A stretch of DNA of 34,324 bases from Micropruina sp. Lineage in GTDB: Bacteria; Actinomycetota; Actinomycetes; Propionibacteriales; Propionibacteriaceae. Position 1 is the stretch's first letter; each line of letters starts with the position of its first letter. Shown piece by piece: positions 1 to 34,324 of the stretch. A program made the translations under genes and the position numbers. The stretch lies in the NCBI GenBank assembly GCA_018055925.1, contig JAGPGQ010000008.1, forward strand, positions 1,399 through 35,722, given 5' to 3'. The notes under the pieces were generated by a model. The model was not told the origin of the DNA and searched no databases. It saw only the letters and a program-made list of their open reading frames with translations.

Positions 1-495
1 CGGATCGCCGAGGCGCCGGACGGCATCGGCACGGACGTGATCGGGGTGCCACCCGGATCCCCCATCGAGATGGAGCTTCGGCTCGAATCGGTGGTGGAGG
101 GGGTGCTGGTCACCGGAGCCGCCACGGTTTCGTTGCAGGGGCAGTGCGCACGCTGCCTGGATCCGACGTCCTCCACCGAGGAGGTCGACGTCCAGGAGCT
201 GTACCTCTATCCCGACAAGGAACCGGACGACGACGAGGCCAGCCGGCTCGAGGGCGACCTGCTCGACCTCGAGCCCCTACTACGGGACACGGTGGTGCTC
301 GACCTGCCGTACACGCCCTTGTGCCGGCCGGATTGCGCAGGCCTGTGTCCCGATTGCGGGGCCAACCTGAACGCGGACCCGGACCACCGGCACGACGACC
401 GGATCGACCCACGCTGGGCCGTCCTGTCGGGCTGGACGACAACCACCGACGACGAAGCAGAAGCGGCCTCGCAGCAGGCCAGAAACAAGGAGTGA
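1..495 (+). CDS. DUF177 (YceD-like) protein, 5' end missing
   Basis: The reading frame is open from base 1, so the gene starts before the window; the GTG at 37 is internal to a conserved-looking stretch and is probably not the start. About 164 codons are visible. Two cysteine clusters mark the family: CARC near the middle and CRPDCAGLCPDCG in the C-terminal part, separated by an acidic stretch. In bacteria this family is encoded directly before rpmF (L32), as here, with only 3 bases between the stop codon and the rpmF start. The plant and bacterial relatives have been linked to 23S rRNA and ribosome maturation. A metal-binding role for the cysteines is inference. The tail is polar and rich in Asp, Glu and Gln. 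Confidence 0.85.
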   Translation, partial: RIAEAPDGIGTDVIGVPPGSPIEMELRLESVVEGVLVTGAATVSLQGQCARCLDPTSSTEEVDVQELYLYPDKEPDDDEASRLEGDLLDLEPLLRDTVVLDLPYTPLCRPDCAGLCPDCGANLNADPDHRHDDRIDPRWAVLSGWTTTTDDEAEAASQQARNKE

Positions 496-498
496 GCC

Positions 499-690
499 GT
501 GGCCGTTCCCAAGCGGAAGATGTCTCGGAGCAACACCCGGCACCGCCGTTCCCAGTGGAAGGCCTCGGTGCCCACCCTGGTGACCTGCGCCAACGCGGCC
601 TGCAAGGCTCAGCACCTGCCGCACACCGCGTGCCCCGAGTGCGGCCAGTACGGCCCGCGCGCGGCCCGCCGGCAGATTCTCGAGCCCTGA
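499..690 (+). CDS. rpmF: Large ribosomal subunit protein bL32
   Basis: This 63-residue basic protein begins [17 protein letters not shown], the standard L32 N-terminus. It belongs to the zinc-ribbon (C+) form, with four cysteines at 30, 35, 45 and 48 (CANAAC and CPEC). It uses a GTG start three bases after the preceding stop codon, so translation is probably coupled to the DUF177 gene. Length and sequence are normal for the family. The conserved order DUF177-rpmF-rnc supports the assignment. Confidence 0.97.
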
Positions 691-701
691 GCCGCGCGGC
701 G

Positions 702-1379
702 ATGAGCCGCATCCACGACCTACTCGACGAGCTGGGGATCACGATCGATCCCCAGCTCTTCGAGCTTGCCCTGATCCACCGCAGCTACGCCTACGAGAAC
801 GGGCAGATCCCGCACAACGAGCGTCTCGAGTTCCTCGGTGACGCGGTGCTGGGCATCGTGATCACCGAGCACCTGTACCTCACGTTCCCGCAGTATCCCG
901 AGGGGCGGCTGGCGAAGCTGCGCGCCGCCGTCGTGAACGCCAACGCCCTCGCCGAGGTCGCCCGGGGCCTCGACCTGGGTGCCCTGATCAAGCTCGGCAA
1001 GGGCGAGCTGACCACCGGTGGCGCCAACAAGTCCTCGATCCTCGCCGACGCGTTCGAGGCCGTCCTCGGGTCGCTGTTCCTGTCCGCCGGACGCGATGCC
1101 GCGGACGCCTTCGTGCACACCCTGTTCGATCCGCTGGTCGCGGTGGCCGACGCCCTGGGCGCCGGTCTCGACTGGAAGACCAGCCTGCAGGAGTTGTGCG
1201 CCACCCTCGACCTGGGCACCCCGACCTACGCCGTCACCGAATCCGGACCGGACCACGACAAGCGGTTCGAGGCGGTCGCGGTGATCGGCAACCGCAGTTA
1301 TCCGCCCGCGCCGGGCCGTTCGAAGAAGCAGGCCGAGCAGGGCGCGGCGCAGGCCGCCTTCGAGGCCCTCAACGGCTGA
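702..1379 (+). CDS. rnc: Ribonuclease III
   Basis: The 225-residue product cleaves double-stranded RNA in rRNA processing and mRNA turnover. The RNase III signature HNERLEFLGDAVLG lies at about residues 38-51 and includes the acidic residues of the metal site. A second acidic helix, DAFEAVLG, follows near residue 115. The C-terminal third is a double-stranded RNA-binding domain ending GRSKKQAEQGAAQAAFEAL. The ATG at 702 is chosen because the protein then starts at the usual family position; the open frame extends much further upstream only because it runs through rpmF and the DUF177 gene in another frame. It starts 11 bases after the rpmF stop, consistent with one transcript. Confidence 0.97.
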   Translation: MSRIHDLLDELGITIDPQLFELALIHRSYAYENGQIPHNERLEFLGDAVLGIVITEHLYLTFPQYPEGRLAKLRAAVVNANALAEVARGLDLGALIKLGKGELTTGGANKSSILADAFEAVLGSLFLSAGRDAADAFVHTLFDPLVAVADALGAGLDWKTSLQELCATLDLGTPTYAVTESGPDHDKRFEAVAVIGNRSYPPAPGRSKKQAEQGAAQAAFEALNG

Positions 1380-1409
1380 CCCACCCTGGCGCGGCACGAC
1401 TCGGCGGGC

Positions 1410-1415
1410 CAGGAT
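1410..1415 (+). promoter_or_regulatory. Likely leaderless -10 element of the FAD oxidoreductase gene
   Basis: The hexamer CAGGAT ends 6 nt before the ATG at 1422, and no Shine-Dalgarno sequence lies between. In actinobacteria, leaderless transcripts start at the first base of the start codon with the -10 box about 7 nt upstream. The same spacing recurs before several other genes in this window. Confidence 0.45.
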
Positions 1416-1421
1416 GGACGG

Positions 1422-2585
1422 ATGCAGAGCATCGTCCTCGTCGGTGGCGGCCTGGCCGCCGCGAATGCCGCCGAAACCCTCCGCGACGAGGGCTTCACCG
1501 GTTCGCTCACGATCGTCGCGGGCGAACCCCTGCTGCCGTACGAGCGTCCGCCCCTGTCGAAGGGCGTGCTGCAGGGCACCGAGGAGTTCGCCGTCTGGCG
1601 GGACGCCCCCTGGTACGACGAACGCGGTATCCGGGTGGTGACCGGCACCTCGGCCACCGGCATCGATCTCGCGGCCCGCTCGGTCGCGCTCGCGTCCGGT
1701 GACCGGCTGCCCTACGACGCGCTGCTGCTGGCCACCGGGGCGACGCCCCGGCGTCCGGACGTGCCGGGTGCCGACCGCGCACTGGTGCTGCGCACCCGCG
1801 CCGACCAGCAACGACTCGGATCCGCCCTCGGCGACGGCGTCCGGATGGTGATCGTCGGTGGTGGATGGATCGGCCTGGAGGCCGCCGCATCGGCGCGCCA
1901 GGCGGGTGCCGAGGTGACCGTGCTGGTCCGGGACGATGCCCCGCTCGCCGCGGTGCTCGGCCCGGAGCTCGCCCGGCACCTGATGGCCCTGCACCGGGGC
2001 CACGGCGTCGACATCCGCACCGGCGTGACGGTGCGGGCGATCACCGAGTATGGCGTCCGAACCGACGACGGCGAACTGCCCGCCGACGTGGTGCTGGCGG
2101 CGATCGGCGTCCGGCCCGAGGTGGAACTGGCCCGACGAGCCGGGCTCGCGGTCACCGACGGCATCGTGGCCGACACCGGCCTACGAACCTCCGACCCACA
2201 CGTGTGGGCGGCCGGGGACGTCGCCCTGGCCGAGCACACCACTCTCGGCCCGGTGCGGATCGAGCACTGGGACAATGCGATCCGGCAGGGAAAGCTGGCC
2301 GCCCGCCGCATGCTCGGCCAGGAGGGGGCCTTCGACTGGCAGCCCTACTTCTTCACCGACCAGTTCGAGTTCTCGATGGAGTACGTCGGCCACGCGGCGC
2401 CGTCCGACCGGGTCGAGATCCGCGGCGACCTGGCCGGCAACGAGTTCATCGCCTATTGGCTGGGCGACGACGGACGCACCGTGACCGGTGCCATGAACGT
2501 CGGCATCTGGGACGTCAACGACACGCTGCGGGACCTGATCGGCACCCGGGTCAACCCGGCCGAACTGACTGCCCTGCGGGGCTGA
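1422..2585 (+). CDS. FAD-dependent NAD(P)H oxidoreductase (ferredoxin reductase-like)
   Basis: A 387-residue flavoprotein of the pyridine nucleotide-disulfide oxidoreductase superfamily. It opens with an FAD dinucleotide-binding motif (GGGLAAANAAETL, residues about 8-20). A second Rossmann motif for NAD(P)H (VIVGGGWIGLEAA) lies near residue 145, and the ATG-type FAD contact LLATGATPRRPDVPGA and the late FAD motif VWAAGDVA follow the order of rubredoxin or ferredoxin reductases. The C-terminal domain (YFFTDQF...) matches the reductase C-terminal domain of Rhodocoxin/BphA4-like enzymes. No redox-active CxxC is present, so it is not a thioredoxin reductase-type enzyme. The electron acceptor cannot be identified, because no ferredoxin, P450 or dioxygenase gene is adjacent. 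It sits between rnc and mutM as an accessory insertion with its own apparent promoter. Confidence 0.85.
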   Translation: MQSIVLVGGGLAAANAAETLRDEGFTGSLTIVAGEPLLPYERPPLSKGVLQGTEEFAVWRDAPWYDERGIRVVTGTSATGIDLAARSVALASGDRLPYDALLLATGATPRRPDVPGADRALVLRTRADQQRLGSALGDGVRMVIVGGGWIGLEAAASARQAGAEVTVLVRDDAPLAAVLGPELARHLMALHRGHGVDIRTGVTVRAITEYGVRTDDGELPADVVLAAIGVRPEVELARRAGLAVTDGIVADTGLRTSDPHVWAAGDVALAEHTTLGPVRIEHWDNAIRQGKLAARRMLGQEGAFDWQPYFFTDQFEFSMEYVGHAAPSDRVEIRGDLAGNEFIAYWLGDDGRTVTGAMNVGIWDVNDTLRDLIGTRVNPAELTALRG

Positions 2586-2615
2586 TCGGCGCCCGCCGCC
2601 GGCCACTGGGGCTGG

Positions 2616-2621
2616 CAGAAT
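2616..2621 (+). promoter_or_regulatory. Likely leaderless -10 element of mutM
   Basis: CAGAAT ends 6 nt before the GTG start at 2628, with no ribosome binding site in the gap. This matches the spacing seen upstream of 1422, 16431, 17876 and 19103. Confidence 0.45.
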
Positions 2622-2627
2622 CGCGGG

Positions 2628-3650
2628 GTGCCCGAACTCCCCGAGGTTGAGACCGTCCGGGCCGGCCTGGCCGGCGTGATCACCGGACGGCGGATCGTCG
2701 CCGTGACGGTGCTGCACCCGCGTCCCGTCCGCCGGCACGCGGACGGCCCCGAGGGGTTCGCGGCTGCGCTGGCCGGACGGACGTTCGCCGAACCGAGGCG
2801 CCGCGGCAAGTTCCTTTGGCTCCCGTTCGTGGACGGGGACGCGCTGCTGGCGCACCTCGGCATGAGCGGCCAGTTCCGGGTCGACGCCCCGTCCGCGCCG
2901 CTGCTGCCGCACACCCGGGTGTTGATCGACCTGGATCCCGGCGTTCCAGAAGGGACTGCGGATGGCAGAGATCCCGGCGTCCGCCGGGATGACGTGGATG
3001 GTGTCGGCTGGGGTGACGGGGGTGGTGGTGTCGGCTGGGGTGACGTCGGTGGCGTTGGCCCCGGTGATGGGGACGGTGACGGCGCGCGCCCGTCCATTTC
3101 GTCATCCCGGCGAACGCCGGGATCTCTCACCCAACTGCGCTTCGTCGATCAGCGCATGTTCGGCGGCCTGTCGGTCAGCCCCGGGGGAGCGGAGTTGCCG
3201 GCCGAGGTGGCGCACATCGGCCGCGACCTGTTCGACCCAGAATTCGATCTCGCGGCGGCGGTGCACACGATCCGCCGCAAGCGTTCCGCGATCAAGCGGG
3301 TGCTGCTCGACCAGCGGGTGGTCTCGGGCATCGGCAACATCTACGCCGACGAGGCGCTCTGGCGGGCACGGCTGCACTACGACCGGCCCGCGGACACGCT
3401 CACCGCCGCCAAGACCCGGGAACTGCTCGGGCACGCCCGGGACGTGATGACCGAAGCCTTGGCCCAGGGCGGCACGTCGTTCGATGCCCTGTACGTGAAC
3501 GTGAACGGAAGCTCTGGCTACTTCAGCAGAAGACTCGCGGTCTACGGACGCGAAGGGGAACCCTGCGATCGGTGCGGAAGGCCCATCAAACGGGTCGCGT
3601 TCATGAACCGTTCGTCGCACTTCTGCCCTGCCTGCCAGCGGAAGCGGTGA
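2628..3650 (+). CDS. mutM: Formamidopyrimidine-DNA glycosylase with an in-frame repeat insert
   Basis: This bifunctional glycosylase/AP lyase removes 8-oxoguanine and formamidopyrimidines. The N-terminus [11 protein letters not shown] carries the catalytic proline (exposed after Met removal) and glutamate; GKFLWL contains the conserved lysine; FVDQRMFGG is the DNA-intercalation loop; the helix-two-turn-helix is [12 protein letters not shown]; the C-terminus is a four-cysteine zinc finger (CDRC...CPAC). At 340 residues it is about 55-65 longer than typical relatives. The excess is one block between VLIDLD (about residue 104) and TQLRFVDQR, encoded by two opposed palindromic repeats (2968-2994 and 3100-3126) around a Gly/Asp-rich stretch. 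The reading frame is preserved and every catalytic motif remains, so the gene is probably functional, but the loop sits just before the DNA-contacting segment. GTG start, apparently leaderless. Confidence 0.95.
2968..3126. repeat. Compound palindromic repeat insert inside mutM
   Basis: Two copies of the window's palindromic element face each other: GAGATCCCGGCG-tcc-GCCGGGATGACG at 2968-2994 and the opposite orientation at 3100-3126. Each forms a stem with arms GATCCCGGC/GCCGGGAT. Between them is a G-rich tract containing an 18-bp direct repeat (3001-3018 and 3028-3045; period 27 bp). The whole unit is 159 bp, or 53 codons, so it keeps the mutM frame. Just upstream (2935-2946) is a degenerate partial copy (GATCCCGGCGT). 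Confidence 0.9.
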
Positions 3651-3755
3651 ACGGCGGGAGTGATGATCTGACCGTGATCAAGCCCACTTGAAGGCCCGTG
3701 CGTTGCCGCATGAACCCCTCCGCTCCCGCATTTTCCATCCGCTGTGGCTACGATG

Positions 3756-3802
3756 CTCGTCATATCATGGCTATCCGGATATAATCCTCGTCATAGGAGA
3801 GG
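3756..3802 (+). promoter_or_regulatory. hipBA promoter, operator candidates and ribosome binding site
   Basis: A consensus -10 box TATAAT lies at 3780-3785. It overlaps a perfect 10-bp palindrome TATCCGGATA (3772-3781), and the 9-bp direct repeat CTCGTCATA flanks it at 3756-3764 and 3787-3795. A strong GGAGAGG (3796-3802) sits 9 nt before the hipB ATG. E. coli HipB recognises inverted TATCC/GGATA half-sites spaced by 8 bp; here the same half-sites abut. Autorepression by HipB or HipBA is therefore likely but inferred. Confidence 0.6.
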
Positions 3803-3811
3803 ACGAGTGCC

Positions 3812-4099
3812 ATGTCCGGGTACAAGCTCGACCGACAGCTCGCCGAGTTCGGCGAGCACGTGCGCGGCTGGCGCATGGTGCTGGGCCTGACGGCCCAGCA
3901 GGTGTCCGAGCGCGCCGGCATCACACGGGACACCCTGCGCAAGATCGAGACCGGCGACCCGGGCGCGGGGTTCGGGAACGTCGCCCAGGTGCTGCGCGCC
4001 CTCGGCGTGCTCGACCAGGTGGTCGAGGCCGTCGACCCGCTCGGCAGCGACATCGGCCGCCTGCGCGCGGGCAGGCTCGCGAAGAAGCGCGCGCGATGA
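3812..4099 (+). CDS. hipB: HipB-like antitoxin, XRE-family DNA-binding protein
   Basis: This 95-residue protein has a Cro/C1-type helix-turn-helix at about residues 13-65 (MVLGLTAQQVSERAGITRDTLRKIETG), followed by a basic C-terminus (GRLRAGRLAKKRAR). Its position before hipA, with an ATGA overlap of stop and start codons (4096-4099), is the standard HipBA arrangement. The antitoxin would bind the HipA kinase and the operator around 3756-3795, repressing its own operon. The pair interrupts the usual mutM-smc neighbourhood, which suggests acquisition as a unit. Confidence 0.85.
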   Translation: MSGYKLDRQLAEFGEHVRGWRMVLGLTAQQVSERAGITRDTLRKIETGDPGAGFGNVAQVLRALGVLDQVVEAVDPLGSDIGRLRAGRLAKKRAR

Positions 4100-5337
4100 C
4101 CACCGTCGAGGTCTTCGTCGACCGGGCGGGGGAGCCGGTCTTGGTAGGACAGGCGCACTTCACCCGGATACGAGGCCAGGTTTCCACGACGTTCCTTTAT
4201 GACCCGGGCTACCTGGCAGGCGACGGGACGAGCATCGACCCGGCCTTGCCGCTCGTCGCAGGCGCGCAGCACCAGGCGGGTCTGGTGCGGGCCTTCGCCG
4301 ACAGCGCTCCCGACCGCTGGGGTCGGAACCTCATCGAGAAGGCCGAGCGCGCGCGTGCCCGTGACGAGGGCCGAGCGCCGCGCCGGCTGGACGACCTCGA
4401 CTTCCTTCTGGGCGTCAGCGACGACACCCGTCAGGGAGCCCTGCGGTACCGGCTCGCAGACAGCACGGCGTTCCTCGGCAAGCCCGCGCGCGTCCCCCAA
4501 CTGGTGTCGCTACCGGAGCTGCTGCGCGCCTCGGACGAGCTGGCCACCGACGAGGACCCGGGCCGGGCCGTCAAGCAGCTGTTGGACACGGGCACGACCG
4601 GCCTGGGCGGCGCACGCCCGAAAGCCTCCGTGCGCCTCGAGGACGGATCCCTCGCGATCGCGAAGTTCCCGCACGGCAGCGACCAGTGGGACGTCATGAC
4701 TTGGGAGGCGACGGCGCTGGACCTGCTGGAAGCCGCGGGGATCAGGACTCCGCAGCGCCGCCTCACCCGGGTCGGGGAGCGTAGCGTGCTGATCCTGCGC
4801 AGGTTCGACCGAGCCGAGGGAGAGCGCAGAATCGGCTACATCAGCGCCATGACGGCGCTCGGGGCCACCGACGGCGAGCACCGCGACTACGCCGAGATCG
4901 CCGAAGCCATGCGAGACCTCTCCCGCTCGCCCAAGGCAGATCACCACGAGCTCTTCGACCGCGTCGTCGCGAGTGTCGTTCTCGGCAACACGGACGACCA
5001 TCTGCGCAACCATGGCTTCCTCGCGGACCGCGGCTCCTGGACCCTGAGCCCTGTGTTCGACGTCAACCCGAACCCCGATCCGTGGCGAGCCCGCTCGACC
5101 TTGATCATGGGGGCCGACGCGCCGCCCGACGAGGCCGAGGCTCTGCTTGCCCTCGCGGACGAGTGCAGCCTCAATCCCGCTCAGGCGCGCGAGCGGACGG
5201 CGCGCGTAGCCGGAGCGGTCGCCGGGTGGCGCGACGCCGCTCGGAGGAACGGCGTCCGCGAGCAGGAGATCACGATGATGGCCGACTCGATCGCGCCGCG
5301 CTTGGACGCGGTGATCACCACCGCGAGCAAGGCGTGA
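4096..5337 (+). CDS. hipA: HipA-like toxin, serine/threonine kinase
   Basis: A 413-residue HipA-family kinase. E. coli HipA phosphorylates glutamyl-tRNA synthetase; the substrate here is unknown. The N-terminal subdomain holds FLYDPGYL and LGVSDDTRQGALRY. A Gly-rich segment TGLGGARPKASV lies near residue 170, followed by the ATP-contacting lysine in AIAKFPHG. The catalytic motif is VLGNTDDHLRNHGF (N, D, H and N residues of the kinase loop, about residues 295-308), and the metal-binding aspartate is in PVFDVNP. All expected catalytic residues are present, so the toxin looks intact. In the Gly-rich loop, where E. coli HipA has its inhibitory autophosphorylated serine, threonines are found. The ATG at 4096 overlaps the hipB stop; the frame stays open upstream only through hipB. 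Confidence 0.9.
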   Translation: MTTVEVFVDRAGEPVLVGQAHFTRIRGQVSTTFLYDPGYLAGDGTSIDPALPLVAGAQHQAGLVRAFADSAPDRWGRNLIEKAERARARDEGRAPRRLDDLDFLLGVSDDTRQGALRYRLADSTAFLGKPARVPQLVSLPELLRASDELATDEDPGRAVKQLLDTGTTGLGGARPKASVRLEDGSLAIAKFPHGSDQWDVMTWEATALDLLEAAGIRTPQRRLTRVGERSVLILRRFDRAEGERRIGYISAMTALGATDGEHRDYAEIAEAMRDLSRSPKADHHELFDRVVASVVLGNTDDHLRNHGFLADRGSWTLSPVFDVNPNPDPWRARSTLIMGADAPPDEAEALLALADECSLNPAQARERTARVAGAVAGWRDAARRNGVREQEITMMADSIAPRLDAVITTASKA

Positions 5338-5536
5338 ACCTACCCCGCCCAAACCATTCAGATGCCGATCCGCGCAATGCCATTGCTGCGTCGAACTCAG
5401 CGGATGCGCTGTCCCGACGGCGTGCTAGGGCCTTCGACCGTGTGAACAGTAGCGTCAAGGAACCCCGATCAGCGAGATGGGAGCCGCCATCGAGCGCGTC
5501 GCCGACGATCCTGGCCGCGCGCGCCCACCGCCAGGC
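5338..5536. other. Intergenic stretch between hipA and the convergent DUF1761 gene
   Basis: About 200 bases between two genes that point towards each other. I see no convincing coding frame, repeat-family copy or strong terminator hairpin. Confidence 0.4.
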
Positions 5537-5944
5537 CTACCGGAGGCCGATCACGAGGGACATGGTGAGGAACAACACGAGTTGATAGCCGGTGTTGATC
5601 AGGGTCAGCTTCGCGGGCTTCATCTCGAAGGCGTTGTGCTGCAGGAGCGTCGTCGCGGAGAAGGCCAACCAGGCGACCAGGCCGGTCAGCAGCGCCGGCC
5701 ACACGGAGTCGTCGCCGGTCGCCGTTGATACGACCGAGATTCCCCAGGCGAGTCCGAGGGCGGTCACGCCGTTCGCGACGAGGAGTTGGGCCATGTTCCG
5801 TGTGCGAACGGGCCTGGATCGCTCCGGGGTGACGCCGGTCAACGTCTCCCAGGCGTCCGCGATGAAGCCCTTCTGGTACCAGAGGAACGCCACGATCATG
5901 CCCGCGACGATGGCGAGAACCACACCGAGCCAGTCGATCTCCAT
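5537..5944 (-). CDS. DUF1761-family membrane protein
   Basis: This 135-residue integral membrane protein begins MEIDWLGVVLAIVAGMIVAFLWY and has about four hydrophobic segments: residues 5-23, 55-78, 83-102 and 112-133. The first helix followed by the WYQKGF motif is characteristic of DUF1761 proteins, which have no established function. The ATG at 5944 is preferred over the one 29 codons upstream because AGGAG lies 9 nt before it on the minus strand and it places the hydrophobic helix at the N-terminus. The longer form would run across the HxlR operator. The gene diverges from the HxlR regulator at 6033 and is probably its regulatory target. Confidence 0.7.
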   Translation of the reverse strand: MEIDWLGVVLAIVAGMIVAFLWYQKGFIADAWETLTGVTPERSRPVRTRNMAQLLVANGVTALGLAWGISVVSTATGDDSVWPALLTGLVAWLAFSATTLLQHNAFEMKPAKLTLINTGYQLVLFLTMSLVIGLR

Positions 5945-6012
5945 TGCCCAGCACTCCTGACGTCCGTCCGAACCCCGTGTCCGATCCGCCCGGGCTGGCG
6001 GCAGGGCACGTA

Positions 6013-6029
6013 GGTTGATATTATCAACC
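6013..6029. promoter_or_regulatory. Perfect palindrome between the DUF1761 and HxlR genes
   Basis: GGTTGATATTATCAACC is a perfect inverted repeat of two 8-bp arms around one central T, in an otherwise GC-rich region. It ends 3 nt before the HxlR ATG (6033) and contains TATTAT (6019-6024), a possible -10 box 8 nt from that start. It lies about 70 bp upstream of the divergent DUF1761 start. HxlR proteins are dimeric winged-helix regulators that bind such symmetric sites, so autoregulation plus control of the neighbour is the simplest reading. Confidence 0.65.
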
Positions 6030-6032
6030 ACG

Positions 6033-6680
6033 ATGGACGACGTAAAGCATCGCGGTAGCCGCTCCTACGGCCAGTTCTGCGGACTCGCCCGGGCGCTGGA
6101 CGTCGTGGGAGACCGATGGAACCTGCTGATCGTGCGAGAACTGCTTCCCGGTCCGCTGCGCTACAGCGAGTTGAAGACCTTCCTCGCGGGCATCGCGACC
6201 AACCTGCTGGCCGCGCGACTGCGGACCCTGGAAGAGAACGGGATCGTGGCGCGACAGCTCGGAGACACCGGAGTTCTCTACGGTCTGACGCCGTGGGGCG
6301 CGGAACTGCGAGAGCCGATGGAGGCGCTCGGCCGGTGGGGCGCGCCACTCCTGGCGAGTGGACGGGGAGACGACTCATTCCAGCCCCGCTGGCTGGCGCT
6401 CGCCCTGCCTGCCCTGCTGCGAGGCGCGACCGCGGCCCCGTCCTGGGAGATCGGCTTCGAGGTCGAGGGCCTACTCATCGTTCTGCGGGTCGGCGCCGAC
6501 GGGCCGAGCGCAGCCCTCGATCCCGGCCAGCGGCCCGGGACCGTCCTGGTCGCCGAGGCAGAGACCGTCGTCGCACTGGTGACCGGTGCGGTCACGCCCG
6601 AACAAGCCCTGTCGGCGGGGCATCTTCACGGCGAGGTGGACGTCCTCCAGCGTGCCTTCTCCGGACGACCGGCACGGTGA
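6033..6680 (+). CDS. HxlR-family regulator with an SCP2-like C-terminal domain
   Basis: A 215-residue two-domain protein. Residues about 10-100 form the HxlR winged helix: CGLARALDVVGDRWNLLIVRELLPGPLRYSEL, then a recognition helix around IATNLLAARLRTLEENGIV, then the wing and YGLTPWGAEL. The C-terminal half (WEIGFEVEGLLIVLRVGADG...GTVLVAEAETVVALVTGAVTPEQAL) resembles the SCP2 sterol-carrier-like domain found attached to some actinobacterial HxlR proteins; it might bind a small hydrophobic ligand (inference). The ATG at 6033 is chosen because it follows the palindromic operator and gives the usual N-terminus; a start at 6015 would lie inside the operator. Confidence 0.85.
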   Translation: MDDVKHRGSRSYGQFCGLARALDVVGDRWNLLIVRELLPGPLRYSELKTFLAGIATNLLAARLRTLEENGIVARQLGDTGVLYGLTPWGAELREPMEALGRWGAPLLASGRGDDSFQPRWLALALPALLRGATAAPSWEIGFEVEGLLIVLRVGADGPSAALDPGQRPGTVLVAEAETVVALVTGAVTPEQALSAGHLHGEVDVLQRAFSGRPAR

Positions 6681-6825
6681 GCCGCCCGACCGGTCGCTCA
6701 CGAGCCGGGGACGACACCACGCGTCCGGGCGTCCGATCGCCGGGAGATGTCCATGAGCCGGACGTCCTCCGGTCGCCCGTCGTGCCGACGGCGTCCCCGC
6801 GTCCCGGCCGTATAGGGTTCCCCTC
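6681..6825. other. Short intergenic stretch before the GtrA gene
   Basis: GC-rich spacer with no supported gene. Its end carries a -10-like TAGGGT at 6813-6818, 7 nt before the GTG of the next gene, suggesting a leaderless promoter. Confidence 0.4.
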
Positions 6826-7398
6826 GTGACATCTGCCGGCTCCTTCCTGCAGCGCTATGCCTACGTCGGCCGGCAGTTCGTGAAGTTCGGGGTCGTCGGC
6901 GGTGCCGGCGTCGTGGTCAACATGCTGGTCGCGGTGCTGATGAACAAGGCCAACGGCGGCACGGTGAATGCACAGAACATCCTCTTCGGGATCCCCGGCA
7001 CGCCGTACAACGTCCGGTTCACGACGCTGGTGTGGATCGTCGCCTTCCTGGTGGCCAACCTGTTCAACTTCCAGATGAACCGGCACTGGACGTTCCGCAA
7101 CCGCGGCCGGGCACCCTGGCTGAAGGAATTCATGCCCTTCCTGGCGGTGGGCAGCGCCGCCGCCCTGATCGGCATCTTCATCAAGATCGGCTTCACCAAT
7201 CCGACCTCGCCGATCTACCTGCCCGAACCCTGGTTCCACGAGAACGCGGGACTGCAATCGCGCGAATACTGGGCGCAACTGCTGACGATCGTGATCACCA
7301 CCCCGATCAACTTCGTGGTCAACAAGCTGTGGACCTTCCGCTACGTCCGGCGGCAGCACGCCGCCTCGGACAACGGGACGCCGGTGGGTTCCGGCTAG
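6826..7398 (+). CDS. GtrA-family membrane protein
   Basis: A 190-residue polytopic membrane protein. Hydrophobic helices lie near residues 20-42, 64-80, 105-122 and 145-165. The family signature is seen twice: NLFNFQMNRHWTFR after helix 2 and NFVVNKLWTFRYV at the C-terminus. GtrA-like proteins are thought to flip or help deliver polyprenyl-linked sugars for cell-wall or surface glycan modification; no glycosyltransferase partner is adjacent here, so the substrate is unknown. The GTG at 6826 is the first start in frame and has TAGGGT 7 nt upstream. The gene ends 2 nt before smc, so the two may be co-transcribed. Confidence 0.85.
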   Translation: MTSAGSFLQRYAYVGRQFVKFGVVGGAGVVVNMLVAVLMNKANGGTVNAQNILFGIPGTPYNVRFTTLVWIVAFLVANLFNFQMNRHWTFRNRGRAPWLKEFMPFLAVGSAAALIGIFIKIGFTNPTSPIYLPEPWFHENAGLQSREYWAQLLTIVITTPINFVVNKLWTFRYVRRQHAASDNGTPVGSG

Positions 7399-7400
7399 TC

Positions 7401-10400
7401 ATGTACCTGAAGTCGCTCACGCTGCGCGGGTTCAAGTCCTTCGCGTCCACGACGACGCTGGCCTTCGAACCCGGGATCACCTGCGTCGTGGGCCCCAACG
7501 GTTCGGGCAAGTCGAACGTGGTGGACGCGCTCGCCTGGGTGATGGGCGAGCAGGGCGCCAAGTCCCTGCGCGGCGGCAAGATGGAGGACGTCATCTTCGC
7601 CGGCACCGCCGGACGCGCCCCGCTGGGGCGGGCCGAGGTCACGCTCACCATCGACAACACCGACGGCGCGCTGCCGATCGACTACACCGAGGTGACCATC
7701 AGCCGGACGATGTTCCGCTCCGGCGGCTCCGAATACGCGATCAACGGCAGCCACGCCCGGCTGCTGGACGTCCAGGAGCTGCTCTCCGACTCGGGCATCG
7801 GACGCGAGATGCACGTGATCGTCGGCCAGGGACAGCTGGACTCGATCCTGCAGGCCACCCCCGAGATCCGCCGCGGCTTCATCGAAGAGGCCGCGGGCGT
7901 GCTGAAACACCGCAAGCGCAAGGAGAAGGCGCTGCGGAAACTCGACTCGACCGCCGCGAACCTGAACCGGCTCAACGACCTGCTGGCCGAGATCCGCCGC
8001 CAGCTGAAGCCGCTCGGCCGACAGGCCGAAGTCGCGCGCAAGGCGGCCGTGATCCAGGCCGAAGTGCGGGACGCCAAGGCCCGGCTGCTCGCCGACGACT
8101 ACGTGCTGGCCACCCTCGCGCTGCAGTCCGACCTGGCCGCCGAGGCCGACCTCAAGGCCCGCCGCACCTCCGTCGAGGCAGCCCTGGACGCGGCTCGCGA
8201 GGCCGAAGCCGAGGCCGAGACGGCCAGCCGCAATGCACTGCCTCGGCTGAACGCCGCCCAGGAGACCTGGTACGGGCTGGCCGCGCTGCGCGAACGCCTG
8301 GCGTCCACGGTGAGCATCGCGGGGGAACGGCTGCGCAACGCCGAGAGCGCCGGCGAGGGCGAACGTCCCGGACGCGACCCCGAACTCATCGAACGCGAGG
8401 CCACCGAGGTCCGCAAGGCGGAGGCGGCCCTGGCCGTCGAGGTGACCGCGGCCGCCGAGGCACTGACGCGGGCGAGCGCGGCACTCGAGCAGGCCGAGGC
8501 GGCCCACGAGCACGCCGAACGCAGCTACACCGCGCAGCAGCGGGCGATCGCCGACCGGCGCGAGGGCCTGGCCCGGCTGACCGGCGAGGTGAACACGCTG
8601 CGCAGCCGGACGGAGGCGGCCGGCGCCGAGATCGAGCGGCTGGCCGCGGCCCGGGACGACGCGGCCCGGCGGGCGGCGGACGCCCGGCGCACGTTCGCCG
8701 CCCTGGAGACCAGGCTCGCCGGGGTCAGCGACGGCGAATCGGGACTGGACGCCCTCTACGAGTCGGCCGCCGCCGAGGTGGCACGCCTCGAAGGGGCCGC
8801 CGAGGAGGTCCGCCGGGCCGAACAGCGGGCGCAGACCGAACGCGCCTCCCTGGCCGCCCGCCGCGACGGCCTGGCCCTGGGCCTGGAACGCAAGGACGCC
8901 TCCGCCGCGCTGCTCGCCGCCGGCGACGCCGTCGGCGGACTGCTCGGCTCGGTGTCGACCCTGATCGGGGTGCGTCCCGGCTACGAGGCCGCCGTGTCGG
9001 CGGCCCTCGGCTCGGCTGCGGACGCGGTCGCCGTGGCCGGCCTGGACGCCGCGGTCGGCGCGTTCGGCCACCTGAAGGCCGAGGACCTGGGCCGGGCCGG
9101 GCTGTTGCTGGGCGGCGCCCGCCCCCCGACGGCCGGGGACGGGCCACAGCTGCCCGGCTATGCCACCTGGGCGATCGAGGTGGTCAGCTGCGCCGACGAG
9201 GTCCGTCCGGCCCTGACCCGGCTGCTGCGCAAAGTGGCCGTCGTCGACGACCTGCCCAACGCGCGCACCCTGGTGGCCGGCCTGCCCGACGTCACCGCGG
9301 TCACCCGCGACGGGGACGTGCTCAGCCAGTGGTTCGCCGCCGGCGGATCGAACGCCAGGCCGTCCCTGATCGAGGTGCAGGCGGCCATCGACGAGACCGA
9401 GAGCCGGCTCGGCGCGGCCCAGGCGGACCTGGAGCGTGCCCGGTTCTCACTCGCCCAGTACGAGGCCGAGCTGACCGAGGCCCGGGCCGCGGCCGAGGCG
9501 GCGCTCGCCCGGCTGCACGAGTCGGACGCCGAACACGCCGCGCTGGCCGAGGAGCTGGGTGCGCTCAGCCAGACCACCCGGGCCGCGCAGGCCGAGGCGG
9601 AACGCGCCGAGGCGTCCATCGCGGGCGCCCAGGCCACCCGCGAACAGAACCGCAAGGCGCTCGCCGCACTGGAACAGCGGCTGGAACTCGCCTCGGCCGA
9701 GACCGGGCTGGTCGAGGCCGACCCGGCGGAACGCGACCGGCTGGCCGCCGCCGAACGGGCCGCGCGGGGCGCCGAGATGGAGGCCCGGCTCGCGCTGCGC
9801 ACCATCGAGGAGCGGGCCCGGGCGCTGGCCGGCCGGGCCGAGTCGCTGACCCGGGCCGCGACCGCGGAACGGCAGGCCCGTGAGCGGGCCGCGGCCCGCC
9901 GGGAACGGCTACAGCGCGAGGCCGCCGACGCCCGCGCCGTCGGCACGGCCGCCACCTGGCTGTTGCGCCGGATCGAGGCGTCCCAGGAGTCGGCCGCGGC
10001 CGAACGGGCACGGGCCGAGGCGGCCCGGCTCGAGGCCGAGAGCGCGCTCGCGGATGTCCGGCGCCGCAGCCGCGAACTGGCCCGTGAGTTCGAGGAACTC
10101 GTCGACCACGTCCACCGGGACGAGCTGGCCCGCGCCGAACAGCGGCTACGGATCGAGTCCCTGGAGGAGCGGGTGCTCACCGAACTCGGGCTCGACCCGC
10201 AAGTCCTGGTCACCGAGTACGGACCCGACCAGTTGGTGCCGGTGCTGACCAAGACTGACGGCAGCGCGGTCGGTCCGGACGACGAACCGCCCCCGCCCGT
10301 CCCCTACGTCCGGGCCGAGCAGGAGAAGCGGCTCCGGGCGGCCGAGCGGAACCTGGGGGTGCTGGGCCGGGTGAACCCGCTGGCGCTGGAGGAGTTCGAC

Positions 10401-10958
10401 GCCATGCAGGAGCGGCACGGATTCCTCGCCGAGCAGTTGGACGACCTGCGCAAGACCCGCGACGACCTGGCCGGCATCATCGCCGACGTGGACGCCCGGG
10501 TGCAGGAGGTGTTCGCCGCCGCCTACGCCGACGTCGAGCGGGCGTTCGAGCAGTCGTTCGCCCGGCTGTTCCCCGGCGGCGAGGGACGGCTGGTGCTCAC
10601 CGAACCCGGCGACTGGCTGACCACCGGGGTCGACGTGGAGGCCCGTCCGGCCGGCAAGAAGGTGAAGCGGCTGTCGCTGCTGTCGGGTGGCGAGCGCTCT
10701 CTGGTCGCGGTGGCCTTCCTGGTGGCGCTGTTCAAGGCGCGACCCAGCCCGTTCTACATCCTCGACGAGGTCGAGGCCGCCCTGGACGACGTGAACCTCG
10801 GCCGCCTGCTGGAGATCTACGAGGAACTGCGGGAGAACTCGCAGCTGCTGGTGATCACCCACCAGAAGCGGACGATGGAGATCGGCGACGCACTCTACGG
10901 CGTCACGATGCGCTCGGACGGCGTGTCGGCGGTGATCAGCCAGCGGCTGCGCGACTGA
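7401..10958 (+). CDS. smc: Chromosome segregation ATPase SMC
   Basis: The 1185-residue product is of full family length. The N-terminal head opens MYLKSLTLRGFKSF with the Walker A motif GPNGSGKS at residues 31-38 and a QGQLDSILQ Q-loop region. Long Ala/Glu/Arg-rich coiled coils (about 165-505 and 650-1020) flank a globular hinge at roughly 506-646. The C-terminal head carries the ABC signature LLSGGERSL (about 1091) and Walker B FYILDEVEAALDD (about 1118). It works with ScpA/ScpB to organise and separate chromosomes; those genes are not in the window. The ATG at 7401 is chosen because it begins exactly at the conserved N-terminus; the frame continues upstream only through the GtrA gene. Confidence 0.98.
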   Translation: MYLKSLTLRGFKSFASTTTLAFEPGITCVVGPNGSGKSNVVDALAWVMGEQGAKSLRGGKMEDVIFAGTAGRAPLGRAEVTLTIDNTDGALPIDYTEVTISRTMFRSGGSEYAINGSHARLLDVQELLSDSGIGREMHVIVGQGQLDSILQATPEIRRGFIEEAAGVLKHRKRKEKALRKLDSTAANLNRLNDLLAEIRRQLKPLGRQAEVARKAAVIQAEVRDAKARLLADDYVLATLALQSDLAAEADLKARRTSVEAALDAAREAEAEAETASRNALPRLNAAQETWYGLAALRERLASTVSIAGERLRNAESAGEGERPGRDPELIEREATEVRKAEAALAVEVTAAAEALTRASAALEQAEAAHEHAERSYTAQQRAIADRREGLARLTGEVNTLRSRTEAAGAEIERLAAARDDAARRAADARRTFAALETRLAGVSDGESGLDALYESAAAEVARLEGAAEEVRRAEQRAQTERASLAARRDGLALGLERKDASAALLAAGDAVGGLLGSVSTLIGVRPGYEAAVSAALGSAADAVAVAGLDAAVGAFGHLKAEDLGRAGLLLGGARPPTAGDGPQLPGYATWAIEVVSCADEVRPALTRLLRKVAVVDDLPNARTLVAGLPDVTAVTRDGDVLSQWFAAGGSNARPSLIEVQAAIDETESRLGAAQADLERARFSLAQYEAELTEARAAAEAALARLHESDAEHAALAEELGALSQTTRAAQAEAERAEASIAGAQATREQNRKALAALEQRLELASAETGLVEADPAERDRLAAAERAARGAEMEARLALRTIEERARALAGRAESLTRAATAERQARERAAARRERLQREAADARAVGTAATWLLRRIEASQESAAAERARAEAARLEAESALADVRRRSRELAREFEELVDHVHRDELARAEQRLRIESLEERVLTELGLDPQVLVTEYGPDQLVPVLTKTDGSAVGPDDEPPPPVPYVRAEQEKRLRAAERNLGVLGRVNPLALEEFDAMQERHGFLAEQLDDLRKTRDDLAGIIADVDARVQEVFAAAYADVERAFEQSFARLFPGGEGRLVLTEPGDWLTTGVDVEARPAGKKVKRLSLLSGGERSLVAVAFLVALFKARPSPFYILDEVEAALDDVNLGRLLEIYEELRENSQLLVITHQKRTMEIGDALYGVTMRSDGVSAVISQRLRD

Positions 10959-11004
10959 CCGTGTTGCATACTGGAGGCTGTTCCGCGTTCAGAAAGGGTG
11001 GCCC

Positions 11005-11244
11005 GTGGCCGTCGCACTTCTCGTCATGGTGGTGATCCTCGCGCTCGCCATCGGCATCGTCGCGATCGTGGCGATGGGCATGCAAGGTGCCGGACGCGAA
11101 CGCGTCCCCGAACTGGCCAATGTGATGGCCGAGACCGCGCGCCACCTGAACGGCGACGCCGACCCGCCGCAGGGCCTGGTGGGCTTCTTCGAAGAGATCC
11201 CGGACCCGCGCCGCAGCGCCACCTCCGCAAAGTCCGCCGACTGA
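11005..11244 (+). CDS. Small single-pass membrane protein, unknown function
   Basis: The 79-residue product starts with one strong hydrophobic helix (VALLVMVVILALAIGIVAIVAMGM, residues 2-26), followed by a polar cytosolic-type tail with the motif ELANVMAETARHLNGDADPPQGLVGFFEEIPDP. A GTG start at 11005 has AGAAAGG 8 nt upstream. A possible -10 (CATACT) lies near 10966-10971. It follows smc by 46 bases on the same strand. I do not recognise a named family. A real gene is supported by the membrane helix, the ribosome binding site and the coding-like codon use. Confidence 0.65.
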   Translation: MAVALLVMVVILALAIGIVAIVAMGMQGAGRERVPELANVMAETARHLNGDADPPQGLVGFFEEIPDPRRSATSAKSAD

Positions 11245-11280
11245 CTCACCGTCCGGACTCCCGTCTCGCAGTCCGTTGTC

Positions 11281-11369
11281 CCGGCGACCTTCGTCGAACC
11301 GGCGACCTCGGTCCGGCGACCGCGAACCACTGGCCTCGTCGACCGGCGACCCTGGGTCCGGTGACCTCG
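11281..11369. repeat. Degenerate CCGGCGACC direct repeats
   Basis: CCGGCGACC or a one-base variant occurs five times in about 85 bases (near 11281, 11299, 11313, 11341 and 11359), with irregular spacing of 13-30 bp. It lies directly before the palindromic pair at 11368-11448, in the gap between convergent genes. Confidence 0.6.
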
Positions 11370-11448
11370 TCATCCCGGCGAACGCCGGGATCTCTCCACC
11401 GCTCTGGGCGGTCGTTGAGCGAGATCCCGGGGCAAGCCCGGGATGACG
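11368..11448. repeat. Pair of opposed palindromic repeats between convergent genes
   Basis: One copy of the CGTCATCCCGG...GGGATCTC element lies at 11368-11394 and an opposed copy (GAGATCCCGG...GGGATGACG) at 11421-11448. Each is a strong hairpin on its own, and the two can also pair with each other around a 26-nt loop. The location between the stop codons of the 11005-11244 gene and the minus-strand methyltransferase would suit a bidirectional terminator, although no U-tract follows. Confidence 0.8.
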
Positions 11449-11456
11449 GGGGCCGA

Positions 11457-11915
11457 TCAGCGCCGTAGGGCGATCTCGCGCAACGGGTCACCGCCGTCGA
11501 TGAACAGCCTGCCCTGAGGGGTCAGGGCGTCCGCGATCCGCCGCAGGGCGCGTCGGCCGGCCTCGGGATGCCGCCCGTCGAGCGCGCCCACCCGGACGGC
11601 GAACGCCAGGTCGAACGGCTCTTCGGCATCGAGCAGGACGAACTCCTCGGCCGACACCTGCCGGACGCTCAGGCGCCCGGCGGCGATCTCGGCGGCCGCG
11701 TTCCGCTCGATCTGGGCGACCCCCGCCGCCGACCGGTCGATCACCAGGACGTGACCGTCGCCGATGAGCTTCACCACCGCCTTCGCGGCGGCACCCGGAG
11801 CACCGCCGATCTCCAGCACGCGCAGGCCCGGCCGCAGCGGTAGCGCCTCGACGATGGCCGCCAGGCGCGGCGACAGCCGGCTCACCGGGGGCCCGCTTCG
11901 GTTGCTCGGCTCCAT
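11457..11915 (-). CDS. Class I SAM-dependent methyltransferase
   Basis: The 152-residue protein carries motif I VLEIGGAPGAAAKAVVKLIGDGHVLVIDRS (about residues 33-62), where the Gly-rich loop and the acidic end of strand 2 bind S-adenosylmethionine. Motif IV-like FDLAFAVRVGALDG and a post-motif LTPQGRLFIDGG follow. It is a minimal Rossmann methyltransferase without an added substrate domain, so the substrate cannot be inferred. The ATG at 11915 is the first in frame; CACACT lies 7 nt upstream on the minus strand, in line with a leaderless promoter. It is convergent with the small membrane protein gene. Confidence 0.8.
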   Translation of the reverse strand: MEPSNRSGPPVSRLSPRLAAIVEALPLRPGLRVLEIGGAPGAAAKAVVKLIGDGHVLVIDRSAAGVAQIERNAAAEIAAGRLSVRQVSAEEFVLLDAEEPFDLAFAVRVGALDGRHPEAGRRALRRIADALTPQGRLFIDGGDPLREIALRR

Positions 11916-12145
11916 GCCGACGAGTGTGGCATCCGAACGTGCGGGGCGGCCGATCTACGACGACCGGACGCGGGCAGGTCCCGCCGTCCGCTCGCGACCT
12001 GGCGACCGATTCGACGACGAGCGACGCTCCCACGCCTGGACGCCGTCCGCATCGGTCGCGATTTCGCGGCGCCCGGGCGTCCCGGGAGCCGCTCCAGTGG
12101 TGGCCGGAGCCGTAGACGGTCCCGGCCCGGCACTGCCCGGAGCCG
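11916..12145. other. Intergenic region between the divergent methyltransferase and ftsY genes
   Basis: About 230 GC-rich bases with no supported gene and no copy of the palindromic element. It must hold the promoters of both flanking genes. Confidence 0.4.
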
Positions 12146-12151
12146 TAGCAT
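12146..12151 (+). promoter_or_regulatory. Likely -10 element favouring the GTG start of ftsY
   Basis: TAGCAT lies 7 nt before the GTG at 12159, the same geometry as for the GtrA and sdhC genes. Under this reading the ATG at 12150 overlaps the promoter and is not the start. Confidence 0.4.
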
Positions 12152-12158
12152 GAACCGC

Positions 12159-13283
12159 GTGGATCTGATTGTGTGGTTGATAGTCGGTGTCGTCGGTCTG
12201 GCGATCATCGTCGCGGGCAGCGTCTTCCTGGCCCGGCGCCGGGCGTTGCCCGCCGAGAAGCGTCGCGAGCTGCCCGCCGAGCCGGCTCCCGCGACGCCCA
12301 CCGCACCGTCGGAGGAGCCCCCGGCCGAACCGGAGGCCGAGCCCGGGCCGGAACGTCCCGAGGCCCCCGCGACCCGGATGGCGCGGTTGCGGCGCCGGCT
12401 CGCCGGCAGCAACAACCCGCTCGCCCGTGGGCTGCTCTCGATCCTGTCGTCCGATCGCCTGGACGCCGACGTCTGGGACGACTTCGAGGCCACCCTGATC
12501 ACCTCCGACCTCGGCGTGGGGCCGACCCAGGAACTCACCGAGGCGCTGCGCCGCGAACTCGCCATCGACGGCGTGAACGACCCGGAGCAGGCCCGCCGCG
12601 TGCTGCGCCGGGAACTGCTCACCCTGGTCGGGCCCGACTTCGACCGGTCGCTGGACGTCACCGGCAGCGACGGCAAGCCCGGGGTGGTGCTGGTGGTCGG
12701 CGTGAACGGGACCGGCAAGACCACCACCATCGGCAAACTCGCCCGCGTCCTGGTCGCCGAGGACAAGACCGTCGTGCTGGGGGCGGCCGACACCTTCCGC
12801 GCGGCCGCCGCCGACCAGCTGCAGACCTGGGGCGACCGGGTGGGCGTGCCGACCGTCCGCGGGCCGGAGGGCGGCGACCCGGCCGCCGTCGCCTACCAGG
12901 CGGTGCAGCGGGGGATCGACGACGGCGTCGACGTGGTGGTGGTCGACACCGCCGGCCGGCTGCACACCAAGACCGGCCTGATGGACGAGCTCGGCAAGAT
13001 CAAGCGGGTGATCGAGAAGCTCGCCCCGGTCACCGAGGTGCTGTTGCTGATCGACGCCACGACGGGCCAGAACGGACTGATCCAGGCCCGGGTGTTCGCC
13101 GAGGTCGTGCAGATCACCGGCATCGTGCTGAGCAAGCTGGACGGCTCCGCCAAGGGCGGCATCGTCGTCCAGGTGCAGCGTGAACTGGGCGTCCCGGTGA
13201 AGCTGATCGGCCTCGGCGAGGGCGTGGACGACCTGGTGCCCTTCGAGGCGGAGGCGTTCGTGGACGCCCTGCTCAGCGAGTAG
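12159..13283 (+). CDS. ftsY: Signal recognition particle receptor FtsY
   Basis: The SRP receptor GTPase docks ribosome-nascent chain complexes at the membrane. It has an N-terminal membrane helix (LIVWLIVGVVGLAIIVAGSVFL), an acidic Pro/Glu/Ala-rich linker (about residues 30-75), the N domain helical bundle, and the G domain with G1 GVNGTGKTTTIGKLA, ADTFRAAAADQL, G3 DTAGRLHTK and G4 SKLDGSAKGG. Length is normal (374 residues, or 377 if started at the ATG at 12150). I prefer GTG 12159 because of the TAGCAT box at 12146-12151 and because no ribosome binding site precedes either codon; the difference is three residues. The SRP partner Ffh is encoded downstream at 14252. Confidence 0.96.
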   Translation: MDLIVWLIVGVVGLAIIVAGSVFLARRRALPAEKRRELPAEPAPATPTAPSEEPPAEPEAEPGPERPEAPATRMARLRRRLAGSNNPLARGLLSILSSDRLDADVWDDFEATLITSDLGVGPTQELTEALRRELAIDGVNDPEQARRVLRRELLTLVGPDFDRSLDVTGSDGKPGVVLVVGVNGTGKTTTIGKLARVLVAEDKTVVLGAADTFRAAAADQLQTWGDRVGVPTVRGPEGGDPAAVAYQAVQRGIDDGVDVVVVDTAGRLHTKTGLMDELGKIKRVIEKLAPVTEVLLLIDATTGQNGLIQARVFAEVVQITGIVLSKLDGSAKGGIVVQVQRELGVPVKLIGLGEGVDDLVPFEAEAFVDALLSE

Positions 13284-13305
13284 AGCCCTCACGCGCGCGG
13301 CAGGC

Positions 13306-14142
13306 TCACCGGCGCTTGGGACGCAGCAGCAACACGGCCACCACGGTCGGGACGCCGATCAGGACGATCAGCCCGATGAACTGCCCGACGTTGTATGCGG
13401 CGCTGCCCTGCCCGAGGCTCAACCGGCCGTTGGCCAACTGGGCGAACATGCTCAGCAGCATCAGCGCCGCCCAGGCCGCGCAGACCCAGCCCACCACCGT
13501 CTGCCAGACCGGGCGCTTCCCGACGGGCTGCGGGCCCCAGCCCGACTGGCCCGGGTACGGGCCGGACGGGTACTGCCCCTGAGGTCCGTACTGCCCGTAG
13601 GGCTGACCCTGCGGTGCCGGACCTCCATAGGGAGAGCTCGGCTCCGGGTAGGGCTGAGGATTCTGCCCGTACGCCGGGGCCGGCTGCCCGTACGGCGACG
13701 GGCTCGCGGGGGCTGACTGTCCGTACCCGGTCGCCGGCTGGTCGTATGCGGCCGTCGGCTGTCCGTACCCCGTCGACTGGTCGTACGCCGCCGTCGACTG
13801 GTCGTACGCCGCCGTCGACTGGTCGTACGCCGCCGTCGACTGGTCGTACGCCGCCGGCTGCCCGTAGGCCGCCGTCGGCTGGCCGTACGCCGTCGACTGA
13901 TCGTTCGCCGGGCCCGGCTGCCCGTAGGCCTGGGCCGGTTGCCCGTAGGTCTCGGCTCCCTGGCCGTAGCCCTGCTGGCCCCACGCCGGCTGGCCGGACG
14001 TCGGCTGGGCCGTCGAACCGGCCCCCGGATCGCCGCTCGGCGACGCCCACGGCGAGGGCCCCTGACCGGTGTTCGGGGCCGGTTGATTCGGGTACTGTCC
14101 CGGCCACGAATCGGGTCCGGTGGGCGGGGGGTACTGGGACAT
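13306..14142 (-). CDS. Tyr/Gln/Pro/Gly-rich repeat protein with C-terminal membrane helices
   Basis: The 278-residue protein has two parts. Residues about 1-200 are low-complexity and built from YGQP, YDQST and PAPQGQPYG-like units, starting MSQYPPPTGPDSWPGQYP. In the middle, AYDQSTA recurs as an exact heptapeptide encoded by four identical 21-bp repeats (13771-13854). The C-terminal 80 residues hold two hydrophobic helices (VVGWVCAAWAALMLLSMFAQLA and IGLIVLIGVPTVVAVLLLL-like) and end in the basic LRPKRR. The ATG at 14142 has a strong AGGAGGAG just upstream, and TACACT (14168-14173 on the minus strand) is a plausible -10. Pro/Gln/Tyr-rich N-terminal domains before membrane helices are common in actinobacteria, but I cannot name a function. 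Confidence 0.8.
   Translation of the reverse strand: MSQYPPPTGPDSWPGQYPNQPAPNTGQGPSPWASPSGDPGAGSTAQPTSGQPAWGQQGYGQGAETYGQPAQAYGQPGPANDQSTAYGQPTAAYGQPAAYDQSTAAYDQSTAAYDQSTAAYDQSTGYGQPTAAYDQPATGYGQSAPASPSPYGQPAPAYGQNPQPYPEPSSPYGGPAPQGQPYGQYGPQGQYPSGPYPGQSGWGPQPVGKRPVWQTVVGWVCAAWAALMLLSMFAQLANGRLSLGQGSAAYNVGQFIGLIVLIGVPTVVAVLLLRPKRR
13771..13854. repeat. Four exact 21-bp tandem repeats inside the repeat protein gene
   Basis: The unit CGTCGACTGG+TCGTACGCCGC is repeated without change at 13771, 13792, 13813 and 13834. It encodes YDQSTAA-type heptads on the minus strand. Perfect identity, including synonymous positions, indicates recent slippage or unequal recombination rather than old duplication. 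Confidence 0.95.
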
Positions 14143-14251
14143 GGGACTCCTCCTAGAGAACCGAATCAGTGTAGGACGGCGCCGGTCCGCGGGGCCGGAC
14201 GGGAGGCAGCCGGTAGGATGACCCGGAAGTCCGACTGCGTGAGGAACCCCC
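14143..14251. promoter_or_regulatory. Divergent promoter region for the repeat protein and ffh
   Basis: On the plus strand TAGGAT (14214-14219) is a good -10, and GAGGAA (14241-14246) is the ribosome binding site for the TTG start of ffh. On the minus strand TACACT (plus coordinates 14168-14173) could serve the repeat protein, followed by AGGAGGAG. Start sites are inferred from spacing only. Confidence 0.45.
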
Positions 14252-15850
<1,599 letters not shown>

Positions 15851-15900
15851 CGTCGTCCCCGAATGGTCGCGGACGGTTCCCGCGGTCACCGTCCCTCGGG

Positions 15901-16160
15901 TCAGTGACGTGAATCGACGGCGACAGCGGTCTGGACGCCGGCACGCGTGAATCCCAGCCGATGGGCGAGCCGGGCCGACGCGTCGTTTCCCACCCGGCAG
16001 CGCCACTGCGCCAGACGTCCGCTCGCCAGTGCCTCGCTCACCGCTCGGGTGCCGAGGTCCCGCTGCGGGGGTTTGCGGCGATCTCGACAACGCTGTGCGG
16101 TGCGGGGAAACCTCGCCGATGTCGGGTCGTGACTCGAAATCGGTCGATTTTGTCTCCATC
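15901..16160 (-). pseudogene. Remnant of a GNAT N-acetyltransferase C-terminus
   Basis: On the minus strand 15901-16056 encodes LGTRAVSEALASGRLAQWRCRVGNDASARLAHRLGFTRAG and a short tail. This fits the last third of a GNAT fold: acetyl-CoA-binding helix, then the N-x-x-S-x-x-x-x-x-x-LGF motif. The expected preceding strand, VVEIAANP, is found in a different frame just upstream (about 16070-16100), so one frameshift near 16060-16075 would rejoin VVEIAANP to QRDLGTRAV. No recognisable N-terminal acetyltransferase sequence precedes it. It is therefore probably a broken gene, unless the shift is a sequencing error. The right boundary is approximate. Confidence 0.5.
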
Positions 16161-16418
16161 GGTGAGCGATCTCGACATCGCCGTCCAGCTCGGGAGCCCC
16201 AGGCGTGGCTGGACGCCGTGACGGCCGAACCCGCTCGCGTGGCTGCGCGGGCATCTCCGCACCTCCAAGCGCCGTGCCCCTCCGGAGCGGGCCGGCGAAC
16301 GGTCAGGCCTGCACCGGAGCGGCGAAGGACGTCCCGCCGGCGATCGACCTGCACGCGGCCCTCGCGTTCTCGCCGGCCATGCGATGCCAAACATCGTCCA
16401 GCGTCGTGGTGATGGTGA

Positions 16419-16424
16419 CAGGAT
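16419..16424 (+). promoter_or_regulatory. Likely leaderless -10 element of the amidohydrolase gene
   Basis: CAGGAT ends 6 nt before the ATG at 16431, identical in sequence and spacing to the element at 1410-1415. No ribosome binding site is visible. Confidence 0.45.
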
Positions 16425-16430
16425 CGGATC

Positions 16431-17645
16431 ATGACCCACAGTCACGACCTGCCCCCCGGTCTGGGGCCGCTCACCTCGCTCACGCACACCCACGACGGGC
16501 ACACCCACACGCACGTCCGGAGCGAACTCCCGCAGGGGCCCCCGCAGCGACTTCACCTGCGCGGTGTGGTGCTGCCCGAGGGCGAGGAGCGCGACCTGTG
16601 GCTGCACGACGGCGTGATCGGCTTCGAACCGGTCGCGGACGCCTTCACGATCGCCACCGAGGGCTGGATCATGCCGGGCCTGGTGGACGCCCACTGCCAC
16701 GTCGGGCTGGAGTCGCACGGAGCGGTCAGTGAGGAGCGCGCCGAGGAGCACGCGATCACCGACCGCGAGGCGGGCGCCCTGCTGCTTCGGGACGCCGGCT
16801 CGCCGCTCGACACCCGCTTCCTGCAGGACCGCGAGGACCTGCCGAAGATCGTCCGGGCCGGACGCCACATCGCCCGCCCGAAGCGCTACTCGCGCAACTT
16901 CGCCGAGGAGGTCGAACCCGACGAGCTCGTGGACGAGGTGGTCACCCAGGCCGAACGCGGTGACGGCTGGGTGAAGATCGTCGGCGACTGGATCGATCGC
17001 GACGCGGGCGACCTGACCCCGCTGTGGCCCAAGGAGGTCGCCGCCGAGGCGATCGAGGCCGCTCACGAGCACGGCGCCCGGGTGACGGCGCACTGTTTCG
17101 ACGAGCGGTCGGTGGCCGAACTGGTGGACGCCGGGATCGACGGCATCGAGCACGGCACCGGTCTGGACGACGACACGATCGCCGCGATGGCGGAGCGGCA
17201 GGTGTCGCTGGTGCCGACCATGGTCAACCTGGAGAACTTCCCGACGTTCGCCGCCGCCGGCGAGGCCAAGTTCCCGCGCTATGCGGCCCACATCCGGGCG
17301 CTGCACGCCCGCCGGTTCGAGACCATCGGCAAGGCCGTCGACGCCGGGGTCCCGGTGTATGCGGGCACCGACGCCGGAGGCGTGCACGGGCACGGCCTGA
17401 TCGCGTCCGAGATCGAACTGCTGGCGAAGGTCGGCGGCAACGACTTCGCGCTCGGAGCGGCGTCCTGGAACGCGCGGCGCTGGCTGGGGCATCCGGGCAT
17501 CGAGGAGGGGGCGCCCGCCGACATCGTGGTGTTCGCCGAGGACCCCCGGGTCACCATCTCGGTCGTGCGGGAACCGAAGCTGATCATTCTCAACGGACGT
17601 GTGGTGGGCGGTTCTGCCCTGAGATCCCGGCGTTCGCCGGGATGA
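16431..17645 (+). CDS. Amidohydrolase-family metal-dependent hydrolase
   Basis: The 404-residue protein belongs to the amidohydrolase (TIM-barrel) superfamily. Metal-site motifs appear in order: HxH in GLVDAHCHVG, His in VTAHCFDE, His in GIEHGTG and the catalytic Asp in AGTDAGG. The C-terminal beta-sandwich motif GAPADIVVFAEDPR is present. Substrate is unknown; imidazolonepropionase- or prolidase-like members share this layout. The first 42 residues are unusual: eight histidines, mostly in HxH pairs (THSHD...THTHDGHTHTH). The final seven residues and the stop codon are supplied by a palindromic repeat at 17621-17647, so the original C-terminus may have been different. The ATG at 16431 is supported by a -10 box 6 nt upstream. 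Confidence 0.85.
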   Translation: MTHSHDLPPGLGPLTSLTHTHDGHTHTHVRSELPQGPPQRLHLRGVVLPEGEERDLWLHDGVIGFEPVADAFTIATEGWIMPGLVDAHCHVGLESHGAVSEERAEEHAITDREAGALLLRDAGSPLDTRFLQDREDLPKIVRAGRHIARPKRYSRNFAEEVEPDELVDEVVTQAERGDGWVKIVGDWIDRDAGDLTPLWPKEVAAEAIEAAHEHGARVTAHCFDERSVAELVDAGIDGIEHGTGLDDDTIAAMAERQVSLVPTMVNLENFPTFAAAGEAKFPRYAAHIRALHARRFETIGKAVDAGVPVYAGTDAGGVHGHGLIASEIELLAKVGGNDFALGAASWNARRWLGHPGIEEGAPADIVVFAEDPRVTISVVREPKLIILNGRVVGGSALRSRRSPG

Positions 17646-17647
17646 CG
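17621..17647. repeat. Palindromic repeat supplying the amidohydrolase stop codon
   Basis: GAGATCCCGGCG-ttc-GCCGGGATGACG. The TGA within GGGATGACG (17643-17645) is the stop codon of the amidohydrolase. The element lies 8 bp before the 68-bp tandem array. Confidence 0.9.
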
Positions 17648-17654
17648 TGGCGCT

Positions 17655-17833
17655 GTCGCCATCCCGGGGTGTCGTCGTCCCGGGCTTGACGGGACCTTGT
17701 TGGCCGGCTGCGCGCGGGGGTTGTCGCCATCCCGGGGTGTCGTCGTCCCGGGCTTGACGGGACCTTGTTGGTCGGCTGTCCGCAGGGGTTGTTGCCATCC
17801 CGGGGTGTCGTCGTCCCGGACTTGATCCGGGAT
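17655..17833. repeat. 68-bp tandem repeat built on the palindromic element
   Basis: Units begin at 17655, 17723 and 17791 (period 68). The first two are almost identical, running from GTCGCCATCCCGGGG through GTCGTCGTCCCGGGCTTGAC to GGGACCTTGTTGG. The third is cut short and ends in an intact inverted repeat TCCCGG-acttgat-CCGGGA. Each unit contains GTCCCG/CGGGAC arms. The array fills the gap between the amidohydrolase and the AlkZ-like gene. No gene is supported inside it. Confidence 0.9.
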
Positions 17834-17863
17834 CCTGGGCGGCTCTCGCGCGCGGATCGGGGC

Positions 17864-17869
17864 TACTGT
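17864..17869 (+). promoter_or_regulatory. Likely leaderless -10 element of the AlkZ-like gene
   Basis: TACTGT (TANNNT consensus) ends 6 nt before the ATG at 17876. It lies just after the 68-bp tandem array. Confidence 0.45.
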
Positions 17870-17875
17870 CCGGTC

Positions 17876-18976
17876 ATGGAACCACACCGGCTGAGCCGGC
17901 GCGACGCCCGCCGGCTGGCGCTCCGCGCCCAACTCCTGGACGCCGAGCGTCCGGCACTGGTCGCCGAGGTGGTCGACGAGCTGACCGTGGTCAACATCGA
18001 CCCGACCAATGCCATCGCCCCCAGCGAGGACCACATCCTCTGGACGCGCCTGGGCGCCGGCTACGAACACGCCCACCTGCGGCATTCCGTCGAGACCGAG
18101 AAGACCGTCTTCGAGTACGACGGCATGTACCGCGCCGCCGCCGACCTACCGCTGTACCGCGCGCTCATGCGGCGTCCGCTGCGCGCCCAGCAGACCCGGG
18201 ACTGGCTGGCCGCCAACGACCGCTTCCGGCGCGACGTGCTGGTGCTGCTGCGCGAACGGGGTCCGTTGCGGACCGGTGAGATCCCCGACACCGCACAGCG
18301 GCCGTGGGGTTCCACCGGGTGGACGAACAACCGCAACGTCACCCAGCTGCTCGAACTGCTGGTGCGCCTCGGCGAGGTCGCGATCGCCGGACGCGAGGGC
18401 CGCGAGCGGCGCTGGGACCTGGCCGAGCGGTGGTATCCCGCCGGCCTCGACGACGTGCCGGACGCCGAGGTCGAACCGCACCGCAACCGGCGCCGCCTGC
18501 AGTCGCTCGGCATCGCCCGGGCCAAGCAGACCGAGGTGCCGCTGGAGCGGATGGACGTCGGGGACGCCGGCGTGCCGGCCGTGGTCGGCGGGGTCCAGGG
18601 AACCTGGCGGGTCGATCCGGTCGGGCTGGACGACCTGGCCCGTCCCTTCGCGGGACGCACGGCGCTGCTGTCGCCCTTCGACCGGCTGGTCTTCGACCGT
18701 GGGCGGGCCGAGGCGCTGTTCGGCTTCGAGTACGTGCTGGAGATGTACAAGCCGGCGGCTAAACGGCGCTGGGGCTACTTCGCGCTGCCGATCCTGCACG
18801 GCGACCGTCTGGTCGGAAAGCTCGACGCGAAGGCCGACCGGCGCGCCGGGCTGCTGCGGATCAACGCCGTCCATCCCGACGGGCAGTGGTCACCGGGGGT
18901 CGCCGAGGCGGTCCGGGACGAGATCCGGACGCTGGCCGACTGGCTGGGCCTCGAGATCGCCCACGCGGAATCCTGA
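17876..18976 (+). CDS. AlkZ/YcaQ-family winged-helix DNA glycosylase-like protein
   Basis: The 366-residue protein aligns by eye with E. coli YcaQ along its length. N-terminal: LSRRDARRLALRAQLL. Catalytic region: VVNIDPTNAIAPSEDHILWTRLG, against LLQIDTINIVARS in YcaQ. C-terminal: LLSPFDRLVFDRGRAEALFGFEYVLEMYKPAAKRRWGYFALPILHGDRLVGKLDAKADRRAGLL. The family includes AlkZ and YcaQ, which remove bulky or cross-linked alkylguanine. The QxD/QxQ catalytic motif reads N40-I-D42 here, so the Gln is replaced by Asn and activity may be altered. The ATG at 17876 matches the family N-terminus, and the -10 box at 17864-17869 supports it. Confidence 0.85.
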   Translation: MEPHRLSRRDARRLALRAQLLDAERPALVAEVVDELTVVNIDPTNAIAPSEDHILWTRLGAGYEHAHLRHSVETEKTVFEYDGMYRAAADLPLYRALMRRPLRAQQTRDWLAANDRFRRDVLVLLRERGPLRTGEIPDTAQRPWGSTGWTNNRNVTQLLELLVRLGEVAIAGREGRERRWDLAERWYPAGLDDVPDAEVEPHRNRRRLQSLGIARAKQTEVPLERMDVGDAGVPAVVGGVQGTWRVDPVGLDDLARPFAGRTALLSPFDRLVFDRGRAEALFGFEYVLEMYKPAAKRRWGYFALPILHGDRLVGKLDAKADRRAGLLRINAVHPDGQWSPGVAEAVRDEIRTLADWLGLEIAHAES

Positions 18977-19090
18977 CCCCGCCCCGGGCCCGGATCGGTC
19001 CCCGGCACCGCCCGATTCACGACGTGAGACACCGCGTCTCACCCGGTCGCGGTTCGTCCGGTTCACCGGTGGGCAGGCACCCCGGCGCCG

Positions 19091-19096
19091 GACAAT
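19091..19096 (+). promoter_or_regulatory. Likely leaderless -10 element of the flavin-reductase-like gene
   Basis: GACAAT ends 6 nt before the GTG at 19103, with no ribosome binding site between. Confidence 0.4.
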
Positions 19097-19102
19097 TCCG
19101 GT

Positions 19103-19618
19103 GTGTCCAAACGAATCTTCAGCACCCGTCATCTCACGCACGGCGCCGTCCTCGGGGTACTCGACCAGCTGGTGCCACGTCCCCTTGCCTGGGTCGCCAC
19201 GACCTCGGCCGACGACCGGCCGCACCTGGCCACGCAGAGCCTGGTCAGCCTGGTCTCGGCCGATCCGCCGATGGTCGGCCTGACCCTGCTGGGCGACGGC
19301 GAGACGCTCGCCAACATCGAACGCAGCCACGAGTTCGTGGTGTCGTTCGCCACCGCCGACAGCATCCGCCGGGTCGAGGCGGTCTCGGGGACGCTGCGTC
19401 CCGATGCCGACACCCTCGATCTCGACATCCCGCTCGAACCCGCCGACACGGTCGCCGTGCAGCGTCCCACCGACGCCGCGGTGCACGTCGAATGCACCCT
19501 GCACGCGGTGCTCAACTTCGGCAACGGACACCTGGTGATCGGCCGGGTGAAGACCGTCGCCGTGGACGAGCCCGCGCTGGGCCGGACCCGTCGCCCGCTG
19601 GCGGTCGTGGGCAGCTGA
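19103..19618 (+). CDS. Flavin reductase-like, FMN-binding split-barrel protein
   Basis: The 171-residue protein has the split-barrel flavin reductase layout: [40 protein letters not shown] (about residues 24-63), then [18 protein letters not shown] and a distal [20 protein letters not shown]. In this family the first segment wraps the FMN phosphate. Members include flavin:NAD(P)H reductases and flavoredoxins; no partner monooxygenase is next to it, so the substrate is open. The protein ends early, at RPLAVVGS, where many relatives continue with a PxxRLGG-Y segment, so it may be a short variant. The GTG at 19103 is favoured by the GACAAT box. Confidence 0.75.
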
Positions 19619-19814
19619 GCCGCAGCTGGCCCGGTTCGCCGAATGCCGGGTCGATCTGGCAAACTATGGCGCGCGTCGTCTGTTCTGGTGCCCTCTCATC
19701 GCCGGGGCGGACGGTTCACCCGAGACCCGCGTCCATTCCCCACGATGGAGGCAGGCCTCACCCGCCCAGCCTGGCAGTCGTTGCCCAGGCTTTTCCACAG
19801 GAGAAACCACACAC
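19619..19814 (+). promoter_or_regulatory. Upstream region and leader of rpsP
   Basis: The 196 bases between the flavin-reductase-like gene and rpsP hold no gene. The AT-richest patch, around 19657-19667 (TGGCAAACTATGG), is the best candidate for a -10 region, which would give a leader of roughly 140 nt ending in the hairpin and AGGAGA. The promoter call is weak. Confidence 0.35.
19768..19794 (+). promoter_or_regulatory. Hairpin with T-run in the rpsP leader
   Basis: AGCCTGG (19768-19774) pairs with CCAGGCT (19785-19791) around a 10-nt loop that can add CA/TG pairs. TTT follows directly, making four T residues with the last base of the stem. It resembles an intrinsic terminator placed 5 nt before AGGAGA (19799-19804), the rpsP ribosome binding site. 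It could act as an attenuator or protein-binding site controlling the rpsP-khpA operon; that function is inference. Confidence 0.5.
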
Positions 19815-20231
19815 GTGGCTGTCAAGATTCGTTTGAAGCGGCTCGGCAAGATCCGCTCGCCGCATTACCGCATCGTCGTCATGGACTCGCGCACCAAGCG
19901 CGACGGCCGGGCGATCGAAGAGATCGGCCTCTACCAGCCGAAGAACGACCCGTCGATCATCCAGGTCAACTCCGAGCGTGCCCAGTACTGGCTCGGCGTG
20001 GGTGCCCAGCCGACCGAGGTCGTGGTAAGCATCCTCAAGCGCAGCGGTGACTGGCAGAAGTTCACCGGCGAGGAGTCGGCGTCCGGCATCGAACCGCAGG
20101 CCGAGCGTCCCGACAAGGTGGCGCTGTTCAACGCGGCACTCGCCGAGGCCGACAACGAGCCCAGCACCGCGGCGATCAGCAAGGGCAAGAAGAAGTCCGC
20201 CGAGGCCGACGAGTCCGGCGACGAGGGCTGA
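19815..20231 (+). CDS. rpsP: Small ribosomal subunit protein bS16
   Basis: The 138-residue protein starts [42 protein letters not shown], the canonical S16 N-terminus, and continues with [26 protein letters not shown] charged C-terminal extension of about 50 residues (Glu/Lys/Ser-rich, ending ESGDEG) is usual in actinobacterial S16. A GTG start has AGGAGA 10 nt upstream. It begins the conserved rpsP-khpA-rimM-trmD block and is preceded by a hairpin leader. Confidence 0.97.
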
Positions 20232-20233
20232 TC

Positions 20234-20494
20234 GTGCTGACGGACGCACTGGAGCACCTGGTGCGCGGACTGGTGTCCAACCCGGACGACGTCCAGGTCA
20301 CCGATGCGCACCGGCGCGGCCCTCGCACGCTCGAGGTCCGCGTCCACCCCGAGGACATCGGCAAGGTGATCGGACGGCAGGGCCGTACCGCGGGCGCATT
20401 GCGCACCGTGATCGGCGCGCTCGCCGGCCGGGAGGGCATCCGGGTCGACTTCGTCGATGTGGACCGCCGGCCGAACAACCGCCGCCGCCGCTGA
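20234..20494 (+). CDS. khpA: KhpA-type KH-domain RNA-binding protein
   Basis: The 86-residue protein is a single type II KH domain. Its GxxG loop is in KVIGRQGRTAGALRTVIGAL (about residues 47-66), where nucleic acid binds. In Gram-positive bacteria KhpA pairs with KhpB (Jag) as a small-RNA/mRNA-binding complex; the KhpB gene is outside this window. A GTG start 2 nt after the rpsP stop implies translational coupling. The C-terminus is strongly basic (RRPNNRRRR). Position between rpsP and rimM is conserved in Gram-positives. Confidence 0.93.
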   Translation: MLTDALEHLVRGLVSNPDDVQVTDAHRRGPRTLEVRVHPEDIGKVIGRQGRTAGALRTVIGALAGREGIRVDFVDVDRRPNNRRRR

Positions 20495-20505
20495 ACCCAG
20501 CAACC

Positions 20506-20534
20506 GGACGCCCCTGAGTCTCTCGGGGGCGTCC
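20506..20534 (+). terminator. Strong hairpin between khpA and rimM
   Basis: GGACGCCCC (20506-20514) pairs with GGGGCGTCC (20526-20534). The interior GAG/CTC pairs extend the stem to about 12 bp around a TCT loop, with one mismatch. A short pyrimidine-rich run (ACGCTTTC) follows rather than a clean U-tract. It probably terminates or processes the transcript, separating rpsP-khpA from rimM-trmD expression. Confidence 0.6.
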
Positions 20535-20554
20535 ACGCTTTCACGAGGAGCCGG

Positions 20555-21064
20555 ATGAGCCAGGTCGACGTGGTCGTCGGGACGGTCGGTCGGGCCCATG
20601 GCCTGCGCGGCGAACTCGTCGTCCGGGTGCGCAGCGACTTCGTCGACGAGCGATTCGCGCCCGGGGCCGAACTGCGTCGGGACACCGTGGACGGGGCCCG
20701 GCTCCGGGTCGTCCGGAGCCGCTGGCAGTCCGGGACGCTGATCGTCGCGTTCGAGGGAGTCGGCGACCGTTCCCGGGCCGAGACGCTGCGCGGCACCGAC
20801 CTGTGGGCCCGGGTGGAGGCCACGGAGGACAGCGACGGCGGCATCCACGACGCGGCCCTGGTCGGCCTGGACGTGCGCAGCGGGGGCGTCTCCCGGGGGC
20901 GGGTGATCGCCGTCACGCACAATCCGGCCCAGGACCTGCTGGTCGTCGAGACGCGCGAGGGGGAGCGCCTGGTGCCGTTCGTCGCCGAACTGGTCCCGCA
21001 GGTCGACCTGGCCGGCGGCTACGTCGAGGTGGTCGCGCTGCCCGGCCTGCTCGAGGAGGCGTGA
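20555..21064 (+). CDS. rimM: Ribosome maturation factor RimM
   Basis: The 169-residue 16S rRNA processing protein binds S19 during 30S head assembly. The N-terminal barrel begins [25 protein letters not shown], which is the family signature. The C-terminal PRC-barrel spans about residues 95-165 ([65 protein letters not shown]). GAGGAG precedes the ATG at 20555. The stop overlaps the trmD start by one base (TGATG), indicating coupled translation. Confidence 0.96.
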
Positions 21065-21810
21065 TGCGGCTCGACATCGTCAGCATCTTCCCGGACTACT
21101 TCGCCCCGCTGGAGCTCTCCCTGGTCGGCCGGGCGATCCGCCGCGGCCTACTGGAGGTGGCGGTGCACGACCTGCGCCGCTGGACGCACGACCGGCACCG
21201 GACCGTGGACGACACCCCCTACGGCGGCGGCGCCGGCATGGTGATGAAGCCCGAACCGTGGGGCGAGGCGCTCGACGACCTGCTGGCCGAGGACGATGGC
21301 ACGGGGATCCCGGGTCGAGCCCGGGATGACGGGCGGCTGGGCGAAGCCGCGGCCGACCCCGTGCTGGTGGTGCCCACCCCGTCCGGCCTCCCGTTCACCC
21401 AGGCGCTGGCCCATGATCTGGCCGGCGAACGGCGGCTGATCTTCGCCTGTGGCCGTTATGAAGGCATCGACGCGCGGGTCGTCGAGCATGCCGCCGGCCG
21501 GCTGCGGGTGCTTGAGGTGAGCCTCGGCGACTACGTGCTGAACGGGGGAGAGGTCGCCGCCCTGGCGATCATCGAGTCCGTCGTCCGGCTGCTGCCCGGG
21601 GTGCTCGGCAACCCGGCGTCCCTGGTCGAGGAGTCGCACGCCGCCGGACACGACCGGCTGCTCGAATACCCGGTCTACACCAAACCCGAGACCTGGCGCG
21701 GACTCACCGTGCCGGCCGTCCTGCTGTCGGGCCACCACGGCGAGGTCGCCGCGTGGCGGCGCGCGCAGGCAGAGGAACGCACCCGCGCCCGCCGTCCCGA
21801 CCTGCTCTGA
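21064..21810 (+). CDS. trmD: tRNA (guanine-37-N1)-methyltransferase with an in-frame repeat insert
   Basis: The SPOUT methyltransferase makes m1G37 in tRNAs and prevents frameshifting. Conserved blocks are [31 protein letters not shown], the trefoil-knot SAM site [13 protein letters not shown], and [31 protein letters not shown]. The 248 residues are close to normal length. At about residues 81-90, in the loop between [11 protein letters not shown] and VLVVPTPSG, the sequence [10 protein letters not shown] is encoded by a copy of the palindromic element (21304-21331). The frame is maintained and no catalytic residue is lost, so activity is expected. The element adds about ten residues to a variable surface loop. 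Confidence 0.96.
21304..21331. repeat. Palindromic repeat inside trmD
   Basis: GGGATCCCGGG-tcga-GCCCGGGATGACG lies wholly within the coding sequence, on a variable loop. Unlike the inserts in mutM and the NRPS it is a single copy. Confidence 0.9.
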
Positions 21811-21820
21811 TTGCCGTTCT

Positions 21821-21847
21821 CGTCATCCCGGCGAACGCCGGGATCTC
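21821..21847. repeat. Palindromic repeat between trmD and the Sfp-type gene
   Basis: CGTCATCCCGGCG-aac-GCCGGGATCTC, matching the copies at 3100 and 11368, lies 10 bases after the trmD stop and 22 bases from the stop of the convergent phosphopantetheinyl transferase gene. It forms a strong hairpin and may terminate both transcripts, though no U-tract follows. Confidence 0.9.
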
Positions 21848-21869
21848 CGCACGGGCGTGGGTAGCCGCT

Positions 21870-22499
21870 TCACGCCGGCGTGAGCGCGACCGCGCCGCGG
21901 AATCCGGGTGCCGACCAGCCGAGCAGGCGCACCCCGCGGTAGCCGCGGGCGGGGGCGTCGTCGGCCAGCACGTCCAGCGTGGCGATGCTGCCCAGGGTGC
22001 CGAGACCGGCCTTGATCAGCGCCTCCTTGCGCACCCAGAGTTCGGCGAAGCCGGCGCGGGGCTCCGGTAGGCCGCGGATCCAGGACTCCTCGGCCGTGGT
22101 CAGCGCGCGCCGCGGCGGATCCCGGTCGAGGATCGCCTCCACGTCGATGCCGCACGGGGCACTCGCCGCCACCGCGGCCACGTAACCCCGGGTGTGCGAC
22201 CAGCTGACGTGGACGCCGTCCGGCGCAACCACCACGGGACGTCCGTGTGGTCCGCCGCAGCGTTCGCAACACTGCCGGAACCGCACCTCACCAGGGGCGA
22301 TGCCGGCGAACGCCGCCACGCAGGAGCGCGCCAGCAGGTGGGCCGCGGCGTAGGCGTCCCGGTCCCTGGCATGGACGAAGCGCTCCCTGCGGGCCCGCTC
22401 GGCCGCCGTCAACAATCCCAGGTCGGGACTGCCACCGACCGGTTCGAACCGGGCCACGAACGACTCGGCGGCCCCCAGAGCGTCCCGGTCGGTGGTCAC
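21870..22499 (-). CDS. Sfp-type 4'-phosphopantetheinyl transferase
   Basis: The 209-residue enzyme attaches the phosphopantetheine arm from CoA to carrier-protein serines. Motifs: HVSWSHTRGYVAAVAAS (residues about 97-113), the Mg-binding GIDVE (about 117-121) and the third motif FAELWVRKEALIKAGLG (about 148-164, W-x-x-K-E-A-x-x-K). It lies downstream of the siderophore NRPS on the same strand and is the obvious activator of the aryl carrier domain of DhbB (Ser262) and the PCP of the NRPS. A 480-bp repeat array separates it from the NRPS, and a CAGACT box 6 nt before its GTG suggests its own leaderless promoter. A cysteine cluster (CCERCGG, about residues 77-83) is unexplained. Confidence 0.92.
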   Translation of the reverse strand: MTTDRDALGAAESFVARFEPVGGSPDLGLLTAAERARRERFVHARDRDAYAAAHLLARSCVAAFAGIAPGEVRFRQCCERCGGPHGRPVVVAPDGVHVSWSHTRGYVAAVAASAPCGIDVEAILDRDPPRRALTTAEESWIRGLPEPRAGFAELWVRKEALIKAGLGTLGSIATLDVLADDAPARGYRGVRLLGWSAPGFRGAVALTPA

Positions 22500-22505
22500 C
22501 GCGCC

Positions 22506-22511
22506 AGTCTG
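22506..22511 (-). promoter_or_regulatory. Likely leaderless -10 element of the phosphopantetheinyl transferase gene
   Basis: On the minus strand CAGACT ends 6 nt before the GTG at 22499, the spacing seen at other leaderless candidates here. It implies the gene can be expressed independently of the siderophore operon upstream. Confidence 0.4.
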
Positions 22512-22536
22512 CCGCAGTGGGGTTGTCGCCGGCGCC

Positions 22537-22948
22537 GAGATCCCGGATCGAGTCCGGGATGACGAAGCGTCTCGTCATCCCGGCCGGGATCTCGGGGGTT
22601 TCCGGGTCGCGTGGGGATCCCGGATCGAGTCCTGGATGACGTGGTGGGTGCAGGACGACGAAGCGTCTCGTCATCCCGGCGTAGGCCGGGATCTCGGGGG
22701 TTTCCGGGTCGCGTGGGGATCCCGGATCGAGTCCTGGATGACGTGGTGGGTGCAGGACGACGAAGCGTCTCGTCATCCCGGCGTAGGCCGGGATCTCGGG
22801 GGTTTCCGGGTCGCGTGGGGATCCCGGATCGAGTCCTGGATGACGTGGTGGGTGCAGGACGACGAAGCGCTTCGTCATCCCGGCGTAGGCCGGGATCTCG
22901 GGGGTTTCCGGGTTGGGGTGGGGATCCCGGATCGAGTCCGGGATGACG
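22537..22948. repeat. 102-bp tandem array of palindromic repeats
   Basis: Successive units start with CGTCTCGTCATCCCGG at 22568, 22664 and 22766, and with CGCTTCGTCATCCCGG at 22868. The first unit is 96 bp because it lacks six bases of the hairpin loop; the next two are 102 bp. Each unit holds two palindromes: a CGTCATCCCGGCG-tag-GCCGGGATCTC form and a GGGATCCCGG-atcgag-TCCTGGATGACG form. Because 102 is divisible by three, several frames stay open (for example repeating [14 protein letters not shown]), but no start, codon pattern or homology supports a protein. It fills 22500-22981. Confidence 0.93.
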
Positions 22949-22981
22949 TGTTGGGGACGACGTGGCTGGGACGGTGAGTGT

Positions 22982-25900
22982 TCAGTCCAGGCCGAGGGCG
23001 TCCACCAGGGCGGCGCCGACGCGGTCGGCGACCGGACGGCGCAACAGCGCCCCGTGGGTGGCGTCGATGGGCACCGTGCTGACTCGTCCGGACACGTACG
23101 GTGCCCAGCCGCCGGCCGACAGCCAGGTCTCGGGACGCGGCGCCGTGGCTACCAGCACGGTGAGGTCACCGTCCAGCACATCGTGCCGGGAGCCCCGGAC
23201 GATCCGGGTCGCCTCGACCACCGACGCGATGCAGCCGTCCAGCACCGGGGTGGGCAGCGCACCCAGCGCGCTGCCCTGCCGGCGCAGCTCCTCGCGCACC
23301 ACCGGCCGGGTCAGCTCGGCGCCCTCGGGGGCGTCCAGGCCACCCAGCCGCAGGATGCCGAGCAGCGCCTCCGACTCGGTCGGTTCGGCCAGGTGCCGCC
23401 ACTGGTCGGACGGATACGCGTCGATCAGCACCGCCCGGGCGCGCTGCCCGAGCCGGGCCGCGGCACAGGCGACCGCATGCGCCGCCATGCCGCCCAGCGA
23501 CCAGCCCGCGACGTGGAACGGGGCGCCGCCGATCACCTGCCGGATCGCCAGCAGTTGCCGCTCGGCCAGCGCGGTCAGGTCCGCCGCCGGCTCGGGACGG
23601 CCGGCCTCCAGCCCGGGCGTCTGCAGGGTGTACACCGGTGTGCCCGCCGGCAGCGAGGCCAGCAGGGTGGTGTAGCACCAGCCGAGGCCACCCGCCGGTG
23701 GCAGCAGGAACAGTGGGGTCGCGCCCGCCGCCCCGCGGCGCAGCGGCAGGACGGCCTCGAACTCCTCGCCGGGCGCCTCGCCGCGCAGCACCGCGGCCAG
23801 CGCGGACGGCGTGGAGTGGGCGAACACGTCCGCGATCCGCAGCGGCACGCCGAAGGCGGTCTCGGCGGCGCCCATCAGCCGCAGTGCGCTGAGCGAGTCG
23901 CCGCCCAGATCGGTGAAGAAGTCGGCGTCGGCCGGGACCGGCGCGCCCTGGCCGGTCACCTCGGCCATCAACTCGCCGACCCGCTGCTCGGTGAGCGTCC
24001 GGGCGCCGGCCCCCACCGGGCTGAGTTGCGGCAGGCCGCGGGCCGCCAGCGTGCGCCGGTCCGCCTTGCCGCTGGCGGTGACCGGCAGCTCCTCGACGGC
24101 GATCAGGTGGCTGGGCACGAAGGACGCCGGCAGCCGGCTCTCCAACCGCTGCCGCAGCGCGGCCTCCGCGCCCTCGGCGGAACTCACGAACCAGAGCACC
24201 AGGACGGAGCTGCCGGCGGCGTCCGGGACCACGCCCGCGCACCAGGCATCGACTCCCGGCACGCCCGCGGCGGCGGCCTCGATCTCGCCCAGTTCGATCC
24301 GTTGGCCCCGCACCTTCACCTGGTCGTCCACCCGGCCCAGGTAGCGCAGCGCACCGTCGGCCCGCCAGGCGGCCAGGTCACCGGTGCGGTACATCCGTTC
24401 ACCCGGGACGAACGGGTCGGCGACGAACCGCTCCGCGGTCAGCTCCGGGCGTCCGACGTAGCCGTGGGCCAATTGGACGCCGGCCAGGTACAGTTCGCCG
24501 GCCACCCCGACCGGTACCGGACGGCGCCCGGCGTCCAGCACGTAGGTGCGGGTGTTCCAGATCGGGACGCCGATCGGCACCTCGTCCTCGGCCGGATCGG
24601 TGTCCCAGCAGGTGACGTCGACGGCCGCCTCGGTGGGTCCGTACAGGTTCACCGGCGGCACGCCCAGCACCTCGACGCAGCGCCGCACGTCGGCGCCGGT
24701 GAGCGCCTCCCCGCTGCACACCAGGTTGCGCACCCGGCCCTCACCCAGCCGGGCGCAGGCCACCGGGTCGGCCAGCAGCGCCCGCAGCATGGAGGGCACG
24801 AAGTGCAGCGTGGTCACCTCGTGCTCGACGACCAGGTCGGCGATCCGGCGCGGGTCGCGGTGGGCGTCCGGCTCGGCGATGACGACCGTGGCGCCCACCT
24901 GCAGCGGCCAGAACAGCTCCCACACCGACACGTCGAACGAGATCGGCGTCTTGTGCAGCACCCGCTCGCCGGGGGCGAGCCGCAGGTGGTGCTGCATCCA
25001 GGCGAGCCGGTTGTCGATCGCCCGGTGACCGACCAGCACTCCCTTGGGACGTCCCGTCGAGCCGGAGGTGAACAGCAGATAGGCGGGATCGTCCGGGCCG
25101 ACCGGGGAGGGGGCCCCGAGGGTGAGGGTCGGGGATCCCGGGTCGAGCCCGGGATGACGGGGAACTGCAGCGGGAGGGCGAGGACCTTCAGCGGGAGGGC
25201 GAGGACCTTCGTCATCCCGGCGAACGCCGGGATCTTGGGCCGGCTCGGACGCGGGCGAGCCCGGTCCGACCTCGCTCAGGCTCAGGGCAGGGACGCCGGC
25301 CGTCGGAGGTTCGCCGTCGTGGACGACCAGGACGCAGCCCGAGTCCTCGACCATGGCGGCGATCCGCTCGGCGGGCAGTCCCGGCTCCAGCGGAAGGTAC
25401 ACCGCGCCCAACCGCTGCACCGCATACAACGCCTCGTACAGGCCGAGGCAACGCGGCAGCGCGAGCCCCACCACGTCGCCGGGCCGGACGCCGCGACGTT
25501 CCAGCTGCTCCGCGATCACCGCGGCACGCGCGGCCAGTTCGGCATAGCTGGACGTCCGGTCGCCGAAGATCAGCGCGGTCTGCTCGGGTGTGGCCGCGGC
25601 CTGTGCGGCGAACGCCTCCGGCAGGGTCCGGGGCTCGACCGGGTGGCCGGTGGCGTTGAAGTCCTCGACCACCAGCCTCCGCTCGGCGTCGGTGAGCAGC
25701 GGCAGTCCGGCGAGGTCGGCATCGGCGGCCGCGCCGGCCATGGTGTCCAGCCAGGCCTCGAACCGGGCCAGGTGCAGCTCCATCTCGGCGGGCTCGTAGA
25801 GCCGCGGGTTGGCGTCCAGTTCGAGCCGCACCTCGTGGCCCCGACCGGGGATGCCCCGCAGGCACCACGTCATGTCCTCGACGGGGCCGGCGGTCAGGTT

Positions 25901-26956
25901 GATCACGCCGCCGGGCAGCCCGCCGAAGTCGAGTTCCAGGTCGAACGGCACCAGGTTCACCTGCGGGCCGAACAGCTGGGCGCCGGGCAGCCGCCGGCCC
26001 AGCAGCCGCGACAGCGTCTCCTGCCGGACGAACGGGTGCGGCCGCAGCTGCTCCTGCCCGCCGCGGACCCGCGCCAGGGCGTCGCCGAGCGGGCCGGCGG
26101 CCGGGACGGTCAGCGGCAGCACGTTCATCGCGGTGCAGACGGTCCGGCCGGACGGCAGCGTGCCGCGGCCGGGCACCGACCGGTTCATCAGGGTGACCCC
26201 GACGCGGACGTCGGCCGCGCCCACCATCCGGCCCAGGTAGCCGCCGACCGCCGCGGTGAACACGTCGGCCCAGGTGACCCCGAGCCGGCGTGCGCCGGCG
26301 ACCAGTGCCCGCTGGGTGGCATCGTCCAGGACCCGGTGGGCGCGGATCGCCCGGGACGCCGGCCCGGCGGTGCGCCCGGAGAGCGCCGGGACGCTCTCCA
26401 TCCGCTCGATCCGCGCCGTCCAGAACTCCAGCCCGGCCGCGTCCTCACCCGGATCGGCGGCCACCAGATCGGCCAGCGGGATCCCGGTCGCGGGCGTGGG
26501 GTCGGCGTAGGCGGCGGCCACCCGGCGGAGCAGCTGGACGGCGCCGAAGCCGTCCAGCACCGCATGGTGGGCGGCGTGGTACCACCAGCTGGTCCCGTCG
26601 GCCAGCCGCAGCAGGGCAGCGCGGACGCAGTCGCCGGCAGCCAGGTCCATCGGGCGGGCCAGGTCGCGTTCGCACCAGGCCCGGGCCTCGGCCTCGTCGG
26701 CCACCCGGGCGACCACCAGGCCGGGACCGGCGCCCGGCAGCACCTGCTGCTGCGGGCCGTCCGGGGTCAACCGGAACCGGACGCGCAGCTGTTCGAACTC
26801 GGCGTAGGCCGTGGCCAGCGCGGTCGCCAGCCGGGCCTCGTCGAGGGTACCGGCGACGCGGACCGCCTCGGCGGTGGTGTAGCAGGGGTTGTCCGGTTCG
26901 AGGGCGTGGGCCAGATAGATGCCGCGCTGGGCGGCGGTGAGCGGCAGCCAGGTCAC
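22982..26956 (-). CDS. entF: EntF-like siderophore NRPS (C-A-PCP-TE), serine-specific by code
   Basis: A 1324-residue single-module synthetase. Condensation domain (1 to about 440): MTWLPLTAAQRGIYLAHAL, with active-site HHAVLDG near residue 130. Adenylation domain (about 450-985): A3 YLLFTSGSTGRPKG, FDVSVWE, NLYGPTEAAVDV, YRTGDLAAW and the late catalytic Lys (ASGKADRR). Carrier domain: DLGGDSLSALRL (Ser near 1018). Thioesterase: GWSLGGMAAH (Ser near 1152), Asp in LIDAYPSD, His in DATHGALL. Reading the ten specificity positions by eye gives D-V-W-H-V-S-L-V-D-K, one change from the EntF serine code, so a dihydroxybenzoyl-serine product is likely. In-frame palindromic repeats (25132-25236) interrupt the A domain before A3. 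The GTG at 26956 overlaps the dhbB stop by 4 nt; the longer open frame upstream only runs through dhbB. Confidence 0.93.
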   Translation of the reverse strand: MTWLPLTAAQRGIYLAHALEPDNPCYTTAEAVRVAGTLDEARLATALATAYAEFEQLRVRFRLTPDGPQQQVLPGAGPGLVVARVADEAEARAWCERDLARPMDLAAGDCVRAALLRLADGTSWWYHAAHHAVLDGFGAVQLLRRVAAAYADPTPATGIPLADLVAADPGEDAAGLEFWTARIERMESVPALSGRTAGPASRAIRAHRVLDDATQRALVAGARRLGVTWADVFTAAVGGYLGRMVGAADVRVGVTLMNRSVPGRGTLPSGRTVCTAMNVLPLTVPAAGPLGDALARVRGGQEQLRPHPFVRQETLSRLLGRRLPGAQLFGPQVNLVPFDLELDFGGLPGGVINLTAGPVEDMTWCLRGIPGRGHEVRLELDANPRLYEPAEMELHLARFEAWLDTMAGAAADADLAGLPLLTDAERRLVVEDFNATGHPVEPRTLPEAFAAQAAATPEQTALIFGDRTSSYAELAARAAVIAEQLERRGVRPGDVVGLALPRCLGLYEALYAVQRLGAVYLPLEPGLPAERIAAMVEDSGCVLVVHDGEPPTAGVPALSLSEVGPGSPASEPAQDPGVRRDDEGPRPPAEGPRPPAAVPRHPGLDPGSPTLTLGAPSPVGPDDPAYLLFTSGSTGRPKGVLVGHRAIDNRLAWMQHHLRLAPGERVLHKTPISFDVSVWELFWPLQVGATVVIAEPDAHRDPRRIADLVVEHEVTTLHFVPSMLRALLADPVACARLGEGRVRNLVCSGEALTGADVRRCVEVLGVPPVNLYGPTEAAVDVTCWDTDPAEDEVPIGVPIWNTRTYVLDAGRRPVPVGVAGELYLAGVQLAHGYVGRPELTAERFVADPFVPGERMYRTGDLAAWRADGALRYLGRVDDQVKVRGQRIELGEIEAAAAGVPGVDAWCAGVVPDAAGSSVLVLWFVSSAEGAEAALRQRLESRLPASFVPSHLIAVEELPVTASGKADRRTLAARGLPQLSPVGAGARTLTEQRVGELMAEVTGQGAPVPADADFFTDLGGDSLSALRLMGAAETAFGVPLRIADVFAHSTPSALAAVLRGEAPGEEFEAVLPLRRGAAGATPLFLLPPAGGLGWCYTTLLASLPAGTPVYTLQTPGLEAGRPEPAADLTALAERQLLAIRQVIGGAPFHVAGWSLGGMAAHAVACAAARLGQRARAVLIDAYPSDQWRHLAEPTESEALLGILRLGGLDAPEGAELTRPVVREELRRQGSALGALPTPVLDGCIASVVEATRIVRGSRHDVLDGDLTVLVATAPRPETWLSAGGWAPYVSGRVSTVPIDATHGALLRRPVADRVGAALVDALGLD
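25132..25236. repeat. Compound palindromic repeat insert inside the NRPS gene
   Basis: GGGATCCCGGGTCGAGCCC...GATGACG (25132-25159) and an opposed CGTCATCCCGGCG...GGGATCTT (25210-25236) enclose two exact 21-bp repeats (25168-25188 and 25189-25209). The unit is 105 bp (35 codons) and keeps frame on the minus strand, encoding [19 protein letters not shown] and following residues just before the A3 motif. The design matches the mutM insert: two opposed palindromes around a small tandem repeat. Confidence 0.92.
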
Positions 26957-27861
26957 GGGACGGGCACCGGCAGCTGCCGAGACAGGAACGCCACCGTCGG
27001 CTCGACGGTGAACGCCGCGAAGTCCACCTGGACGCCCTCGTCGGCCAGCTGGTCCAGCAGGTCGAAGGCCCGCAGCGAATCCAGCCCCAGCCCGAACAGG
27101 TCGCTGTCGGGCCGGGCGAACGCCAACGCGACGTCGGCCGGATCGAGGAAGCCGGCCAGGATGCCGCGCAGCACTTCGTCCGACCCGTCCGGCACGCCGG
27201 CGTCCACCGGCGGGGTGGGCGGGGTGAGCGCAGCCAGCACGTCGGCGGTGGTGGTGACCACGCCGGTGCAGGCGGCGATCTGGGCGAGCGCCCGGGCATG
27301 GTGCTCGGCACCGAGGTCGGCGACCGCATCGGCGATCACGAACGGCTGCACGTCGCGGGTGAACGCGTCGTAGGCGGTCGCGGTGATCCCGATGTGCGCG
27401 TACACCCCGGTCAGCACCAGCTGGTCGCGGCCGCGTTCGCGCAGCAGGTCGTCCAACTGGTTGCCGGCGAAGGCGGTGTAGCGGTGCTTGGCGAGCACCG
27501 CGTCGCCCGGCTCGGGGGCCAGCGTGGCGACCACGGCGGTGTCCGTCGGGTCGGCGGTCATGCCGGGCCCCCACAGGTCGCCCTGCAGGCCGCGCGTTCC
27601 CGGCTCCTGGTCCCCGGCCTGCGCGGTGTAGATCACCGGCATCCCGGCGGCCCGGGCCGCGCGCAGCAGCCGTCCGATCGAGGCCAGGGCAAGCTCGAGC
27701 GCCGGGCAGGCCGGGGCGAACGGACGCAGGAAGTACGCCTGCAGGTCGTGCACCAGCAGCGCCGCCCGGGACGCCTCGAGCCGCCAGGGCGCCCGGCTGG
27801 CCGGCAGCTCGGCGAGCGGCGGCACGGGCGCGGAGTAGTCGATGTCGGCGGGTAGCGTCAT
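26953..27861 (-). CDS. dhbB: Isochorismatase with aryl carrier domain (DhbB/EntB)
   Basis: The 302-residue bifunctional protein hydrolyses isochorismate to 2,3-dihydro-2,3-dihydroxybenzoate, and its carrier domain accepts activated 2,3-dihydroxybenzoate. The isochorismatase half has LLVHDLQAYFLRPF (catalytic Asp), AKHRYTAFAGNQLDDLLRERGRDQLVLTGVYAHIGITATAYDAF (Lys and substrate loop) and PFVIADAVAD. The aryl carrier at about 220-302 carries LFGLGLDSLRAFDLLDQL, with Ser262 the predicted phosphopantetheine site. Length matches EntB/DhbB. The ATG at 27861 overlaps the dhbE stop (ATGA), and its own stop overlaps the NRPS GTG, so the enzymes should be made in linked amounts. Confidence 0.95.
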   Translation of the reverse strand: MTLPADIDYSAPVPPLAELPASRAPWRLEASRAALLVHDLQAYFLRPFAPACPALELALASIGRLLRAARAAGMPVIYTAQAGDQEPGTRGLQGDLWGPGMTADPTDTAVVATLAPEPGDAVLAKHRYTAFAGNQLDDLLRERGRDQLVLTGVYAHIGITATAYDAFTRDVQPFVIADAVADLGAEHHARALAQIAACTGVVTTTADVLAALTPPTPPVDAGVPDGSDEVLRGILAGFLDPADVALAFARPDSDLFGLGLDSLRAFDLLDQLADEGVQVDFAAFTVEPTVAFLSRQLPVPVP

Positions 27862-29555
27862 GCGGGTCTCCCAGTCGTTCGGGGCGGTTCGGTGAAGCGC
27901 TCGGTGAGCAGCGCGCGCAGGTCGCGCCTGGAGTTCTTGCCGACCCCGGTGGCCGGCAGTTCGCTGAGGAAGCGGTACTGATCGGGCAGTTTGAAGGTGG
28001 CCAGCCCGGCGGACCGCAGGGTGGCGCCGAGTTCCCGGGCCAGCCCGCTGCCGCGGCCGGCGGCGTCCTCGGCGGACGCCCGGCCGGCCTCGTCCGGCAC
28101 GATGAACGCGCAGGTTCGCTCGCCCAGGTAGTCGTCCGGCAGGCCGACCACGACGGCGTCCCGGACGGCCGGGTGGGTGAGCAGCAGGTCCTCCACCTCG
28201 GCGGCGGCGATCTTCTCGCCGCCCCGGTTGATCTGGTCCTTCACCCGGCCGGTCACCACCAGGTGCCCGGTGGGCAGCTGCCGGACGAGGTCGCCGGTGA
28301 CGTAGAAGCCGTCGTCGGTGAACGAGACCCGATTGGCGGCGGGATCGCGGTAGTAGCCGCGGATCGTGTAGGGACCGCGGGTCTGCAGCACCCCCTCCGC
28401 GCCGGGTGCCACCACGACGCCGGTCTCCGGATCGACGATCCGCAGCTCGTCGTCGGGGCTGATCGGCAGGCCCTGGCTGATCCGGACGATGTCGTCCGGA
28501 TCGCCGGCGCGGGTGTAGTTGACCAGGCCTTCGGCCATGCCGAACACCTGCTGCAACCCGACCCCCATCACCGGGCCGATGTCGTCGGCCACGGCGGGGG
28601 CCAGTTTGGCGCCGCCGACCTGGAGCAGTTCCAGGCTGTCCAGCCGGGGCGGACGGCGGCGGGCGGTCGACAGCCACGCCTGGGCCAGCGGCGGCACCAG
28701 CGACGCGATCGTGACCCGTTCGCGCTCGATCAGGTCGAACGCCGTCCGCGGGCTGGGGTCGGGGGCCAGGACGATGCTGCCGCCGACGTGCAGCACGCCG
28801 AGGATGCCGGGCGACGACATCGGGAAGTTGTGCGCCACCGGCAGCACCACCAGCAGCCGGCTGTCGGCGGTCAGCCCGCAGATCGTGGCCGACTCGCGGA
28901 CCGAGTACAGATAGTCGGACGCGGTGCGCGGGATCAGCTTCGAGATGCCGGTGGTGCCGCCCGACAGCTGCAGGAAGCCCACCTCCTCGGGCTCGCGCGG
29001 CGCGGGGACGGCGGCGCCGGCGGCCGGCGGCCGCTGCACATCGACCAGCAGCGGCGGGGCGACCCCGTCCAGCCGGGCCGCGACCACGGCGTGCAGGCCG
29101 CGGAAGTCGACCCCGTCCGCCAGCCCGCAGACCACGTGGGCGGCGGCGTCGGCGATCCGGCAGAACTGGGCGAGTTCGCGCTCCCGGTGTCCGGGCAGGG
29201 CGAACACCGGCAGCGCGCCGATCCGGAACAGGCCGAAGACGACCGGCACGAACTCGACGATGTTCGGCAGCTGCACCACCACCCGGTCACCCGCCCGGAT
29301 GCCCAGGCCGCCGAACCGGCCGGCCCACAGCTCGATCTGGTCCTCCAGGTCGCCGTAGGTCCAGCGCACCGGCCGGCGGCCGGCGTCCGTTCCGATCACG
29401 GCCACCCGGCCGGCGTGCTCGCTCGTCCGGGCCCGCAGCCATCCGTCGAAGGTCTCCGGCAGCCAGTGGCCCAGCCGGCGGTAGCGATCCCGGAACTCCT
29501 CCGGCCAGGTCGGCGAGTCGGCCAGCGGCGAGCGGGCCGGCAGTGCGCGGCTCAT
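27858..29555 (-). CDS. dhbE: 2,3-dihydroxybenzoate-AMP ligase (DhbE/EntE)
   Basis: The 565-residue ANL-superfamily enzyme adenylates 2,3-dihydroxybenzoate and loads it onto the carrier domain of DhbB. N-terminus: TWPEEFRDRYRRLGHWLPETF, as in EntE. A3 phosphate loop: LQLSGGTTGISKLIPRT (about residue 198). Substrate pocket: LPVAHNFPMSSPGILGVLHVGG, whose Asn is typical of aryl acid-activating domains. Later motifs: QQVFGMAEGLVNYTR, YVTGDLVRQ, GRVKDQINRGGEKI and the C-terminal catalytic Lys in ATGVGKNSRRDL. It is slightly longer than EntE. The ATG at 29555 overlaps the dhbC stop by 4 nt and gives the family N-terminus; the frame upstream of it is the antisense-free shadow of dhbC. Confidence 0.95.
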   Translation of the reverse strand: MSRALPARSPLADSPTWPEEFRDRYRRLGHWLPETFDGWLRARTSEHAGRVAVIGTDAGRRPVRWTYGDLEDQIELWAGRFGGLGIRAGDRVVVQLPNIVEFVPVVFGLFRIGALPVFALPGHRERELAQFCRIADAAAHVVCGLADGVDFRGLHAVVAARLDGVAPPLLVDVQRPPAAGAAVPAPREPEEVGFLQLSGGTTGISKLIPRTASDYLYSVRESATICGLTADSRLLVVLPVAHNFPMSSPGILGVLHVGGSIVLAPDPSPRTAFDLIERERVTIASLVPPLAQAWLSTARRRPPRLDSLELLQVGGAKLAPAVADDIGPVMGVGLQQVFGMAEGLVNYTRAGDPDDIVRISQGLPISPDDELRIVDPETGVVVAPGAEGVLQTRGPYTIRGYYRDPAANRVSFTDDGFYVTGDLVRQLPTGHLVVTGRVKDQINRGGEKIAAAEVEDLLLTHPAVRDAVVVGLPDDYLGERTCAFIVPDEAGRASAEDAAGRGSGLARELGATLRSAGLATFKLPDQYRFLSELPATGVGKNSRRDLRALLTERFTEPPRTTGRPA

Positions 29556-30664
29556 CGCACACCCGCCGCGGTCAGCACGGTGTCCAGCTTGGCGGCGGTC
29601 TCGGCGACCTCCGCGTCGGCGTCCGATCCGGCCACGATCCCGGCGCCCGCGTACAACCGCAGGGCGTCCCCGTCCAGCACGCCGGCCCGGATGGTGACCG
29701 CGACCTCGCCGTCGCCGTCGGCGTCCATCCAGCCGACGAAGCCGGTGAACGGCCCGCGGTCGGCGTCCTCGAGTTCGCCGATCAGTCGCAGCGCGGCCTC
29801 CGTCGGCACCCCGGCGATGGCCGGGGTCGGGTGCAGCAGCCGCGCCAGGTGCAGCACGCTGGCCGGTTCGTGGTCGCCGCGCAGCCGTCCCGTGATCGGG
29901 GTCGCCAGGTGCCACACGGTGTCGGTGGCCAGCAGCCGCGGCTCGGGCACCTGCAGCCGACTGCACAGCGGCCGGAGCCGCTCGACGATGTGCCGGACGA
30001 CGAAGTCGTGCTCCGCCCGATTCTTGGCCGAGGCCAGCAGTTGGTCGCCGGCGGCCCGGTCCAGGACGGGATCGGGGTGCCGCGGCACCGTGCCGGCCAG
30101 CGGGGTGGACGCGATGCTGCGGCCCCGGCGTGAGATCAGCAACTCCGGGCTGGCGCCGAGCAGCACCGGTGCCCCGGCCCCCTCGGCGAGCGGCACGGAG
30201 AACACGGTGGCGTCCGGGTGCAGCTGCCGCAGCCGCCGGGTCAGCTGATCGGCCGACAGCGGGGGATCGGTGTGCACCGTCGCCCAGCGGCCGAGCACCA
30301 CCTTCTTCAGGGTGCCGGCCGCGATCGCCACACCCGCCCGCCGGACGGTGTCGGCGTAGCGGCCAGGGTCGGGGTCGAACCGGAGCCGGTGGTGCTGGGG
30401 TCGCAGGGCCGGGCCCGGAGCCTCCGTGGCGGTGGCGGCCGTCCCGATCCAGGTGACCGGGGCATCGTCCCGGAAGGGGGCCACGCACCACGCGGTCTGG
30501 TCGGCGGCCAGCCGGGCCAGGACGCGGTCGGGCCAGTCCTCGCCGGCACCGGGATCGAACCGCAGCGCACCGGGCGCGGCGAACCTGTCGCCGATCGCCG
30601 GGGCGGGCTGCTCGGGATGCTCCCGGCCGCCGGTGGCGGCGGGGGTTTCGAGATGAACGGTCAC
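29552..30664 (-). CDS. dhbC: Isochorismate synthase (DhbC/EntC)
   Basis: The 370-residue chorismate-utilising enzyme converts chorismate to isochorismate, the first committed step of 2,3-dihydroxybenzoate synthesis. Motifs: TLKKVVLGR (catalytic Lys), LLGASPELLISRRGRSIASTPLAGT, then the C-terminal core VWHLATPITGRL, HPTPAIAGVP, ELEDADRGPFTGFVGWMDADGDGEVAVTIRAG and AGAGIVAGSDADAE, which hold the Mg-binding Glu residues. No second domain suggests a salicylate-forming variant. The GTG at 30664 overlaps the dhbA stop (GTGA). Confidence 0.95.
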   Translation of the reverse strand: MTVHLETPAATGGREHPEQPAPAIGDRFAAPGALRFDPGAGEDWPDRVLARLAADQTAWCVAPFRDDAPVTWIGTAATATEAPGPALRPQHHRLRFDPDPGRYADTVRRAGVAIAAGTLKKVVLGRWATVHTDPPLSADQLTRRLRQLHPDATVFSVPLAEGAGAPVLLGASPELLISRRGRSIASTPLAGTVPRHPDPVLDRAAGDQLLASAKNRAEHDFVVRHIVERLRPLCSRLQVPEPRLLATDTVWHLATPITGRLRGDHEPASVLHLARLLHPTPAIAGVPTEAALRLIGELEDADRGPFTGFVGWMDADGDGEVAVTIRAGVLDGDALRLYAGAGIVAGSDADAEVAETAAKLDTVLTAAGVR

Positions 30665-31446
30665 AGGGTGGCTCCTCCGTCGACCAGTAGCCGTTGCATG
30701 GTGATGTGCCGGGCGGCGTCGCTGAGCAGGAACAGCACGGCCTCGGCCACGTCGTCGGGGTCGGCCAGCCGCTGCAGCGGGATGCCGACCCGGTAGTTCG
30801 CCGGATCGCCGTGCAGGGCCGTGACCCGGCCGGCTTCCGGGTCCGGCCACAGGGTGCGCTGCATCGGGGTGTCCGTCGACCCGGGCTCGACCAGGTTGCA
30901 CCGGATCCCCTGGGCGGCGAGCTCGAGCCCGGCGCATCGGGTGAGGGCGGCCACCGCGGCCTTGGAGGCGGCGTAGCCGGCCATCCCGATGCGGGGCACC
31001 GTGGACGCGTTCGAACCGATCACCACCACCGCGCCGCCCGCCGGCAGATGCTCGGCCGAGGCCTGCAGGCAGTGCAGCACCCCGGTGACGTTGACCGACC
31101 AATGCTCGGCCCAGTCGATGCCGGTGATCCGGGAGAGGGGGGCCGGACGGATCACGCCGGCCGCGCTGACCACGAGTGCGGGCGGACCGCCGTCGCGGCC
31201 GGCGGTGGCGAACGCCCGCCGCACATCGGCCTGGTCCGCCACGTCCCCGTCCAGCACGGCGTGCGGACGGGGCAGGTCGTCGCGGAGCAGTTCGTTGCCG
31301 GCGACGTCGCAGTCCAGGGTGGTGACCACCACCCCGGCCGCGGCCAGCCGCAGCGCGATCGATCGTCCGATCCCCGAGGCCGCTCCCGTGACCACGGCGG
31401 AGCCACGGCCGGAGGCGTGCAGGCGCAACGCGGGCGTGGTGCTCAC
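30661..31446 (-). CDS. dhbA: 2,3-dihydro-2,3-dihydroxybenzoate dehydrogenase (DhbA/EntA)
   Basis: The 261-residue short-chain dehydrogenase oxidises 2,3-dihydro-2,3-dihydroxybenzoate to 2,3-dihydroxybenzoate with NAD+. Motifs: cofactor loop TGAASGIGRSIAL (about residues 19-31), the NNAG-equivalent VSAAGVIR, catalytic Ser in VIGSNAST, and YAASKAA with catalytic Tyr and Lys (about 155-161). The C-terminus LLVDGGATL is typical. It is the first gene of the operon. The GTG at 31446 gives the family N-terminus; its ribosome binding site is weak. The DtxR/IdeR-type box at 31497-31515 lies 50 bp upstream and predicts iron repression. Confidence 0.93.
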   Translation of the reverse strand: MSTTPALRLHASGRGSAVVTGAASGIGRSIALRLAAAGVVVTTLDCDVAGNELLRDDLPRPHAVLDGDVADQADVRRAFATAGRDGGPPALVVSAAGVIRPAPLSRITGIDWAEHWSVNVTGVLHCLQASAEHLPAGGAVVVIGSNASTVPRIGMAGYAASKAAVAALTRCAGLELAAQGIRCNLVEPGSTDTPMQRTLWPDPEAGRVTALHGDPANYRVGIPLQRLADPDDVAEAVLFLLSDAARHITMQRLLVDGGATL

Positions 31447-31496
31447 GGCAGTCTCGTTTCGCGGCGGGGGATCGGTGGAGGTTAGTGCTGGAAAGG

Positions 31497-31515
31497 TTAG
31501 GTAAGCATAACCTTC
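31497..31515. promoter_or_regulatory. DtxR/IdeR-type iron box upstream of dhbA
   Basis: TTAGGTAAGCATAACCTTC matches 17 of 19 positions of the DtxR/IdeR consensus TWAGGTWAGSCTWACCTWA (mismatches at 11 and 19). It also sits in a longer inverted repeat, AAGGTTA-n8-TAACCTT. On the minus strand it covers a TATGCT -10-like hexamer (31504-31509), so a bound repressor would block the siderophore operon. An extra AGGTTAG half-site lies at 31479-31485, 15 bp from the one at 31494-31500. Iron-loaded repressor should silence dhbACEB-entF. Confidence 0.8.
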
Positions 31516-31626
31516 ATCTGGCGTGGCGCGTGTCGGCTGTTGAGATCGTATGTCCGCAGTGCGAGACCGGGAGTCTCGCGGGCGATGACTTCGGTGGAGC
31601 CCGCAGCCAACTCCGGCGTTCGGCAA

Positions 31627-31632
31627 TAGGGT
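31627..31632 (+). promoter_or_regulatory. Likely leaderless -10 element of sdhC
   Basis: TAGGGT lies 7 nt before the GTG at 31640, the same hexamer and spacing as upstream of the GtrA gene at 6826. Confidence 0.45.
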
Positions 31633-31639
31633 TTGTTCC

Positions 31640-32340
31640 GTGGCGACGACGACTCTTCCCGCGCACGCTCGGGCCCTCCGGTCAACGGTGACGGTCAAGG
31701 TCGTGATGGCGGTAACAGGCCTGATCATGATCGGGTTCCTGGTGATGCACATGTACGGCAACCTGAAGGTCTTCATGGGTGCCGAATCCTTCGATCACTA
31801 CGCCCACTGGCTCAAGGGCGACATCCTCTACCCGCTGGTCCCGTCGGGCTGGTTCATCTGGATCTTCCGGTTCTTCCTGCTGGCCGCGGTCCTGGCCCAC
31901 GTCTGGTCGGCCTGGCACCTGGCCCGCAAGGCGAAGGCGGCCCGGGGCTCCAGCTACGTGGTCAAGAAGAGCATCCAGCAGACCTATTCGGCGCGCACCA
32001 TGCGCTGGGGTGGCGTGATCCTGGCCGCCGGGCTGGTGTTCCACATCCTGCAGTTCACCGCGCTGGTGATCCGGACCGGCTTCACCAGCGAGTCCGGGCC
32101 GTACGAGATGTTCGTGCTGTCGTTCCAGCAGTGGTGGCTGGTGCTGGCCTACGCGGCCTGGATGGTGACCGTCTGCATGCACGTGCGGCACGGCTTCTGG
32201 AGTGCCCTGGCCACACTCGGCGCGAACACCTCGGCGAAGGCGCGCGGCGTACTCAACGCGCTGGCCTACGCGCTCGCGGTGCTGCTGTTCGCGGGTTTCA
32301 TGATCGCGCCGCTGGCGGTGCTGTTCGGAGTGGTGAAGTG

Positions 32341-32341
<1 letters not shown>
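31640..32341 (+). CDS. sdhC: Succinate dehydrogenase/fumarate reductase cytochrome b subunit
   Basis: The 233-residue membrane anchor of complex II has five hydrophobic helices, near residues 22-42, 70-93, 115-140, 155-178 and 205-229. Candidate heme-ligand histidines are in [22 protein letters not shown] and HVRHGFW, as in the single-subunit anchors of Gram-positive menaquinone-reducing enzymes. The motif ARTMRWGG is typical of these. The GTG at 31640 is supported by the TAGGGT box. The stop overlaps the sdhA ATG by one base (TGATG), as in sdhCAB operons. It diverges from the siderophore operon. Confidence 0.93.

Positions 32342-34324
<1,983 letters not shown>

Follow-up and report, generated by a model that had tools for sequence, protein, structure and literature searches.

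A pair of CGTC-tagged REP palindromes lies in frame within MutM of a Micropruina genome and is probably a tolerated insertion from a repeat family expanded in the genus

The mutM gene of Micropruina sp. contains a block of extra codons that is probably a tolerated, lineage-specific insertion of a pair of CGTC-tagged REP palindromes, from a family that has expanded in this Propionibacteriales genus. The gene lies in the window analysed here (the whole stretch of 34,324 nucleotides from contig JAGPGQ010000008.1), which belongs to a draft genome of 391 contigs that is 89% complete (G000). The analysis shows the repeat family and how many copies it has, where the block sits in frame and, in a structure model, in a loop, and that such repeats recur in other genes and in sister species.

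mutM (Fpg) occupies positions 2628–3650 of the forward strand and encodes 340 aa in a single open frame with a GTG start. The product has the three Pfam domains of MutM/Fpg (N-terminal, H2TH and zinc-finger) and keeps the conserved PELPE start, lysine and cysteines. Every column invariant across 34 aligned MutM sequences is also kept, as the sequence-only reading of this DNA had stated for the catalytic motifs. Alignment with relatives defined the insert as 65 codons (residues 103–167, window 2934–3128, + strand, ~195 bp). It ends seven residues before the DQRMFGG segment (D174); the same reading had placed it immediately ahead of the loop that contacts the lesion. Directly downstream of mutM (window 3812–5337), an HTH (HipB-like) regulator is followed by a HipA-like protein, likely a toxin-antitoxin pair.

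The core of the insert consists of two opposed 28-nt arms that are 96% complementary, each arm palindromic in itself, separated by 105 nt; the earlier claim of a palindromic repeat pair in frame within MutM was thereby borne out. Seven 12-nt inverted seed pairs within 250 nt were found in the real 301-nt region, and only 13 of 1000 first-order Markov copies contained any. REP copy 1 (2967–2994, – strand) and REP copy 2 (3100–3127, + strand) both have the CGTC tag inward and are translated as RDPGVRRDD and SSRRTPGS. The G/T-rich spacer between them (2995–3099, + strand) contains an internal direct repeat and codes mainly for Gly, Asp and Val; some similarity matches elsewhere in the genome run from a REP into part of this spacer. 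A probable half-REP, GATCCCGGCGTTC, recognised as an inverted repeat with 13 nt exact (2934–2946), lies upstream of the first full REP (2934–2966, – strand); its similarity is weak, at 20/36 identities at an offset of 36, a level that 1% of window positions attain. With this half-REP lying ahead of the first full palindrome, the insert exceeds the 159 bp first proposed, while the description of two opposed palindromes stands. Nor is the block a single 159-bp element: it is made up of two full REPs and a probable half-REP, belonging to a family of which the genome contains 217 exact copies. Rfam models at gathering score gave no match across the window.

A structure model was built from the 34 aligned sequences (mean pLDDT 85), as the sequence-only reading had suggested. 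The model placed strands at residues 96–102 and 168–174 with the insert between them, at a beta-hairpin turn. pLDDT was 30–47 for the ten-residue blocks of 111–160 and at least 94 for 23 of the 27 blocks outside 101–170, the exceptions being 1–10, 281–300 and 301–310. The best solved-structure matches of the model core are MutM proteins (top match 1r2y_A, TMt 0.92, rmsd 2.2). The predicted picture is of a disordered extension of the hairpin turn on an otherwise ordinary MutM fold, and MutM with the insert probably still works.

The segment that runs from GMSGQ to the following strand was compared in 30 MutM loci, the window's own included (of 37 genomes matched). It measures 93 aa in the window, 58 aa in sister G004, 44 aa in sister G002, 47 aa in a genome of another family (G028) and 31–36 aa in the remaining 26 of the 30. 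The block is absent from most relatives examined. A family-wide search matched MutM in 146 of 157 genomes at the cut-off, several with partial matches only; among the matches listed, only those of G000 and G004 were split in two at the insert loop. The MutM of G126 (locus L086) has a 66-aa stretch, with the extra residues partly in a different sub-loop.

The type 1 REP palindrome, CGTCATCCCGGCGNNCGCCGGGATCT, occurs in 217 exact copies in G000, and the reversed pattern in none; when only the last C of the CGTC tag was required, the count rose to 249. Its stem-loop is ATCCCGGC-GAAC-GCCGGGAT. Interspersed among the type 1 copies is a subtype 2 with the stem-loop ATCCCGGG-CTCGA-CCCGGGAT (CCCGGG-CTCGA-CCCGGG). 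The repeats share the features of the CGTC superfamily, with CGTC at one end, a stem of 8–9 bp beginning AT and a loop of 4–5 nt. Exact type 1 copies number 0, 23, 44, 57 and 114 in the sister genomes G001, G002, G003, G004 and G005. The repeat was found in five of the six genomes of the genus searched and in 7 of 157 of the family; two of the 151 family genomes outside the genus carry it (4 and 1 copies). One genome in a phylum sample of 396, G000 itself, contained the repeat, the sample holding no further member of the host genus.

Of 134 tagged copies in the sampled stretches, 117 have CTC as the unpaired tail and none has CCA. Neighbouring REPs within 300 bp are arranged head-to-tail in 56 of 69 pairs, with tags inward in 7 and outward in 6. 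Elsewhere in the window, a type 1 and a subtype 2 REP form a pair at 11366–11451 without a spanning open frame having 90 nt on both sides, and three type 1-like and two subtype 2 REPs form an array at 22533–22951, just past the 3' end of a nonribosomal peptide synthetase (NRPS) frame. At another locus (L065, 1006–1248) subtype 2 and type 1 REPs alternate regularly (2,1,2,1,2,1,2) with a 74-bp period in a mosaic array.

Mobilisation by a RAYT was considered and is unsupported, as no Y1 transposase (PF01797) was found in the draft G000; the missing part of this draft could contain one. None was found in G001, G002 or G004 either (G000, G001 and G004 being incomplete genomes). G003 and G005 have one PF01797 match each, and no REP occurs in those 3.3-kb loci. 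A recurrent gene beside the REPs was considered and rejected as well. Among 186 coding-like frames near REPs, three groups recur in more than one locus (5, 3 and 2 members); judged from one or two scanned members per group, they are ABC transporters, DUF222-HNH proteins and tRNA synthetases. The three-member group lies near the REP clusters of loci L029, L076 and L143, the L029 member having the DUF222 and HNH domains.

REPs inside other conserved genes of G000 were surveyed in 106 REP clusters from the window, stretches around similarity matches and part of the 249 places. With at most 2 mismatches allowed, these clusters comprise 194 copies of type 1 and 101 of subtype 2; 101 of the clusters were testable. 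Six of the 101 testable clusters lie inside conserved genes, with a coding-like frame on both sides; the sample was not random, and this share is not a genome-wide rate. The six scored at least 0.17 for coding and all others at most –0.12. All six REP-bearing frames have Pfam matches, and none was found in 7/7 lower-scoring spanning frames scanned. An earlier pass with type 1 only, which excluded the other window clusters, gave 4/95 (one of the four loci being present twice). The host genes encode MutM, TrmD, an NRPS adenylation domain, a proteasomal AAA ATPase, NnrE/NnrD and a dihydrolipoamide acyltransferase, the last with its REP site in the linker behind the lipoyl domain. In the window, the trmD frame (20518–21807) contains a subtype 2 REP at 21307–21327 (– strand), and the adenylation domain contains a subtype 2 REP (25135–25155) and a type 1 REP (25214–25233), a pair spanning 25135–25233 and read as DPGVRRDD ... 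RHPGLDPGS. The NRPS module (22985–28240, – strand) comprises condensation, adenylation, carrier and thioesterase domains, and its in-frame REP pair stands shortly before YLLFTSGSTG, which we take to be an adenylation core motif.

Five of the six frames of the type 1 REP are open (for loops AA, GA, CA and TA), and the REP peptides of the host genes are translated from at least four different type 1 frames. The sequence-only reading was incomplete in that MutM is one of six conserved genes with such inserts. Selection for one peptide is unsupported, because the peptides are read in several frames. The length divisible by three, which the sequence-only reading took as a sign of selection for frame, is uninformative, since any survivor in an open frame must show it.

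The same loops were compared in the sister species (G001–G005) for MutM, NnrE/NnrD, the AAA ATPase and the acyltransferase. The MutM loop of G004 holds an inverted pair of an unrelated repeat, GGTYGAGCYTGTCGARACC, which occurs in 440, 408 and 148 exact copies in G001, G004 and G005 and is rare in the other three genomes of the genus (8–19 copies; 9 in G000). The loop is short in G001 and G005; in G003, the sister of highest identity, a contig end within mutM prevents a judgement. A candidate decayed copy of the second repeat in the G002 loop is only suggestive, matching at 15 of 19 positions, a score reached by 6 of 5000 loop shuffles but also by 4 of 230 windows of the locus. The NnrE/NnrD loop carries one REP of each kind (type 1 and subtype 2) in G000, a lone subtype 2 REP at the same place in G004 and an array of the second repeat in G005, and is short in G001, G002 and G003. 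The acyltransferase linker has one common arrangement in G000 and G003 (the G003 gene being split across two contigs) and another in G005; no REP was seen there in G001, G002 or G004. A tree of four proteins grouped G000 with G003 and G004, then G002, then G005, with weak supports of 60–89. On this tree no single gain accounts for all the patterns; the same sites must have seen repeated gain, loss or exchange. The MutM and NnrE/NnrD loops vary so much that they delimit neither an empty site nor a target-site duplication, which MITEs combine with terminal inverted repeats.

The AAA ATPase has a REP at the same site, in the same orientation and in the same frame (HPGERRDL) in G000, G003, G004 and G005, and none in G001 and G002. 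A 24-nt in-frame stretch of this REP is identical in all four species, although the surrounding stretch differs in both length and sequence. The gene was chosen for its near-perfect G000 copy, so that G000 itself does not count as independent of the search, in contrast to the other three species. Identity in all four species was seen for 2 of 142 in-frame 24-nt windows upstream and 0 of 92 downstream; third positions agreed in 63–81% of pairwise comparisons, and the longest identical upstream runs, of 28 and 26 nt, lie in a conserved part. The shared frame and orientation point to one ancestral insertion, and the identity of the REP to conversion by other copies or to selection at the DNA level.

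These observations raise the idea, which we regard as rather unlikely, that the loops are targets, either through preferential REP insertion at DNA sites or through DNA-level selection that keeps REPs there beyond mere tolerance. Two unrelated repeats do share the loop of MutM (G000 and G004) and of NnrE/NnrD (G000 and G004, and G005), and the ATPase REP sits at one site in four species with its 24-nt stretch unchanged. However, MutM loop length also varies in relatives without any recognised repeat, and tolerance alone predicts some recurrence. Moreover, the ATPase frame and orientation fit a single ancestral insertion plus gene conversion, and the conserved upstream region of the ATPase gene likewise has identical runs of comparable length. 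The broader proposal, that certain enzyme loops are shared landing or maintenance sites for unrelated palindromic families, colonised, lost and recolonised, with a translated copy held identical at the DNA level by conversion or targeting, is put forward as a doubtful conjecture.

A decaying mutM pseudogene is improbable. A 65-codon insertion in a conserved gene might be so read, and three other sites in the genome partly resemble the C-terminal half of MutM (32–38%), so that relaxed selection on MutM is possible; yet the frame is open, both parts flanking the insert are 71–81% identical to the genes of G001, G002, G004 and G005, and the invariant columns are kept. We consider it very improbable that the peptide encoded by the insert was co-opted and alters how MutM functions. 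Its end close to the DQRMFGG segment would suit such a role, and altered activity has been proposed for intragenic REPs in repair genes (PMC3733652); against it stand the predicted disorder, the different repeat in G004, the short loops of G001 and G005 and the several REP reading frames. Least credible is an assembly artefact. The genome is a draft, and at least 8 contigs have REPs within ~400 bases of an end, but the insert runs without a break, and in frame, inside a 35.7-kb contig, and other assemblies have inserts at matching sites of other genes, including the single 3.8-Mb contig of G005 (which has no insert in MutM itself).

For the preferred reading, a tolerated insertion, we envisage that REP copies would spread to new sites. 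With five of its six frames open, a type 1 REP that lands in phase within a surface loop or linker can be read through in translation, and copies elsewhere in genes would be removed by purifying selection. In MutM, the REP insert would lengthen the beta-hairpin turn as a disordered Gly/Asp-rich loop, and the protein would remain folded and probably active. REPs that have entered a gene may duplicate locally, giving half-REPs and tandem copies; the half-REPs next to full REPs in MutM and the ATPase suggest local slippage. Resident REPs may then stay identical through gene conversion with the many other copies. The sister species offer the same enzyme loop short, with one repeat or with another, and the old question of whether selfish repeats in proteins are tolerated, targeted or useful becomes directly testable.

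The sequence-only reading held that repeats adding peptides to conserved proteins are rare outside Rickettsia. This is contradicted by Di Nocera et al. (2013; PMC3733652), which reports CGTC and GTAG REPs inside genes, repair genes included, in several species, and equates the Rickettsia palindromic elements (RPEs) RPE-6 and RPE-4 with CGTC-1 and CGTC-4 repeats. The CGTC REPs described there resemble ours in the tag, the 8-bp stem starting AT and the 4- or 5-nt loop, and also in being mostly intergenic, some in frame in genes, with no linked transposase known; by stem and loop length, type 1 corresponds to CGTC-1 and subtype 2 to CGTC-2. The hosts listed in that paper for CGTC repeats are Proteobacteria, Chlorobi, Bacteroidetes, Spirochaetes and Thermotogae, unlike the actinobacterial host here. 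The tail also differs (CTC here and never CCA, which most CGTC REPs fit), as does the arrangement (mostly head-to-tail here, whereas head-head dimers predominate and head-tail pairs are negligible there), both features being typical rather than defining of the class. Neisseria dRS3, a CGTC-1 repeat, is alike in tag, architecture and large clusters, and unlike the G000 REPs is not described as an in-frame insert in the sections of that paper drawn on here. GTAG REPs with RAYTs share the short palindromes, pairs, clusters and intragenic cases; here, however, the tag is CGTC and the draft G000 yielded no Y1 transposase. RPEs are likewise in-frame palindromes within conserved proteins (PMC3733652, PMC10969869), and are described in the part of PMC10969869 used here as ~150 bp with a conserved peptide; in contrast, several frames are used in G000 and the corresponding loops of sister species carry an unrelated repeat. 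The main text of PMC3733652 mentions neither mutM nor formamidopyrimidine, Actinobacteria or Propionibacter, and a literature search found nothing joining repetitive extragenic palindromes with CGTC and Actinobacteria, or in-protein insertions with Propionibacteriaceae. Intragenic CGTC REPs are already known from other phyla (PMC3733652); what is new is the extension of REPs in protein-coding genes to an actinobacterial genus, together with the head-to-tail arrays and the repeated colonisation of the same loops.
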